Assembly: GCA_903899985.1 (NCBI GenBank)
Contig: CAIULL010000139.1
Location: 1 to 64,000, forward strand
Length of the DNA stretch: 64,000 nucleotides
Source: an uncultured Schlesneria sp.
GTDB lineage: Bacteria > Planctomycetota > Planctomycetia > Planctomycetales > Planctomycetaceae
Reading direction: 5' to 3'
The notes beneath the pieces were generated by a model, which searched no databases, had not been told where the DNA came from, and saw only the letters and a program-made list of their open reading frames with translations. The stretch's first letter is position 1. Every line of letters starts with the position of its first letter. This document shows positions 1-64,000 of the stretch, piece by piece. The position numbers were made by a program, and so were the translations under genes.

Positions 1-76
1 CCGCCATCGCCTTCGCATCGCCCTCACACCTGCAGTGGCGATCGAAGGCGATGGCGGAGGGGGCGAACCCCTTTTG
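1..76. repeat. Long inverted repeat followed by a short GC hairpin
   Basis: Positions 1-22 and 37-57 are inverted copies of each other, differing by a single inserted base, around a 14-nt loop. Directly after comes GGGG-CGAA-CCCC-TTTT at about 60-76. On the plus strand the second part resembles a compact intrinsic terminator, but the T-run is only four long and the upstream gene lies outside the window. It could equally be a REP-like palindrome. Between here and the first gene (77-212) I see nothing else. Confidence 0.5.
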
Positions 77-212
77 TCGAACCTGAGCGGAGTCTCGTAC
101 TTTTCCTCAATTAATTACCCACAAAAACTGGCGACGAACCCGTTTAATTTACCTCCCTGGATAAATCCGAGATTAACATTCGTGAGGATGCAAGTCGGGC
201 TTTTTTTCGTGA

Positions 213-731
213 TCAGACTTGTTTGTCCAGGTCGTTGACCAGCGGTTGACCCTGGCGCACTCGTTCACGGACGTTGGCGGCTCGTTGAGTAATCACTTGC
301 ACGGCAATCCGCGTTTCTCGAAGGAGCAAAACCGAACCGTGAACCATGGCGCTGACGGCGACCATTCCAGCGACGACGGCTGCGATTTCCACAGGAATTA
401 CAAACATCGCCCATCGAGCAGGGGCGAGAACCGCGCCAATCAATGATGTGAAGGCTGATGAGGCAAATGCCCCTAACGCAATATAGAAACTTCTCAGACT
501 GTGAAGCAGCAGAAGTGTCCGCTCTTCCGTCGCCGCGAGTTCGTTTAGACGTCGCCTCGCTTCCGTACAATCAAAGTCGGTTGTTTCTTCAAGCTGCCTC
601 GAAAGATCCCTGGCACGGTCGACACCGCGTGCCAATCGATTGCTCGTGCTCATAATCAGCACCGATGTTGCGTTCGTCAGGATTGCTGGTGCGACGATCA
701 ACGACAGTACGGCGAATGGATTCGAGTCCAT
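213..731 (-). CDS. DUF2721 family membrane protein
   Basis: A 172-residue integral membrane protein of unknown function. The start reads MDSNPFAVLSLIVAPAILTN, and an APAxLTNA segment followed by a small-residue 'SVLIMSTSNRLARGVDRAR' stretch is typical of DUF2721. After it comes a charged, probably helical cytoplasmic segment (about residues 34-75, Arg/Glu rich). Two or three hydrophobic spans follow (about 80-105, 108-135). The C-terminus is basic and polar. The ATG at 731 has no clear Shine-Dalgarno, but no better start exists downstream. It stands alone, codirectional with the methyltransferase gene upstream but separated by about 50 bp. The family assignment is by pattern and the function is unknown. 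Confidence 0.65.
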   Translation of the reverse strand: MDSNPFAVLSLIVAPAILTNATSVLIMSTSNRLARGVDRARDLSRQLEETTDFDCTEARRRLNELAATEERTLLLLHSLRSFYIALGAFASSAFTSLIGAVLAPARWAMFVIPVEIAAVVAGMVAVSAMVHGSVLLLRETRIAVQVITQRAANVRERVRQGQPLVNDLDKQV

Positions 732-779
732 AGAATAGTTCAGATTTGATGAATGTTATTTACGAGGATATGAACGCAA

Positions 780-1493
780 TTAGTGACGGCCCTTAAACCC
801 GCCAAAAGCCGCGAAGCAACTGTTTTTGTGCAGGATTTCTACCTGTTGAAAGCCGACTTTTCGCAACAGGTCTAACTGATACATCAACGGCCGCGGAGTG
901 TCTTCCTGTTCAATGTAGGCATACACATGGTCGCGATAGGCTGCGTCTTTGAAATTTGTCAGATAGTCTCCGTATCGCTTCCACATCAGTGATTGAACTG
1001 CGCCGATGGAACTTTCGATCAAATCGAAAATCCAGATTGAGCCTCCCGGTCTGAGCGCTTGAAAAAACGCTGCGAAAACGCTTTCCCATTCTACGTCCGT
1101 CCGCAAATGATGTAATACGGCCGCTGCCAGGATCACGTCGCATCCTGATTCTGGCAGTGAAATCCCGCGGATGTCGCTTTGAATACTGGTGACACGACCT
1201 TGTGTCATCGGTTGAACTCGCTGAACCGCTCGATCGAGCATCGGTCGGCTGAGATCAATCAACGTGACATCCAGATTGGGAATCTGCTCAAGCAGTTTCA
1301 GCGTGTAATTACCGGCACCGCAGCCGACATCAACGACATGTTTTGCGTGTGGAGTGACCGCAGCGGCAGCCTGTGCAACCAGTTCCATCGCGAGCGGGGC
1401 ATCGACCGTTGCTGACTGACCGGTCTGGAGATTTGAGAATCGTTCGACATCGGCATCAAACCGCTGGCGGATTTCTTCGACCGATGACTTCAT
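780..1493 (-). CDS. Class I SAM-dependent methyltransferase
   Basis: A 237-residue Rossmann-fold methyltransferase. Motif I is VVDVGCGAGNYTLKLLEQ (SAM glycine loop) and is followed by an acidic residue at the end of strand 2 (VTLIDLSRPML). Then come a 'SDIRGISLPESGCDVILAAA' motif II/III region and VLHHL, the usual methyltransferase_11/25 hallmark. The C-terminal part has the GGSIWIFDLIES strand. I chose ATG 1493 because AGGGA lies 7-8 nt upstream; the reading frame extends further only through a TTG at 1640, which would run into the divergent gene. It is divergently arranged with the PQQ-like gene at 1620, so the 126 bp between them should hold both promoters. The substrate cannot be read from the sequence. 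Confidence 0.8.
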   Translation of the reverse strand: MKSSVEEIRQRFDADVERFSNLQTGQSATVDAPLAMELVAQAAAAVTPHAKHVVDVGCGAGNYTLKLLEQIPNLDVTLIDLSRPMLDRAVQRVQPMTQGRVTSIQSDIRGISLPESGCDVILAAAVLHHLRTDVEWESVFAAFFQALRPGGSIWIFDLIESSIGAVQSLMWKRYGDYLTNFKDAAYRDHVYAYIEQEDTPRPLMYQLDLLRKVGFQQVEILHKNSCFAAFGGFKGRH

Positions 1494-1619
1494 ATTGAAT
1501 TTCCCTGATAAACCGACGACAACTTCGCCATGCTGGCCAATCGACATGGGGCAACTACCATCCTCTGTCGTCTTCCCTTCAAAATAATCCGATACGCAGT
1601 GATTAAGGGTGAGTGTTCC

Positions 1620-3443
1620 ATGAGTGAAGTTGTAACGCAAGTCGATTCCACTTGGACGGAGTTACCGAAGGGCGTTGACAAACATCGTTTTCGTCTCTGG
1701 CCAGCGATTGTGATCCTTGCGGCACTTGGTGTTGCTCGTGTCTGGGCTCTGACGGGGGAACCGGCTCCTTCGAAGTTCTTCGGCGGACTCATCATTGCAC
1801 CTGTGATCGTTGCGTTGCTGTTGAATCTCTGGTGGCTATTTGCCAGCCGACTGCGCTGGAGTGATCGATTGCTGGGAACCGGAGCGTTCTTCACCGTCTC
1901 TGCAGCGACAATGAAAATTGCCGGAAAAGACTTTCCCGCGATGGCACTGATCATGTATGCGTTGCCCGTTGCCGCTTTGGCTTGGGTCGGCTGGTTAATC
2001 CTGAGCTGGACGCTAGCCTGGCCTGTTCGCAGGCTTGGCCTGCTGCTGGCCTTCCTGGGGGTCGGTACTTATTACTCGCTATTACGTGTTGAAGGTATGG
2101 ACGGCAGTTTCAACTCAAAAATCAGTTGGAGATGGACGCCGACTTCAGAGGCAAAACTGTTATCAGAACTGAAAACAGTCTCGAAGCCATCCGAGTCTTC
2201 AAAACTCCCCTCGACCACTGAACTGACGTTAGGGGCGGGTGACTGGCCAGGCTTTCGCGGTCCCCAGCGAAATGGTCAGCTGGACGGCGTTCGCATTCGG
2301 AGCGACTGGAACAAAACACCTCCGCGTGAGTTATGGCGTCATCGGGTTGGTCCAGGCTGGTCATCTTTTGCCGTGGTTGGCAACCGACTGTTCACTCAAG
2401 AACAGCGCGGAGAAGATGAATTTGTGATTTGTTATGATGCCGATAACGGCCAAGAAGTCTGGTCTCATCGGGATACGACACGTTTCGAAGAAGTCGTTGC
2501 CGGCCCGGGTCCTCGAGCCACTCCGACGTTTCATGACGGTCGTATCTATGCGATGGGCGCAAATGGACGCCTCAACTGCCTGAATGCCGCTACGGGTGAG
2601 CTTTACTGGGGGGCCGACATTGCAGCGGATTCCCAGGCAAAGATCCCTCAGTGGGGGTTTTCCAGTTCGCCGTTCGTGCTGCAGGACCTGGTTTCCGTCT
2701 ATGCCGGTGGACCAGATGGAAAAAGTGTTGTCGCTTACCACATTGATTCAGGCAAGCTTGCCTGGGCGTCTGGCGAAGGCTTGCAAAGTTACTGTTCGAC
2801 TCAGTCAGCCATGATCGGACAGGTTCAACAGTTGCTGATCGCCACAAACGCTGGCTTATTCTCGTTTGACCCTGGATCAGGCGAGATTCTCTGGGAAAAT
2901 CGCTGGCCTGTCGAACAGGCCCGAGTTGTTCAGCCAGCAGTTCTCAGCGACACAGACGTGCTTCTCGGAACGGGTATGGCAGGGGGAACTCGACGCCTGC
3001 ATGTCACTCGGGAAGGAGACAAGTGGACTGTTGAGGAGCTGTGGACGACGAAATCAATCAAGCCTTACTTCAACGACCTTGTTGTGTCAGGTGAATATCT
3101 TTACGGATTCGATGGCGCCGTGTTCATGTGCGTCAGCCTGAATGACGGCAAGATCAAGTGGCGTGCACGTGGTTATGGCAACGGCCAGGTTCTGCTTTTG
3201 ACAGAAGACCAGCAACTGCTGATTTTGACAGAGACGGGTGACGTGGCTCTTGTCGCGGCCAAACCAGATTCGCACCAGGAGATTGCAAAGTTCAAAGCGA
3301 TCGAAGGAAAGACTTGGAATCATCCCGTGATCGCGCACGGAAAACTCTTCGTACGCAACGCGGAAGAAATGGCCTGCTTTGAATTGCCAATGGCCGAATC
3401 GAGTCCAGCGAATAAGGCAGAATCGGAGTCCGAATCGAATTAA
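1620..3443 (+). CDS. Membrane-anchored PQQ-like beta-propeller protein
   Basis: A 607-residue protein in two parts. Residues about 20-160 hold four or five hydrophobic segments. After a polar linker, residues about 205-600 form a PQQ-like (BamB/quinoprotein-type) propeller, opening with GDWPGFRGPQRNG, the W-x-GFRGP entry motif common in planctomycete proteins. The blade motifs are 'ICYDADNGQEVWSH', 'LNCLNAATGELYWG', 'VAYHIDSGKLAWAS', 'LFSFDPGSGEILWE' and 'CVSLNDGKIKWRA', i.e. the repeated AxxGxxxW pattern. I see no quinoprotein catalytic signature, so it is more likely a scaffold or binding protein than a dehydrogenase. ATG 1620 is preceded by AAGGGTGAG; an upstream ATG at 1530 in frame would overlap the divergent promoter region. 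The C-terminus is polar and Ser/Glu rich. It is probably exported with the propeller outside the cytoplasm (inference). Confidence 0.75.
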   Translation: MSEVVTQVDSTWTELPKGVDKHRFRLWPAIVILAALGVARVWALTGEPAPSKFFGGLIIAPVIVALLLNLWWLFASRLRWSDRLLGTGAFFTVSAATMKIAGKDFPAMALIMYALPVAALAWVGWLILSWTLAWPVRRLGLLLAFLGVGTYYSLLRVEGMDGSFNSKISWRWTPTSEAKLLSELKTVSKPSESSKLPSTTELTLGAGDWPGFRGPQRNGQLDGVRIRSDWNKTPPRELWRHRVGPGWSSFAVVGNRLFTQEQRGEDEFVICYDADNGQEVWSHRDTTRFEEVVAGPGPRATPTFHDGRIYAMGANGRLNCLNAATGELYWGADIAADSQAKIPQWGFSSSPFVLQDLVSVYAGGPDGKSVVAYHIDSGKLAWASGEGLQSYCSTQSAMIGQVQQLLIATNAGLFSFDPGSGEILWENRWPVEQARVVQPAVLSDTDVLLGTGMAGGTRRLHVTREGDKWTVEELWTTKSIKPYFNDLVVSGEYLYGFDGAVFMCVSLNDGKIKWRARGYGNGQVLLLTEDQQLLILTETGDVALVAAKPDSHQEIAKFKAIEGKTWNHPVIAHGKLFVRNAEEMACFELPMAESSPANKAESESESN

Positions 3444-3534
3444 TCCGGCAAATCCAGTTCGTGCGCGTCAGATAACAGGTTCAGATCAGGAGGATCGTTT
3501 GCCCGTTGACCGGCGCTCAAAGAGGGGGGCTGGC

Positions 3535-3611
3535 GTTCCAATTTCAAAATTGGCCGGTCAAGTGGTTTTAACTGACAACTTGACCCGTACGGCCAATTTT
3601 GAAATTGGAAC
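3535..3611. repeat. Long perfect-arm palindrome between convergent genes
   Basis: A 21-bp arm starting GTTCCAATTTCAAAATTGGC is exactly repeated in inverse at the other end. Inside it, a second paired block (GGTCAAGT/ACTTGACC) is offset by a 5-base bulge, leaving a small loop. The flanks (GGGGGCTGGC and ACCCGACCCC) continue the symmetry imperfectly. It lies in the 325-bp gap between the convergent genes ending at 3443 and 3769. It may act as a bidirectional terminator, or be a dispersed palindromic element. The rest of the gap shows nothing recognisable. Confidence 0.8.
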
Positions 3612-3768
3612 ACCCGACCCCAGAATACCACGCCATCCACACTTCCGTCACACACAGTCCAGAGATCCGTGTTGGCTCCTGGGAAGTTATCGAATTTCTT
3701 AGCCGCTGCGGTCGCTGAAATTACAGGTGCTGGAAGCCGCCGTAATGTTGGCCGCCTCACCTTCATAC

Positions 3769-6279
3769 CTAATCGTCGGCATCTTCTTCGTCTTCGTCGT
3801 CATCGTGCTTAGGGGTTGGGAAGACAAAGGCTGCTCGTACTGGCGGTGGCATTTCTGAATCAGCACCTTTAACGGCTTTCCAGATGATTTCGTTAAACAC
3901 CAGATCATCAGCTCGGTCTTCGATCTCAAGATCGAGGTTCATGGAAGCGTCAGCACCCCAGGCCGATGCCAGGTTTTTCTCGTTAAGATCAACTTTCGCA
4001 GGGCGATGGACGTACGGCGTCAAATCAGGCTTGTCCGTGAACGCGTTTGACATTGGTCTAGCGGCGGCATCGAAATGACTCATCGGCTCAAGACCGAGGC
4101 AAAGTTCCATTGTCCTGAGCATTGACGACGTGCTGTACATGGTTGAATCAACAGAGTGCCGCTTGACGTAGGGGCTGATGGCAAATGCGATTGTTCGATG
4201 AGCGTCGACGTGATCGGACCCATTCTGGGCGTCATCTTCGACCACAAAAATCGCCATTGATTTCCAGAATTTACTTTTCGAAAGCCCCTCAACGACTCGC
4301 CCCAGTGCCAAATCGTTATCGGCCACGTAGGCTGTTGGTGTCGGGCTACCGGGTCGGGTCCCCGACGTATGATCGTTCGGAAGCCGCATCACGATCAATT
4401 GCGGCATCTCTCCGGCTTTCTCAAACTCGGCGAGTTCCGTCAGGAAACGCTCGGCACGAAGGACGTCGGGATAGCTGAGATCGTAGCTGCGAAAGAGGGG
4501 ATCAAAGTGTCCCTCAAGAGTCTTGATCTTGGTGACTCCCGGATCAGCAGGAGTCGCCCCGTTTTGCGTAAATTCGCCATAGCTGCGGTAACTGACACCT
4601 TTCTCCGCGGCACGATCCCAAAGGTAGCCACCGAAAGGACGAGCGATTTCCAGTGCTCCTTCCGAAGGATACGGAACCCGGCGATCGCCTCGGTAACTGA
4701 GTGGCCAGGTCCGTTCGACGTAATCGCTGGCGTAGGCTCCCATGGTCCATTCGTGCCCATCAGCGCTGACTTCTCCATCGACGTAGAAGTTGTCCAGCAA
4801 CACGAATTCCTTGGCGAGGGCGTGGTGGTTTGGCGTGATCGATTCGGGGAACAGACAAATGCTTGGCTCACCATTCCCTTCAGGAATGTCTCCGAACACC
4901 TGGTCGTACGTCCGGTTCTCTTTGATGATGTAAACGCAATGAGTAATCGGGGACGGTTCACCAACTTTTGCAGGAATCGGATTATCCGGTGATCGGGCAC
5001 CGACGACTGCTTTCGGATCATCTCGTTTGAGTGGACTACAGTCATAAACAGTCTTGGAATAGGCCGCCATCTCCTGTGGACCGGGCATCGGAATCATTGA
5101 CATGGTCCCCTGGAACAGCCCCCCAATGTAGTCTCTCAGTCGATCACCCTTGGCGAGTGGATTCGGACCGTCACGATTCGACTTGGATGACTGACCTTTG
5201 CCATTCAGAACGTAGATCATCTTATTGTCTTGTGAGAGGCGGACAGAGGTTGGATACCAGCCCGTGGGGATGAACCCGAGGGGTGTACTGACTCCAACTT
5301 CTTTCACATTGATGACGGCCAGGTTATTCGTATTCGAATTCGCAATGAACAGAACCGATTCATCGGTCGTCAGTGCAAGAGAACTTGGTGTACTGCCGCT
5401 GGGTGCACGTGGATCGATGGCGGTTCCAATGACTTCAACCGCCTTTCCTGACTCTGTGTCAAAAACGGAAACGGAGTTCCGATTCGCGTTGGCGACATAC
5501 AATACGTTTCCTCCACGAGCCAAAAGCATTTCGTTGGGATGTTCCTCCGTCTTCCAGGTTCCCCGCATTTCACCAGTACGAATATCAAGCACTGCGACTT
5601 CGGCTTTTCCCCAGAGACTGACGTAAAGCCGATTGCGGGACTCGTCCAGCGCCAGCCCATAGGGATAAGAATCCTTAGCGACAGCCCATTCACCTTCGAG
5701 ACTCCCGTCGCTCGTTTTGAACTTCGCGACAGTATGACCAACAACATTTGCGACCCAGATGGTCTGCCCATCTTTCGAGAGGACCAGACCTGAAGGCGTT
5801 CGTCGTTGTCGTTCGCCCAGCGGTTTTGGGAAGCCAATTTTCACTTGATGCGACAGCAGTCCGTCGGCGTAATCGAATCGATAAATGACGTCGTCCCAGC
5901 CACCGCCGACGAACAATGATTTTCCATCGCGAGACCAGACAAGTCCGGCAAAGGTTTCCGGCATGGACACTCGACCGATGACCTTACCACTGTTCGCATC
6001 GACGGTCACGACTTCGTGTTCGCCGTAGCCCGCATGTAAAACCGCAATGATCGGATCAGTTGGGTGAAGCTCCGCAAGGACTGGTAAATCACCAAGACGA
6101 ACCTGACGTCCAGCCGCTTTGATAGACCATCCGTTTGGTAGCAAAACGGTACCATCTCGCATCAGGCCCGGCCAGACGGTCTTAGCGACTGGTGCATCCT
6201 GTCCGAAACTTGTCAAACCGCACCCGATTGCAGCGGTGGCAATCATAAGCGCTAACTGAAACGAGCTGTTTTGTCGCAT
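3769..6279 (-). CDS. YncE-type beta-propeller / phosphoesterase fusion, secreted
   Basis: An 836-residue exported protein. The N-terminus has a signal-like segment (about residues 4-25: FQLALMIATAAIGCG). Residues about 60-390 are a YncE-like surface propeller with repeated 'xxVANxxxxTVxxF', 'LYVSLWGKAEVAVLDIRTGE', 'LYVANANRNSVSVFDTESGK' and 'LFIANSNTNNLAVINV' blades. From about 455 the phosphoesterase (PF04185-like, alkaline-phosphatase fold) domain begins with HCVYIIKENRTYDQVFGD. It continues through the DNFYVDGEVSADGHEWTMGA segment and ends with 'VVEDDAQNGSDHVDAHRT', a metal-ligand-rich stretch. The last 14 residues are almost purely Asp/Glu. I chose ATG 6279, with AGGGG 9 nt upstream, over a TTG at 6303. 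This two-domain architecture recurs in planctomycetes and acidobacteria; the substrate is unknown. Confidence 0.8.
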   Translation of the reverse strand: MRQNSSFQLALMIATAAIGCGLTSFGQDAPVAKTVWPGLMRDGTVLLPNGWSIKAAGRQVRLGDLPVLAELHPTDPIIAVLHAGYGEHEVVTVDANSGKVIGRVSMPETFAGLVWSRDGKSLFVGGGWDDVIYRFDYADGLLSHQVKIGFPKPLGERQRRTPSGLVLSKDGQTIWVANVVGHTVAKFKTSDGSLEGEWAVAKDSYPYGLALDESRNRLYVSLWGKAEVAVLDIRTGEMRGTWKTEEHPNEMLLARGGNVLYVANANRNSVSVFDTESGKAVEVIGTAIDPRAPSGSTPSSLALTTDESVLFIANSNTNNLAVINVKEVGVSTPLGFIPTGWYPTSVRLSQDNKMIYVLNGKGQSSKSNRDGPNPLAKGDRLRDYIGGLFQGTMSMIPMPGPQEMAAYSKTVYDCSPLKRDDPKAVVGARSPDNPIPAKVGEPSPITHCVYIIKENRTYDQVFGDIPEGNGEPSICLFPESITPNHHALAKEFVLLDNFYVDGEVSADGHEWTMGAYASDYVERTWPLSYRGDRRVPYPSEGALEIARPFGGYLWDRAAEKGVSYRSYGEFTQNGATPADPGVTKIKTLEGHFDPLFRSYDLSYPDVLRAERFLTELAEFEKAGEMPQLIVMRLPNDHTSGTRPGSPTPTAYVADNDLALGRVVEGLSKSKFWKSMAIFVVEDDAQNGSDHVDAHRTIAFAISPYVKRHSVDSTMYSTSSMLRTMELCLGLEPMSHFDAAARPMSNAFTDKPDLTPYVHRPAKVDLNEKNLASAWGADASMNLDLEIEDRADDLVFNEIIWKAVKGADSEMPPPVRAAFVFPTPKHDDDEDEEDADD

Positions 6280-6436
6280 CGCTTTAATCCCCTGAAGGCG
6301 CAAAGTTCGTACGCCCTATCCGGATTAACATCAATGATGCGACCGAGACATGGCGATCTCGATGCCACGTTAGCGATTTAAGAAGAGTCCGGCCATCGAC
6401 ACGACCCATGTTCAACGAATCTTCATCGAAACCTCA

Positions 6437-8293
6437 TCATTGAGGATTTGACATGATCGTACCTTGGTCATTTCGTTTCGACAGAAATACCGAAGTTGCG
6501 GCACCGAATGTTGCAATCAAGCAAAGCGTCGCAAACCAATCGCCGTATCGGACGTACAGGCTGCGGCGCGCATCCAAAGGAACCGTATGAATCAGTGCGG
6601 CATTCAGTTGCTTGTGCCAAGCGCCCGTTTTCGGGTCGCGAGAGGTCGTTCGGGGTGGTTTTTCGGCATTCTTTCGAGCGTCTCCGTCAATAAACAGATC
6701 GGGCTCACGAATTGCCCCGTCACCATCAATCACTGCGGAAATGCCCGTGTTGACCGCTCGAACGAGCGGCGTCCGGCACTCAACAGCCCGAAATGCTGCC
6801 GTAATCAGATGCTGGTCGAGTTCGCTGGAGCCATGAAACCAGCCGTCGTTTGTCAGATTCACCAGGATGTCAATCGATTTCCCTCGATCGGAATCCGACC
6901 CCGAGGCAACGATCTGTCGCACGAGATGAGGAACGGTATCCTCAAAGCAAATCACCGGGGCTAGACGCCAATTTCCATATTCGAAGACGGCAGCTTCCTT
7001 CCCAGGGACCATTCCGCTGGACTCACTATAGGGAGAAAAGGTCTTAAGAAATGGAAGAACTCCCGCGAGCGGAATGTACTCGCCAAATGGAACAAGATGC
7101 ATCTTGTCGTACCGACCAGCAATTCCAACATCGGGCCTGACGAAGACCGCCGAATTGTGTTGAGAGATGTTATTCTTCTTTGCTTCGACGGAATTGATGC
7201 CAAAGATCAGCGCGGCTCCCGATCGTTGACTCTCTTCGAGAAGCACTGAGCGTACCGTGTCGTCGTGCCACATCTCGGGTTTCACGCCGGGGACGAGTTC
7301 TCGCAGGTCATCGTTGGTCAGATCGCTGGCAGGTAACATCATCGGCCAGGGGAACATTCCTTCCGGCCAGATAATGATCTGTGCCTGTTCCCTGACGGCA
7401 CGAGAATTCAAACGCAAATGCGTCAGATAAACATCGTCGTGGGACGGAGGTTCCTGCCGTAACGACGCGACAAAATTTCCTTGAATCAACGCGATGCGCG
7501 GCCCGGGCTGAAAATCGGCTTGAGCCCGACGAACATAGCCATAGCCAAGTGTTGAGGCGAATACGCCGAATGCCAACGTCACCTGAATCAGATCTGACAG
7601 ACTTAATCCGGATGCGGTGATCGGCCCGGTCGACGGAAGAACCAAACGGAGCCGAATCAACCATCCGTGAGGCACCATCAATGTCAAAGCCGCAGCCGAC
7701 ATCACGATTACAAAACTGACACCGTAAGCCCCAACAACATCGCTGATCTGAATCAATTCCAGCCAGCGATATTGCGAATGACCAAGAAAGTACCAGGCAA
7801 ACCCTGTCATGAGGTGTGCTCGCAGGTATTCGAGCCCGGTCCAGATCACAGGCCCCACTGCGGCCAGTGGAAGTGACCAGCGATGAACCGCGACTCGCGA
7901 AACAGCGACAAAGGCTACGGCATAAATGGCGAGATAAAACGAAAGGGCTCCCCATGCGATATACATTGTTGGATCACCAAGGCGCATCCACTGGAGCATT
8001 GCCAGCTGGCTGACAACACTTCCGCTATAGATCGCGCCGTACATCCATCGAGTTCGCTCCTGGATTCGGACAAGCAGCAAAAGTGGTATTGGAGCTACCC
8101 ACGCGAGCGGACTGGCGTTGACCGGTGTAAAGCAAAGCCACATCAAAAGTCCCGACAGGAATGACATCCCCAACGCGCCGCGTACACCCACGCGAATCTT
8201 CGCGTTCTGGCGGATAGTACGAGCCGATGCGATGATCTCGCGAATCGACCGATCAGAATCGTTCCTTGTTTCGTTCATTGTGACCGTCGCCAT
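6437..8293 (-). CDS. lnt: Apolipoprotein N-acyltransferase
   Basis: Transfers the third acyl chain onto the N-terminal cysteine of lipoproteins at the inner membrane. The 618-residue protein has about seven N-terminal hydrophobic segments (residues about 35-260), then a nitrilase-fold domain (about 270-560) and a final membrane span near 590-610. All three catalytic residues are visible: Glu311 in IIWPEGMFPW, Lys397 in YDKMHLVPFGEYIP and Cys449 in PVICFEDT. The Lys-Cys spacing equals that of the E. coli enzyme; the Glu-Lys spacing is longer by about 18 residues, owing to an insertion around the 'LVPGVKPEMW' region. ATG 8293 has an AGGGAGGGAG Shine-Dalgarno and is preferred to TTG 8347. It is divergent from the radical SAM gene at 8385. 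Presence of lnt fits a diderm envelope. Confidence 0.93.
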   Translation of the reverse strand: MATVTMNETRNDSDRSIREIIASARTIRQNAKIRVGVRGALGMSFLSGLLMWLCFTPVNASPLAWVAPIPLLLLVRIQERTRWMYGAIYSGSVVSQLAMLQWMRLGDPTMYIAWGALSFYLAIYAVAFVAVSRVAVHRWSLPLAAVGPVIWTGLEYLRAHLMTGFAWYFLGHSQYRWLELIQISDVVGAYGVSFVIVMSAAALTLMVPHGWLIRLRLVLPSTGPITASGLSLSDLIQVTLAFGVFASTLGYGYVRRAQADFQPGPRIALIQGNFVASLRQEPPSHDDVYLTHLRLNSRAVREQAQIIIWPEGMFPWPMMLPASDLTNDDLRELVPGVKPEMWHDDTVRSVLLEESQRSGAALIFGINSVEAKKNNISQHNSAVFVRPDVGIAGRYDKMHLVPFGEYIPLAGVLPFLKTFSPYSESSGMVPGKEAAVFEYGNWRLAPVICFEDTVPHLVRQIVASGSDSDRGKSIDILVNLTNDGWFHGSSELDQHLITAAFRAVECRTPLVRAVNTGISAVIDGDGAIREPDLFIDGDARKNAEKPPRTTSRDPKTGAWHKQLNAALIHTVPLDARRSLYVRYGDWFATLCLIATFGAATSVFLSKRNDQGTIMSNPQ

Positions 8294-8384
8294 GTCCGAC
8301 TCCCTCCCTGGATTGTTGGATCGGGTTAAGTTAATCCAATGCGACAATTCAGGGAAGCCGATGTTTGGAGGAGGATGAATTCAC

Positions 8385-9332
8385 ATGCCGTGGCCACAAA
8401 TCACCGACGACGATGTTCTCGCAGTTCGGCCCCGCAAAAATCCGCTGGACCCGTGGAAACCTTACGCATTTCTCGTTGAAACAGAGCGATCTTCAGCCGG
8501 AAGCATTGACGACGTTTTGACGATTTTCCTTACCAATCGGGAGTGCCCATTTCGATGTACAATGTGTGATCTGTGGCGGAATACTCTGGATCAACGTGTA
8601 CCATTGGGAGCAATCCCGGCACAGATCGATTATGCGTGTGAACGGTTACCGGCAGCAAATCACGTAAAACTTTATAACGCCGGAAATTTTTTTGATCCCC
8701 AGGCGATTCCTCGTGAAGATCATGCTGAAATCGCCGGGCGAGTCAGGCCGTTTAAAACGGTGATTGTCGAAAACCATCCACGTTTCACGGGCGATGACTG
8801 TATTCGATTTCGAGACTTGATCGAGACAAATCTGGAAGTCGCAATCGGTCTAGAGACGGTTCATCCATCAATCCTGGCATCCCTTAACAAAAGAATGACC
8901 GTCGACGATTTTGATAAAGCGGCATCCCTATTGATCGAAAACCAAATCGCGGTCCGAACATTTTTGTTGCTGAAACCTCCCGGTTTGGATGAAGAGGCGG
9001 GGATCGACTGGGCATTTCGTTCAATAAAGCATGCCGTCGAAACTGGTGTCAGCTGTATCAGCTTGATCCCCACTCGATCGGGTAATGGATTGATGGAACA
9101 ACTTGAAGTTTCGGGCAAATTCTCGGCACCACGAATTCAAAGTATGGAACGTATCCTCGAACGAGGTCTTGAATACGTTCAAACCTGTCGCCCAACCACT
9201 CGCGTCTTCATGGATATTTGGGATGCATCCCGCTTTTTTCATTGTGAGAAATGCGGTCCTGCAAGAATCGACAGAATTCAGCGTATGAACCTTTCACAGC
9301 AGATTGAACCCCCAATCGAGTGTCATTGCTGA
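8385..9332 (+). CDS. Radical SAM protein (COG1244-like)
   Basis: A 315-residue radical SAM enzyme. The [4Fe-4S] cluster cysteines are C54, C58 and C61 in ECPFRCTMCDLW. Downstream is a NAGNFFDPQAIP segment and a VGLETVHP-like strand (AIGLETVHPSIL) typical of the TIM-barrel core. There is an additional Cys pair near the C-terminus (HCEKCG) and a terminal CHC, which may bind a second cluster or zinc. The start is ATG 8385, behind GGAGGAGG. The family resembles COG1244/RaSEA-like proteins, some of which act in archaeosine formation, but bacterial members have no established role, so no reaction is assigned. It is alone on the plus strand between two minus-strand genes. Confidence 0.75.
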   Translation: MPWPQITDDDVLAVRPRKNPLDPWKPYAFLVETERSSAGSIDDVLTIFLTNRECPFRCTMCDLWRNTLDQRVPLGAIPAQIDYACERLPAANHVKLYNAGNFFDPQAIPREDHAEIAGRVRPFKTVIVENHPRFTGDDCIRFRDLIETNLEVAIGLETVHPSILASLNKRMTVDDFDKAASLLIENQIAVRTFLLLKPPGLDEEAGIDWAFRSIKHAVETGVSCISLIPTRSGNGLMEQLEVSGKFSAPRIQSMERILERGLEYVQTCRPTTRVFMDIWDASRFFHCEKCGPARIDRIQRMNLSQQIEPPIECHC

Positions 9333-9389
9333 AAATCGGCGTTGGTTGATGGCAGAAATTCGTAGAAGACTCATTCGATAACGCGAATT

Positions 9390-11312
9390 TCAGTCGTCAT
9401 TCATTCGCTTCAGCAGATTGATTTCCGGAGCAACTTCATTGAGGTGATGGATCGAAACAACACCTCGTTCCCTTGCAGGTCGTTTTCCATTCGCACCTTT
9501 TGGAGAAGAGACTTCTCCGAAAATGCCGATCACTTTGTGATCTTTATTTAAGATTGGACAACCAGACCAGTCCGTGTCCGTCGTTCCAAACTGAACCGAA
9601 ATTCCCAATTCCTTGCTATTCTTGGGCATCGTCCCCATTTTGGCTGCCAGTTTTTTGGAACGTCGTTCTTTCGGTGGCCCCACAACATCCGACCGATAGG
9701 TCAGCGAACTGGCCGAGTCGTCCTCATCATTTTCAAATGGAAACCCAACCATCGCAAATGACGTCTCTTTGGTGTTTTTGAGTGATCGCGTAAACAACTC
9801 CAAATGAGCTTCCAATGGGTCCGTTGCAACGACATCAATGACAGCGACATTATACCGAAGCTGAATTTTTTGTGCGGCTTCGATCTTCTTTTCGAGTGAA
9901 AGCTCTGCCGCCTCTTTCACCGCTTCGGTTGCCTGCTTATAGGTAATATGAACTCGAACGTTTCTGATCGGATATGTTTGTTTGGATGTCGGATGAACGG
10001 CGACGGCTGTTCGCTTTTGCTTGCGGTATTTTTCAATCGCCGTAGCGACAGAAGCAGAAGTGACGAGATGCCGATCGGTGACAGCCCAGGCAGTCCCGAT
10101 TTGACATTGCCCGTTTCCATCAGGATCCTCGAGAACAATTGCATAAAGACTGTCGACGGTCGACTGTAGCACAGGGGACATCGAGGCATCGTCGGCATCA
10201 CCGGTTGCCGTGGGCTTTCCCGATAAGGAGACCATGGAGGGATCAGAATCTTTCTCCATGGACTCGTCGCTGTCAGGATCTGTTTCCGACATTTCAATCT
10301 TTGCCGTGTCGTCAGTCTTTTCTTCTACCGAAGGCACTTTGACAGGCGGAGCTTTTTCGATGGGCGCAGCTTTGATTGCTGGTTTTGCCGGGATCGTTGA
10401 CGGAACGACAGCAACGCTAGGGACTGGTGTTTCCTGAGTCTGTTGACTGTTAATCGCACTTGGAAGACCGTTGAGACTCGGCTGAGTCAGCGATTTCCAG
10501 ACGAAACTCGAAATGATCCAAACAACCAGCAGGGCTAAACCGGCACCAGCGCAGCGCCCTACGATCATCATGATCCATTGCATTTCGTCTTTTTCACTCG
10601 AACGACGGCGCCGTGGGGCTTCCGGCAGATCATCCCACGACGATGTTCTTTGCAATGTGGGCAGATTGGCTTCAAATTCGTCAGCCGTTGGTTTACGAAC
10701 AGGAATCTGGCCGCTACTGCCGGGCCGTTTCGCACCGGAGGGAGTGTTTTTGGAATCCGATCGTTTTGTCGAAGCCACACCGTCCGACGGGGATTTCACC
10801 GACCGCATTGTCGATGACGATGGCGGTTTCGTCGCTGGAATCGTCGACGACGACGGAGCTTTAGCCGGGCCGGATTTTCCGGCGGAAGTAACTCCTGCCG
10901 CTGGAATTGTGTCGGAGGATGGTTTCCGAGATTTTCGAATTGATGATGACGGGAGAGAATCGTCATCGTCAAGAAGCAAACTCATGGCACCCGCGTCAGG
11001 ACCATCAGAAATCGGCAGAAAGTCGTCAATTGGTTCAAATGTCACCGGAGGACTGTTTTCCGTCAGTCGAATCACGTCTCCAGGCTTTAAATAATGAATA
11101 CGCGCAGGCTTCGCGTTTCCGACGATTAACGAATCAGCGTCACGAGCTTCGATGAGCCATTTACCACCGATTTCACGAATGACCGCATGGTTGGGCTTGA
11201 TTTCTTCCACGCCAGCGAATGACACTTGGCAATTTGGGTCGCTTCCGAGCGAAATCTCTTCTTCACCGACCGTAATCGGCGGTCTTCCCTGAATTGCAAG
11301 CGTAATTGGCAT
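9390..11312 (-). CDS. FHA-domain membrane protein with degenerate trypsin-like domain
   Basis: A 640-residue protein. Residues about 15-85 form an FHA domain (phosphothreonine reader): 'EISLGSDPNCQVSFAG' and 'NHAVIRE', with the GS and N-H core present. A long Ser/Pro/Lys-rich linker follows, then one transmembrane helix (about 246-275). A second Pro/Glu-rich linker leads to a trypsin/HtrA-like fold (about 385-630). In this fold the catalytic His position is Ser421 (LVTSASV instead of VTxAH). The Asp position appears to be Asn (YNVAVIDV). Only a serine remains, Ser583 in DWSGCPI. A hydrolase role is therefore unlikely; it probably links phospho-signalling to an extracytoplasmic binding domain (inference). 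ATG 11312 is preceded by GAGAGGA; the frame extends upstream only through TTG 11366. Confidence 0.78.
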   Translation of the reverse strand: MPITLAIQGRPPITVGEEEISLGSDPNCQVSFAGVEEIKPNHAVIREIGGKWLIEARDADSLIVGNAKPARIHYLKPGDVIRLTENSPPVTFEPIDDFLPISDGPDAGAMSLLLDDDDSLPSSSIRKSRKPSSDTIPAAGVTSAGKSGPAKAPSSSTIPATKPPSSSTMRSVKSPSDGVASTKRSDSKNTPSGAKRPGSSGQIPVRKPTADEFEANLPTLQRTSSWDDLPEAPRRRRSSEKDEMQWIMMIVGRCAGAGLALLVVWIISSFVWKSLTQPSLNGLPSAINSQQTQETPVPSVAVVPSTIPAKPAIKAAPIEKAPPVKVPSVEEKTDDTAKIEMSETDPDSDESMEKDSDPSMVSLSGKPTATGDADDASMSPVLQSTVDSLYAIVLEDPDGNGQCQIGTAWAVTDRHLVTSASVATAIEKYRKQKRTAVAVHPTSKQTYPIRNVRVHITYKQATEAVKEAAELSLEKKIEAAQKIQLRYNVAVIDVVATDPLEAHLELFTRSLKNTKETSFAMVGFPFENDEDDSASSLTYRSDVVGPPKERRSKKLAAKMGTMPKNSKELGISVQFGTTDTDWSGCPILNKDHKVIGIFGEVSSPKGANGKRPARERGVVSIHHLNEVAPEINLLKRMNDD

Positions 11313-11640
11313 ATGTCGATCCTCTCGTAAGCGTCTTGGCTTTTGAAACCACCCGCTCCTAAGCAACGTAAAAAAGGATTTCGACGATCACTACTTTCCA
11401 GAGTTCCTGCAAAAAAACAGAATTACTGATTTTGTCAAATTTGCAGCGCAACCATCGTTGCTTTCTGCACGGCAGAAACTTGTGAAACTATAGCGACTAG
11501 TCCAGTGTAAATTGCGAGCAAATTCGAAAAAGTAACGCGGAATTCTACAGATTTCTAACAGAATGTCAGAATCTGATCCAGACAAAAAGGTTTTTTTTGA
11601 AAATCACGCTCAAGCAACGATGGCTAAATGACTTACACTC
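11313..11640. other. Intergenic region with a 12-bp inverted repeat
   Basis: No gene-like frame is convincing here. CCATCGTTGCTT at 11452-11463 and its exact inverse AAGCAACGATGG at 11612-11623 lie 148 bp apart. A run of eight T follows GACAAAAAGG near 11590. The tract should contain the promoter of the FHA gene (minus strand). Confidence 0.5.
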
Positions 11641-12267
11641 TCATTTCAGCGCCTTGCGCTCAGAATTCGCCGATTTCCATTCTCGGACCGTTTTCGACGC
11701 GACGCTGGTTCCCGTCAGATCGAGACTCATCAAACTCTCTTTGCCTAGCAAATGCTGACGGAATCCTTCATCAGTAATTTTGGTCCGAGCAAGTCGCAAA
11801 TCACGTAGTTTCGGCAATTCCGCAAGTTGGTTGAGCCCTGCATCCGTGACTTGAGTATTGTTCAAATCCAGTTCTCGCAATTGTTTCAAGCCCGCAAGAT
11901 ACCTGAGTGTTTCGTCGGTGACGTCGGCATTTGCCATTTGCAAAACGATTGTGTCCGTCCGGTTCGCAATGACCGAGTAATCTTGACGATCCCAACCCGT
12001 CAATGTGATGTGCCTTTCACCTGAAACGATCCTTTCCAGTGGTCCGAGACTGATCAACCGAGTAAGCGCCGAATTGATCACGATCGGCAGGCCGGTCATC
12101 ACAATCGAGAGCACGATCAGCAATAGGGGTGCCTTCAATCGCTTCCATGGCATTTTTCGTAGCCAGACTTCCATCAGACGTATGAACATCCAACAAAGTC
12201 CGATTACACCCAGGATCGTCCCAATAATAATCGACACCGCCGCAATTCGTTCCAACATCTTCGACAC
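11641..12267 (-). CDS. Small leucine-rich-repeat membrane protein
   Basis: A 208-residue protein with two N-terminal hydrophobic segments (about residues 8-30 and 45-65). They are followed by three to four leucine-rich repeats of the planctomycete type. The repeat pattern is LxxLxxLxxLRELDLNNTQVTDAGL, then LAELPKLRDLRLARTKITDEGF and a third, 'SLMSLDLTGTSVAS'. The repeats would be exposed on one face of the membrane as a binding surface. The start is uncertain: GTG 12267 has GGAG only 4 nt upstream, while ATG 12258 has the same box 14 nt upstream. It is codirectional with, and 64 bp after, the DUF1549/DUF1553 gene, so co-transcription is likely. No function can be assigned. Confidence 0.7.
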   Translation of the reverse strand: MSKMLERIAAVSIIIGTILGVIGLCWMFIRLMEVWLRKMPWKRLKAPLLLIVLSIVMTGLPIVINSALTRLISLGPLERIVSGERHITLTGWDRQDYSVIANRTDTIVLQMANADVTDETLRYLAGLKQLRELDLNNTQVTDAGLNQLAELPKLRDLRLARTKITDEGFRQHLLGKESLMSLDLTGTSVASKTVREWKSANSERKALK

Positions 12268-12331
12268 TGGTCTCCGTTAATCTGTGGCACAACCGCCAGA
12301 TCCAGCTGGCGTAAAAAAAATGCCGATCTGG

Positions 12332-15300
12332 CTATTCTTTTGTCACCGTTTCATCAAGATTCAAAAGAATTCTACTGACAACCGTCCATGCAGCGGCTTC
12401 TGCTGGCGTCGTTCCCGCAGGAAGTTCGGGAGGATGCTCAGGGTCATTAGCTGCCAGGTCCCAAGGCTTGACAGCATTCGCCTGGAATCGAGCCTTTTGC
12501 TGGGCGAGCACCTCACTTAAGACACCATGTTCGGCTTGCAACGGGGGACGAGATACACATCTTCGAAACGCGAATGTCAATCGAGCATCTTCATCCGCCC
12601 CTCCTTCTTTAAGCGTCAGAAGTGCCAGCCCGCGTGCGGCTTCCATAAACAAAGTCTCATTAAGCGTCGTCAGTGCTTGAAGGGGAGTATTCGAACGTGG
12701 ACGTTTGACACACGAAAAATCCGCATTCGGAACGTCAAAATTCGTCAGCATCGGGTAGGGCGTTGATCGACGCCTGAACGTATACAACCCACGCCGGTAT
12801 CGGTCTGGACCCGTCGCATCGGTCCACGTGAATGGGCCGTAACTTGCAGGAGGTAAAAACAGAAATGCGGGCGCCGGGGTGAACACACTCGGACCACCAA
12901 GCTTTTCGTTTAACAAGCCGCTCGCACTGAGTGCGATGTCGCGAACAACCTCTCCTTCCACTCGAATTCGCGGCCCCCTCGCCAGCAATCGATTAAACTG
13001 GTCTCGTTCAAATAATTCTGGCGAAACGTGACTTGACTGATGATAAAGCGAACTGCCCAGAATCAAACGATGCAGATGCTTGAGGCTCCAGGGTTTTCGT
13101 GCGGTTTCACCCGGAAGCATCAAAGTCGGTTCCATCAATTCGACGGCAAGCCAATCGAGTAGTTCGGGATGACTTGGAGTTTCGCTCTGTGTTCCAAGGT
13201 CTTCTGGCGTACCGACAAGACCTGTTCCAAAGTACGCCTGCCAGATACGGTTCACGATAACTCGCGCCGTTGTCGGACTGCGTCGATCAACCAGCCATTT
13301 GGCCAGCGTCAGCCGGTTCAATTCTTGCGGCTCAACGTCGCCTGGCAATTGATGAAGAAAAGCTGGAACACCTGGGGCGACGAGCTGTTCTGGCTTGAGA
13401 AAATCACCCCTCTTCAAGATTCTGGTTTCACGCGGCACCTGTCGATGCTTTAGCGTCAACGTGGTCGATCCAACAGGCCATTCCTTCCAAAGTGCTTCAA
13501 TCTGTTCGTTTGCCGATTGAAATTCAGGAACCGTCGTCCGCCAGTACGAAAACACTGACGCCGTCTGTTCCGAGGTTCGCTTTGCATGTGGAATGACCAG
13601 CACTTCGCGAACTGATTTCGGAACGCGATCCGCTTCGGGATTGGCGGCTTTCGTGACGGAAAGCCGGAATCGTCCGAGGTTGTTATTCATATGATCATCG
13701 CTGTTCCAACCCCCGTGATTCTGCTTGAGAGCAATGTTCAGCGTTGTTCCACCCTCATATCCAAATGGCTGATCAGCAACAAAGACGGCGTTACGAGGGA
13801 CATTCCGGCGTCCAGGTCCAGCGTCAATCCCCCAAGCGGTGTCGTCGTTTCCATCAATCGCGAAATCAACGGGTCCAGTGACTCGACGCTTGTTGGACTT
13901 GTCATAAAAATTAGCCTCCAGCTCACGCTCGGGATTTCCATAATCAGCGGTTGCCCGGACGAATTTGATTGTCCGCTTGTTCTCGGGATGCCTGGAGTCA
14001 ACCACTTCGACCGAAATTTCGGTCAGGGCAGAGGTCCCCATAAACGATCGCCCCGGACCACCACATGGCAGATTGGGATCATTCAGCAACTCCAAACGAA
14101 CGGCGGTCATCCCGGTTTGATTCGTCGTCCCTCTTAACGTTGTCGAGTACTTTGTCGGCGCGTACCCTTGAGCGAGAATTGATCCATCACCCATATCAAA
14201 ATATCGCTGGCCGTTATCCCCCGTATTGACGAGCTTCAATGTCGTCCACTCCGAATTTTGAACCCCACTCCCATCGGATGCACCAGACGAGGGATTTTTC
14301 GCCTGAATGGCCGCCTCCCATGCTTCGAGGCGGTCTTGCCAGTCTGGTGTCTGCTGTTTGAGTTGCCGTTCGATTTCGGCCATTTGCCCCTTTAAGCCGG
14401 CGATTTTGACGAGTTCTTCCCTCGTATAAACAACACGTTGTTCTTCATGATCATTATTCAGGAACGCAAAAAGCCGGTAGTACTCTTCGTGCGTCATGGG
14501 ATCATATTTGTGCGAATGGCACTGAGTGCACTGGATCGTCAGCCCCAGAATGCTTTTGCCGATTGCATCCATCCGGTCGAACATCGCATCCATGCGGAAC
14601 TGTTCCGGATCAACCCCTCCTTCTTCGTTCAACATCGAATTCCTCAGGAATCCGGTCGCCACGATCTGGTCTTGAGTTGGATTCGGAAGCAGATCTCCTG
14701 CAATTTGCTCGATGATAAATTGATCGTAAGGCAAATCTCGATTCAAAGCGTCGACGACCCAATCGCGATAGAACCAGACTTGCCGCGACTTATCTTTTTC
14801 AAATCCGTCGGAGTCAGCATAACGAGCCGCGTCAAGCCAGTGTCGTCCCCATCTCTCGCCATAATGAGATGACTTCAGAAGACGTTCAATCTGTTTAAAG
14901 TCTGCATCAGGACTTTTGTCGGCGATGTATGTATCAACATCCGAAATCGACGGAGGGAGGCCGACAACATCCAGACTGAGCCGCCTTAGCCAGGTGATAC
15001 GATCTGCCGGGCTCGCGGGAGACAATCCTTCCGTTTTGAGCTTCGCGAGAATGAAAGCATCAATGGGATTCCGTACCCAATTCGGGTCATTTTCAGGAAG
15101 ATTTGGCAATTGCGGCCGATCTGGTGCTTTAAACGCCCAGTGCGAAGTGAATTCGGCACCTTGAGCGATCCAGAGATTCAGCAACTTGATCTGATCCTTA
15201 GAGAGGGAACCTTTCCTGGACGATGGAGGTGGCATTACCCGCTCGGGATCGGTACTGATCACACGACTGATTAAATGACTGGCGGCAGGCTGCCCGGGCA

Positions 15301-15529
15301 CGATCGCGATGTCGCCCGATTCGGCGGCTCTGATCGCTTGTTCGCGACGGTCGAGTCGTAATCCACCCTTTCGGTTTGCTTCATCGGGACCATGACACAC
15401 AAAGCAATTGTCAGAAAGAATGGGACGGATATCGCGATTGAAATCAACGACGGTCGGCTCGGACGAGACCGCTTCGCGGCCGAAGATGGCGATGACACAA
15501 AACCACAAAATCGAATAGTCACGAGCCAT
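12332..15529 (-). CDS. Cytochrome c head / DUF1549 / DUF1553 secreted protein
   Basis: A 1065-residue exported protein characteristic of Planctomycetota. After a signal peptide (about residues 1-23) it carries a PSCyt1 haem-binding head with NCFVCHGPDEANRKGG (CxxCH) and FNRDIRPILSDNC. DUF1549 follows (about 150-360: NPIDAFILAKL, RRLSLDVVGLPPS, YGERWGRHWLDAARYADSDG) and ends at a second CxxCH (CTQCHSHKYDP). A middle region (about 410-640) looks like a carbohydrate-binding-type beta-sandwich. DUF1553 comes last (NRLTLAKWLVDRRSPTTARV, VNRIWQAYFGTGLV, SETPSHPELLDWLA). ATG 15529 has AGGTGG 6 nt upstream; TTG 15559 is the only longer start. These proteins are usually paired with a DUF1501 gene; here the downstream neighbour is an LRR protein instead. 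The reaction is unknown, and electron transfer linked to polymer turnover is a common suggestion only. Confidence 0.88.
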   Translation of the reverse strand: MARDYSILWFCVIAIFGREAVSSEPTVVDFNRDIRPILSDNCFVCHGPDEANRKGGLRLDRREQAIRAAESGDIAIVPGQPAASHLISRVISTDPERVMPPPSSRKGSLSKDQIKLLNLWIAQGAEFTSHWAFKAPDRPQLPNLPENDPNWVRNPIDAFILAKLKTEGLSPASPADRITWLRRLSLDVVGLPPSISDVDTYIADKSPDADFKQIERLLKSSHYGERWGRHWLDAARYADSDGFEKDKSRQVWFYRDWVVDALNRDLPYDQFIIEQIAGDLLPNPTQDQIVATGFLRNSMLNEEGGVDPEQFRMDAMFDRMDAIGKSILGLTIQCTQCHSHKYDPMTHEEYYRLFAFLNNDHEEQRVVYTREELVKIAGLKGQMAEIERQLKQQTPDWQDRLEAWEAAIQAKNPSSGASDGSGVQNSEWTTLKLVNTGDNGQRYFDMGDGSILAQGYAPTKYSTTLRGTTNQTGMTAVRLELLNDPNLPCGGPGRSFMGTSALTEISVEVVDSRHPENKRTIKFVRATADYGNPERELEANFYDKSNKRRVTGPVDFAIDGNDDTAWGIDAGPGRRNVPRNAVFVADQPFGYEGGTTLNIALKQNHGGWNSDDHMNNNLGRFRLSVTKAANPEADRVPKSVREVLVIPHAKRTSEQTASVFSYWRTTVPEFQSANEQIEALWKEWPVGSTTLTLKHRQVPRETRILKRGDFLKPEQLVAPGVPAFLHQLPGDVEPQELNRLTLAKWLVDRRSPTTARVIVNRIWQAYFGTGLVGTPEDLGTQSETPSHPELLDWLAVELMEPTLMLPGETARKPWSLKHLHRLILGSSLYHQSSHVSPELFERDQFNRLLARGPRIRVEGEVVRDIALSASGLLNEKLGGPSVFTPAPAFLFLPPASYGPFTWTDATGPDRYRRGLYTFRRRSTPYPMLTNFDVPNADFSCVKRPRSNTPLQALTTLNETLFMEAARGLALLTLKEGGADEDARLTFAFRRCVSRPPLQAEHGVLSEVLAQQKARFQANAVKPWDLAANDPEHPPELPAGTTPAEAAAWTVVSRILLNLDETVTKE

Positions 15530-15698
15530 AAGAACCACCTTGATGCGAATCGGCACCAATCAATTTACCGTAGCGAATTTCGGGCTGTATTCGCTCACTG
15601 AGTTGATTCCGTATGCCACTTGCCACAAGCCAGCCTGCACTCACCAAACTGACTGTCAGAAACAACAGCCTGGCAGCTATTTTGGAAATTAAAACACC

Positions 15699-16997
15699 TC
15701 ACGCCGTTTTCACGATTTTGAACGCCTGCTCGGCAGCATCCAGCGTCACCTTGAGATCCTCGTTTGAGTGCGCCGCAGAAACGAAATTCGCTTCAAACTG
15801 ACTGCAAGCGAGATACACCCCTCGTTCCAGCATGGCATGGAAGTAACGTCCAAACGCTTTTGTGTCGCTCTTCGAAGCGATTTCCAGGTTTGTCACGATG
15901 GAAGGATTAAAGAAAAACGTAAACATACTTCCGACCTGCGGGATCGTATGAGGAATCCCTGCCGCTGTCGCCAATTTGGAAAGCCCCGTGACCAGCGATT
16001 TTGTGATCGACTCCAACTGTGGATAAGGGTTCGATTCTTTCAGTTGTTTCAACGTGGCGATTCCACTGGCCATCGCCACGGGATTACCGGAAAGTGTCCC
16101 GGCCTGATAAACCGGACCAACGGGTGAGACAACATTCATGATGTCCGCTCGACCACCATAAGCTCCAACGGGCAAGCCTCCGCCGATGATCTTACCCAGC
16201 GTGGTCAGGTCGGGCCGGATTCCGAAACGAGACTGTGCGCCGCCATAAGCGACACGAAACCCGGTCATCACTTCATCAAAAATCAGCAGCGATCCATGCT
16301 GATGGCAGACATTCTGCAGCGCTGCCAAAAATTCCGGTGTGGGAACGACAACTCCCATGTTTCCAACAACAGGCTCCAAAATGACGGCCGCAATTTCACT
16401 GCCACGCGCCGCAAAAGCCTCTTTCAGTCGTTGAGGATCGTTGTATTCGAGGACCATCGTGTCGCCAGTACATCCTGGCGGAACTCCTGGACTGGAAGGG
16501 GTCCCCAGGGTCAACGCACCACTGCCCGCTTTCACCAGTAAGCTATCGACATGCCCATGATAACAACCGGCGAACTTGACCAGGACGTTTCGGCCGGTAA
16601 AACCCCGTGCCACACGAATGGCACTCATCGTTGCTTCAGTCCCCGAATTGACCATCCGAACGCGTTCAATTGAAGGAACAGCATCAATCACGAGCTCGGC
16701 AAGTTCGGTTTCCAATTCACACGGAGCACCGAAACTCGTGCCCTTGGAAAGTGCCGAAAAAATGGCGTCAATTACGGCGGGATGCCGATGCCCAAGAATA
16801 TGAGGGCCCCAGGAACCGATGTAGTCGATATACCGGTTGCCATCGATATCAAAAAGGTATGCTCCGTCCGCGCGGTCCATGACAACAGGCGATCCGCCGA
16901 CCGCCCCAAACGCGCGAGCAGGACTGTTGACTCCGCCCGGAATTGATTTTTGGGCACGCAGGAAATGTTCCTGACTTTGCCGCAGAGTGAACGTCAT
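15699..16997 (-). CDS. hemL: Glutamate-1-semialdehyde 2,1-aminomutase
   Basis: Converts glutamate-1-semialdehyde to 5-aminolevulinate, the C5 route to haem, in the cytoplasm with PLP. At 432 residues it has the family's normal length. It shows SIPGGVNSPARAF at the N-terminus, GSWGPHILGHRHP, the PLP-stacking region 'MVNSGTEATMSAIRVARG', and the 'LIFDEVMTGFRV' aspartate. The Schiff-base lysine is Lys269 in LGKIIGGGLPVGAYGG. The start is ATG 16997, with no obvious Shine-Dalgarno. The gene begins 34 bp after the stop of the Ala/Pro-rich protein gene, so translation may depend on the upstream gene. The 138 bp between this gene's end and the next gene upstream of 15699 hold nothing I can name. Confidence 0.95.
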   Translation of the reverse strand: MTFTLRQSQEHFLRAQKSIPGGVNSPARAFGAVGGSPVVMDRADGAYLFDIDGNRYIDYIGSWGPHILGHRHPAVIDAIFSALSKGTSFGAPCELETELAELVIDAVPSIERVRMVNSGTEATMSAIRVARGFTGRNVLVKFAGCYHGHVDSLLVKAGSGALTLGTPSSPGVPPGCTGDTMVLEYNDPQRLKEAFAARGSEIAAVILEPVVGNMGVVVPTPEFLAALQNVCHQHGSLLIFDEVMTGFRVAYGGAQSRFGIRPDLTTLGKIIGGGLPVGAYGGRADIMNVVSPVGPVYQAGTLSGNPVAMASGIATLKQLKESNPYPQLESITKSLVTGLSKLATAAGIPHTIPQVGSMFTFFFNPSIVTNLEIASKSDTKAFGRYFHAMLERGVYLACSQFEANFVSAAHSNEDLKVTLDAAEQAFKIVKTA

Positions 16998-17031
16998 GAA
17001 GTCAATCTAGTCAGCGAGTTGGGAAAAGGAT

Positions 17032-17652
17032 TTACTTCTTCTTCGCCGCGCCTTGCAGACGAATCAGTTCGATCTTTGACAGCGGCTTCCCATCGGGACC
17101 TGTTGTCGGAATCGGTTTGGCGGCTTCCACAGGTTTCGCTGCAGCAGGCGCAGATTCAGGGACGGCCGCGGCTGATGGAGCGGCTGCAGTCTCAACGACG
17201 GGCTCGGCGACAGCGGCCTTCGCCGCCTGTTGCTTGCGAATCATATCCAAAGGCGAAGGTTTGGCGGCACCTGCAGCGGCCGGTGCCGCTCCGGTCTTCG
17301 CGGCTTGTTGAGCTCGTATCGCATCCAGCGGGCTTTTTCCTGCCGCAGGTGCTGGTTTTGCGGCGGGTTGGGCCTCGGCAGCGGCGGGTTTTGCAGCTGG
17401 CGCGGCCTTCGCTGCCGGCGCAACAGCTTTCTTCACAGGTGCGTCGACGACCTTCAAATAATCGGGATCGATGTCGTACCAGCCAATGTCGACAGGACCA
17501 TCGAACTCAACCAAAGCTCGACAATTCATGTTCACCGTTCTGACTTTTCCGGTCCAATTTTCGAACCGACGAAGCTCAGGAACGTCTGCATCCACGACGA
17601 CAAACTTGTCCGTGAGTAATTCTTTCAATTTTTCCGCACGTTCGATCGACAT
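17032..17652 (-). CDS. Conserved small protein with Ala/Pro-rich tail and three SPLDxIR-type motifs
   Basis: A 206-residue protein I do not recognise. Residues 1-75 look folded: 'LTDKFVVVDADVPELRRF' and 'GKVRTVNMNCRALVEFDG', ending 'IGWYDIDPDYLKVVD', possibly a small SH3/KOW-like barrel. The rest is a low-complexity Ala/Pro/Lys tail. It contains three spaced copies of a short motif: SPLDAIRAQQAAK, SPLDMIRKQQAAK and, at the extreme C-terminus, SKIELIRLQGAAKK. The motifs look like tandem binding peptides on a flexible tether. ATG 17652 has GGAG 10 nt upstream; GTG 17694 in frame is the alternative. It immediately precedes hemL, so the two are probably co-transcribed, but nothing in the sequence ties it to haem synthesis. 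Confidence 0.7.
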   Translation of the reverse strand: MSIERAEKLKELLTDKFVVVDADVPELRRFENWTGKVRTVNMNCRALVEFDGPVDIGWYDIDPDYLKVVDAPVKKAVAPAAKAAPAAKPAAAEAQPAAKPAPAAGKSPLDAIRAQQAAKTGAAPAAAGAAKPSPLDMIRKQQAAKAAVAEPVVETAAAPSAAAVPESAPAAAKPVEAAKPIPTTGPDGKPLSKIELIRLQGAAKKK

Positions 17653-17807
17653 CTGGCCATCGCTCCGCAGTCGTTTGGATTTTCGTCCCGGCACTTACCG
17701 GTTCCACCGGTCTCTCCCCGATTCTGAAAGAAAGCCCCGTCGAAATCAAGCAGCAGATGATCTCAACCACGGATTCTTTCGGATGCCACTTGTGAGGACA
17801 GTCTCGA

Positions 17808-19508
17808 TTATTGATTTAACAGACGATTTGTCACTTGAGGGATCATCCAGGTCAAAAAATACGCCTGAAGGATTGTTAATGCGCCAACCAAGGCAGCAAG
17901 CACAACGCTGTGCCAGAATACAAATCGCAGAATCGCCCCTTCGCCCCCGTTTTGCTCCGTCGCGACCGCCGCGACCACGATACTTTGAGCATCGATCATT
18001 TTTCCCATCACACCTCCCGTGCTGTTGGATGCAACGATCAACGTTGGATTCAGCCCAAGTTGCTCTGCAGTAATGCGTTGCAAACTACCGAACAATGCAT
18101 TCGAAGAAGTATCGCTGCCCGTCAATGCGACGCCCAGCCAACCCAGCAAGGGTGCAAAAAAGGGATAAAGAGATCCCGTTCGCGTAAAAGCAAGTCCCAT
18201 TGTGGCATCGCTACCGCCATATTTGGTCGTAAACGCCAGCGCCAGCATCGCTGCAATCGTAAACAGAGCCCAACGCATTTCCCAAAACGTCAAACGAAAC
18301 TGCCTGAAGAATTCGTCGACGGGAATTCGCAACCAGAAGGCGGTCAGAATCGCCGCCAGGAAGATTCCTGTTCCTGTCGTGCCAAGCCAGGGAATTTCAA
18401 AAACGGCTTTCTCGGGATCGGTGGCACGGTTAGATCCCACGGGGACGGGAGCAACAGGTGCCGCTCGGTAGATCCGGTTGTGCAATCCAGGTACGGGTAA
18501 TGAGAATTTTGTGTACCCCGCTAAGGCGTTAGGCTCATTGTCAGTTCCGCCGTTCAACGAAACTTTCAGGGCCCCCCACGTAAAAACGAGGACCGATAAA
18601 AACACCCAGGGCATCCAGGCAAAAATGATTTTGCCCCGCGTGAGCACTTGTGACGAAACCGTCGCACTGACCGTTTCATTGGGGAAACGCCAGATCGTTT
18701 TCGGTTGCCAGAACCGCAACATCACCGCCAGAACGATCAACGACCCCAATCCCCCGACAACGTCAACCAGGGCGGGACCGTGAAAATTGGACATCACAAA
18801 CTGCAGAAATGCGAATGTTCCCCCACACACAAGAATTGCGGGCAAGCATCCCAGGACTCCACGCCAGCCTGACATGACCGCCACCAGCCACGCCGGAACG
18901 ATCAGAGAGAACAACGGTAACTGTCGCCCTGCCATCTGACTTAACGCCATTTCATCCAGGCCAGAGACTTTTGCCAATGTGATAATCGGCGTTCCGAGGG
19001 CACCAAATGCAACGGGCGATGTATTCGCGATCAAGGCGAGACCCGCTGCATACAGTGGCGAAAAACCAAGCCCGATCATCAGCGCCGAGCAAATGGCCAC
19101 GGGGGTACCGAACCCCGCCGCCCCCTCAAGAAAAGTCCCGAAACAAAATGCGATCAGCAAAGCCTGGACTCGACGATCCGGGGACAGGGCCGCGACCGAT
19201 CGCTTGACGACTTCAAATTGTCCCCCCATCACCGTCAGGTGAAACAGAAAGACCGCCGAGATCACAATCCAGCCAATCGGCAACAGTCCAAAACAGGCCC
19301 CGTAAGCAGCCGAAGCCAGCGCCGAAACCGCCGGCATGCCAAAGCCGAAAATCGCGACGAGCAAAGCCGATAGCAATCCCGCCAGCGCTGATTTCGGGGC
19401 ATCAACCCCGCAGGCGAGAAGGCCCAGCAAGGCGATGATCGGTATCGCAGCAAGAAGTGTCGACCAGAACGGCGAGCCACAAGGATCGTAAACCTGTACC
19501 CAATCCAT
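17808..19508 (-). CDS. lctP: LctP-family lactate/glycolate permease
   Basis: A 566-residue polytopic membrane protein of the L-lactate permease family, about 13 hydrophobic segments. The start MDWVQVYDPCGSPFWSTL matches the family's usual W-x-Q-x-YDP-x-G opening. Other family segments are FCFGTFLEGAAGFGTPVAIC, ANTSPVAFGALGTPI and, near the C-terminus, FAPLLGWLGVALTGSDTSSN with NSTGGVMGKMIDAQSIVVA. A long polar loop (about residues 330-390) interrupts the core. Likely substrate: lactate, glycolate or another small hydroxy acid, by proton symport. ATG 19508 lies 11 nt after the stop of the ricin-esterase-SMP30 gene, so the two form an operon; the GTG at 19550 would overlap that gene. Confidence 0.9.
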   Translation of the reverse strand: MDWVQVYDPCGSPFWSTLLAAIPIIALLGLLACGVDAPKSALAGLLSALLVAIFGFGMPAVSALASAAYGACFGLLPIGWIVISAVFLFHLTVMGGQFEVVKRSVAALSPDRRVQALLIAFCFGTFLEGAAGFGTPVAICSALMIGLGFSPLYAAGLALIANTSPVAFGALGTPIITLAKVSGLDEMALSQMAGRQLPLFSLIVPAWLVAVMSGWRGVLGCLPAILVCGGTFAFLQFVMSNFHGPALVDVVGGLGSLIVLAVMLRFWQPKTIWRFPNETVSATVSSQVLTRGKIIFAWMPWVFLSVLVFTWGALKVSLNGGTDNEPNALAGYTKFSLPVPGLHNRIYRAAPVAPVPVGSNRATDPEKAVFEIPWLGTTGTGIFLAAILTAFWLRIPVDEFFRQFRLTFWEMRWALFTIAAMLALAFTTKYGGSDATMGLAFTRTGSLYPFFAPLLGWLGVALTGSDTSSNALFGSLQRITAEQLGLNPTLIVASNSTGGVMGKMIDAQSIVVAAVATEQNGGEGAILRFVFWHSVVLAALVGALTILQAYFLTWMIPQVTNRLLNQ

Positions 19509-19519
19509 CAATTCGCTCT

Positions 19520-21799
19520 TTACAACTTGGACCCATGTGCTGGCCCCCACGGTGAGAATGCACCAATCCCGTGGAGCTTTAACTTACGTTTCCAGATCTT
19601 GTCGGCACTGAACGCGAAAAGAGTATCGAATTCCTTCCCACCAAAACAGAGACCGAAAATGCGACTTCGATCTGGCAGCGGGATGATCACCTGCGTCGGA
19701 CCATCGTCGGCACAAACCTGAACGCCCCATCGCGTTGCGACAAGCATTTGACCTTCTTTCGCATAACAGACCGACTGAGCTCCCGCGTCATCTTCCCAGT
19801 CCGGGACATGCAACCAGTAAAAACGCTCCCGGTTTGCAAGAGTCCCATCCTGATTGATCTGGAAACTGTGAACCCATTTCGAATGACCATCCGCTACCGA
19901 CAAAAGCCACTGATCCGGCCGGTAAGCTAATCCAGTGGCGAATTTCATTCCTGTACCGACCTCTGTTTTCTTGCCGTCTTTCACAAACCAGACGGAGCCT
20001 GATTCTTGAGCCGTAGCTGTGTTGCTCGTGACATACAGTCCCCCGGTGGGAGCGGCCAACGCGTGTTGACCCGGCAATCCGTCGACAACCAGGCGTCCCT
20101 CAGGATCAAGAGTGCCATCCCCCTTTAACCCATACCTCATCACCTTTCCCGTCTTGTTCGAGACAGTATAGAGCTGACCATCCGAACCGAAGGAAAGACA
20201 GTTGGCCTGACCGGCATCGGGCAGCATCTCTGTGACCTTTCCGTTGACGTCAATCATGTCAATTTTATTTTCCGCAGGATCGACAAAAACGACCTCACCC
20301 CTGGAATTAAACGCGGGACCAATACCTGTCTTCCGGTCTTGAGAGACCAGTTCCCAGTTCTCGTTGGGAACAAGGATCTCTTGCGCCCGCGGCGCACTTG
20401 GCCCTGCCTTGACCGGCGTGGGCCAGTCTTTCCAGATGTAGCTCATCGCCTCGGGAAAATTTTCGTAATAGCCCGCCACATGCCCGCCGTTAATGATCCG
20501 GAATTTGTAATCGTATCCCGAAAATCGCAAGGATTTGTCCATCTCCTGATCCAGTAGAAACCAGTCGCCAGCACAGTTTTCCATGTCTCTCATACCCGTC
20601 GTCAGAAATACTCGAATCGGCTTGGCTTCAAATTTACGAACGAGTGTCGGGAATTCGTGACCACCCCGAAACGCCACAAAACTGCCGCTGTTGGCGTAAA
20701 CTCGACTGAAGGCATCCGGACGCTCCCAGGCGGCATTAAAGGCAGCGATGCCGCCACTGCTTCCACCGGCGATACAGCGATCGTTTCCACTGCTGGACAG
20801 GTTCAAGTCGTATTTCTTCGCGATAAACGGCAACAGTTCATCGACGAGAAAACGGACATGATGATCCCCGACGCCATCGTATTCGAAACAGCGGTTTCGA
20901 CGGCCCATCGTATTCTTCACCGTGGCCGGCAAGTCACCCGGCCTGACGAACACACCAACCGTCACGGGAATCTCTTTGGTCGCAATCAGCGTTTCAAGAA
21001 TCCCCTTTTCATGTGGGTTGTAGCCGTCGGTTTTGACGTAGACGCAAGCAGGTTTGGATTGATCATACTGAGCCGGAACAAAAACAGTCACATCCCGTAC
21101 CGTCCCCGGGTAAATCACACTGCCGGAAAACGAAAACGACTTGATCTCGCCGACCGGGACATCTTCGGGCTTAATCTCGGGAATGACATAAGTCGATGCC
21201 GTATCTGACGAACTGCCCGCCGCTGTCGGAACGGTCCCCGCGAGAGGCTTGATGATCCAGTGCAGATGCTGGTCATCGGCTTTGTATGTCCACAAATCAA
21301 TCCTCGCACCGGGACTTTGCTTACCGCCGAAATGGTCCAACCCCATCAGAGGCGCATGCTTGGGAATCAGGCTGTAGAAACCGCTTTCGTGTTTCTTTAA
21401 CTCCCACAGTTGCCATGGCTCTCCTTGATCCTTTTCGAGGACAATCGCTGTCCCATGAGCCATAGCCCCTTTCGCAGCCGATAACACGAGATCGGACGCC
21501 GAAGTCGGCTTGATCGAATAAAGGTTGTCCCCCCTGGGTGTGATGACCCATTTCTGGTTTGCCGTCTTGACAGGTTTGCCGATTGAGACAACCGTCCCGT
21601 CGTCGGCACCGGAGCCAACAGCCTCGAGAACAAGAGAAGGGGCACTTACAGGAATGATCGCATAAGCCCCCCAATCCTCGGCGCACGCTATTTTGCCGTC
21701 GCACACAAAGGACCCGCTTAAAGCGAGCAGATAAATCAACAGACCGACACTGGATTGATACTTCAAATGCTGGTTTCCAGGATTCTGAAAGTTCTTCAT
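19520..21799 (-). CDS. Ricin-lectin / esterase / SMP-30-type propeller fusion, secreted
   Basis: A 759-residue exported three-domain protein. A signal peptide (about residues 15-40) is followed by a ricin-type beta-trefoil (about 45-190). Its repeats include 'NQKWVITPRGDNLYSIKPT', 'WQLWELKKHESGFYSLIP' and 'HLHWIIKPLAG'. Next is an alpha/beta-hydrolase of the esterase-D type (about 215-470), with the nucleophile elbow IAGGSSGGIAAFNAAW and a terminal His in NGGHVAGYY. Last is an SMP-30/gluconolactonase-like propeller (about 490-755), with 'GQLYTVSNKTGKVMRY', 'GGLYVTSNTATAQESGSVW' and 'FGLCFGGKEFDTLFAF'. Such proteins usually act on acylated sugars or lactones; the exact substrate is unknown. 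The start is ATG 21799. It is the first gene of an operon with the LctP permease, which suggests that released small acids are taken up (inference). Confidence 0.82.
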   Translation of the reverse strand: MKNFQNPGNQHLKYQSSVGLLIYLLALSGSFVCDGKIACAEDWGAYAIIPVSAPSLVLEAVGSGADDGTVVSIGKPVKTANQKWVITPRGDNLYSIKPTSASDLVLSAAKGAMAHGTAIVLEKDQGEPWQLWELKKHESGFYSLIPKHAPLMGLDHFGGKQSPGARIDLWTYKADDQHLHWIIKPLAGTVPTAAGSSSDTASTYVIPEIKPEDVPVGEIKSFSFSGSVIYPGTVRDVTVFVPAQYDQSKPACVYVKTDGYNPHEKGILETLIATKEIPVTVGVFVRPGDLPATVKNTMGRRNRCFEYDGVGDHHVRFLVDELLPFIAKKYDLNLSSSGNDRCIAGGSSGGIAAFNAAWERPDAFSRVYANSGSFVAFRGGHEFPTLVRKFEAKPIRVFLTTGMRDMENCAGDWFLLDQEMDKSLRFSGYDYKFRIINGGHVAGYYENFPEAMSYIWKDWPTPVKAGPSAPRAQEILVPNENWELVSQDRKTGIGPAFNSRGEVVFVDPAENKIDMIDVNGKVTEMLPDAGQANCLSFGSDGQLYTVSNKTGKVMRYGLKGDGTLDPEGRLVVDGLPGQHALAAPTGGLYVTSNTATAQESGSVWFVKDGKKTEVGTGMKFATGLAYRPDQWLLSVADGHSKWVHSFQINQDGTLANRERFYWLHVPDWEDDAGAQSVCYAKEGQMLVATRWGVQVCADDGPTQVIIPLPDRSRIFGLCFGGKEFDTLFAFSADKIWKRKLKLHGIGAFSPWGPAHGSKL

Positions 21800-22096
21800 T
21801 CTTCTACTGTTTCTATTTCAGACGTGCCAATTCGACTTCAATATCCCGACAACGATTTCAAACACATAAACCCAAGCTTTGGCTGGAATCTCAACCGGAT
21901 GAAAAGGATTCTCACATGTTCCGCAAGTCATTCGCAATTCATCGAGATGAATAAACCGCAAGCTTTTGCATCGCCGGCCAACCAACGTTTTTAAAAGGGT
22001 GCGTTTAACCGCAAATTACGTCTCGTCAGCCTTGATTAATTCGCGATCAATCTTGAAAACTGTCGGATTGACCTGTTACGAAACGAGGTATCCATT

Positions 22097-23818
22097 TTGA
22101 GAATCCGTTCTTCAATTCACTCCATCGTTCACGCCACCCTGGCAATGTTGGTTTGCCTGACGATTGGGGTGGCAAACACCCGCGCTGTGGAACGCCCTGA
22201 AGGCGGTCTTACGGCCCAATCTGATCTCGGAATGGTCGTCTCCGTCTCAAAACCCGCCTCCGAAGTTGGTCGAGAAACCCTGATCGCCGGTGGAAATGCA
22301 GTCGATGCCGCCATCGCCACGGCATTCGCCCTCGCCGTCACCTGGCCCGAAGCGGGTAACATCGGCGGGGGCGGATTTATGCTCGTCCATCCAGGTAACG
22401 GACAGCCGCCCATTGTCATCGATTACCGCGAGATCGCGCCAGCCGCCGCCACAGTCGATATGTTTGCCAAGGGAATCGGGTCGCAATATCGACTCGTCGG
22501 TGTGCCAGGAACGGTTCGCGGACTCAAGCGGGCACACGAACAATTCGGTCGACTCCCCTGGAAAGATCTTGTCGAACCAGCCGTCGCGTTGGCTCGTGAT
22601 GGCTTTCAAATCAGTGCTGAACTCGCCAGCTCATTGAATCAGGTCATTGAAACTTCTCCCAACAATAAAGAACTGCGACGGGTCTATGGCCAGGACAATG
22701 GCCAACGAGCATGGAAGGCTGACGACAGGCTCGTTCAAACCGACCTGGCAAACACACTTGCCCTGATCGCATCCCAGGGTGCCGACGCTTTCTACACCGG
22801 AAACGTCGCTGAGGCCTTCGAATCCGAGATGAAACTTGGTGGAGGGATCATCACCAAAGCCGATCTCGCCGGATATCAGGCTAAAGTCCGCACTCCGATT
22901 CACGGAACCTATCGCGGCTTTGACATCTTCGCATCCCCGCCGCCAAGCTCCGGCGGCACCGCCGTCGTCGAAATGCTGAATATCGTCGAGCCTTTCAAAC
23001 TTCGAGAAGAAGGACGCTGGTCCGCGAAGACGATTCACCTCATGCTCGAAAGCATGCGCCGAGCCTACTTCGACCGCGCCCGTTGGCTGGGCGATCCTGA
23101 TTTCACCAAAATTCCGGGACAACTGACAACGAAGGAATACGCATCAGAACTGGCGAGTTCGATCTCACTCACCAACGCCACTTCGTCCGCAAAATTAGGA
23201 GCGGAAATCCTTTCACCGGAAGAAGCCCCGAACACAACGCATTTCAGTGTCATCGATCGGGACGGTATGGCAGTCGCGAACACCTATACGCTGGAAGATA
23301 GCTGGGGCTCACGAATTGTCGTTCGAGGTGCAGGATTCGTGCTCAACAATGAAATGGGTGATTTCAATCCGCGACCTGGAATCACCAATTCCAAAGGTCT
23401 GATTGGCACGAAACCAAACCAGATTGTCCCCGGAAAGCGAATGCTCAGTTCCATGACCCCCGTCATCGTTTCGAAAAACGGACGCGTGACCTTAGTCACC
23501 GGCAGCCCGGGGGGCCGAACGATCATCAACACCGTATTCTGCATTCTGCTGAATGTCCTCGAATTCGAAATGCCGCTGCGAGACGCTGTCGACGCGCCAC
23601 GCTTTCACCACGCCTGGATGCCCGACTCCGTCACAATGGAGTCGGCGTTACTCGAAAATTACAAATTGCAAATCAACCAGCTGACGCAAATGGGACATCA
23701 CTTCAGTCCCACTCCAAAACGCCAGGGAGACGCTCATTCAATCTCTGTGAACCTCGAGACCGGCAAACGAACCGGAGCGGCCGATCGACGCCGAGACGGC
23801 TGGTCCTCCCCCCAATGA
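22097..23818 (+). CDS. ggt: Gamma-glutamyltransferase (glutathione hydrolase)
   Basis: A 573-residue Ntn-hydrolase precursor that cleaves gamma-glutamyl bonds of glutathione in the periplasm. A signal peptide covers about residues 10-30. The autoprocessing site is NTTHFSVIDRDG, with the catalytic threonine at residue 380, giving a large subunit of about 350 residues and a small one of about 194. Supporting segments are GGNAVDAAIATAFALAVTWP, GNIGGGGFMLVH, PPPSSGGTAVVEMLNI, 'SSMTPVIV' and the oxyanion-region GSPGGRTIINTV. The start is TTG 22097 with GAGG 8 nt upstream; no ATG fits the signal peptide better. It stands alone, divergent from the operon starting at 21799; the intervening 297 bp must hold both promoters. 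Confidence 0.93.
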   Translation: MRIRSSIHSIVHATLAMLVCLTIGVANTRAVERPEGGLTAQSDLGMVVSVSKPASEVGRETLIAGGNAVDAAIATAFALAVTWPEAGNIGGGGFMLVHPGNGQPPIVIDYREIAPAAATVDMFAKGIGSQYRLVGVPGTVRGLKRAHEQFGRLPWKDLVEPAVALARDGFQISAELASSLNQVIETSPNNKELRRVYGQDNGQRAWKADDRLVQTDLANTLALIASQGADAFYTGNVAEAFESEMKLGGGIITKADLAGYQAKVRTPIHGTYRGFDIFASPPPSSGGTAVVEMLNIVEPFKLREEGRWSAKTIHLMLESMRRAYFDRARWLGDPDFTKIPGQLTTKEYASELASSISLTNATSSAKLGAEILSPEEAPNTTHFSVIDRDGMAVANTYTLEDSWGSRIVVRGAGFVLNNEMGDFNPRPGITNSKGLIGTKPNQIVPGKRMLSSMTPVIVSKNGRVTLVTGSPGGRTIINTVFCILLNVLEFEMPLRDAVDAPRFHHAWMPDSVTMESALLENYKLQINQLTQMGHHFSPTPKRQGDAHSISVNLETGKRTGAADRRRDGWSSPQ

Positions 23819-24062
23819 GTTTTTACGCGCGTCGCGGGATGGGTTTATAATAGGGGGATCGTTTGCGCGTTGGGTTATTTGTTCGGTGATTTGTGATCGC
23901 GTCTCTCGTTTCAACCGGTTTCCACTTCGTGACAACCGAATAACAACCGATCGTTCGAAGTCTGCCGATTGTTCGGCTACACTCCTTCGCTCATCCATCT
24001 ACGATTGCCGAAGAACTAAACTTCGACAATGACATTGTTCTTTTTGGAGCCTGTACCGATTC

Positions 24063-24842
24063 ATGGAAACGATCGCCGGTCACCTTTATGACTACCCGAA
24101 ATACTATGACCTGATCTTCGGATCGGACTGGGCTGCAGAATTCAAGTTTTTGAAAAACTGCTTCGAACGCTATTCAAAACGACCGGTCCAACGGTTATTT
24201 GAACCCGCATGTGGGACAGGTCGATTGGTCATTCAATTTGCCAAAGCCGGCTACGACGTCTCTGGAAATGATCTGAATGAAAAGGCGATTGCGTATTGTA
24301 ACGCCAGACTGAAACGAGCCGGGTTTCCCGAATCAACATACGTCGGCGATATGGCGGATTTCACCGTCAAGAAGAAGGTCGACGCGGCTTTTAACATGAT
24401 CAATACGTTTCGACATTTGCCAACGGAAGAGACGGCTGAAGCCCATTTCCGTTGTGTAGCAGACGCGTTGAACAAAGGAGGACTTTTTTTCCTGGGCCTC
24501 CATCTGACTCCGCGCACGCCCGCCAAATGTACTTCCGAGTCGTGGTCGTCGTCGCGAGGCAATCTGTCGGTCGTCTCGAACCTCTGGTCGATCGAAACCA
24601 ATCTCAAAAAACGCCAGGAACGAATCGGCGTCACCTACGACGTCTATACTCCTACAAAACAGTTCCGGATCACGGACGAAACGATTTTCCGAACCTATAC
24701 TGCTGAGCAGATGTTTTCATTGATTGCGACGGAGCCTCGTTTGCGGTTACTGGAGATGTATGACTTTCGGTATGACCTCGAATGGCCGATCGACATCACG
24801 GACGATACCGAGGATGTCGTTTACGTTTTTCAGCGAGTTTGA
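24063..24842 (+). CDS. Class I SAM-dependent methyltransferase
   Basis: A 259-residue methyltransferase. The N-terminus LYDYPKYYDLIFGSDW resembles the YxxxAxxYDxxF lead of methyltransferase_25-type enzymes. Motif I is LFEPACGTGRLVIQFAKAGY and motif II DVSGNDLNEKA. An aspartate-rich 'VGDMADFTVKKKVDAAFNM' segment is followed by INTFRHL. The C-terminal half has beta strands shared with glycine/sarcosine-type small-molecule enzymes (YDVYTPTKQFRITDETIFRT). ATG 24063 has a GGAG about 13 nt upstream. The permease gene begins 22 bp after its stop, so they are likely co-transcribed. Substrate unknown. Confidence 0.8.
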   Translation: METIAGHLYDYPKYYDLIFGSDWAAEFKFLKNCFERYSKRPVQRLFEPACGTGRLVIQFAKAGYDVSGNDLNEKAIAYCNARLKRAGFPESTYVGDMADFTVKKKVDAAFNMINTFRHLPTEETAEAHFRCVADALNKGGLFFLGLHLTPRTPAKCTSESWSSSRGNLSVVSNLWSIETNLKKRQERIGVTYDVYTPTKQFRITDETIFRTYTAEQMFSLIATEPRLRLLEMYDFRYDLEWPIDITDDTEDVVYVFQRV

Positions 24843-24864
24843 ATTTTTCTGTTGAAAGTTTGTG

Positions 24865-26187
24865 ATGCTTCGGTTTGCGTTTCGAAACCTCGTCAGTCGC
24901 CCGGTTCGTTCGCTGCTTGCACTGCTGGGGTTGACCGTTGCCATCGCCGGGATGGTCGGTCTGTTTTCGATCGCCACGGGCATCGATGACACCGTCGGAA
25001 AGACCTTCAGCCGAATCCCGGGTCTGGCCGCCATGCAACCCGGTGCTCCCATCCCGCTTTTTTCTCGATTGCCAGTCGGATGGAGTCAGGAAATCGCCGC
25101 GATTCCAGGCGTTCGAACCGCTCGCCTGGAAGTCTGGGCTCGCGCCCAACTGGTCGAAGGGAAACCGACGTTCAGCCCCCCTCGCTTTCTGTTTGGAACC
25201 GACATTGATGCCACGTTGAAGCTGAAGCTGGCAGTTTACCGCGATGATATGACTTCCGGACGCTTCCTGACACGTGACGATGTCGGAACCATGAATTGTG
25301 TCATCAGCAGAACAATCGCCGAAGCCTTCCACAAAAAGGTCGGCGATAACTTGCGAGTCGATGGATTCGATCTGTCGATCGTCGGGATTTATCACTGTGG
25401 CTCATTGCTGCTCGACGTGGCCATCGTCCTCGATAGCGAAAGCGTTCGAAAAATCGGTCATTTTGACGAGGCCTTAATCTCGTCTGTCTATATCGAACCG
25501 GATGGAACCGTCTCCAAATCACAATTGACCGAGGACGTCTGCAAACATTTTCGTGGCCGACGAGCGGACGACTGGCGAGCCAACGCCATGGTGGCATTTC
25601 CGGAAGCGGGTGCGATCAACATGCTGAACGCGGCCGCCAGATTATTACAGGGAAATGGAGCCTCCTCCAAAGACGCCCCTGCGGAATCGCAACAAACGTC
25701 GTCGAAAGCCGAACCTGACAAATCACCGGTCGAAGAAGCGATCGAAGTCCGGTCCGCTCAGGATTGGGGTGACAAAATCGCCGAATTCAGTTCCGACCTC
25801 GACATCTTTCTGTATCTCATGACGGGAATCGGTGTCTTGATCGCACTGCTCAGTATTCTCAATACCATGCTGATGAGTGTCGCCGAACGACTGATCGAAT
25901 TCGGAGTGCTGAAGGCGAACGGCTGGTCCGCCTGGGACGTGATGAAGCTGATCACCTGGGAGAGTGCGCTGCTGGGCCTGAGCGGTGGTGTGCTCGGTTG
26001 CCTGGCTGGCTGGGTTGCCGTTCAAGTCGTGAATGCGATTTTCCCCACAAAACTGCACCTGTACGCCAGCCCCGGCCTGTTATTCTTCAGCTTGATCTTC
26101 AGCACGGTGCTGGGAATGATCGGCGGACTCTACCCCGCGATCTGGGCCTTAAAAATGTCACCGATGGAAGCGATCCGACGAGGATAA
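24865..26187 (+). CDS. FtsX/MacB-type ABC transporter permease
   Basis: A 440-residue permease of the MacB/LolC class. One N-terminal membrane helix follows a basic start (RFAFRNLVSRPVRSLLALLG). A large extracytoplasmic domain comes next (about residues 45-300), containing a Ser/Lys/Glu-rich low-complexity insert near 265-290. Three C-terminal helices carry the FtsX signature (VLIALLSILNTMLMSVAERL, EFGVLKANGWSAWDVMKL and SLIFSTVLGMIGGLYPAIWA-LKMSPMEAIR). The terminal P-x-EAIR motif is typical. ATG 24865 is chosen; a GTG lies directly before it. No ATPase gene is adjacent, so the partner must be encoded elsewhere. It probably transports lipoproteins or envelope molecules, or senses envelope state. 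Confidence 0.85.
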   Translation: MLRFAFRNLVSRPVRSLLALLGLTVAIAGMVGLFSIATGIDDTVGKTFSRIPGLAAMQPGAPIPLFSRLPVGWSQEIAAIPGVRTARLEVWARAQLVEGKPTFSPPRFLFGTDIDATLKLKLAVYRDDMTSGRFLTRDDVGTMNCVISRTIAEAFHKKVGDNLRVDGFDLSIVGIYHCGSLLLDVAIVLDSESVRKIGHFDEALISSVYIEPDGTVSKSQLTEDVCKHFRGRRADDWRANAMVAFPEAGAINMLNAAARLLQGNGASSKDAPAESQQTSSKAEPDKSPVEEAIEVRSAQDWGDKIAEFSSDLDIFLYLMTGIGVLIALLSILNTMLMSVAERLIEFGVLKANGWSAWDVMKLITWESALLGLSGGVLGCLAGWVAVQVVNAIFPTKLHLYASPGLLFFSLIFSTVLGMIGGLYPAIWALKMSPMEAIRRG

Positions 26188-26266
26188 TGACAAAAAGATG
26201 GGAAGGCTCACGTACGCTCATCTTCGCTGATCAGAAAATTCAAATGGATCCCACTGAGAACAGACA

Positions 26267-26818
26267 ATGGATATAAGCATTGCAACGATCATTCGTGGCC
26301 GAAGAACCATCGGCGCGTTTCGCCCGGACGCCCCTCCCGTACACGAAGTCGAGAACGCCATCGAATTGGCTCGCTGGGCTCCGAATCACAAAAAGACAGA
26401 ACCGTGGCGAGTTTACTGGCTTGGTCCTGAAACCGCCGCGGCGGTCATTGATTTGAATTCAAGCATCATCGCGGCGAAAAAAGGGGCAGGAGAGGCTGAG
26501 GCTAAGCGAAAGTCGTGGTCTGCCGTCCCAGGCTGGCTCGCCGTGACCTGCATTCGTTCCGACGATCAATTCCGTCACGAAGAAGATTATGCCGCCTGCT
26601 GCTGCTTCGTTCACAACCTGACACTCGGTCTATGGTCGAACGGTATCGGGACAAAGTGGTCCACGGGAGATGTCACGCGTCACGAGAAATTTTTCGAACT
26701 ACTCGGAATCGATCCCAGGCTGGAGCGAATCGTCGGTTTGATCTGGTACGGTTATCCAGCAGTAATCCCCGAACAGACGCGGCAACCGGTTGACTCCTTC
26801 TTGCAACGATTGAAATAG
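26267..26818 (+). CDS. Nitroreductase family flavoprotein (YdjA-like)
   Basis: A compact 183-residue FMN-dependent reductase. The N-terminal RGRRTIGAFRPDAPPV carries the R-R-S/T FMN-phosphate contact. ELARWAPNHKKTEPWRVYWL is the conserved 'APNH-x-x-EPWR' region of the short YdjA/TM1586-like group. GLWSNGIGTKWSTG supplies the second cofactor contact and VGLIWYGYPA closes the fold. A stretch of three cysteines (AACCCFVHN) in the central helix is unusual. The start is ATG 26267, 79 bp after the permease stop; the Shine-Dalgarno is weak. The electron acceptor is unknown. Confidence 0.88.
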   Translation: MDISIATIIRGRRTIGAFRPDAPPVHEVENAIELARWAPNHKKTEPWRVYWLGPETAAAVIDLNSSIIAAKKGAGEAEAKRKSWSAVPGWLAVTCIRSDDQFRHEEDYAACCCFVHNLTLGLWSNGIGTKWSTGDVTRHEKFFELLGIDPRLERIVGLIWYGYPAVIPEQTRQPVDSFLQRLK

Positions 26819-26844
26819 CTGACGACTGAGTCTGCCGACACGAT

Positions 26845-26941
26845 GTGCCACTGCATCGGAGTCTTCTCCGATGCAGTGCTTGTGGCTTGTATACCGTCGT
26901 CGAAGAACACTGCTTCACCGAGGATGGTCAAGCAGTGGCAC
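26845..26941. repeat. Nested palindromes between convergent genes
   Basis: CACTGCATCGGAG (26849-26861) and its exact inverse (26866-26878) form a 13-bp stem with a TCTT loop. A second, outer pair, GTGCCACTGC (26845-26854) and GCAGTGGCAC (26932-26941), can compete with the first for the same bases. The block lies between the nitroreductase (ends 26818) and the DUF1501 gene (ends 26998). No T-run follows on either strand, so a simple intrinsic terminator is not shown. Confidence 0.7.
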
Positions 26942-26997
26942 AAGTCATTCAGGTTCGTCGCGAAATTGCTGACGAAAATTACTTCGAGGCGTGAATG

Positions 26998-28410
26998 TTA
27001 CATCACGCCCGCAATCGGATCGTCCGCATGAGCAAAGTAGACGGGGCGATTGGCAGACGTATAAAGCGGCTTTGACCGATCGATCCCCAGCTTTTCATAG
27101 ATCGTTGCGGCATATTCTTCCGGCGTATGCGGATCATCGAGGACGTAGCCACCTTGTGCATCCGAGCGACCAATGACGCGTCCGCCGGGAACCCCCGCTC
27201 CGGCGAAGACAATCGAATACGCGTCGGTCCAATGATCACGACCGCCAAATTGATTCAGCCGAGGTGTCCGACCAAATTCCGTTACGAAACAGACCAGCGT
27301 TTCCGCAAGCAATCCTCGCTGGTCAAGATCTTCGATCAATGCGGCGAAGGCCCGGTCGGTACTCCCCATCATCACCCAGTGGCCAATTCCATATCGCCCC
27401 TCACCCCCCGCTTTATTACGAATCGTCCCGCACGAACCCGAGGTGTAAATCAAGTCGTGATGATCCCAGTTCAGATTAAAGCCCCCTGGCGTTTCATCGG
27501 TCAGCGGCCAGCGAGTATCGACCGTCACAAATCGAACTCCTGCTTCGATTAATTTGCGTCCAACCAGATAACAGGCGCCGCGATGGCCTTGCCCATACAG
27601 TTCTCGAGTCGCTACAGATTCCGTCGCCAGGTTGAAGGCATTTTCGACACCTGGACTGGTCAACGTGTCAAAGGCCTGCGAATAGAATCGGTCCATCCCT
27701 TCCACGTTATGATTCGTCGAGAATCTCACATCGAGCGACGCAAGCATCTCTCGACGGCCATTCAAACGAAGCCCCGAATTCTCGGTTCGAGGTAACAGAT
27801 CAGCGACTTTCCAATTCGGCGCTGAAACATCGCGGCCCCCCGTCTTGAAGACTCGCGAAGCGGCGGGAAGGAACCCGTTTCGTGCGGACGCATTCTGCTC
27901 GTCGTTTCCAGGCACCATAATATACGGCGGCAGATCGCGACATTTGCTGCCGATGAGTTTTGTGACAATACATCCGATATCCGGCATCTCCACCGGACTA
28001 CTGGGATGCGACCCGGACAGCATGTACTGCGTTCCGTCGGGATGCCCGTTTGCGCCCGATTTCGGATGCCGCATCGAACGGACAACGGCAAGTTTGCTCG
28101 CGACTCGCGACGTGTTTGCCAGGAGCTCAGTGAACTGTATTCCCGGAACGTTGGTTGAAATTGGTTTGAACGGACTTCGATGGTCGGACGGAGCGTCAGG
28201 CTTGGGGTCCCACGTATCCATGTGGGACAACCCACCTTGCTCGAGGATCACCAGCACGTTCTTCGCGGCGGGAGCACGATTCCCAGCATCCGCCCGAGCT
28301 TTCATCGCCAGCAATTCCGGCAGGGACAAACCCAAAAGGCCCGCCGAACCGATTTGAATCGCGCGCCGTCGAGACAGTAATTTCTGGCGCTCATCCGAAT
28401 TTTGAAGCAT
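26998..28410 (-). CDS. DUF1501 family secreted protein
   Basis: A 470-residue protein of the DUF1501 family, related in fold to sulfatases and alkaline phosphatases. The N-terminus has a Tat-like signal (SRRRAIQIGSAGLLGLSLPE). Typical segments are LVILEQGGLSHMDTWDPKPD, QFTELLANTSRVASKLAVVR, 'HPDGTQYMLSGSHP', RELYGQGHRGACYLVGRKLI-EAGVRFVTVD and, near the end, VCFVTEFGRTPRLNQFGGRD-HW. A terminal 'EYAATIYEKLGID' completes the usual length. ATG 28410 has GGAAAG upstream. Unlike the second copy at 45365, it is not next to a DUF1549/DUF1553 gene. Function unknown; the conserved acidic and His residues suggest a metal site. Confidence 0.88.
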   Translation of the reverse strand: MLQNSDERQKLLSRRRAIQIGSAGLLGLSLPELLAMKARADAGNRAPAAKNVLVILEQGGLSHMDTWDPKPDAPSDHRSPFKPISTNVPGIQFTELLANTSRVASKLAVVRSMRHPKSGANGHPDGTQYMLSGSHPSSPVEMPDIGCIVTKLIGSKCRDLPPYIMVPGNDEQNASARNGFLPAASRVFKTGGRDVSAPNWKVADLLPRTENSGLRLNGRREMLASLDVRFSTNHNVEGMDRFYSQAFDTLTSPGVENAFNLATESVATRELYGQGHRGACYLVGRKLIEAGVRFVTVDTRWPLTDETPGGFNLNWDHHDLIYTSGSCGTIRNKAGGEGRYGIGHWVMMGSTDRAFAALIEDLDQRGLLAETLVCFVTEFGRTPRLNQFGGRDHWTDAYSIVFAGAGVPGGRVIGRSDAQGGYVLDDPHTPEEYAATIYEKLGIDRSKPLYTSANRPVYFAHADDPIAGVM

Positions 28411-29150
28411 CACGCTTTCCGCCCAATTGAAAGCAAATTTCGACCTGACTTAAGACTTCTATCGTCATTCATCTAACGTCGAAAGTCCATTCCTGTAATT
28501 TTAGGAAATTCCAGCAACGATTCACGTCACCCCAAAGTCACAATCAGCGCTCCAGCGTGTTGAGGATGTTTCGAGAACGACTCGATCGTTTCCAGGATCT
28601 AAAATCAAGATCGCGAGTCGTTGCGCAACATAGACTGCGTTTGAGCAACGATGGCAATTTATAAGGCTCTATGATCCACGAATTTAAGCTACAATGGAGA
28701 TGCTTGCGCAACGATGAATGCGCGACTTTCAGAGCGTTTGAGCAATGATTACCAATTCTACCGGGAAATTCGAAACATCGTCGTTTGCAGTCGAATCTTC
28801 GAAGCCCAACAAAACATCGATAAACGTCGTCGTCGAATTTGCAGACGAAGTTGGCCAATCCGATCGTTTTTGATTCGTTCGCCAGATGACGTAAAGTCAT
28901 TCTGAAAATGGAATAACGGACACCATCAAAGGAAACTCCTCCTCGATGTGGAAGTAACAAGTTTTCCCAACCGTTCCCGTCAAGTACGCGAGTTGAATGC
29001 CTTTCTTATCGGTCACATAAGTCCGATCTGTCGCATACTTCCCATTCGCCCCATTGAAAACAGATTTGGTGTCAAAGTTCGAGCAAGTTCGCGCGACTTC
29101 GACCATTCCCCATATTTTATAGGCTTTTGAACATTTTTCCGTCGCGCCAA

Positions 29151-29230
29151 AGTTCACCCGAGTTCACCCGAGTTCACCCGAGTTCACCCGAGTTCACCCG
29201 AGTTCACCTGAGTTCACCCGAGTTCACCTG
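29151..29230. repeat. Eight tandem copies of a 10-bp unit
   Basis: AGTTCACCCG is repeated eight times head to tail without spacers. Units six and eight have T in place of the second last C (AGTTCACCTG), and a degenerate ninth unit begins at 29231. The period is close to one helical turn, so each unit shows the same DNA face. There are no spacers of CRISPR type. It lies about 745 bp upstream of the giant gene. Confidence 0.95.
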
Positions 29231-29243
29231 AGTTTGATCAGGT

Positions 29244-29451
29244 TCGTTCGCTGTGCGAGATTCATTCGACCTCGCACAGCAAACGACCGTACCGACATGG
29301 CAAACAACGAACCGCTATACCCCCGTCGCGTTAAAAAAACGACGGGGGTGAACCGTGTTGAATTTATTCCAAGATGCCAAAGATCAAAAATCGCGATTGC
29401 GCATCGCAAAACCAGAACGGGTCCCGCTTTTCGATGCCAATACTGGTTTTG
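29244..29451. other. Three consecutive hairpins after the 10-bp array
   Basis: First stem: 16-bp arms 29244-29259 and 29271-29286 with one mismatch and an 11-nt loop (core GCTGTGCGAG/CTCGCACAGC). Second stem: perfect 10-bp arms 29319-29328 and 29340-29349 (ACCCCCGTCG/CGACGGGGGT), again with an 11-nt loop ending in seven A. Third stem: 9-bp arms 29407-29415 and 29443-29451 (CAAAACCAG/CTGGTTTTG). Together with the tandem array they make a dense structured block that no protein gene explains. Confidence 0.75.
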
Positions 29452-29974
29452 TTTCCAGACGAGCCTCTTTTATGAAACCAACGGATGCGTTGACCGGAAT
29501 CGGCCAAACAATTTAAAACACATATTTCTTTTTAATATTTACAAGATTTGTTATCGCATGTCAACCATGCGCAATGCCAGGCTTCTTAACGTTTGGAAGC
29601 TGCTTATGAAACTAAGCCAGCCCACTGGTTCCGAAGCTGGCAGCGTCGTCCACGTCACTCCTGCTGCCGGCATCCGCAAGAGGAACGCTCAGAGTCAAAT
29701 TGACCGCAACCTTGCGAGTCCAAATGATTTTGCGATCCACGTCCTAAGGATCAAGAAGTGAACTTCAGAACACTTAATTGACGTCCAGAGGGAAACGTAG
29801 TTTAATTCGACACTTCATACTTAGCCAGCACAATATTCCCGAGTACAACACGTCCTGATCGATGTGCTGCAGATTCTATTTTTCGGTACCGATTCGTTCA
29901 CAATCAATTCGTTCGCTCTCAATTCCGGCGCAGGCCTTCGCTGACGATTACCGACAAATTCGGAAACACGAAAA

Positions 29975-32900
29975 ATGATACTAGGTCATTGGCTTGCCCG
30001 TTTGAAATCCATCCTGTTGAGCGGAAGCAGATCTGGCGGGATCTTAGGCACGAGCCGAACGCCAATTTCGCAGCGAAGGCGAAGTCAGAATCGCCGATCA
30101 TCAAGGATAGCGCTGATCCAGCCGCTGGAAGATCGGGTGCTCCTGTCCACCTTGGGTACGACGTCGTTAGTCGAAGCCCCAACGGCAGGCAGTGATTCCG
30201 ATATTGTCATCGCCTCCGGAGCCTGGACAGCTTCAACCAACTCTTCGTGGATCACCCTGAACACCACGAGCGGGACGGGAAATGGCTCAGTCAATTTCAG
30301 CTTCACCGCAGACACAGGAGCGACTCGCAGCGACACGGTGACGATCGCCGGGCAGACGCTGACAGTGACCCAAGCCGGAACGGGCTACGTCGTGGCAGGC
30401 CCGACGAATCTCGTCACCTCGGGATTGTACCTTCCTAAAAGCGTGGCGGTGGACAGTTCGGGAAACGTCTACATTGCCAGTTCGGTTATCCAGGAATGGA
30501 ACGCGGCGACGGGAGCGCTCACAACACTCGTCAATACGGGATTGAATAATCCTTCGGGCGTGGCGGTGGATAGTTCGGGAAACGTCTACTTTACTGACAG
30601 CGGTAACAACGCGATTAAGGAATGGCACGCCGCCACGGGAACGGTCACAACGCTCGTCTCGACCGGATTGAAAGGTCCCTGGGGCGTGGCGGTGGACGGT
30701 TCAGGGAACGTCTACTTTGCCGATACGACTAACAATGCCATTGACGAATGGAAGCCGACGACAGGATTGGTCACGACGCTCGTCTCGACAGGGTTATACG
30801 CACCCACTGGCGTGGCGGTGGACGTTGCGGGGAACGTCTACTTCGACGATGCGGGTCACAATGCGGTTAAGGAATGGAGTGCTGCAACAAGTACGGTCAC
30901 AACGCTGATCTCTTCCAATTTGAACTCCCCCGAAGGGGTGGCGGTAGACGGTTCGGGAAACGTTTACATTGCCGACACGAATGACCGCGCGATCAGGGAA
31001 TGGAACGTGGCAACCGGAGTGATGACGACACTCATCTCTTCCATCCCCTATGGTTTGAATTATCCCGAAGGCGTGGCATTGGACGGTGCAGGGAACGTCT
31101 ACATCGCAGACACGGACAATAGCCGTATCACGGAATTGCCTCGGTCCTACGTGAACACGACCGCGAAGTCGGAAACAAACGGCGCCGGTACCGATCAACT
31201 GAGCGTCGTGGTTCCGTCGACCGCCAACCTGACCGGGTTGTTTGCTCCGACCAGCGATCAAAGCTGGTTGACAATCGGCTCGGTGGCTAACGGAGTTGTG
31301 AACTTCAATTTCAACGCGAATCCGTCAGGCAGCGTTGCGCGTACCGCAAATATCAGGTTGCAGAACCAGCTCATTGCAGTGACACAGGCAGCGGGGCCTG
31401 CAACGCTGGGCACAACTTCGATCGTGGAAGGACCCTCCGGCGGCAGCGATTCGGATTTCATCATATACGGAGGTGCCTGGACCGCGTCGACAACGGCCTC
31501 GTGGATTACGCTCAACACCACAAGCGGGACGGGAAGTGGTTCAGTCAATTTCAGTTTCGCAGCAAATACAGGCGCGACGCGGGTTGGTACGGTGACGATC
31601 GCCGGGCAAACGTTGACAGTCACACAGGCCGGCGCGGGCTACGTTACCGCAGGTCCGACAACACTCGTCACAGCGGGATTGAACGGTCCCGCTGGCGTGG
31701 CAGTGGACAGCGCGGGAAACATCTACTTCGCTGATACGGGTAATAACGCCATCAAGGAATGGCACGCTGCGACGGCGACGACCACAACGCTCGTCTCTGC
31801 GGGATTAAAAGGTCCAAATGGCGTGGCGGTGGACGGTTCCGGAAACGTCTTCATCGCCGACTCTGGCAACAATGCGATCAAGGAATGGCACTTATCGACC
31901 GGGACGGTCACAACGATCGACTCTGCAGGATCGCCTGCCCTGGCGGTGGATGGTTTCGGGAACGTTTACTATTACGTCAGCAACGGGATTAATGAATGGA
32001 TCGCAGCGACGGGGACGGTCAGAACACTGATTTTCACCTACGGATATAGCGTTCCCCAGGGTTTGGCAGTGGACGGTTTGGGGAACGGCTACTTTGTCGA
32101 TACGAATAGCAAAGCCATTGAGGAATGGAATGCGACAACATTTAGAATCACAACGCTTGGCACTGTTGCGGGATTGAATGGTCCTCAGGAGGTGGCGATC
32201 GACGGTTCGGGCAACTTCTACATCGCCGATCAGAACAACAACGCGATTAAAGAACGGCAAGCCACGACCGGAACAGTCACATCACTCATTCCAACAGGTT
32301 TGAGCAATCCCGCGGGGGTAGCAGTTGACGCCTCGGGGAACGTTTACATCGCCGATACCGGTAACAATCAAATCAAGGAGTTGCCTCGAGCGTACGTGAA
32401 TACGGCTCCCGTCACAGAAACAAGCGCCGCTGGCACCGATCAACTGAGCGTCGTGGTTCCGTCGACCGCCAGCCTGACGGGGGTGTTTGCTCCGACCAGC
32501 GACCAAAGCTGGTTGACCTTCGGCTCTGTGGCCGGCGGCGTTGTCAATTTCAACTTCAGCGCGAATGCGACGGGTGCTTCGAGAACGGCGAATGTGACCC
32601 TGCTGGGCCAGACAATCGCGGTGACACAGACAACCTTACCCCCTGCAGCGCTAGGGACGACATCGCTGGTAGAAGCCCCCTCCGCAGGCAGCGATTCGGA
32701 TCTTGTCATCACTTCGGGAGCATGGACCGCCTCGACAACCACCCCGTGGATCACGCTGAACACGGCGAGCGGGACGGGAAATGGAGCACTCAATTTCAGC
32801 TTCGCCGCAAATCCGGGGGCAACGCGAAGTGGCACGGTGAGGATCTCAGGAAATACGTTGACGGTCACGCAGGCCGGAGTGGGTTACGTCGCGGCGGGCC

Positions 32901-35900
32901 CAACGACTCTTGTCTCTGCGGCCCTGGCTTCTCCCTCTGACGTGGCAGTGGACGGTGCGGGGAACGTCTTCATTGCTGATCACAACAATAACGCAATTAA
33001 GGAATGGCATGTTGCGACAGGGTCGGTCACAACGCTCGTCTCGTCAGGCTTGAATTTTCCCACGGGCGTGGCCTTGGATAGTTACGGGAACGTCTACATC
33101 GCCGATACGGCGAACAACGCGATTAAGGAATTAAGCGCCGCGACCGGAACGGTGACGACACTCGTTTCGACCGGATTGAGCGCTCCTGAACGTGTGGCGG
33201 TAGACGGTTCGGGAAACATCTACATCGCCGATACGGGCGATAAAGCGATTAAGGAATGGAACGCCGCGACGGGGCTTGTAACACTTGTCTCAACCGGATT
33301 GAGCAGTCCACGCGGGATCGCCTTGGATAGCTCGGGGAACGTCTACTTCTCTGATACCGGTAATAATGCGATCAAAGAATGGAACGCCATTTCGAAGACG
33401 GTCACAACGCTCGTTTCGACCGGATTGAGCGCTCCCATCGGCATTTCCGTGGATGGGTCAGGTAACGTCTATATTGCCGACTCGAATAACAGAGCCATCA
33501 AGGAATGGAACGCGACGAATTTGTCAGTCACAACTCTGAATACGGGAGCACCGATTGTTCCGGCTGGCGTCACTGTTTCCAGTGCGGGGAACGTCTACAT
33601 TGCCGACAGAGGTATCAATTCCGTTAAAGAATTGGTGACGTCGTCCGGGGCGGTAAATACGCTGGTGATATCGACATTGGCGTTTCCTAATGGTGCGGCG
33701 GTGGACGCTTCGGGGAACGTTTACCTTGCAGATATCGATAACAACGCGATTAAGGAGTGGCACGCATCGACGGGTACCGTGACCACGATCATCTCGACGG
33801 GATTGAACGCCCCCACGGGCGTGGCGGTAGACAGCTCAGGAAACCTCGACATTGCTGATAGTGGCAGCGGCATTCAGGAATGGCTGGTGGCAAATGGGAC
33901 GTTCGTCCCTTCGGGCTTGGTCTTCACAACTCCGAAAGGGGTGGCGGTGGACAGTTCGGGGAACGTCTACATCGCCGATACGATTCACAGCTCGATTTAT
34001 GAATGGTCCCCAACGGCTAAGTTTACCGCTCAACTTGGTGTGACGGGCTTGAAAAATCCCGATGGCGTCGCAGTCGACAGTGCGGGGAACGTCTATGTCG
34101 CCGATACGGGGAACAACGCCATCAAGGAATGGAACCCGTCAACGGGTGTGACCACAACGCTTGTCTCATCGGGATTGAGTGCTCCCTTTGGTTTGGCGGT
34201 GGATGGCTCGGGGAATGTCTACATCGCCGACACCGGTAACAACGCGATTGAGGAATGGAACGCGGCGACGGGGACGGTCACGGCACTCCTCTCGTCGGGA
34301 TTGGGTGGCCCCCATGGCGTGGCACTGGACAGCGCGGGGAACGTCTACATCTCCAATACAAATAAGAGTGCTCTTCAGGAATTGCCCCGGGCGTATGTGA
34401 ACACGGCCACGAAGTCGGAAACAAGCGGGGCTGGGACCGATCAACTGGGGGTCGCTCTTTCATCGACCGCCAATCTGACCGGGGTACTGGCTCCGACCAG
34501 TGATCAAAGCTGGTTGACGATTGGATCGGTGACCAACGGCGGGGTGAACTTCAGCTTCAGCTCGAATCCGGGCGTTACGCGAACTGCCAATATTTCGCTG
34601 CTGGGCCAGACGGTCTCGGTGACACAGGCGGGCTCAACGCTTGCAACACTTGGGACAACATCGTTGGTGGAAGGCCCCTCGGCGGGAAGTGATTCGGTCA
34701 CTGTTTTATCAGCCGCGTCCTGGACAGCCTCGACGACCCCGCCATGGATCGCGCTGAACACCACAAGCGGGACAGGAAATGGATCTGTCAATTTCAGCTT
34801 CGCGGCTAATGCAGGGACGACGCGGACGGGCACGGTAACAATCGCAGGGCAGACGCTGACGGTCACTCAGGCAGCAGCGGGCTACGTCTCGGCAGGTCTG
34901 ACGACGCTTGCCGCCACGGGATTGGCAACTCCCGAAGGCCTGGCAGTGGACGGCGCAGGAAACGTCTATATCGCGGAGACTGGTTCCAACAGGATTCTCG
35001 AATTTCACGTGGCAACCGGGACGGTCACACCGCTCATCACTGGCGGATTTAATTCACCCACAGGCGTCGCAGTGGACAGCGCAGGAAACGTCTATGTCTG
35101 CGATAACAGCACGTTACAAGAATGGCACGTCGCAACCGGGACGGTCACGACACTCGTCTCGACCGGATTGGGCCAGCCCTCCTCGGTGGCAGTAGACAGT
35201 TCGGGGAACGTCTACATTGCCGATACGAATAACAACGCGATTAAAGAATGGCAGGCATCGACGGGGACGGTCATCACGCTCGTCGCTTCTGGATTGAATA
35301 GTCCCTCAGGCTTGGCGGTGGACAGCTTCGGGAACATCTACATCGCTGATTATTTCAACAAGGCGATTAAGGAATGGCAGCCCGCAACGTCGACGCTCAC
35401 AACACTCGTCTCTTCGGGATTGATCGCTCCCGCAACCGTGGCTGTGGACGGTTCGGGAAACGTCTACATCAGCGATAATAACGTCCCGAAGAGCACGGTG
35501 AAGGAATGGCAGCCCGCGACGTCGACGCTCACAACGCTCGTCTCTGCGGGATTAAACGGTCCCGGGGGCGTGGCGGTGGACGGTGCAGGGAACGTCTTCA
35601 TCGCTGATGAGATTAGCGGCGCTTTCAAGGAATTGCCGCGAGAGTATTTGAACACCGCCCCCAAGTCGGAAAAGGGTGGGGCCGGTACCGATCAACTGAG
35701 TGTCGTCGTTCCTTCGACCGCCACCCTGATTGGGGCGCTTGCTCCGACCAGCGATCAAAGCTGGTTGACGATCGGCACGGTGGCTAATGGAATCGTGAAC
35801 TTCAGCTTCACGACAAATGCTGGCGCCGCACGCACAGCGCACATTACACTGCTGGGCCAGACAATCGCGGTGACACAGTCGAGCTTACCCCCAGCAACGC

Positions 35901-38900
35901 TGGGGACGACGTCGTTGGTGGAAGCCCCCGCCGCAGGGAGCGATTCGGATATGGTCGAATTCGGTGGGCCGTGGACCGCCTCGACCAACGCCTCGTGGAT
36001 CACGGTAAACACGACAAGCGGGACAGGAAATGGTGCGGTCAATTTCAGCTTCGCGGCAAATCCGGGCGCAACGCGGACTGGCACAGTGACGATCGCCGGG
36101 CAGACGCTGACAGTCACACAAGCCGGAGCGGGCTACGTCGCGGCGACTCCGACGACTCTTGTCCCTGCGGTCCTGGCTGATCCGTCTGGCGTGGCCGTTG
36201 ACAGTTCCGGAAATGTCTACTTCGCTGATTTTTATCACCAGTCGATTAAGGAATGGCACGCCGCGACGGCGACAGTGACAACACTCGTCTCGACCGGTCT
36301 GAAAAATCCGCAAGGGGTGGCGGTGGACAGTTCGGGAAATGTCTACATCGCTGATACGGGTCACAAAGCGATCAAGGAATGGAACGCAGCGACGGGAACC
36401 GTCACGACGCTCGTCTCCACCGGATTGAATCTACCCAATGGTGTCGCGGTGGACACTGCGGGCAACGTCTACATTGCTGATACGTTCAACAACGCAATTA
36501 AGGTCTGGAGTCCGGGGACGGGGACCGTCACAACGCTCGTCTCGACCGGATTAAGTAATCCGCATAGTGTGGCTGTGGACGCTGCGGGCAACGTCTACAT
36601 CGCCGATACAGGTAACAATGCGATTGAAGAATGGCATACCGGTACGGGGACGGTCACGACGCTCGTGGCGACCGGATTGAACAATCCCGACGGCGTGGCA
36701 GTGGACAGTTCGGCGAACGTCTACATCGCTGATACCGGTAACAACGCAATCAAGGAATGGCACGTAGCGACGGGGACGGTCTCGACCGTCGTCACGATTC
36801 CCGTTCCTGCGGGTTTGGGAGGCCCCAATGGCTTGGCACTGGATGCTTCAGGGAACGTCTACATCTCCAATCCCGCGACCAATATGATCACGGAATGGCA
36901 GAAGTCTTCTGGAACGGTCAAAACAATCGTTTCTTCGGTCTTGAACTTTCCCAATGGCGTGGCAACCGACACGTCGGGGAACGTCTACATCGCCGATACA
37001 AATAACAACGCAATCAAGGAATGGAACGCCGCGACCGGCGCGGTCACAACGCTCGTCTCGACCGGATTGAATCTCCCCGATGGCGTCGCCGTGGACGGTT
37101 CTGGCAATGTCTACATCGCCGATACGAATAACAACGCGATTAAGGAATGGCACACCGGGTCGGGAACAGTCACAACTCTCGTCTCGACGGGACTCAGTCA
37201 GCCTCATGGCGTGGCAGTGGACAGCGCTGGAAACGTTTACATCGCCGATTATGGCAATAATGCAATCGAAGAATGGACCGTGGCGACGGGGACCGTCACA
37301 ACGCTTGTCGCGACCGGATTGTCTCATCCCGGTGGCGTGGCACTGGACGGCGCGGGGAACGTCTATATCGCCGATTCGAATCACAACGCGATCGAGGAAT
37401 GGAACGCCGCGACATTGACCGTCACAACGCTCGTTTCGACGGGATTGCTCACTCCTTATGGACTGGCAGTGGACGGTTCGGGGAACGTCTATATTGCCGA
37501 CACGAATAACAACGCGATTAAGGAATGGAACGCCGCAACGGGAACCGTGACCACGCTCGTCACAGCGGGATTGCAAGCTCCCTATGGCGTGGCAGTAGAC
37601 GGTTCGGGCAACGTCTTCATTGCCGATACAGTCAACAGCGATTTAATCGAACTGCCTCGGGCGTATGTGAACACCACTCCCCTGACGGAAACGAGCGCTG
37701 CGGGTTCCGATCAATTGAGTGTCGTCATTCCGTCAACTGCGAACCTGACGGGAGTATTTGCTCCGACCAGTGATCAAAGCTGGTTGACCTTCGGTTCGGT
37801 GACTAACGGTGTTGTGAACTTCAACTTTAGCGCGAATCCGATTGGCAGCGCTCAACGGACAGCTCATATTACACTGCTGGGCCAGACAATCGCGGTGACA
37901 CAGCCCGCCGTGCCTGTCGCGCTGGGAACAACATCATTGGTGGAAGGCCCTTCCGCAGGCGGCGATTCGGATAACGTCGTAACGACAGGGGCGTGGACAG
38001 CCTCGACCACGACCCCGTGGATCACGCTGAACACTACCAGCGGAACGGGTAACGGCTCAGTCAATTTCAGCTTCTCGTCGGATGCAGGAGTCACACGAAC
38101 GGGGACGGTGACGATCGCCGGACAGACGCTGACGGTCACGCAGGCGGGAGCGGGATACGTCGCGGCAGGATCGGCGACTCTGTTTACGGGATTGAGCGGT
38201 CCCTACGGTGTGGCGGCAGACGCTTCCGGGAACGTGTATGTCTCTGATTCGGGTCACAACGCGATTAAGGAATGGCAGGTATCGACGGGGACGGTCAAAA
38301 CTCTCGTCTCGACAGGATTGAATAATCCCTTTGAACTGGCGGTTGACAGTTCGGGGAACGTCTATATTGCTGACCAGTCCAACAATGCCATTAAAGAATG
38401 GAACGCCGCGACGGGGACGGTCACGACCCTCGTTTCCACAGGATTGAGCGGTCCCGATGGCGTCGCAGTGGACTCCTTGGGGAACGTCTACATCGCCGAT
38501 TCGCTTAACGGCGCACTGAAGGAATGGCACGTCGCGACTCAGACGGTCACTACGCTCGCCGCAGGATTACATCCCGTGGGAGTGGCGGTGGACAGTTTCG
38601 GGAACGTCTACATCGCTGACGGTGGTAACAACGTGGTGAAGGAATGGCACGTCGCGACAGGAACGGTCACGACGCTCGTCACCGGATTGAACGATCCGTT
38701 CGGCGTGGCGGTGGACGGTTCGGGCAACGTCTACATCGCTGATACGAATAACGTGCTGGTGAAGGAATGGCAGGCCGCGACGGGAACGGTCATCACGCTT
38801 CCCTTTGCAGGATTGACCGGTCCCACCAACGTGGCGGTCGACGGTTCGGGCAATGTCTACACCTCCGACTGGGGCGACAACGCGATCCTGGAATTGCCTC

Positions 38901-41900
38901 GGGCCTATGTGAACACGACTCCCCTGACGGAAACGAAGGGGGCTGGTTCAGATCAACTGAGCGTTGTCGTTCCATCAACGGCCAACTTGACGGGGGCGTT
39001 TAGTCCGACCAGTGATCAATCCTGGTTGACAATTGGCTCGGTGACCAACGGAGTTGTGAACTTCAACTTCAGTGCGAATCCGGGTATTTCGCGAACCGCC
39101 AATATTACGGTGCTCGGTCAGACGATCCCGGTGACACAAGCGGGCTCAAAGCTGGCGATTCTCGGGACGACATCATTAGTGGAAGGCCCTGCTGCCGGCA
39201 GCGATTCGGATGCGTTCGTCGCGTCAGGGGCCTGGACCGCCTCAACCACAGCCCCATGGATCACACTGAACACCACCAGCGGGACGGGGAATGGCTCAGT
39301 CAATTTCAGCTTCTCGGCGGATGCAGGAGCGACACGAACGGGGACAGTGACGATCGCCGGACAGACGCTGACGGTCACGCAGGCGGGAGCGGGCTACGTC
39401 GCGGCAGGTTCGGCGGCTGTGATTACGGGATTGAGCGGTCCCTATGGCGTCGCGGCGGACGTTTCCGGGAACGTCTATGCCTCTGATTCGGGTCACAATG
39501 CGATTAAGGAATGGCAGGCATCGACAGGGACGGTCAAAACACTCGTCTCGTCAGGATTGAATAATCCCTTTGAACTGGCCGTCGACAATTCAGGGAACGT
39601 CTACATTGCCGACCAGTCCAACAATGCGATTAAAGAATGGAACGCCGCAACGGGGACGGTCACGACGCTGGTCTCCACTGGATTGAACTATCCAGATGGC
39701 GTCGCTGTGGACGGTTCGGGGAACGTCTTCATCGCCGATTCCGGCAACGGTGCACTTAAGGAATGGCACGTCTCGACAGGGACCGTCACCACACTCGCTG
39801 TAGGATTACATCCTGTCGGAGTGGCGGTAGACAGTTTCGGGAACGTCTACATCGCCGACGGTGGCAATAACGTGGTGAAGGAATGGAATGCCGCGACGAA
39901 GACAGTCACGACGCTCGTCACCGGATTGAACAATCCATGGGGCGTGGCGGTGGACGGTTCGGGGAACCTCTACATCGCCGATGGCGGTAACGTGTTGGTT
40001 AAGGAATGGCAGGCCGCGACGGGAACGGTCATCACACTCCCGTTTGCAGGATTGGCCGGTCCCTCGAACGTGGCGGTCGACAGTTCGGGCAATGTCTATA
40101 CCTCCGATTGGGGCAACAACGCGATCGAGGAATTGCCTCGGGCCTATGTGAACACGACTCCCGTAACGGAAGCAAGCGGGGCTGGTACGGATCAACTGAG
40201 CGTTGTCGTTCCATCAACGGCCCTCCTGACGGGGGCGTTTACTCCCACCAGTGACCAAAGCTGGTTGACCATCGGCTCGGTGGCAAACGGAGTTGTGAAC
40301 TTCAACTTTAGCGTGAATCCGACAAGCGGGGCTGCGCGTACGGCGCATATTAATTTGCTGGGCCAGATAATCACCGTGACCCAGACATCAACACCGATCG
40401 TGACAACACCCACCATCGCCGCTATTGCCAACACATCAGTAGTACTGGGCGGTAATGTTACCAATGACGGCGGACAGGGGATCACAGAACGAGGCGTGCT
40501 TTATGCGCTGACGAGCGTCAATCCGAATCCGACACTCGGTGGTACGGGCGTCGTAAAAGTGACCGCAACTGGCACAACGGGTGCCTTCACCGTGACGGCA
40601 TCGACACTGACCCAGGGAGCCGTCTACTCCTTCGTCGCTTATGCCACCAATAGTAACGGTACCACCTACTCGCCGTTGGGTGCCACGTTTGCTCCAGGGA
40701 CTGTCAATGTCACCGGTGTGTACGATCCCTCGTCCAATCCTATTGCAGCGGGAGCGACATTAACGGCTTCGCCAAATAGTTTGTCAGCGTCGTTCTCCGA
40801 AAACATGAACTCCGTCACGGGCGGGGCCAATAGTGTCACGAACCCAGCGAACTGGCTGCTGTTCCGGTATGGCGTTGATTTCTCGAACCTGATCACAGGG
40901 ATCACATTCACTCAGACCCCAACCAGCCTGCAATACCTTGCGACCCTTTCGTTTGCTACCCCATTGAATCAAGGGGGGTATCAACTGATCGCCCGCCAGA
41001 CGATGCAGGACATCACCGGTCGATCGTTGAGTGGTTCTTCTGGAACCTCGGCTAACGATTTCCGCCTGAATTTCTATGTCGCTCAAAAGGTCGGCGTGAC
41101 AACTGACGTTGCCCCATACCTCTACAACATCGAACCATCCATACTGAATGTCACCGCAACACAAACGGTACCGATTTCGACGTCGCTTTATGTCTATGAC
41201 GCCGACAGCAACAACTGGACTTCTGCCACCGTGCAGATTGGTATTAACTATCAGAGCGGCGAAGACGTCCTCGGCTTTACGAATACCGCCACGCCAAATA
41301 TCACCGCATCCTGGAACGCCGCGACGGGAACATTGACGCTTAGCGGGACCGATACGGTTTCCAATTACCGGACCGCCCTGCATAACGTGACATACACGGA
41401 CACAAGCGCCACACCCAACACGGCGTTGACTCGGGCGATCTATTTCCAGGCCAACGACGGCATGTTACTCAGTAACGTACAGACCCGTGATGTGACGGTG
41501 ATGGCGTCCAGCGTACCCGCCGTCCTGTCGGGAGTCAGCGGCACGGGAACATACTTCCAGGGCTATCCGGCGATTGCCCTGGCGCAGTACCTGGTGATTA
41601 CTGATCCGAACGTGGTCAATCTCTCCAGCGCAACCGTCACCTTTACAAATTGGCAGGGAGAAGACCGGCTCGACTTCAATAACATCTTCGCTGATCAGCA
41701 CACATTCACCCAGGACCTGGTCGCTCACACGGCGACGTTTACGATTATGGGATCGGACCTGGTTGACCATTACCAGACCCTGTTGCGATCGGTGATTTAC
41801 TGGGATGTCAGCGGAGCCCCCACGACGTCGGCTCGCGTTGCCAGTTTCTCGGTCACCGACGGATTTTCGACCAGCAATATTGTCACCCGCAATACGCTTG

Positions 41901-42733
41901 TGTCGGCCGTCAATCAAGCACCAACGCTGACATCAATCGAATCAACGCCGCTCTTCTGCAAGGCAAATGATCCAGCCTATCCCGCTCAGCCGATCTCAAA
42001 CACGCTTCTGGTTGGCGACCCTGACAGCAACAACCTGACCAAGGCGACGGTGCAGATCACATCAGGTTACGAGAACGATGCAAACGGCACAGACGTATTA
42101 GCCTTCACAAATCAACTCGGAATCACTGGCTCATTTAACGCCGCGACAGGAACACTGACCCTGACAGGGACAAGTTCGGTCAGCAATTACCGGACGGCGC
42201 TCCGATCGGTCACATTCGGGACGTCTGGAGCAGCCCCCAGCACGGCGACGCGAACCCTGACAATCTACGCCACCGACGACTACTCGCCGACTCCGGCCAC
42301 CAGCCTGTCGGCGACTCGGACCGTCACGATCCAGACGACAAATCTGCCTCCCGCCTTGTCCAATATTCCGAACGCACCACTCGCGTACGTTCGAAACGCG
42401 ACTGCAACGGCGATCGCACCGGGCGCCGTGATCTACGATCCCGACAGCATCAACATGGCCAGTGCCACGATTCAGATCACCGGCAACTATCAAACGGGTC
42501 TGGATGTTCTGGCAGCAACGGTTGTTTCGGGAATCACCCAGAGCTTCAACGCCACGACAGGAACGTTGACGTTATCGGGCATTTCCTCACTGGCCAATTA
42601 CCAGACCGTGCTTCAATCAGTCACGTTCTTTACAACGAGCACCGCGAACACGTTAACGCGTTCGATCAGCCTGACACTGAACGACGGTTTGGCGAATAGT
42701 TCAACGGTCTCACGTGGCGTGACGTTGAGTTGA
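29975..42733 (+). CDS. Giant secreted BACON/NHL-propeller protein with LEPR-like N-terminus
   Basis: A 4252-residue protein in one uninterrupted frame. Residues 1-58 are a basic, hydrophobic leader ending in LEDRVLLS (51-58), the planctomycete LEPR-XLL-type motif found at the start of giant surface proteins. Residues about 60-3470 are seven modules. Each module has a BACON domain (LGTTSLVEGPSAGSDSD, then W-T-A-S...WITLNTTSGTGNG, ending LTVTQAG) and NHL-type repeats of about 44 residues (GVAVDGSGNVYIADTGNNAI-KEW). Each closes with a second BACON-like sandwich (TDQLSVVVPSTANLTG, SDQSWLTIGS, IAVTQ). Residues about 3470-3700 hold a fibronectin/Ig-like stretch. Residues about 3715-4252 are four cadherin-like repeats. 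No C-terminal anchor is visible. ATG 29975 is the only sensible start. Probably exported to the cell surface as a binding or adhesion protein (inference). Confidence 0.9.
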   Translation: MILGHWLARLKSILLSGSRSGGILGTSRTPISQRRRSQNRRSSRIALIQPLEDRVLLSTLGTTSLVEAPTAGSDSDIVIASGAWTASTNSSWITLNTTSGTGNGSVNFSFTADTGATRSDTVTIAGQTLTVTQAGTGYVVAGPTNLVTSGLYLPKSVAVDSSGNVYIASSVIQEWNAATGALTTLVNTGLNNPSGVAVDSSGNVYFTDSGNNAIKEWHAATGTVTTLVSTGLKGPWGVAVDGSGNVYFADTTNNAIDEWKPTTGLVTTLVSTGLYAPTGVAVDVAGNVYFDDAGHNAVKEWSAATSTVTTLISSNLNSPEGVAVDGSGNVYIADTNDRAIREWNVATGVMTTLISSIPYGLNYPEGVALDGAGNVYIADTDNSRITELPRSYVNTTAKSETNGAGTDQLSVVVPSTANLTGLFAPTSDQSWLTIGSVANGVVNFNFNANPSGSVARTANIRLQNQLIAVTQAAGPATLGTTSIVEGPSGGSDSDFIIYGGAWTASTTASWITLNTTSGTGSGSVNFSFAANTGATRVGTVTIAGQTLTVTQAGAGYVTAGPTTLVTAGLNGPAGVAVDSAGNIYFADTGNNAIKEWHAATATTTTLVSAGLKGPNGVAVDGSGNVFIADSGNNAIKEWHLSTGTVTTIDSAGSPALAVDGFGNVYYYVSNGINEWIAATGTVRTLIFTYGYSVPQGLAVDGLGNGYFVDTNSKAIEEWNATTFRITTLGTVAGLNGPQEVAIDGSGNFYIADQNNNAIKERQATTGTVTSLIPTGLSNPAGVAVDASGNVYIADTGNNQIKELPRAYVNTAPVTETSAAGTDQLSVVVPSTASLTGVFAPTSDQSWLTFGSVAGGVVNFNFSANATGASRTANVTLLGQTIAVTQTTLPPAALGTTSLVEAPSAGSDSDLVITSGAWTASTTTPWITLNTASGTGNGALNFSFAANPGATRSGTVRISGNTLTVTQAGVGYVAAGPTTLVSAALASPSDVAVDGAGNVFIADHNNNAIKEWHVATGSVTTLVSSGLNFPTGVALDSYGNVYIADTANNAIKELSAATGTVTTLVSTGLSAPERVAVDGSGNIYIADTGDKAIKEWNAATGLVTLVSTGLSSPRGIALDSSGNVYFSDTGNNAIKEWNAISKTVTTLVSTGLSAPIGISVDGSGNVYIADSNNRAIKEWNATNLSVTTLNTGAPIVPAGVTVSSAGNVYIADRGINSVKELVTSSGAVNTLVISTLAFPNGAAVDASGNVYLADIDNNAIKEWHASTGTVTTIISTGLNAPTGVAVDSSGNLDIADSGSGIQEWLVANGTFVPSGLVFTTPKGVAVDSSGNVYIADTIHSSIYEWSPTAKFTAQLGVTGLKNPDGVAVDSAGNVYVADTGNNAIKEWNPSTGVTTTLVSSGLSAPFGLAVDGSGNVYIADTGNNAIEEWNAATGTVTALLSSGLGGPHGVALDSAGNVYISNTNKSALQELPRAYVNTATKSETSGAGTDQLGVALSSTANLTGVLAPTSDQSWLTIGSVTNGGVNFSFSSNPGVTRTANISLLGQTVSVTQAGSTLATLGTTSLVEGPSAGSDSVTVLSAASWTASTTPPWIALNTTSGTGNGSVNFSFAANAGTTRTGTVTIAGQTLTVTQAAAGYVSAGLTTLAATGLATPEGLAVDGAGNVYIAETGSNRILEFHVATGTVTPLITGGFNSPTGVAVDSAGNVYVCDNSTLQEWHVATGTVTTLVSTGLGQPSSVAVDSSGNVYIADTNNNAIKEWQASTGTVITLVASGLNSPSGLAVDSFGNIYIADYFNKAIKEWQPATSTLTTLVSSGLIAPATVAVDGSGNVYISDNNVPKSTVKEWQPATSTLTTLVSAGLNGPGGVAVDGAGNVFIADEISGAFKELPREYLNTAPKSEKGGAGTDQLSVVVPSTATLIGALAPTSDQSWLTIGTVANGIVNFSFTTNAGAARTAHITLLGQTIAVTQSSLPPATLGTTSLVEAPAAGSDSDMVEFGGPWTASTNASWITVNTTSGTGNGAVNFSFAANPGATRTGTVTIAGQTLTVTQAGAGYVAATPTTLVPAVLADPSGVAVDSSGNVYFADFYHQSIKEWHAATATVTTLVSTGLKNPQGVAVDSSGNVYIADTGHKAIKEWNAATGTVTTLVSTGLNLPNGVAVDTAGNVYIADTFNNAIKVWSPGTGTVTTLVSTGLSNPHSVAVDAAGNVYIADTGNNAIEEWHTGTGTVTTLVATGLNNPDGVAVDSSANVYIADTGNNAIKEWHVATGTVSTVVTIPVPAGLGGPNGLALDASGNVYISNPATNMITEWQKSSGTVKTIVSSVLNFPNGVATDTSGNVYIADTNNNAIKEWNAATGAVTTLVSTGLNLPDGVAVDGSGNVYIADTNNNAIKEWHTGSGTVTTLVSTGLSQPHGVAVDSAGNVYIADYGNNAIEEWTVATGTVTTLVATGLSHPGGVALDGAGNVYIADSNHNAIEEWNAATLTVTTLVSTGLLTPYGLAVDGSGNVYIADTNNNAIKEWNAATGTVTTLVTAGLQAPYGVAVDGSGNVFIADTVNSDLIELPRAYVNTTPLTETSAAGSDQLSVVIPSTANLTGVFAPTSDQSWLTFGSVTNGVVNFNFSANPIGSAQRTAHITLLGQTIAVTQPAVPVALGTTSLVEGPSAGGDSDNVVTTGAWTASTTTPWITLNTTSGTGNGSVNFSFSSDAGVTRTGTVTIAGQTLTVTQAGAGYVAAGSATLFTGLSGPYGVAADASGNVYVSDSGHNAIKEWQVSTGTVKTLVSTGLNNPFELAVDSSGNVYIADQSNNAIKEWNAATGTVTTLVSTGLSGPDGVAVDSLGNVYIADSLNGALKEWHVATQTVTTLAAGLHPVGVAVDSFGNVYIADGGNNVVKEWHVATGTVTTLVTGLNDPFGVAVDGSGNVYIADTNNVLVKEWQAATGTVITLPFAGLTGPTNVAVDGSGNVYTSDWGDNAILELPRAYVNTTPLTETKGAGSDQLSVVVPSTANLTGAFSPTSDQSWLTIGSVTNGVVNFNFSANPGISRTANITVLGQTIPVTQAGSKLAILGTTSLVEGPAAGSDSDAFVASGAWTASTTAPWITLNTTSGTGNGSVNFSFSADAGATRTGTVTIAGQTLTVTQAGAGYVAAGSAAVITGLSGPYGVAADVSGNVYASDSGHNAIKEWQASTGTVKTLVSSGLNNPFELAVDNSGNVYIADQSNNAIKEWNAATGTVTTLVSTGLNYPDGVAVDGSGNVFIADSGNGALKEWHVSTGTVTTLAVGLHPVGVAVDSFGNVYIADGGNNVVKEWNAATKTVTTLVTGLNNPWGVAVDGSGNLYIADGGNVLVKEWQAATGTVITLPFAGLAGPSNVAVDSSGNVYTSDWGNNAIEELPRAYVNTTPVTEASGAGTDQLSVVVPSTALLTGAFTPTSDQSWLTIGSVANGVVNFNFSVNPTSGAARTAHINLLGQIITVTQTSTPIVTTPTIAAIANTSVVLGGNVTNDGGQGITERGVLYALTSVNPNPTLGGTGVVKVTATGTTGAFTVTASTLTQGAVYSFVAYATNSNGTTYSPLGATFAPGTVNVTGVYDPSSNPIAAGATLTASPNSLSASFSENMNSVTGGANSVTNPANWLLFRYGVDFSNLITGITFTQTPTSLQYLATLSFATPLNQGGYQLIARQTMQDITGRSLSGSSGTSANDFRLNFYVAQKVGVTTDVAPYLYNIEPSILNVTATQTVPISTSLYVYDADSNNWTSATVQIGINYQSGEDVLGFTNTATPNITASWNAATGTLTLSGTDTVSNYRTALHNVTYTDTSATPNTALTRAIYFQANDGMLLSNVQTRDVTVMASSVPAVLSGVSGTGTYFQGYPAIALAQYLVITDPNVVNLSSATVTFTNWQGEDRLDFNNIFADQHTFTQDLVAHTATFTIMGSDLVDHYQTLLRSVIYWDVSGAPTTSARVASFSVTDGFSTSNIVTRNTLVSAVNQAPTLTSIESTPLFCKANDPAYPAQPISNTLLVGDPDSNNLTKATVQITSGYENDANGTDVLAFTNQLGITGSFNAATGTLTLTGTSSVSNYRTALRSVTFGTSGAAPSTATRTLTIYATDDYSPTPATSLSATRTVTIQTTNLPPALSNIPNAPLAYVRNATATAIAPGAVIYDPDSINMASATIQITGNYQTGLDVLAATVVSGITQSFNATTGTLTLSGISSLANYQTVLQSVTFFTTSTANTLTRSISLTLNDGLANSSTVSRGVTLS
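30152..40389 (+). repeat. Seven BACON-propeller-BACON modules
   Basis: Modules begin at the LGTTS motif at 30152, 31406, 32651, 34649, 35900, 37922 and 39161. Lengths are about 1254, 1245, 1998, 1251, 2022, 1239 and 1229 bp. Counting the GVAVDxxGNVYxAD blades by eye gives 6, 6, 12, 6, 12, 6 and 6 NHL repeats, 54 in total. Modules three and five carry two propellers' worth of blades between one pair of BACON domains. Confidence 0.85.
37922..40389 (+). repeat. Recent tandem duplication: modules six and seven
   Basis: The two modules (37922-39160 and 39161-40389) match blade by blade, including unusual features absent elsewhere. These are the shortened fourth blade 'TLAxGLHPVGVAVDSFGNVY', the 'NNPFELAVDxSGNVYIADQS' blade and the 'PFAGLxGPxNVAVDxSGNVYTSDWG' last blade. 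The DNA of the BACON part is nearly identical. They are the youngest pair in the array. Confidence 0.8.
41117..42733 (+). repeat. Four cadherin-like C-terminal repeats
   Basis: Four units of about 130-140 residues begin near 41117, 41512, 41920 and 42346. Each has a 'YDxDSNNxxSATVQI' strand, a DVLxFTN-type segment, 'FNAATGTLTLxGTxSVSNYR' and a closing 'ALxSVTF' strand with a final domain-end 'TRxVTV'. The second unit is the most divergent. This pattern is common in bacterial surface proteins with calcium-binding cadherin-like domains. Confidence 0.7.
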
Positions 42734-42741
42734 AAGATTTG

Positions 42742-42853
42742 TCGCCCTTAACAGGGCTTGCACATCTTTCAGACATCAAACCCAGGGCGGCGCTTGGCGG
42801 CTATCGCCGCGTCGCTCTGCCCTGGGCTGATTTGTGTTGGCCTTTCAGGCCAG
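42742..42853 (+). repeat. REP-like three-hairpin element, copy 1
   Basis: Starts with the small stem GCCCTTAACAGGGC. About 28 variable bases follow. Next is the main stem CCCAGGGCGGCGC...GTCGCTCTGCCCTGGG, and last the stem TTGGCCTTTCAGGCCA. It begins nine bases after the stop codon of the giant gene. The 287 bp between it and copy 2 hold no gene I can recognise. Confidence 0.9.
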
Positions 42854-43140
42854 GATCGATGTCTGTCACCGATGTCGGAGACCGTTCTTTTTTGGGTGGT
42901 AAGAAGCGCGTCGGCCCACATCGACTATCCGACCGTTGACGACACCATGATGTCGTCAGGTATTCAACATACGGCCCATCTTGGCGCCGGATAATTTTCT
43001 CGACACACTTACAGCGTATTTTCGTTCTCCCATTTTCGCAACGGGTTAGGAAAGAACGTGTCGCCAAAGGTTTAATGAAGAGTATCACCAAAAGACCCAA
43101 CAAACGCCGTACACCAGGGGTTTCACCGTTTTCAGAATCT

Positions 43141-43252
43141 TCAGCCTGAAAGGCTTCAACATATCAGCCCAGGGCAGAGCGACGCGGCGACAGCCGCAAA
43201 GCGCCGCCCTGGGTAAGCAAGAAGAAACGCCTTCGCCCTGTTAAGGGCAACA
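43141..43252 (-). repeat. REP-like three-hairpin element, copy 2 (inverted)
   Basis: The same element on the opposite strand. In plus-strand order: GCCTGAAAGGC, then CCCAGGGCAGAGCGACGC...GGCGCCGCCCTGGG equivalents, then GCCCTGTTAAGGGC. It lies just upstream of the transposase gene and is inverted relative to copies 1 and 3, so the transposase is flanked by an inverted pair. Confidence 0.9.
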
Positions 43253-43302
43253 CAATTCCAAATCTGTCAATTCAAAAGAATTATTCAACGCAAGGACAAA
43301 AC

Positions 43303-43755
43303 ATGTCACAATCATTGGCCAAAAATATGTTGCATCTTGTCTACAGCACCAAACATCGAAATCCGTGGATACCGGCAGAAGTACGGAAACATCTCTATTC
43401 CTACCAATCGGGCATATTTGAAAATTTGGAAAGCCCCGCGCTGATCATCGGCGGGGTGGATGACCATGTTCACGCACTTTTTTCGTTGTCAAAAAACTAT
43501 GCTCTCTCCAAAATCGTTGAAGAGGTGAAAAAAGCAAGTTCCAAATGGATGAAGACGGAAGGGACCCACAACCAGGAATTCTATTGGCAGGGGGGCTACG
43601 CTGCATTTTCTGTCTCTCAATCCAACGTGGAACAAGTTAAGGAATACATCGCGAATCAGGAAGAACATCACCGAACGATGACGTTTCAGGATGAATTACG
43701 ACTTCTATTCAAACGTCACGAAGTCGAATTTGACGAACGATATGTGTGGGATTGA
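43303..43755 (+). CDS. tnpA: IS200/RAYT-type Y1 transposase
   Basis: A 150-residue HUH single-strand transposase of the Y1_Tnp family. The metal-binding HUH motif is His55-Val-His57 in GGVDDHVHALF. The catalytic tyrosine is Tyr115 in VKEYIANQEEHH, preceded by the family's WQGGYAAFSVSQS strand. The frame is intact with a Shine-Dalgarno (AAGGA, 7 nt before ATG 43303), so it may be active. There is no TnpB/accessory gene. It sits between two inverted copies of a palindromic element, the arrangement of REP-associated tyrosine transposases (RAYTs), which act on REP hairpins as single-stranded substrates. Sequence alone does not separate IS200 from RAYT; the flanks argue for the latter. Confidence 0.88.
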   Translation: MSQSLAKNMLHLVYSTKHRNPWIPAEVRKHLYSYQSGIFENLESPALIIGGVDDHVHALFSLSKNYALSKIVEEVKKASSKWMKTEGTHNQEFYWQGGYAAFSVSQSNVEQVKEYIANQEEHHRTMTFQDELRLLFKRHEVEFDERYVWD

Positions 43756-43787
43756 AAAATCGATTCGGCGACGTTGCAGCAGAATGT

Positions 43788-43900
43788 ATCGCCCTTAACA
43801 GGGCTGGCACACTTGAAAACGCGTGACCCAGGGCGACGCTATGCGGCTATCGCCGCGTCGCTCTGCCCTGGGCTATTTTGTATTGGCCTTTCAGGCCAAT
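43788..43900 (+). repeat. REP-like three-hairpin element, copy 3
   Basis: Same order and orientation as copy 1: GCCCTTAACAGGGC, CCCAGGGCGACGC...GCGTCGCTCTGCCCTGGG and TTGGCCTTTCAGGCCAA. It begins about 30 bp after the transposase stop. The following 225 bp up to the PIN gene show no gene; they include the promoter side of that gene. Confidence 0.9.
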
Positions 43901-44125
43901 TCCCGAATCCAAGTCACGACGTATTCGGGTGATAAAAATCGTTCCCAAGTGACACACTGCGTTTCCTTCGACCCGACGGACCCATGACGTAGCGAGGCAG
44001 CAATGCGCCTCGTATAGTTGCGATAGTATACGCTTCCGCAAGAACGTGACACGAAACCTTTGTCGCCGAGTCAAAATCGGCAGCATCCGCACGTCTAAAC
44101 GAGTCCGTACACCGAGAAAGTCGCC

Positions 44126-45220
44126 ATGACCTACGCATTCGTCGATACGAATATCTTTATTAGAATTGCAACTCAAGGGCGTCCTGGATGCGAGCCTAAT
44201 CATTTCAACGATCTTCAGACATTGGTTACGGGCGATGAGTTCCAGTTGATTCTTCCCGAAGTTGTGTCCCTCGAGGTGGAAAAAGGACTTGGAACCTTAC
44301 CAAAATTGGTAGAGTCCGCTTGCGACAAGCTTAGTGAAGCGGTGAGCAAGGCAACGCAAGATACATGGAGCGAAATAGACTCGTTAAAAGTCGATGTCCT
44401 GAGCCGTATTAATAAGCTCAAACAATCAAGGATCAAACAATGCCTAGAAATGTCAACCCAAATCAAAACCTTCTTAAAGTCAAACGTAATTATGAACATT
44501 CCGCTCACGCCGGAAATTCTCGTTGCAGCAAAACGCCGGCTTATTGTTGGTAAGATGCCCAATAGCAGGAAGTCGTCAGATCAGGATGCTCTGATCATTG
44601 AATCACTCGTGTCCTATTTCAGAACCGGCAGCCGCGATTCTGTGAATGGGCTCTTGTTCTGCACGGAAAACACAAGCGATTTTGCGATTGAAGTAAAAGG
44701 CAGTGGCCTTGAAAGGCGTTTTGTTCTCGACCCAAAAATTCAAGCTGACCTGCCTTCGACTCGATTCTCGACGGATCTTGCGTCAATGTTAACTGTAGTA
44801 CGCGGATTCGAAGACCTCCCAGCGCCGTCAGGTGCCGAAATCGAACATGCGAAGAACATGCGGGATTTGCACGACATAGACGATGAAGAATTCGGCATTT
44901 TCCACGAACTACTTACGGAAACCGTTAACAAAGAGAGTGTGAAGCAGTTTGAAGAAAAGTTATTACCTTCGATTCCAGATGAAATCCGCAATGTGCGTCG
45001 TCGGCTATCCCAAACGATTCGAGAACTCCTGATGGCATGTCGACAATGCCGGTCATGGAGTGATCGAAGTGAGGGCAAATTGATGCAATGGATCGAGTAC
45101 GTTGACGAGAAGATGATCCCATACACATCGCTCCCCAAGATGATTCGGATCAAGAATAGTCTTGAGAGTTTTTTGGAAATTCATAAAGAAATGAGCCGCG
45201 AACTGGAAGAGACCATGTAA
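44126..45220 (+). CDS. PIN-domain nuclease-like protein (DUF4935/PIN_8 type)
   Basis: A 364-residue protein with an N-terminal PIN-like fold. FVDTNIFIRIA gives the first acidic residue (Asp7), LPEVVSLEVEKG the conserved Glu, KSSDQDALIIESLVSYF the third acidic cluster and FCTENTSDFA the fourth. Between them lies a long helical insertion (about residues 65-115). The C-terminal half (about 225-364) is Glu/Lys/Arg-rich, helical and unrecognised. PIN enzymes are Mg-dependent ribonucleases, often toxins. No antitoxin-sized gene precedes or follows it. Base composition looks more AT-rich than its neighbours, and it sits beside the transposase, so horizontal gain is plausible. The start is ATG 44126. 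Confidence 0.75.
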   Translation: MTYAFVDTNIFIRIATQGRPGCEPNHFNDLQTLVTGDEFQLILPEVVSLEVEKGLGTLPKLVESACDKLSEAVSKATQDTWSEIDSLKVDVLSRINKLKQSRIKQCLEMSTQIKTFLKSNVIMNIPLTPEILVAAKRRLIVGKMPNSRKSSDQDALIIESLVSYFRTGSRDSVNGLLFCTENTSDFAIEVKGSGLERRFVLDPKIQADLPSTRFSTDLASMLTVVRGFEDLPAPSGAEIEHAKNMRDLHDIDDEEFGIFHELLTETVNKESVKQFEEKLLPSIPDEIRNVRRRLSQTIRELLMACRQCRSWSDRSEGKLMQWIEYVDEKMIPYTSLPKMIRIKNSLESFLEIHKEMSRELEETM

Positions 45221-45364
45221 CGATTGTTTCGGTTTGAAGACGCTCGCCTTCGGCAATCATCACGCGATTCCCGGCGACTTCAAAGCGACGACCTCAATCA
45301 TCACATCCAAAGTGTCACCAACCAAATGCTCCGATGGCCGTTGAGAATTATTGATGTTATCACC

Positions 45365-46807
45365 TCATCCAAACACCTGATGAACCACGTTCCCAGAAAC
45401 ATCTGTCAAACGGAAATCGCGGCCCTGGTGGCGGTATGTCAGACGTTCGTGGTCGAGACCCAGTGCGTGCAGGATCGTTGCTTGAAGATCGTTCACGTGA
45501 ATCGGGGCTTTAACCGGGTTGAATCCTAATTCGTCGGTTTCACCGATGATCTGGCCTCCCTGGACGCCGCCTCCGGCGAGCAGCATGGTGAAAGCCGCCT
45601 TGTGATGATCGCGGCCTTCTTTGCCGGGGCTGTTTCCACGCCGGACTTCGTTCATGGGCGTTCGACCGAATTCACCACCCCAGATCACCAAGGTGTCGTC
45701 AAGCAAACCTCGTTGCTTGAGATCATGAATCAGCGCGGCGGCAGGCCGGTCAGTCTTGTCGCAATTCACTTTCAAATTGACGTTCAAATCCGAATGGTCG
45801 TCCCATGTGTAGTGATACAACTGAACGAAACGAACTCCTCGTTCGACCATTCTTCTGGCAAGCAGACAATTGCGTGCGAACGTGTCTGTCTTTTCGTTTC
45901 CAATCCCGTAGGACTCGAGTGTTGCGGGCGTCTCCTGGGAAAACTCTAACAGTTCCGGTGCTGCAGTTTGCATGCGGAATGCCAGTTCATAAGCTTCGAT
46001 CCGTGCTGTAATTTCCGGATCAGGTTGTTGCTGAAAGCGGATTCGATTGAGATCGTTGATTGCGGTTAAGCGATCGCGTTGACGCTCCGGGGTGTACCCG
46101 TCGGGACTGGCAAGATGCAGAATCGGATCGCCTTTACTTCTGAAGGTAACGCCGCGATACGGGGCGGGTAGAAACGTACTGTCCCATAGGGCCGTCCCCG
46201 CGATATCACCCGGCCCGTTGTTCGAGAGCAGCACGATAAAACCTGGCAGGTTTTGAGAAACACTTCCCAGACCGTAGGTGACCCAGGAACCCATGCTGGG
46301 CGAGCCGAATCTGGGAACGCCACATTGCATCAGCAATTGAGCCGGATCATGGTTGGACGTATCGGTGTGCATCGTCCGGATCATGCACAGGTCATCGGCA
46401 CGCTTCGCCAGATGGGGAAGATAGTCGGAAAAGTCCATACCGCATTCACCGTGTTTGGTGAACGTCCTCGGCGACGCCATCACGCGGGCACTTCCTTTGA
46501 TCAGCGAATCGCTCAGTCCGGCGAGAAACGACGCTGGAACAGGCTGTTGATGCAGTCGCTGCATTTCGGGCTTGGGATCGAACAGATCCAGTTGACTGGG
46601 TGCACCCGCCATGAACAGGAAGATCACGTTTTTGGCGCGCGGCTTGAAATGGGGCTGGCGGGGATCAAAGGGAGTCGGTCGATCAGACTGCCTGGCATTT
46701 GCTTCATTCTGTAATAACGAGGCCAATGCAATGGCACCCAATCCACTAGCAGACTGCTTCATGAAACAGCGGCGATGAAGATTGCTAACAGCCTCTTGAA
46801 ATTGCAT
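45365..46807 (-). CDS. DUF1501 family secreted protein
   Basis: A 480-residue DUF1501 protein. The N-terminus HRRCFMKQSASGLGAIALAS is Tat-like. Core segments are NVIFLFMAGAPSQLDLFDPK, MDFSDYLPHLAKRADDLCMI, 'HDPAQLLMQCGVPRFGSPSM', RGVRFVQLYHYTWDDHSDLN and LVIWGGEFGRTPMNEVRRGN. Next is a D-H-H motif (GRDHHKAAFTMLLAGGGVQG) and a terminal 'DLQATILHALGLDHERLTYR'. ATG 46807 has GAGG 10 nt upstream; TTG 46834 is the longer alternative. It begins 31 bp after the stop of the DUF1549/DUF1553 gene, forming the usual planctomycete pair. Compared with the DUF1501 at 26998 it keeps the longer QLFD...HDP region. Confidence 0.9.
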   Translation of the reverse strand: MQFQEAVSNLHRRCFMKQSASGLGAIALASLLQNEANARQSDRPTPFDPRQPHFKPRAKNVIFLFMAGAPSQLDLFDPKPEMQRLHQQPVPASFLAGLSDSLIKGSARVMASPRTFTKHGECGMDFSDYLPHLAKRADDLCMIRTMHTDTSNHDPAQLLMQCGVPRFGSPSMGSWVTYGLGSVSQNLPGFIVLLSNNGPGDIAGTALWDSTFLPAPYRGVTFRSKGDPILHLASPDGYTPERQRDRLTAINDLNRIRFQQQPDPEITARIEAYELAFRMQTAAPELLEFSQETPATLESYGIGNEKTDTFARNCLLARRMVERGVRFVQLYHYTWDDHSDLNVNLKVNCDKTDRPAAALIHDLKQRGLLDDTLVIWGGEFGRTPMNEVRRGNSPGKEGRDHHKAAFTMLLAGGGVQGGQIIGETDELGFNPVKAPIHVNDLQATILHALGLDHERLTYRHQGRDFRLTDVSGNVVHQVFG

Positions 46808-46838
46808 ATCGAGCGGACCTCGCCGAAAGTTCAAGTCA

Positions 46839-49142
46839 TTAATCGCGGACGATGAATTCGTGTAAGTTGATCAGGACGCTCGCCAGATCCACCCATTCCG
46901 TCTGACGGGACGTTGTCTGAGTGGCGTCACTTAACGCCGCGCGTTGCTGTTCGACATAGTTTTCGAGTCGATCAAGTTCGTCGTTTGTTGCCGGGCGACT
47001 CAGGCAACGTCGAAACGCCAGTGCAATCCGTTCTCGATCGGAATTCGCCTTGAACAGACCCAACGATTCCGCAAACGCACGAGAAATCTGCTGTAAGGCC
47101 GGATCATTCAGCAGCGTTAAGGCCTGCATCGGGGTGTTTGATCGATCACGGCGAGCACAAATTCGTTGCGGCGACGGCGCATCAAACGTGATCGATTGCG
47201 CGAAGGGTGATGTCCGTTGAATGAATGTGTAAATACTGCGGCGGTACTGGTCCGCTCCTTGACTTGTCGTCCAGGTATTGCTTCCAAATGCTTCCATGGT
47301 GACTCGTTCATCCTGAGCGGGATAGACTCCCGGTCCACCCATTCTATTACTTAACAAACCACTGACGGCAAGGATCGAATCACGTACGGTTTCTGCGGGG
47401 ACGCGGAGACTCGATTGACGGGCAAGCAAGGAGTTACCGGGATCGAGATCACCTAAATCAGGACGGGGCCGGGATGATTGCCGATAGGTGGCAGAACAAA
47501 CGATTTTTCGATGCGTCGCTTTGACGTTCCAGCCATTATCGGAAAACTCTTTTGCCAGCCAATCAAGCAATTGCGGGTGGGTCGGCTTGGCCCCTCGGCT
47601 ACCAAAGTCGTCGGGCGTGGTCACGATCCCTTTGCCGAAAAATTCCTGCCACATCCGGTTCACTGTTACTCGTGCCGTCAGCGGATGTTCGCCGGAGACT
47701 AACCACTGGGCCAGGACCAGCCGAGAGGGTTCGTTCGCGACGACATTCTTATTCCCTGTATTCGAATCGCGTGATGCTTGATGCGAAGCATTCAACCAAT
47801 CGGGCAGGGCGGGTTCAACGTTCGGACCGGGGCTGCGAAATTCACCCCGTTCGTGAATGTAAGTTTGACGCGGCGTTTGCGACGTCATCATGACCGGTGC
47901 GCGCGTGGCCATTGCTTGAGGAAACTGCTTTTTGAGAGCCACCAACTGATTGCGAAGTTCACCCAGCTTCAGCTCGGCAAATTGTTTTTCATCCGCGACA
48001 GATCCCCGTTCCAGAAAATAATCCAGCAAGTCGTCCTGTTGACGCGGTGTCCTGTTCTCCCAGCCAAGTTTGACAATCTCAGTTCCCTCAAGTTGCCCCT
48101 CCCCAAGCCCTCCGCCCCAGATCAGCCCGAGCAGTTCCCACTGTCGATCCCAGACGTGGTCTTCGCCGGGATGAGCACGTGCATGAAGCACCTTTGCCTC
48201 CCACTTTTTCTGAATTGAAGTCAGTCCTGGTTGATAGGGCTCGATTACTTCGCGACGCCGCCGATCATATTGGGAACGAGTTTGCAAATAGGCCTCGCGT
48301 TCGACAGGTAACGGAGCATCGACGTTGATTTCATCAGCCTGGTCAAAAAACGAATAAAGCTGAAAGAATTCTTTCTGCGACAGGGGGTCGTACTTGTGGT
48401 CATGGCACCGTGCGCATCCGACCGTCAGCCCCAGCCAGATCGTGCCGACCATCGCCGTCCGGTCGACAATCTGCTCGACACGATACTCTTCCAGGTCAGC
48501 TCCACCTTCTCGATTGCTGAGTGTCTGTCGCAGAAACCCGGTTCCCAGAATCGGATCATGCGATGCAGGCAGCAAACCTCGCGGGTCCCCATGGACGAGA
48601 TCACCGGCCAGTTGCGAAATCGTGAATTCGTCAAAGGGAAGATTCAGATTCAGGGCGTTAATGACCCAATCTCGATATCGCCAGGCGACGGGACGAAGCT
48701 GATCGGTCAGATGCCCATCTGTGTCGCCGTAGTGACACAGATCAAGCCAGGTCCGTGCCCATCGTTCCCCATAATGCGGCGACGCGAGCATCCGGTCGAC
48801 AATTCGTTCAAAAGCATCCGGCCGATCGTCGGCAAGAAACTCGTCAACTTCGAACAGCGTAGGAGGCAACCCGATCAAGTCGAGTGTCACTCGTCGAATG
48901 GACGTTTCAGCAGATGCTATTGGCGAAGGTTGAAGCTGATGTTTCTGTAGTTGCTCAAGCACGTAAGAATCGATTGGATTTCGTTGCCAGCCGTCATTGT
49001 CGTGAACGACGGAACTTGCCGAACGAGCGATTGGCTGAAACGACCAGTGCGACTGGGAAAACGAAAATACAGGCGAAAACAGACTGATGCACAGACTTCC
49101 CAGCAGCAAAAAGTATCGTGCCCGCATTTTGACAATCGCCAT
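46839..49142 (-). CDS. DUF1549/DUF1553 secreted protein
   Basis: A 767-residue exported protein lacking the N-terminal cytochrome head seen at 12332. Signal peptide about residues 6-30. DUF1549: NPIDSYVLEQLQKHQLQPSP, RRVTLDLIGLPPTLFEVDEF, YGERWARTWLDLCHYGDTDG and 'WRYRDWVINALNLNLPFDEF'. A CxxCH follows (CARCHDHKYDP). A short middle region (about 270-420, helical, Arg/Glu-rich) leads to DUF1553 (RLVLAQWLVSGEHPLTARVT, VNRMWQEFFGKGIV, GAKPTHPQLLDWLAKEFSDN, ARRDRSNTPMQALTLLNDPA). ATG 49142 is used; ATG 49127 is the alternative, and neither has a strong Shine-Dalgarno. First gene of a two-gene operon with DUF1501. Confidence 0.9.
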   Translation of the reverse strand: MAIVKMRARYFLLLGSLCISLFSPVFSFSQSHWSFQPIARSASSVVHDNDGWQRNPIDSYVLEQLQKHQLQPSPIASAETSIRRVTLDLIGLPPTLFEVDEFLADDRPDAFERIVDRMLASPHYGERWARTWLDLCHYGDTDGHLTDQLRPVAWRYRDWVINALNLNLPFDEFTISQLAGDLVHGDPRGLLPASHDPILGTGFLRQTLSNREGGADLEEYRVEQIVDRTAMVGTIWLGLTVGCARCHDHKYDPLSQKEFFQLYSFFDQADEINVDAPLPVEREAYLQTRSQYDRRRREVIEPYQPGLTSIQKKWEAKVLHARAHPGEDHVWDRQWELLGLIWGGGLGEGQLEGTEIVKLGWENRTPRQQDDLLDYFLERGSVADEKQFAELKLGELRNQLVALKKQFPQAMATRAPVMMTSQTPRQTYIHERGEFRSPGPNVEPALPDWLNASHQASRDSNTGNKNVVANEPSRLVLAQWLVSGEHPLTARVTVNRMWQEFFGKGIVTTPDDFGSRGAKPTHPQLLDWLAKEFSDNGWNVKATHRKIVCSATYRQSSRPRPDLGDLDPGNSLLARQSSLRVPAETVRDSILAVSGLLSNRMGGPGVYPAQDERVTMEAFGSNTWTTSQGADQYRRSIYTFIQRTSPFAQSITFDAPSPQRICARRDRSNTPMQALTLLNDPALQQISRAFAESLGLFKANSDRERIALAFRRCLSRPATNDELDRLENYVEQQRAALSDATQTTSRQTEWVDLASVLINLHEFIVRD

Positions 49143-49326
49143 TCGAAAAGGTCTACCGGATTGATCTTGCGAGATTCATGGAAACCAGGTGTTCGCTGTG
49201 CCTTAAGAAACCGGATTGTTGGTTCAGTTCATATCGTACCGGGGGCGTGCTGCCAGTCGACAAACACGGACTTCGGTATGACGAAAGTGGCTTAAGATTT
49301 TCAGCAATCAACGTTCTTTGGTCAAT

Positions 49327-50307
49327 TTATGCACCATCCAGACGCAACAATTTGATCGCGTTTCCCCGGTAGATTTTGTACCGGACCTCCTCGGGCAACT
49401 TCAACGAGTCTAACAGCGCGAACTGGGGGATCTGTTGTTCCGGCATCAGCACATCGGTACCAAACAAAAGCTGGTCAGCATGCCGGATAATGAATTCCCG
49501 CCCGAAAGTCAGATCGCGGGCAATCGCCTTTTCACCACCAGGCTCCGAGAGATCTCCGTAGAGATTCGGATACTTTTCCATTAAGCGATCCAGCGCGCCG
49601 CCGGGTGCAACGGGGGTGGGCACATTCGGATAGCGTCCAAAATCTTCGAACGTGGCATCACCCGAGATCGACGCCCAGAAACCCGCCGCATGCCCGATCA
49701 ATGGAAGTTTAGGAAAGGCTTTCAGCACATTTTCCAGCCGGGGCAAACCTGGCGTATCAGGGTTACGGATATCGTCCAGATGGAACAGGATCGGAAAACC
49801 AACTGTGTCGCAGGCTTCATATAAAGACATCTGTTGAGGCGCGTCGAAGTGTAACCCCGTTTTGTGCTCGCCAAGCCCTTTACAACCCGCATCCTGATAA
49901 CGTTTGAGAAGCTCCACGAGACCTTTCACCCCAGCCACATGTCCTGTCCGTTGTCCTGGCGGCGTCACAGCGCGGGGATCGACGACGCAAAACGGAATAA
50001 TCCGATCCGGAAAATCATTGTAAGCCTTAATCGCGGTCGAAACCGGTTGCGGTATTGGAGCCGACTCGGGTGAGACAAGCGGCAAAACGCAGGCACGTTC
50101 GACCTGGTGCTGATCCATGAACCGGACAAGAAGCTCGGCAGTTAATTCACGTCCGTGATAGAACGCGCCCAGGTGCGTGTGGATATCAATATATGGGATT
50201 TTGCGGGGCGGGGCCGAATCGGCGGCAAACAGGAATGGATTTGAATGTTGGAACGCGATCGGGGAAGCCATTGCGGAGGCCAGAAACGTTCGCCGATTCA
50301 ATTTCAT
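49327..50307 (-). CDS. Amidohydrolase family (TIM-barrel) protein, exported
   Basis: A 326-residue metal-dependent hydrolase of the amidohydrolase-2 type. The Tat-like leader is KLNRRTFLASAMASPIAF. The metal-binding H-x-H is in YIDIHTHLGAFY. Further metal or substrate ligands are at GLGEHKTGLHFD, FPILFHLDDIRN, LPLIGHAAGFW and the catalytic Asp in QLLFGTDVLMP. The C-terminus 'YKIYRGNAIKLLRL' is the family's usual closing helix (GNAxxLL). Many members are decarboxylases or lactonases; none can be singled out. ATG 50307. It lies 30 bp after the tex stop and may be read from the same transcript. Confidence 0.85.
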   Translation of the reverse strand: MKLNRRTFLASAMASPIAFQHSNPFLFAADSAPPRKIPYIDIHTHLGAFYHGRELTAELLVRFMDQHQVERACVLPLVSPESAPIPQPVSTAIKAYNDFPDRIIPFCVVDPRAVTPPGQRTGHVAGVKGLVELLKRYQDAGCKGLGEHKTGLHFDAPQQMSLYEACDTVGFPILFHLDDIRNPDTPGLPRLENVLKAFPKLPLIGHAAGFWASISGDATFEDFGRYPNVPTPVAPGGALDRLMEKYPNLYGDLSEPGGEKAIARDLTFGREFIIRHADQLLFGTDVLMPEQQIPQFALLDSLKLPEEVRYKIYRGNAIKLLRLDGA

Positions 50308-50337
50308 GTCATATCCCGCGATAACGTAGTCAGAACG

Positions 50338-52716
50338 TCATTTTTTTTCTTGCTGCCATTTTTGTTTCAGTTCGTCGAACCCCTTCATCAATCCGGGTTG
50401 TCGCGGCTTGGACTCAACCGAGGATGACTTTGGTTTGGGAACGACTGAAGGGCGATTCTCTGCCGGGGGTCGATTTTCACCCTGATTGCGAACAGGCGCG
50501 GCTGCACGAACAGTCGTCGCCGCGGTGGCACCAGGCTGAATCATCGTCAGGCCGACCCGTTTGCGATCACGATCAACACTCAGCACCCACACCTTGATGA
50601 CGTCACCGATCGATACGATATCGTGGGGCGATTTTACGAATTGGGTCGACAACTGGCTGATGTGTACCAGGGCTGAATCCTTTAGTCCCACATCGACGAA
50701 CGCGCCGAAATCAACGACATTCAGGACAGTCCCCTGCAGCTCCATTCCGACTTCGATATCACCGAGTGACAATACTCCTTTGCGAAACACAGGAGGGGGC
50801 AGATCGGCACGAGGATCGCGCCCAGGTCGTTGCAAATCGTCGAGAATGTCTTCGAGTGTTGGAATTCCACAACCGAGCTCGTCTGCAAGACGCGCTGCAA
50901 TCACGCCGCTTAACCGTTCTTTCAAAATCGAACGGTCGGCAATCGGGCGGACGTCGTCGGGAGAAAGCGAACATCGGGCCAGCAGCTTTCTCGCGATCTC
51001 ATAACTTTCCGGATGAATCCACGTATTGTCGAAAGGCTCGTCCCCATCAAGTTTGAGAAAGCCTGCCGCCTGCGTGAACGTCGCCGGGCCGATCCCGGGA
51101 ACATTCATCAGTTGTTGCCGGTTCGTAAACGAACCCTGCTTGTCCCGATACTCGACGACGCGTCTGGCCAGCAATTGATTAAAGCCAGAGACATGAGCCA
51201 GCAATGAGGAACTTGCTCGATTAATATCGACACCAACGTAATTGACGCAGGACTCAACGACCTGATCGAGTGTCTCTTTCAATTGCTTGATGTTCAGGTC
51301 GTGCTGATACATACCGACCCCGATATGTTGCGGCTCGATTTTGACGAGTTCGCTGAGAGGGTCCTGCAATCGTCGGCCAATTGAAATCGTTCCGCGTGCG
51401 ATGGCGTCCAATTCAGGAAATTCCTGCTGGGCCACAGCGCTGGTCGAATAAATGCTGGCTCCTGCCTCGTTGACAACGATGTATTGGATGTCCGGAAGCT
51501 CGGTCGAAATCAGCTCGCCGACCAGTTCTTCGGTCTCACGGCAAGCGGTTCCATTGCCGATCACAATCACCTGGCAGCGATGTTCGCGGATAAGACTCGT
51601 CAGCTTCGCTTTGGCATCCAGCTTCTTTTCATCGGAGAGAATGTACATGACATCCACTACGACAACACCGCCGACTTCGTCCAGCACAGCAAGTTTGCAA
51701 CCTGTCCGAAAACCCGGATCAATGGCCAGTACGCGTTGACTATGCAATGGGGGCTGAAGCAAAAGATTCCGCAAGTTCTGAGCAAAGACCGAAATCGCGT
51801 GACGTTCAGCTTTCTCAGTCAAGTCTCGACGAAACTCGCGATCCAGTGCAGGTTGGATGAATCGGGCCAGAGCATCGGTCGCACAACTGGTCATCAATTC
51901 GCGACATCGATGTTCATTGATTTTCAAATGGTCGCCCGCGACCTTCATGGCGCGTTCGTCATCCCAGTTGAAACTGACCCTGAGTGCTTTTTGCTCTTCT
52001 CCACGATTAAGCGCCAGGATTCGATGCGGCGGAATCTTGGAAACCGGTTCGGTGTATTCAAAGTAATCCCGAAACTCGGGATGGGTCTGATCGGCGCTTT
52101 TGGTTCCAAACGAGGCAAGTCGACCCGTTTCCTTCGCGACCTTTCGACAAAGCTCCCGCAAATTGGCGTCATCCCCGATCCGTTCGGCAATGATGTCTGC
52201 GGCACCTTCGAGAACCTTGACGCTGTCGGGTAATTCTTGTTCGACATTAACGTAAGCCAGTGCCGCGTCGTTGAGACTCGCCTGGGAAACGGTCTGGTTC
52301 CAGATCGCATCGGCAAGAGGTTCGAGCCCCCGTTCCTTGGCCATCGTCGCGCGAGAGCGGCGTTTGGGGCGAAAGGGAAGATACAGGTCATCAAGTCGCT
52401 TGAGCGAATCAGCCTTTTCAATTTCAGATTTCAGTTCGGGCGTTAATTTTCCCTGCGCTTCGATCAGCCGCTGAATATCTGCAGCTCGTTCGGCGATGTG
52501 ACGTAGCGAGAGTACACGTTCTTGAATGGCACGAATCTGTTCTTCGTGCAAGTTTCCAGTTCGCTCTTTCCGGTAACGCGTGATGAAGGGAACCGTATTC
52601 CCTTCATCCAACAATTGCACGGTATGCTGAACCTGGTCGTAACGCAGGTGCAGTTCCGCTGCAACGCGTTTGACGTCCACGTCTCGGGGTTGTTGCTGAT
52701 CCGTCATGAAGGCCAT
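50338..52716 (-). CDS. tex: Tex-type RNA-binding transcription accessory protein
   Basis: A 792-residue cytosolic nucleic-acid-binding protein. The helical N-terminal part has TVPFITRYRKERTGNLHEEQ. A YqgF/RuvC-like domain follows (about residues 325-450: LAIDPGFRTGCKLAVLDEVG, VIVIGNGTACRETEE). Helix-hairpin-helix elements come next (MNVPGIGPATFTQAAGFLKL). The C-terminal S1 domain is at about 645-715 (VGMELQGTVLNVVDFGAFVD-VG, ALVHISQLS). The tail is disordered and Pro/Lys-rich. The start may be ATG 52716 or ATG 52707; neither has a strong Shine-Dalgarno. Divergent from the aldolase gene at 53023. Confidence 0.93.
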   Translation of the reverse strand: MAFMTDQQQPRDVDVKRVAAELHLRYDQVQHTVQLLDEGNTVPFITRYRKERTGNLHEEQIRAIQERVLSLRHIAERAADIQRLIEAQGKLTPELKSEIEKADSLKRLDDLYLPFRPKRRSRATMAKERGLEPLADAIWNQTVSQASLNDAALAYVNVEQELPDSVKVLEGAADIIAERIGDDANLRELCRKVAKETGRLASFGTKSADQTHPEFRDYFEYTEPVSKIPPHRILALNRGEEQKALRVSFNWDDERAMKVAGDHLKINEHRCRELMTSCATDALARFIQPALDREFRRDLTEKAERHAISVFAQNLRNLLLQPPLHSQRVLAIDPGFRTGCKLAVLDEVGGVVVVDVMYILSDEKKLDAKAKLTSLIREHRCQVIVIGNGTACRETEELVGELISTELPDIQYIVVNEAGASIYSTSAVAQQEFPELDAIARGTISIGRRLQDPLSELVKIEPQHIGVGMYQHDLNIKQLKETLDQVVESCVNYVGVDINRASSSLLAHVSGFNQLLARRVVEYRDKQGSFTNRQQLMNVPGIGPATFTQAAGFLKLDGDEPFDNTWIHPESYEIARKLLARCSLSPDDVRPIADRSILKERLSGVIAARLADELGCGIPTLEDILDDLQRPGRDPRADLPPPVFRKGVLSLGDIEVGMELQGTVLNVVDFGAFVDVGLKDSALVHISQLSTQFVKSPHDIVSIGDVIKVWVLSVDRDRKRVGLTMIQPGATAATTVRAAAPVRNQGENRPPAENRPSVVPKPKSSSVESKPRQPGLMKGFDELKQKWQQEKK

Positions 52717-53022
52717 CCATGCCCATCAGGGCCTGACTCACCAGTCGTTTTTCACCGCGTCGATTCAACGCACTTGATACTCGAATCGCACATGAGGAAA
52801 AGATCGCATTTTCACGCCGCGAGGGGAAGTGTCAAAGGCGATGTTTGCTCACGAATACGACAACTCATTTTCCGGACCGATCCAACCACCACCACGAATT
52901 CGCCATCATCACGGCATGAATGATGTCAGCTGACCTGCGACGGCGCTTGCTTCAATCGCCAATTACGAGGACACTCGTGCTCCGTTTACTTTTTGAGTTC
53001 GAGTTTAGAGTTGGGAGTCGTC
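52717..53022. other. Intergenic region between divergent tex and aldolase genes
   Basis: No gene-like frame or strong palindrome. It should contain the two divergent promoters, but I could not pick out convincing -35/-10 boxes by eye. Confidence 0.4.
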
Positions 53023-53817
53023 ATGCGGAAGAATTCGGTCAAAGCGGCATTAAAGGCTGGGTTGCCTCAAGTCGGAACATGGTTGTCGTTGGGAAATGTG
53101 TTTGCGGCACGATTGATGGCTCGCGTCGGATTTCCCTGGCTGACCGTCGATCTGGAACACTCGCCGATCGGCTGGGACAATGCCGGACAACTGTTTGGTG
53201 CCGTCGCTGACGCAGGTTGCATCTGCCTGGCACGCGTTCCGCGTGGTGACCATGACTACATTAAGCGGGTGTTGGATGCGGGTGCCCATGGCATTGTCGT
53301 GCCGATGGTTAACACCGTTCAAGAAGCAAAGATCGCTATCGCCGCCGCGAAGTATCCCCCCACCGGTAATCGATCAGTCGGCGGCGGGATGCACGCGATG
53401 AACTTCGACACAAATGCAGGCGATTACTTTAAACATGCCAATGACGAAGTTCTTGTCGTCCTGCAGACCGAATCCCCGGAAGGGGTCAGTAACGCCGAAG
53501 AAATCTACAGCCTGCCCGGTGTCGACGCGATCTTCGTCGGTCCGAATGATCTGGGCTTCCAGATGAGAACACCCGATGGCAAGGACCCTTCGCCCGAAGC
53601 ATTCGAAGCCATGCTGCAGCGAATTCTTGCCATCGGAAAGAAATGCGGAACGCCCGTCGGTCTGCACGTACAAAGCCTTGAAGACGCCAAACGACGGATC
53701 GCAGAAGGCTGGCAATTCATTGCGCTCAGCAGCGAACTTCGTTTCATGGTCACCGAGGCACAAAAGAACGTGGAAGGCCTGGGATACAAGAAGGCAGGGG
53801 ACCTCGCTCGGTATTGA
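53023..53817 (+). CDS. HpcH/HpaI family class II aldolase
   Basis: A 264-residue TIM-barrel aldolase that cleaves or forms 2-keto-3-deoxy acids with a divalent metal and pyruvate-type donors. It shows [20 protein letters not shown], the DLEHSP loop and the ARVPRGD arginine. Metal ligands are Glu150 in [11 protein letters not shown] and Asp176 in [32 protein letters not shown] closes the barrel. ATG 53023 has GGGAG 6 nt upstream; a TTG 30 nt earlier is discarded. A clear terminator follows, so it is transcribed alone. The natural substrate may be a rhamnonate-type or 4-hydroxy-2-oxo acid. Confidence 0.88.
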
Positions 53818-53836
53818 TCACCGTCATCACCGGTTT

Positions 53837-53880
53837 CAGTCCCGATTTCGTCAACCGATTTCGGGACTGTTTTTTATTTG
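53837..53880 (+). terminator. Intrinsic terminator of the aldolase gene
   Basis: CAGTCCCGA pairs with TCGGGACTG, with a further inner CGA/TCG pairing around a short loop. The stem is followed at once by TTTTTTATTTG. It begins 19 nt after the aldolase stop codon. Confidence 0.85.
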
Positions 53881-53913
53881 AACCAACTTCAATGCGAACG
53901 ACCGGAATACAAC

Positions 53914-54285
53914 GTGACAATAATTCGGCTGATTTTCAAATTTCTGCTGGCTCTTCTGATGCTCACCGCCGGGGTCGGACACTTTCTTAATCCTGATTTC
54001 TTTTTGAAGATCATGCCCCCTTACCTGCCGTTCCACCGCGAGCTGGTTTATTTGAGTGGCCTGTTTGAAATCGCCCTGGGAATTTCGTTGTTAATACCGA
54101 AGGTTTCTTCGTTGGCGGCATGGGGAATTATCGCCTTATTGATCGCGGTCTTTCCTGCCAATATCTATCTGTACCAGCATCAGGAAATTGTTCCGGCATC
54201 ACCGCTGGTTCATTTGATACGCTTGATTCTTCAAGCCGTGTTGATTTTCTGGGCGTATTGTTACACGAAAAAGAAAGCACCGTAG
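53914..54285 (+). CDS. DoxX-like small membrane protein
   Basis: A 123-residue protein with four hydrophobic segments. The opening FKFLLALLMLTAGVGHFLNP and the PYLPFHRELVYLSGLFEIAL region match the DoxX-like fold (G-x-x-H-F on helix 1, 'GxxEIxLG' on helix 2). A polar PANIYLYQHQ segment is also family-like. GTG 53914 is my preferred start, because the longer TTG frame begins inside the preceding terminator. The Shine-Dalgarno is weak. It ends four bases before the convergent metallophosphoesterase. Function unknown; some relatives act in thiosulfate or redox membrane complexes. Confidence 0.78.
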   Translation: MTIIRLIFKFLLALLMLTAGVGHFLNPDFFLKIMPPYLPFHRELVYLSGLFEIALGISLLIPKVSSLAAWGIIALLIAVFPANIYLYQHQEIVPASPLVHLIRLILQAVLIFWAYCYTKKKAP

Positions 54286-54289
54286 AACG

Positions 54290-55210
54290 TCAGACGGTCG
54301 TGACAAAATTGTCATTGCAGAGTTTTTGCTCGCCATTCCAGCGATAGGCACAGAGAAACCCGCCTTTGACGACACCGAAATCCAGACACGCAACGTTGTC
54401 AGCCAGCACTGTTGGAAGCGTGTGCGTTAAGCAGTAGTGGCCCACAAAGACGGGCTTAGCCGAAATTGGATACGGATCAGCTTTGTGAGCGACGACGGCG
54501 TCAATTGCCAGGTCACAGTTGAGCTCATCGGACTGGAGGGCATACGTGCGGTAAGTTTGACCTTGAGGCGATAAATACCAACGAGTGCGGACTTTGGTTC
54601 GCGAATGCCCATCGTTGTCTTTAACGACTATGTTCTTTGGCAGCTTCGCTTCCTTCCCCTTGAGGACAACTTCGACCGGAGCCAGCAAACCGTTGCCATT
54701 CTGATAGGCCGACTGCAAGAACTCTTTCGTGATCCCTCCGTGACCTTCGATCGCCTTGGCAATCATTGCCATCGCCGACTCATCCCAGCAGGCATGAACG
54801 GAGCGAAGCCCATCAAGTTCCAGCCAGAGCGGAAGTGTACGAAACCAGTTCAGACTCGACTCGAGTTCTTGATCACTGAGTTGAATAATCGTCTGCGCAT
54901 GTTGCCGGATATTCGTGGTGCTTCTTTTGCGGAGAAACGTTCCCGGACAAGCAGGGTCTTCCGTATGAAACGCCAGAGCGTTCAGCTCATGATTGCCCAT
55001 GATCGCCAGAGCGGCGTTCTCTTCAACCATTCCCCTGACGATCGACAGCACCTGCGGGATTTTTGGTCCCCGGTCGATATAGTCACCAAGAAAGATCACT
55101 TTGCGATCCGGATGACGGTAGATTCCCCGGACCTTCCGATAGTCAAGCCGTTCCAGTAGGTGCACCAGCTTGTCCGCATGCCCATGGATGTCGCCAATCA
55201 AATCGTACAT
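54290..55210 (-). CDS. Metallophosphoesterase (PrpE/ApaH-like)
   Basis: A 306-residue cytosolic calcineurin-type phosphoesterase. The metal-site motifs are in order: GDIHGHADKL, VIFLGDYIDRGPK, AIMGNHELNALAFH, then VHACWDES and VFVGHYCLT. It is close in layout to PrpE and ApaH, which act on phosphoproteins or diadenosine tetraphosphate. The C-terminal third includes a beta-rich 'VACLDFGVVKGGFLCAYRWN' segment as in those enzymes. ATG 55210 follows a GGGGG-containing Shine-Dalgarno and gives the normal MYDLIGDIHG start; a longer frame to 55276 is rejected. Confidence 0.9.
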   Translation of the reverse strand: MYDLIGDIHGHADKLVHLLERLDYRKVRGIYRHPDRKVIFLGDYIDRGPKIPQVLSIVRGMVEENAALAIMGNHELNALAFHTEDPACPGTFLRKRSTTNIRQHAQTIIQLSDQELESSLNWFRTLPLWLELDGLRSVHACWDESAMAMIAKAIEGHGGITKEFLQSAYQNGNGLLAPVEVVLKGKEAKLPKNIVVKDNDGHSRTKVRTRWYLSPQGQTYRTYALQSDELNCDLAIDAVVAHKADPYPISAKPVFVGHYCLTHTLPTVLADNVACLDFGVVKGGFLCAYRWNGEQKLCNDNFVTTV

Positions 55211-55440
55211 GAACCCCCACTTAATCCCTTCTGAGCGAACCAATCGTCGAATGATGTGCCTGCGGTCATCTTCCAATAACGAGTCTAGCTGCCGCTTCCC
55301 GCCGCTTCAAATTCACACCGCCCGCTTGTCACGATATCATCGCCACGGGCTGCGGATCGACGGGCAGCGAATTCGAAGCAAACACTCTTCGCGAATATGA
55401 CCACGACGGGCCGTGTTCGACGATCTCATCAAGGAATCAC

Positions 55441-56103
55441 ATGACCGAAGCCTCGACAATTACGCTGGCGATGATGCGAGAGTCCCTTTATAGCGCCGTC
55501 GTCAGTGACGCACTCGACGCGCTGGGCTATAAACGGCAGTCGCCCCGATTGCCGCTACGTCCGTTTACGACCAGCGGCTTATTGGTGGGACGATGCAAGA
55601 CAACGCTCTGGGTCGACATGGCTCATGTCGATTCCCACCCGTACGAGCTGGAATTAAAGGCGGTCGACGAATGCCAGCCTGATGACATTCTGATCGCCGC
55701 AGCCGGTGGATCGGAACGGTCAGGGATCTGGGGCGAATTACTGACGACCGCTGCGCTGAATCGTGGTTGTGTTGGTGCTATTGTCGATGGAGCCATCCGT
55801 GATGTCAGCAAGATTCGTGCGCTGAATTTTCCCGTATTCGCGCGATCGACGTGCGTTTACGACAGCCTGAACCGACAACGGGTCGTCGATGTTGACGTGC
55901 CGGTGGAACTGGATGGAGTTCACTTTCACCCCGGCGATCTCGTATTCGCCGATGAAGACGGGATCGTCGTCGTCCCTCAGATCGTCGAACAAGAAGCCAT
56001 TCGGCGCGCCTGGGACAAAGTCCATGCAGAAAATGTCGTTCGTGATTCGATCCGAAACGGACTGAAGGCGACGGAGGCATTCGCAAAATACGGCGTTCTC
56101 TAA
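55441..56103 (+). CDS. RraA-like / HMG aldolase family protein
   Basis: A 220-residue protein of the RraA/4-hydroxy-4-methyl-2-oxoglutarate aldolase fold. The key loop SGIWGELLTTAALNRGCVGA provides the substrate-binding glycines. VDGAIRDVSKIR contains the conserved Arg-Asp pair that binds the metal and substrate. FHPGDLVFADEDGIVVVP is the typical C-terminal strand block, followed by a helical tail. Relatives are aldolases or oxaloacetate decarboxylases; true RraA inhibitors of RNase E are shorter (about 160 residues) and lack the tail, so an enzyme is more likely. ATG 55441. A strong hairpin follows the gene. Confidence 0.82.
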   Translation: MTEASTITLAMMRESLYSAVVSDALDALGYKRQSPRLPLRPFTTSGLLVGRCKTTLWVDMAHVDSHPYELELKAVDECQPDDILIAAAGGSERSGIWGELLTTAALNRGCVGAIVDGAIRDVSKIRALNFPVFARSTCVYDSLNRQRVVDVDVPVELDGVHFHPGDLVFADEDGIVVVPQIVEQEAIRRAWDKVHAENVVRDSIRNGLKATEAFAKYGVL

Positions 56104-56135
56104 GAAGCAGCGTTTTTCCTTGTGGAACGGTTCCT

Positions 56136-56166
56136 GTCAGCGGCCGGAATGCGTTCGGCCGCTGAC
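56136..56166 (+). terminator. GC-rich hairpin after the RraA-like gene
   Basis: GTCAGCGGCCG and CGGCCGCTGAC form a perfect 11-bp stem around a 9-nt loop, 33 nt after the stop codon. No T-run follows, so termination would be of the T-less type or serve as an RNA-end stabiliser. The remainder of the 312-bp gap to the next gene (56104-56415) shows no further feature. Confidence 0.6.
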
Positions 56167-56415
56167 CGAACCTATAGCTACTGCGTATAATCGTTAATCT
56201 CTGCCAGTCATCTTCAAGATCCGTTGATTCCGTGGAAAACGGACTTCACAACGGCAGGGATTGCTGACGACGATAGTCAGCCTGAGGGCATCATGTAAAA
56301 ACCAGATCACACCAACTCAAGAATTTGAGCCGCAGGTCTTGCGACCAGATAAGTCGCGTGAGTTGATGATTTTTGGTGAATTTCGATGCCTGTATCGAGC
56401 CGACAGGGGGAAGTC

Positions 56416-57270
56416 ATGTTTGGACGTCTCGTTACTCTGATTGCCGTTGTCGTCTTCGCGATCCCTGTTATCGCGGGAGAAATTTACGTTGACAGTTCTC
56501 TGGGCCGCGACAGCTATGACGGGGCCAGTATCGAATCTCGAGGTGCAAACTCCGGGCCTGTCGCGTCGCTTGAACGCGCGATTCAACTGGCACAATTCAG
56601 TGATGTCATCGTCCTGCGCAATACCGGAATCCCGTATTACGGTTCGATCTCGCTGACGGGCGAACGGCATAGTGGGACGCGTTATCGCCCATTCGCCATT
56701 GAGGGAAACGGCGCAACGATCAGTGGCTTACGATCTGTTCCACCTGGAAGCTGGCAACAGGTCAGCCAGAACCTCTGGAAGATCACTTTGACGCGAAAGG
56801 GTTACTACCGTCTTTTGCGAAACGATCGATCGCTTCCCGAGTACGTTCCTCAAGACGGGCTGGAACCACTTTCAACAATGAAGGCGGGTCATTGGGTCGC
56901 GTGGCGAGGGAGTTTGTATTTCCGGCAGGACGGAGTGAATCATCCTGAAGACGAGGCGTTTGCTTATGCAGCCGATCAGACCGGTATTTCTCTGCATCAA
57001 GTCAGCAATGTGCTGATCTCGAACGTGACGTTACAGCATTTCCGTTTTGATGGACTGCACGCCCAGGGGCTGTGTGATGGGATCATTCTCGACAACGTGA
57101 CGGCGATGGAAAATGGTCGTGCCGGAGTCGTCTCAAGTGGTGCGTCAAGAATCGAGCTTTTCGGTGGTAAAATTACAGGCAACGGCCGTCATCAGTTGCT
57201 CGTGATGAATCGTTCGTTCGCGATCCCGAACGATTGTGATATCGAAGACTCATCACCGGTTGGCAAGTGA
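56416..57270 (+). CDS. Secreted right-handed beta-helix-like protein
   Basis: A 284-residue exported protein. Signal peptide about residues 1-20 (LVTLIAVVVFAIPVIA). The mature start EIYVDSSLGRDSYDGAS and the 'LERAIQLAQFSDVIVLRN' segment are typical openings of planctomycete parallel beta-helix proteins (YVDxxxGxDxxxG). The later 'NVLISNVTLQHFRFDGLHAQ', 'GIILDNVTAMENGRAGVV' and 'RIELFGGKITGNGRHQLLVM' look like beta-helix rungs. At 284 residues it is short for the class. ATG 56416 has GGGGA upstream; TTG or ATG starts farther out are discarded. I see no catalytic motif; sugar-polymer binding or lysis is only a guess. Confidence 0.72.
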   Translation: MFGRLVTLIAVVVFAIPVIAGEIYVDSSLGRDSYDGASIESRGANSGPVASLERAIQLAQFSDVIVLRNTGIPYYGSISLTGERHSGTRYRPFAIEGNGATISGLRSVPPGSWQQVSQNLWKITLTRKGYYRLLRNDRSLPEYVPQDGLEPLSTMKAGHWVAWRGSLYFRQDGVNHPEDEAFAYAADQTGISLHQVSNVLISNVTLQHFRFDGLHAQGLCDGIILDNVTAMENGRAGVVSSGASRIELFGGKITGNGRHQLLVMNRSFAIPNDCDIEDSSPVGK

Positions 57271-57312
57271 TTGGATCAGACCAGACCGGTGACGCGATAA
57301 GGTGTCCGAGCG

Positions 57313-57495
57313 TTACCGGGGAATTGGAATCGATGCAACTTCCCTGGGGTCGTTCATTCGAGGGTCATCGTGGATTTCTCCCTCGTCCACTCGAAATGTC
57401 ACTTCGCCGTTATCGATATCGATCACTGTGATGACTGTGTCACCGACTCGCAAAATATCACCGACGGTCAGATCGAAATCGTGAATTTGCACCAT
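57313..57495 (-). CDS. Small CsrA-like conserved protein
   Basis: A 60-residue protein with a strong GGAGG just upstream of ATG 57495 (spacing only 3-4 nt). The sequence LTVGDILRVGDTVITVIDID, then EVTFRVDEGE, resembles the beta-strand core of CsrA (GD-x-I-x-VTV-x-x-I), but the RNA-contact residues of CsrA (the N-terminal LxLxRK and the GxEAP segment) are missing. The tail is Pro/Arg-rich. It lies 97 bp after glnD on the same strand and may be the last gene of the nitrogen cluster. RNA or small-ligand binding is a guess from fold similarity only. Confidence 0.6.
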   Translation of the reverse strand: MVQIHDFDLTVGDILRVGDTVITVIDIDNGEVTFRVDEGEIHDDPRMNDPREVASIPIPR

Positions 57496-57591
57496 TAACC
57501 TCCGTGTATCAATGGGTAAAGACGTGGCTCATGACCCGGCTAATATAGCGGCCATGGGAACGTCCCGCAATAACGTTCACCATGTTTCAGC

Positions 57592-60342
57592 CTATTGTTC
57601 GGCAAGTGCCGACTTCTCAAAGCTGGCTAACTGGGTCGTTAACAGGTCGCGAATGGAATTCAGGCGTTCGCTATCGCTGACTTTCAAGCCGTCTGCATCG
57701 GTGACGAAAAATACGTCAAGCACCTGATCGAAATGGGTTGCGATCTTGGCGAGAACAACACTCAATTTCAGTTCGTAAATTGTCCTGGTAATCGTATAAA
57801 GCAGACCCGGACGATCATGAGTGAACACATCAATCACCGTGTAGCGATCCGATGATTCATTATCGACGACGACGCGCATCGGCAGATCCGAGACGGGACC
57901 GGCTGCGGCCTGCAACGCAAACTTACCCCTCGATTTCAATAATGATTCAACGTCCATTTCGCCTCGAAGCACTTTTCGAATCGTGATCGCAACATCATCG
58001 ACTCGCCATGTCGGTATCTCGCCCGAATGATCGGCATCGCGTACGCGATAGACGTCGATAATGACGCCATCCAGGGTCGTACAAATCGCTGCGGACAAAA
58101 TCACCAGTCGCTTCGCAGACAGAACCCCCGACAATTTGTGAAAACACCCGGGTGCAAGTTGCTCGTGCGTGATAATACGGTACTCAACTGTTGCCGTTTC
58201 CGAATCGTACACCGCTTCGACATGGATATCGTCTGGCTGGCGAGCCTGAGCGACGCGAAAATCATCGGCAATTCGAGCGGGGGGTGTCTCCAGCAGGTAG
58301 TGGGCAGGAAATTGATCAAGCTTTCGCGTGATGGGATCAATCTCCGTGACACGACCTGGTCCGTGATGTTTTACTGACCCCGACTCTTCAATCAAAAACG
58401 CGACTTGTTGTTTGATTGTTTTCAGTCGCGTCGCCTCATCAAAGAGATGGCTCTTGCCATTCAACCAAAGCATTGTCCGTTCATAAAGCGTTGTTGTCAG
58501 CTCAGCCTTCCATTGATTCCAGACCCCGGGACCAACCGCAGAAATATCGGCTGCCGTCAGGACAAAGAGCATCCTCAGCGATTCAGGACTACCCACTTCG
58601 TGGCTGAATTTGAGCAACACGGCAGGGTCATTAATATCGCGACGCAACGCAAGATCGGCCATCCGCAAATGACGATGAACAAGGAACATCACCTGGTCAC
58701 GCTGATGATCGGGAAGGCCCAGCCGCTGTGCAACATCCGACGCAAGACGCCTTCCGACCTCACTGTGGTCTTCTTCGTATCCCTTGCCGGCATCATGCAG
58801 CAGCAGCGCAAGATGAAGCAGTTCTTTACTGTGAATTTCACGATAGGCCTGGCCGACAGAGCCAGGATCGGCCAGGAAACCTTCAGCCGCTTCAATGGCT
58901 CGCAAAGTGTGTTCATCAACGGTGTAATGATGATACTGGTTAAATTGAAGCAGGCATCGAACGTGTTCAAAACAGGGAAGGACCGCTTCCAGCACACCAT
59001 TCTCGTGCAGACTGCGAAGGGCTTCGCCCAGCTTACCCGTCGTCTTGAGTAGTGCCAGAAACGAATGCGATGCTTCTGACGAAAGTATGGCAGGGGGCTT
59101 AATCTCCTGCTGCTTGATTTGCTCGGCCAGCTTCGGAGCGACGCGACGTCCGTAACGGGCTGCCGTCAAGTAAAGGTGCAGAACCCCCTCCAGTGTGCCG
59201 CAGGCCGTTCGGCGGGCACGTCCGCTGGGAATATCGATCGAATCTGGACCGACACTATAGATTTCATCAATTCGATAAGACATCAGGTAATCGACAGCTC
59301 GAGTGGCCCACGGCTTTCGGCGCGTCCGCTCGATTAACTGATGAGTCACATCGGCGACCGCCGAACTGTGCTGGAAGTACTCTTGCATGAACCGTTCGAC
59401 AGGAAGTTGCCCTTCGCTCGCGGAAATGTTTCTCAGCTTGGAAATCCGCAACTGATCGTCACGAGACAACGTGTCCTGCTCTTTCCCGGCGGCAAAGTGC
59501 AGATCGATTCGCAAACCGACGAGAAACTCATACGCGTGCACAAGGCGGCGAGCATCCTCCTTGGTAATTGTCCCATGAAGACGCAAGGAATCAAAATCGC
59601 CTGAACCATGCAGCGCAAATGCGATCCATCGGATCAGATGGAGATCACGCAACCCGCCCAGCGAACGTTTGACGTCAGGCTCAAGCTGCTGTGTTGTGGC
59701 ACCGAATTCCGTTCGCTCTTTGTCGCGTGCTGTCACGACTTTCGCAAGGAACTCACTGGGACCCGGCTTCGCAATGGATCGAGCGAACTTCGTTCGAAGC
59801 TGCTCGAACAACGAGGCCTCCCCCCGGAGAAGACGGGCATCAATCAATCCTGTGGCAAATTGAGGTTCTTGCTTGGCCCACGAAAGAGAATCAGCAACGG
59901 TCCGGCAACTGGCGCCGAGCTTTAATCCCGCGTCCCATAAGTCCCGCTGGACCTGCGAGGTGATTGGTTCGAAGAGGGACGTGACTTTCGGAGAATGCAG
60001 AAACAGAAGATCGAGGTCAGAATAGGGACAGACGTCGCCACGGCCCGTCCCGCCGACGGCGACGATCGCATACTGTCCACGAAGAGCCTCGGCGATCGTC
60101 GGACCTGCATCTGCAAGAACTTCCTCAAACACATTGATGACAAATTCGTCCATCAGTTGTGACAAGAAAGATGCGGTCTGCAGTCCCGACGCGCCATGCT
60201 GAAACCGCTTGCGAGTCTGTTGCCTGACGTCCTCGATCCGTTTCCGCAACACAGCGATTCGCTCTGTTCGAGCGACCGGTGTTGGATTGGAACCCGCAAC
60301 GACTGACGGGGCACGAAACTCGGAAGTGGCGGCCTCCATCAT
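57592..60342 (-). CDS. glnD: PII uridylyltransferase / uridylyl-removing enzyme
   Basis: A 916-residue bifunctional sensor of glutamine that uridylylates PII at low nitrogen and removes UMP at high nitrogen. The nucleotidyltransferase domain (about residues 90-290) has GGTGRGDVCPYSDLDLLFLH, the G-G-x-G-R-x5-S-D-x-D signature. The HD domain is intact (HYTVDEHTLRAIEAAEGF and LLLHDAGKGYEEDHSEVGR), so both activities are expected. Two C-terminal ACT domains follow (the last with SSDRYTVIDVFTHDRPGLLY). ATG 60342, with a second ATG directly after, is preceded by a GGGA-containing sequence. It begins 33 bp after the PII gene in the amt operon. Slightly longer than E. coli GlnD. Confidence 0.95.
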   Translation of the reverse strand: MMEAATSEFRAPSVVAGSNPTPVARTERIAVLRKRIEDVRQQTRKRFQHGASGLQTASFLSQLMDEFVINVFEEVLADAGPTIAEALRGQYAIVAVGGTGRGDVCPYSDLDLLFLHSPKVTSLFEPITSQVQRDLWDAGLKLGASCRTVADSLSWAKQEPQFATGLIDARLLRGEASLFEQLRTKFARSIAKPGPSEFLAKVVTARDKERTEFGATTQQLEPDVKRSLGGLRDLHLIRWIAFALHGSGDFDSLRLHGTITKEDARRLVHAYEFLVGLRIDLHFAAGKEQDTLSRDDQLRISKLRNISASEGQLPVERFMQEYFQHSSAVADVTHQLIERTRRKPWATRAVDYLMSYRIDEIYSVGPDSIDIPSGRARRTACGTLEGVLHLYLTAARYGRRVAPKLAEQIKQQEIKPPAILSSEASHSFLALLKTTGKLGEALRSLHENGVLEAVLPCFEHVRCLLQFNQYHHYTVDEHTLRAIEAAEGFLADPGSVGQAYREIHSKELLHLALLLHDAGKGYEEDHSEVGRRLASDVAQRLGLPDHQRDQVMFLVHRHLRMADLALRRDINDPAVLLKFSHEVGSPESLRMLFVLTAADISAVGPGVWNQWKAELTTTLYERTMLWLNGKSHLFDEATRLKTIKQQVAFLIEESGSVKHHGPGRVTEIDPITRKLDQFPAHYLLETPPARIADDFRVAQARQPDDIHVEAVYDSETATVEYRIITHEQLAPGCFHKLSGVLSAKRLVILSAAICTTLDGVIIDVYRVRDADHSGEIPTWRVDDVAITIRKVLRGEMDVESLLKSRGKFALQAAAGPVSDLPMRVVVDNESSDRYTVIDVFTHDRPGLLYTITRTIYELKLSVVLAKIATHFDQVLDVFFVTDADGLKVSDSERLNSIRDLLTTQLASFEKSALAEQ

Positions 60343-60375
60343 CGCTCATTCCCGAAGGTCGTTTGTGGCTGAAGA

Positions 60376-60732
<357 letters not shown>

Positions 60733-60771
60733 TTATCTCGGACCATTAAAAACTTCATATGCCGAGCGCTT

Positions 60772-60822
60772 CTTCACTGATTGTGAAGTCTCGGTCTCGA
60801 TGCGTCAATTGACATTTGACGC
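60772..60822. other. Two small hairpins between the PII genes
   Basis: CTTCAC-TGATT-GTGAAG (60772-60788) and GCGTCAA-TTGACAT-TTGACGC (60802-60822) are both perfect. They lie in the 156 bp between the two PII genes and may act as an RNA processing, attenuation or differential-stability signal on the minus-strand transcript. Confidence 0.5.
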
Positions 60823-60870
60823 GGATTGCGTGCTTCATCACGTTTTACCGGCGATTATATCCCCGTCTAC

Positions 60871-61254
<384 letters not shown>

Positions 61255-61258
61255 CTAT

Positions 61259-61273
61259 GAAATTACCGTGCCA
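61259..61273 (-). promoter_or_regulatory. Imperfect sigma-54-like site upstream of the amt-adjacent PII gene
   Basis: On the minus strand TGGCAC-N5-TTTC has a perfect -24 box, but the -12 box has TC instead of GC. It ends 50 bp before the PII start. This may be a weak internal promoter or a chance match. Confidence 0.3.
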
Positions 61274-61385
61274 GTACCAGACATCGTCCCTCATGAACCC
61301 CTCGCATCATCCCTGCAGAAACCCCATGTGAACGGGTGACAGTTGCCGGAAAAAGCACGACTGGCACCGGTCAACAAAATCGGGA

Positions 61386-62792
61386 TCAATAGAAAATATA
61401 ACCTTCTTCACCATGCTGATTGATATCCAGCCCCTGCAATTCCCCGGCTTGATTCACTCGCAAGCCAAGAACGGCATCGACAATCTTCAGGATGATCACA
61501 GTTCCAACAATCGCCAGCAACATCGCGGCCCCCGCACCCACGGCTTGAGCAACCACTTGATTTGCATTCCCTTCAAGCAATCCGCACGGTTCTGTCACAC
61601 CAGGAATTACTGCTCGAGTTGCGAAAACGCCCGTCAGCAGTGCCCCTAACGTCCCGCCGACCCCGTGAACTCCGAACGCATCCAGTGAATCATCGTAACC
61701 AAACTTGTTCTTAATTGTCGTACAGGCATAGAAACAGACGGCACCGGCGCACAGGCCGAGAATAATACCGCTCATCGGCGTCGCTGATCCGCTGGCTGGC
61801 GTGACACAAACAAGCCCTGCCACCGCACCAGAACAGGCACCAAGGATGCTTGGCTTGCCGCGCACCACCCACTCGATCAATGCCCAGGAAATTGTCCCCG
61901 CTGCTGCAGCCATGTGTGTTGTGACAAATGCGTTTGCCGCACGAAGATCAGCCGCACCGGCGCTTCCCGCGTTAAACCCGAACCATCCAAACCACAGCAT
62001 CGTTGCACCGATGTATGTGTATGTCAGATTATGAGGCGGCATCGGCTCTTGCCCATACCCCAGGCGTCGTCCCAGCAAAAGCGAACAAACCAGCGCTGAG
62101 ATCCCAGAAGTGATGTGAACGACGGTTCCACCCGCGAAGTCATAGGCTCGATAAGTCGCCTTGGCATTCAACTCGGAACACCATCCAAGATCTGACCAGA
62201 CCCAGTGAGCAACCGGACAATAAATGAAAGTTCCCCACAAGATCGAGAACAACACCATCGAACTGAATTTCATTCGCTCGGCAAATGCACCACAAATCAA
62301 CGCAGGAGTGATGATGAAGAACATCATCTGAAACACCATGTGAACCGATCGCGGCAGCGAAGGGCTGTATGCGGGATGCACGCCAATCTTCAACGTCTCG
62401 TCCCAATACGGAGCGACCCCGTTTAAGAACGCGTACTTGAAATCGCCAACTAGCCCCAACCCTCCGACAGAATCACCAAAGCACAGACTGTAACCGTATA
62501 ACGCCCAGATAACCGACATCACTCCCATCAGCGTGATGCACTGCATCATCACACCTAAAATATTTTTCTTCCGAACTAACCCGCCGTAGAACAAAGCCAG
62601 ACCAGGTGCCGTCATCATAAGCACAAGTGCTGAAGACGTAAGCATCCATGCGATGTCGCCGGAATTAAATTGATTAGGCGGCGGAGCCTGAGCCGGCGCT
62701 GCGGAACCAGCCGCTTCTTCGGCGAACAGATGACCTGCTGACGCAGACGTAAATAAAAATACCGCGAGCGCGGCCCAGAACTTGGACTTCAC
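61386..62792 (-). CDS. amt: Ammonium transporter (Amt/Rh family)
   Basis: A 468-residue channel for ammonium in the inner membrane. An N-terminal signal-like segment (about residues 1-25) precedes the first helix, as in E. coli AmtB. The conserved blocks are 'ALVLMMTAPGLALFYGGLVR', 'GTFIYCPVAHWVW' (pore His), DFAGGTVVHITSG and DDSLDAFGVHGVGG (second pore His). About 11 helices follow the signal segment. The C-terminus GYIFY is preceded by a cytoplasmic tail that would contact PII. GTG 62792 has AGGGAG upstream. It is the first gene of a likely operon with two PII genes and glnD, led by a sigma-54 promoter. Confidence 0.95.
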   Translation of the reverse strand: MKSKFWAALAVFLFTSASAGHLFAEEAAGSAAPAQAPPPNQFNSGDIAWMLTSSALVLMMTAPGLALFYGGLVRKKNILGVMMQCITLMGVMSVIWALYGYSLCFGDSVGGLGLVGDFKYAFLNGVAPYWDETLKIGVHPAYSPSLPRSVHMVFQMMFFIITPALICGAFAERMKFSSMVLFSILWGTFIYCPVAHWVWSDLGWCSELNAKATYRAYDFAGGTVVHITSGISALVCSLLLGRRLGYGQEPMPPHNLTYTYIGATMLWFGWFGFNAGSAGAADLRAANAFVTTHMAAAAGTISWALIEWVVRGKPSILGACSGAVAGLVCVTPASGSATPMSGIILGLCAGAVCFYACTTIKNKFGYDDSLDAFGVHGVGGTLGALLTGVFATRAVIPGVTEPCGLLEGNANQVVAQAVGAGAAMLLAIVGTVIILKIVDAVLGLRVNQAGELQGLDINQHGEEGYIFY

Positions 62793-62910
62793 ACAATTCT
62801 CCCTGTGAACAAGATTTGAACATGAACTTCACCCGACGAATTCCACCATAGATTCGGGGTGAATAACGGGACACCCATTGGGAATGGGTAGTTCCACGTA
62901 CGAAATCAAA

Positions 62911-62926
62911 GGCAAGTTGCGTGCCA
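62911..62926 (-). promoter_or_regulatory. Sigma-54 promoter of the amt operon
   Basis: On the minus strand the sequence is TGGCAC-GCAAC-TTGC, a full match to the consensus -24/-12 boxes with the required five-base spacer. Transcription would start near 62900, giving a leader of about 108 nt before amt. A perfect palindrome GTGCCA-N7-TGGCAC (62921-62939) overlaps the -24 box from upstream and may be an operator. Sigma-54 promoters need an enhancer-binding activator such as NtrC; I could not find its usual site by eye in the remaining upstream sequence. Confidence 0.85.
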
Positions 62927-63047
62927 TAAATTTTGGCACCGAAAGAAGTATGGTTGGCAGTGAAACGCGATTTCATCACAATACGACTGATCAACGTCAT
63001 CAACATCCGCACGTCCGACATCGACACTCTGCCACAGGAACGCTTTT

Positions 63048-63965
63048 TTGAATACGGTGACCACAACCCTCTGTGCTTTCTTTCTGGGCACAGGGTTGGC
63101 GATCTCCTTTGAACGACTGAGTGATCGCGAGCGACGATCTTTTCAGATCCCCCTGGTTTCCAACAAGACCCGCTGGCTCCGAGGCACCTTGATCGTGCTG
63201 GCAACCGCCGTGATTTTTGGGTCATTTCAATGGGCCTCGTTAGGACAGGGGTGCCTGAAAACTCCCGAAGTCCAACCATCAGCAAACGGGCAATACTGGC
63301 AATTGGCATATCATCTCACACTGATGGGCCTGTTAATCCTTTCGACGGCAATCGATTTCGACTGCTACGTGATCCCTGACTCGATCACGTTGCCGGGAAC
63401 ACTGATCGGGGTTTTCGGTGCCGCCTTGATTGGCGAGGCTCAAATCTGTCACCTGTGGGTCGACTGGGCGACGGCGATCCCGCAACTGAGAGGGCCCTAC
63501 ATTCCCGCCTGGTACGACAAATACCGATTCTTACACGGATTCGCCTGGAGCACCGCAGGCCTCATCACAGGAGCAGGCCTGACCTGGCTGGCCCGTCAGA
63601 TCAGCTCACGTGTGCTTGGACAGGAAGCCATGGGATCGGGCGATGTCACATTAATGGCGATGATTGGCAGCTACCTGGGCTGGCAGGGTGTGACTTTGGT
63701 TTTCCTCATCGCTCCACTGACGGGAATCATCTTCGGAGTTCTGATTCGAATGGTTTCCGGAAAAACATACCTCCCCTACGGCCCGTGGCTCAGCATCGCT
63801 GCTGTGATCGTGCTGTTCACATGGGGCCGCCTCTGGGAACAGACTCGGATGATCTTCAGCGACTGGATCAGCGTGGCGATGCTCGGAGCCGTTGGCGGCC
63901 TTGGTTTCGTCGTACTGCTTTTTCTCGTTCAACTCTACAAATCAATCCCCACACGAAACCTTTAA
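63048..63965 (+). CDS. Prepilin peptidase (type IV, A24 family)
   Basis: A 305-residue polytopic membrane aspartic protease that cleaves leader peptides of type IV-pilin-like proteins. The two catalytic aspartates are in STAIDFDCYVIPDSITLPG and MGSGDVTLMAMIGSYLGW (the GxGD motif). About seven hydrophobic spans are visible. An insertion between the two catalytic parts (about residues 130-165, with 'IPQLRGPYIPAWYDKYRFLH') is longer than in the short family members. The N-terminal zinc-binding methylase domain of PilD is absent. TTG 63048 has AGGA 8 nt upstream; GTG 63057 is the alternative. It stands alone, divergent from amt. Confidence 0.88.
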   Translation: MNTVTTTLCAFFLGTGLAISFERLSDRERRSFQIPLVSNKTRWLRGTLIVLATAVIFGSFQWASLGQGCLKTPEVQPSANGQYWQLAYHLTLMGLLILSTAIDFDCYVIPDSITLPGTLIGVFGAALIGEAQICHLWVDWATAIPQLRGPYIPAWYDKYRFLHGFAWSTAGLITGAGLTWLARQISSRVLGQEAMGSGDVTLMAMIGSYLGWQGVTLVFLIAPLTGIIFGVLIRMVSGKTYLPYGPWLSIAAVIVLFTWGRLWEQTRMIFSDWISVAMLGAVGGLGFVVLLFLVQLYKSIPTRNL

Positions 63966-64000
63966 CGGAATCAGGCGACTTGATTTTCCCGTTGAGCTGA

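Follow-up and report, generated by a model that had tools for sequence, protein, structure and literature searches.

A dispersed family of putative long untranslated RNA genes with a boxA-like leader in Schlesneria

The window, a stretch of 64,000 nucleotides of DNA from an uncultured Schlesneria sp. (Planctomycetota), contains a block of short tandem repeats and inverted repeats that is probably part of a long untranslated RNA gene. This gene would be read from the minus strand, from approximately position 29528 towards 28.4 kb, and would be one of about 57 such units in the genome. The block recurred dozens of times in the genome from which the window was taken (G000). In the best reading of the sequence data, the units form a new family of untranslated RNA genes that are long and mosaic in structure, share a common control and have an antitermination mechanism resembling that of rRNA operons. 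We infer transcription of the units, the existence of an activator and the action of Nus factors from sequence features.

The block and its predicted promoter

A preliminary description, made from the nucleotide sequence only, listed a 10-bp tandem array and three inverted repeats, all of which were recovered as described. In tandem-repeat analysis, the array (29151-29234) had a period of 10, 8.4 copies and a match of 95%; its eight units are in phase, with CCTG in the sixth and eighth and CCCG in the others. The 16-nt arms of hairpin 1 (29244-29259 and 29271-29286) are 94% complementary and the 10-nt arms of hairpin 2 (29319-29328 and 29340-29349) are 100% complementary, with a separation of 11 nt in either case, and the 9-nt arms of the third stem (29407-29415 and 29443-29451) are separated by 27 nt. 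When folding was compared with that of dinucleotide shuffles, none of 200 shuffles was as good as hairpin 1 (z of -7.4 on the minus and -5.3 on the plus strand) or hairpin 2 (z of -4.3 and -4.1) on either strand. The third stem folded at chance level (z of -1.2 and -0.5, matched by 23 and 63 of 200 shuffles, respectively). The initial proposal of three hairpins thus holds for hairpins 1 and 2, which fold far beyond the shuffles, but not for the third stem.

The block was found to reach beyond the limits originally assigned to it, to 29611 on the right and to approximately 29064 on the left (Table 1). As the preliminary description had stated, no protein gene fits this region: none that was convincing occurred between the starts of an open reading frame with a DUF1501 domain (28413, minus strand) and of a giant open reading frame (29975, plus strand). 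A minus-strand open reading frame of 86 aa over the left arm (28897-29157; 81 aa queried) gave 59 other matches in the same genome (E ≤ 1, best 1.7e-6). Nearly all of these fell within the first 30-50 residues and 35 of the 59 contained stop codons; because they were short and stop-laden, they were taken to reflect a DNA repeat rather than a protein family, and this candidate protein gene was rejected. No Rfam family matched the window at the gathering score, or the region 28450-29970 at E ≤ 1, and at these thresholds rRNA, and with it a reading of the block as an rRNA operon, was absent.

Table 1. Features of the block and of the putative transcription unit in the window.
Feature	Position	Strand	Sequence or evidence
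X box, 29 bp, predicted activator-binding site at approximately -54 to -82	29583..29611	minus	plus-strand sequence TTCTTAACGTTTGGAAGCTGCTTATGAAA
Predicted sigma70-type promoter, TTGACA-N17-TAAATA	29536..29564 (29564-29536)	minus	predicted start near 29528
BoxA-like antitermination motif	29369..29387 (29387-29369)	minus	TTGATCTTTGGCATCTTGG; leader motif in 101/165 rows and rRNA-leader match
Hairpin 2, 10-bp stem, 11-nt loop, member of conserved leader hairpin	29319..29349	minus	covariation, fold, model match
Conserved sequence after hairpin 2	29301..29314	minus	CGGTTCGTTGTTTG; alignment A1
Hairpin 1, 16-nt arms, 11-nt loop	29244..29286	minus	inverted repeat and fold z
10-bp array, right arm of two-armed element	29151..29234		eight GTTCACCYGA units
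Conserved element spacer	29107..29150		TTCCCCATATTTTATAGGCTTTTG...
Left arm, three 10-bp units	29077..29106		GTTCGAGCAA GTTCGCGCGA CTTCGACCAT; three left units in 61/72 measured elements
Distal part of putative RNA	28500..29076	minus	GCGCAACGATGG-type words, by eye; other units hold similar words

This array is one arm of a two-armed element with dispersed copies, which is treated below. The sequence to the right of this element recurred in 31 loci (30 of 40 fetched loci and the window), several of the ten loci without it being cut by contig ends, and its most conserved piece was TTCTTAACGTTTGGAAGGTGCTCATGAAA. A 26-bp core of this box, searched with up to three mismatches, occurred 33 times in G000, 41 times in G001, 54 times in G004 and 41 times in G005, and was absent from the other 55 of the 59 genomes; a reversed control gave no matches in any genome. 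Read on the other strand, the box had TTGAC within range after it at 114 loci; the gap between the two was 18 nt at 89 of these, and 77 of the 114 contained TTGACN-17-TAnnnT. The window, whose -10 sequence TAAATA lacks the last T, is not counted among these 77, and 50 of 164 loci had no TTGAC in range. The promoter consensus also contained a T-rich stretch immediately before the -35 sequence. At one locus of G001 (L299), X boxes at C217:15289 and C217:15613 share one orientation and are 324 bp apart, perhaps as a doubled promoter.

The leader and its boxA-like motif

At a variable distance after the promoter, GATCTTTGACA...GG and then a hairpin were found in 101 of 165 rows. The remaining 64 rows, some of which were shortened by contig ends, lacked the motif within the up to 1 kb searched. 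Together with the 50 of 164 loci without TTGAC, this indicated that some family members are degenerate, divergent or cut short. In an alignment of 43 sequences, hairpin 2 had seven consensus pairs, all of which showed double changes. Its cells were paired in 88.8% of cases, against 75.6% after shuffling and 18-50% in slid versions of the structure. None of 500 shuffles reached the covariation score and one of 500 reached the number of further pair types, in a test that favors covariation because this alignment also served to derive the structure. Compensatory changes of the kind expected for a structured RNA were thus found, and for hairpin 2 only. G-U pairs (39) outnumbered A-C pairs (9), an asymmetry that fits a minus-strand RNA, and leaders of 91 loci folded with a mean z of -1.77 (57% below -1.5). 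Covariation, strand asymmetry, promoter and boxA all favor the structured RNA that had been among the initial suggestions.

The sequence GATCTTTGACA agreed by eye at nine of 11 positions with the gamma-proteobacterial boxA consensus GYTCTTTAANA, as given in the available text of PMC5725501. According to excerpts of two further papers, boxA binds NusB/NusE (PMC4807359) and boxA elements stand before long non-coding RNAs, namely 16S rRNA and some CRISPR arrays (PMC7862264). Since a search of G000 found no 16S rRNA gene, rRNA leaders of relatives were used for comparison. Of the eight relatives searched, G002 and G004 each gave one full-length 16S gene and G015 gave two operons, which made up the four leaders compared; in G007 the matches were partial, and four relatives gave no match. 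Within a search range of 400 nt before 16S, the best match to a weight matrix derived from the units was at -261 in G004 (one of 1000 shuffles as good), at -233 in G002 (three of 1000) and at -182 in the two G015 operons (0 of 1000). As a background, 1.7-3.1% of 1500 random 400-nt stretches, drawn from fetched loci that hold units, scored as high. Judged through these relatives, the motif appears to be one that also occurs in the rRNA leaders of close organisms. The 16S leader of G004, a genome that itself bears units, contained a promoter-like TTGACT-N16-TAGAAT and, after it, a GC-rich inverted repeat and TGATCTTTGAAAACACGG; it shared the boxA core GATCTTTGA with the units.

Leaders of rRNA operons consist of a promoter, a boxA and a stem-loop, and their antitermination involves NusB, NusE, NusA, NusG and SuhB. 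The units resemble them in their TTGAC-type promoter, the boxA core, a stem-loop beside boxA and a long, in the units putative, untranslated transcript. Unlike an rRNA operon, the unit in the window contains no rRNA by Rfam, and the units are dispersed in dozens and carry the 29-bp X box; moreover, boxA precedes the hairpin in the units, whereas in the rrn leader of G004 the GC-rich inverted repeat precedes boxA (by eye). CRISPR arrays with boxA leaders likewise place untranslated repeats after a promoter and a boxA (available text of PMC7862264, citing Stringer et al., 2020). The units lack the identical repeats and unique spacers of such arrays; in the window array, the 10-bp units stand head to tail, with no unique spacers of similar length between them. 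The large ornate bacterial RNAs GOLLD, ROOL and OLE are likewise long, structured non-coding RNA genes (PMC12286853, in the part available). The units differ from them by the absence of an Rfam match, by a mosaic repeat body and by a shared promoter box with 57-83 promoter-box matches per genome.

Reading the units as RNA genes suggests the following mechanism. A protein bound to the 29-bp X box, centered at approximately -68, would aid RNA polymerase at the TTGACA-N17 promoter, with its T-rich stretch upstream of the -35 sequence. The nascent RNA would then expose boxA and a stem-loop, upon which the polymerase would take on a Nus complex as it does at rRNA operons; it is proposed that approximately 1-1.5 kb of untranslated repeats could consequently be read through without a stop by Rho. 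As a guess, the hairpins and the reiterated 10-nt or longer modules of the RNA body, which vary between units, could offer many sites for binding of one or a few proteins and thus act as a scaffold or sponge. The complete proposal, with 57-83 co-regulated long untranslated RNA genes per genome, rRNA-type antitermination and mosaic RNAs acting as multivalent scaffolds or sponges, is put forward tentatively. To our knowledge, few bacterial transcripts other than rRNA, CRISPR arrays and some ornate RNAs are both long and untranslated. If the proposal is correct, each genome would hold dozens of jointly regulated RNA genes with a boxA leader and a repeat body. This would represent a new use of antitermination and one of the rare lncRNA-like gene families of bacteria, and such a set of many co-regulated long non-coding RNAs would be a bacterial system without a known counterpart. 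According to the accessible portion of PMC5725501, work on boxA itself has centered on rRNA, with a few further targets. In the mostly open literature on intergenic repeats, non-coding RNA, antitermination, boxA and large RNAs in Schlesneria and Planctomycetes, judged by titles and the openings of abstracts, no prior description of the family was found.

In the leaders of four loci (L277, L279, L270, and L131), a hairpin-like GGGACAGGCACC...GGAGCCAGTCCCG was observed, in one case as GGGAGAGGCACC. This sequence is a REP-like palindrome that seems to invade units.

Distribution, bodies and possible mobility of the units

Two sequence models were built from members of the genomes G000, G005, G001 and G004 and used to score up to 150 candidates per genome. 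The promoter-plus-box model gave 57 matches in G000, 68 in G005, 74 in G001 and 83 in G004, five weak matches in G006 and none in the other ten of the 15 genomes of the genus. With the boxA-plus-hairpin model, 41, 55, 50 and 62 matches were found in G000, G005, G001 and G004, respectively, and none in the other 11 of the 15; for either model, zero counts denote absence at its sensitivity. The window's own match to the latter model spanned 29300-29403 on the minus strand (75.5 bits).

The bodies of 144 units of at least 700 nt each were mosaics of repeat-word classes. Counted with loose regular expressions and without a chance control, these classes were the 10-bp GAAC type (74 units), TTGGCCAA/TTGCCYAA (52), TTCGTG/CACGAA (50), AAGTTGGC arms (49), TTGCGCAA (21), ATCCGTG/CACGGAT (17) and a GTGCG hairpin (13), with none of them in 15 units. 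Long tandem arrays in three other units (L185:4685-5620, L187:4675-5587 and L208:5132-5715, with periods of 121, 160 and 141 bp, respectively) hold TTGGCCAA, AAGTTGGCCAACTT or GTTGCCTAA words. Tandem periods of 10, 121 and 160 bp are, in contrast to 141, not multiples of three, which points to non-coding sequence. The high variability of the body makes a sequence-specific function doubtful.

The locus in the window has an ortholog in G004 (L025/L220), with neighboring DNA 87-90% identical and an identity of 71% over 28704-29637. The box, TTGAC-N17, boxA and the two stems are retained in this ortholog, and its array is shorter. Box and boxA differed at one of 29 and one of 19 positions, respectively, and in hairpin 1 of L025 a count by eye gave 30 of 32 arm nt and six of 11 loop nt as unchanged. 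Over 21 ortholog pairs (14 with at least 460 nt of matching flank and seven with only 156-357 nt, one locus being used twice), identity was 87.2% for the box, 75.6% for the -35 and 71.7% for the -10 sequence, 58.8% for the promoter spacer, 59.2% for the leader, 69.3% for the stretch between -35 and box and 70-74% for the outer flank, a comparison that is biased for the box because pairs were chosen with the box present in both members. BoxA, which played no part in this choice, was readable in 15 of the 21 pairs, and in five the partner had no boxA in the alignment. Its identity was 64.6%, against 59.6% in the 60 nt before it, 51.8% in the 56 nt after it and 39.9% beyond. These figures indicated that the leader was gained, lost or mis-aligned at some loci.

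The main rival explanation is that the units are selfish or neutral dispersed repeats, that is, intergenic sinks of REP/MITE-like families spread by duplication and gene conversion, in which the promoter is that of an old mobile element. This origin, to which a fairly low probability is assigned, would fit the high copy number, the mosaic of seven word classes in the 144 units and the presence of an IS200-like Y1 transposase gene in the window. It would also fit several observations on flanks and contig ends: the flanks of the two units that were followed (L217 and L232) lie on different contigs in relatives, the fetched DNA adjoining the L217 flanks in G001 and G005 contained no promoter-box match, and in six of 20 stretches (L186, L188, L191, L194, L197, and L198) a contig ended within 1.2 kb of the box. 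However, recent near-identical copies, as in MITE or REP families, were not found among 163 distinct units of the 282 model matches, in which the best within-genome match of at least 150 nt, overlaps excluded, was 89.8% over 508 nt. The fixed order and orientation of the modules, the compensatory changes in hairpin 2 and the conservation of the box above that of its flanks at orthologous loci (picked by the box) likewise argue against selfish repeats, as does the absence of the exact box core from viral contigs and of the block, distant matches included, from plasmids.

The split flanks of the two followed units also point toward a recombination site, which the preliminary description had considered, in a manner that is only suggestive. 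Units may be break or rearrangement points and, if they do form a family of RNA genes, this family would account for some of the contig breaks in these genomes.

The two-armed element and neighboring genes

The array in the window is the long right arm of an element whose left arm mostly counts three 10-bp units; a conserved spacer separates the arms, and right arms hold two to 12 units. With two consecutive array units as query, 29 overlapping matches on 10 contigs were found in G000 (8.0 Mb, 296 contigs) and none with a reversed control. When 40 of the 88 first candidates for a 181-base query (29060-29240) were scored, at least 60 matches had E ≤ 10, and for 57 of these E was below 1e-8. The element was present in five of 59 genomes (G000 and relatives), all of one genus and one of them with a single weak match. 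A scan of wider genome contigs with two array units yielded six stretches, four of which were in one "uncultured Schlesneria sp." MAG; stretches from Streptomyces and Gordonia lacked the surroundings of the element and were rejected as apparent chance matches. Of 106 element matches, 75 were within 3.5 kb of a promoter-box match, all of them downstream of it and in a single orientation, and the remaining 31 were at loci without such a match. Because L199 overlaps L113, two of these 75 pairings, two of the 165 promoter rows and two of the 72 measured elements are re-fetched copies.

In these 72 elements, the distance from the last left to the first right unit was 55/56 bp in 28, 65/66 bp in 36 and different in eight (39, 54, 60, and 85 bp), which were kept in the counts and most of which look like parsing misses. 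The two spacing classes differ by approximately one helical turn, and this fixed spacing argues for a role of the element at the DNA level as well. The whole element folded with a z of -2.1 on the minus strand (seven of 200 shuffles as good) and -0.3 on the plus strand. By eye, the two arms of a GTTGGCC variant could pair into an RNA stem; the type found in the window showed no such pairing, which was not used.

The iteron-like protein-binding array proposed initially is supported as anatomy, with a putative binding protein, by the two arms of 10-bp units and by their spacing, which fell into the 55/56 or the 65/66 bp class for 64 of 72 elements. Taken as a complete explanation, in which a protein on the phased arm units of an iteron- or centromere-like array would bridge the spacer and transcription would be secondary, it is judged unlikely. 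Plasmid partition sites such as parC of R1 have two sets of approximately 10-bp direct repeats around a spacer, and the arms of the element are likewise two such sets of phased direct repeats. The usual three left and two to 12 right units, and the retention of the same core in the GTTGGCC variant (by eye), also agree with protein binding. In contrast to parC, the element is dispersed and variable in unit sequence, and the ten window proteins that were scanned included none resembling partition proteins and no par genes. Units of the 10-bp type were moreover found, with the loose pattern, in only 74 of the 144 bodies, and their sequence differs between and within elements, which is unusual for a single binding protein. 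Finally, DNA binding would leave promoter, boxA and covarying hairpin unexplained. Binding at the arms is nevertheless compatible with the units being either RNA genes or selfish repeats.

The giant open reading frame (29975-42733, plus strand) encodes 4252 aa, with NHL and BACON repeats in the first 1666 aa, and its DNA has a 126-bp periodicity. That the block is its regulatory leader or promoter region, as had been suggested, is highly improbable. The X box ends 364 bp before the start of this open reading frame, but the predicted promoter and the RNA strand indicated by the excess of G-U over A-C pairs point away from it. Genes adjoining other units, among the neighbors examined, were of many kinds and occurred in either orientation. 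Based on open reading frames rather than annotated genes, the first one of at least 220 aa upstream was co-directional at 75 loci and divergent at 75, with none at 15; the first such frame downstream (median distance 1281 nt) was co-directional at 64 and convergent at 47, with none at seven. Such varied neighbors without orientation bias indicated that the family is not linked to the giant gene. A link to a downstream gene family was also rejected, since the open reading frames beyond the box included only one similar pair, both from the same locus. On the far side of the giant gene, approximately 14 kb from the block, an open reading frame (43303-43755, plus strand) encodes the IS200-like Y1 transposase (150 aa, PF01797), a possible RAYT.

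A neutral minisatellite with chance hairpins, which would agree with the different unit number at the orthologous locus (10 in the window and six in L220 by the loose pattern, only two of the latter being exactly GTTCACCCGA), is very unlikely given the family and receives almost no weight, in view of an architecture shared by dozens of loci across four genomes, the hairpin z-scores and the covariation. The lack of conservation that the preliminary description had named as speaking against its interpretation was therefore not observed, although unit number did differ.

At 14 loci (e.g., L313, L226, L285, L271, and L186), which were left out of the ortholog comparison, a short stretch beside the box on its gene side was common within and between genomes; this stretch may correspond to the start of a prepilin-type gene.
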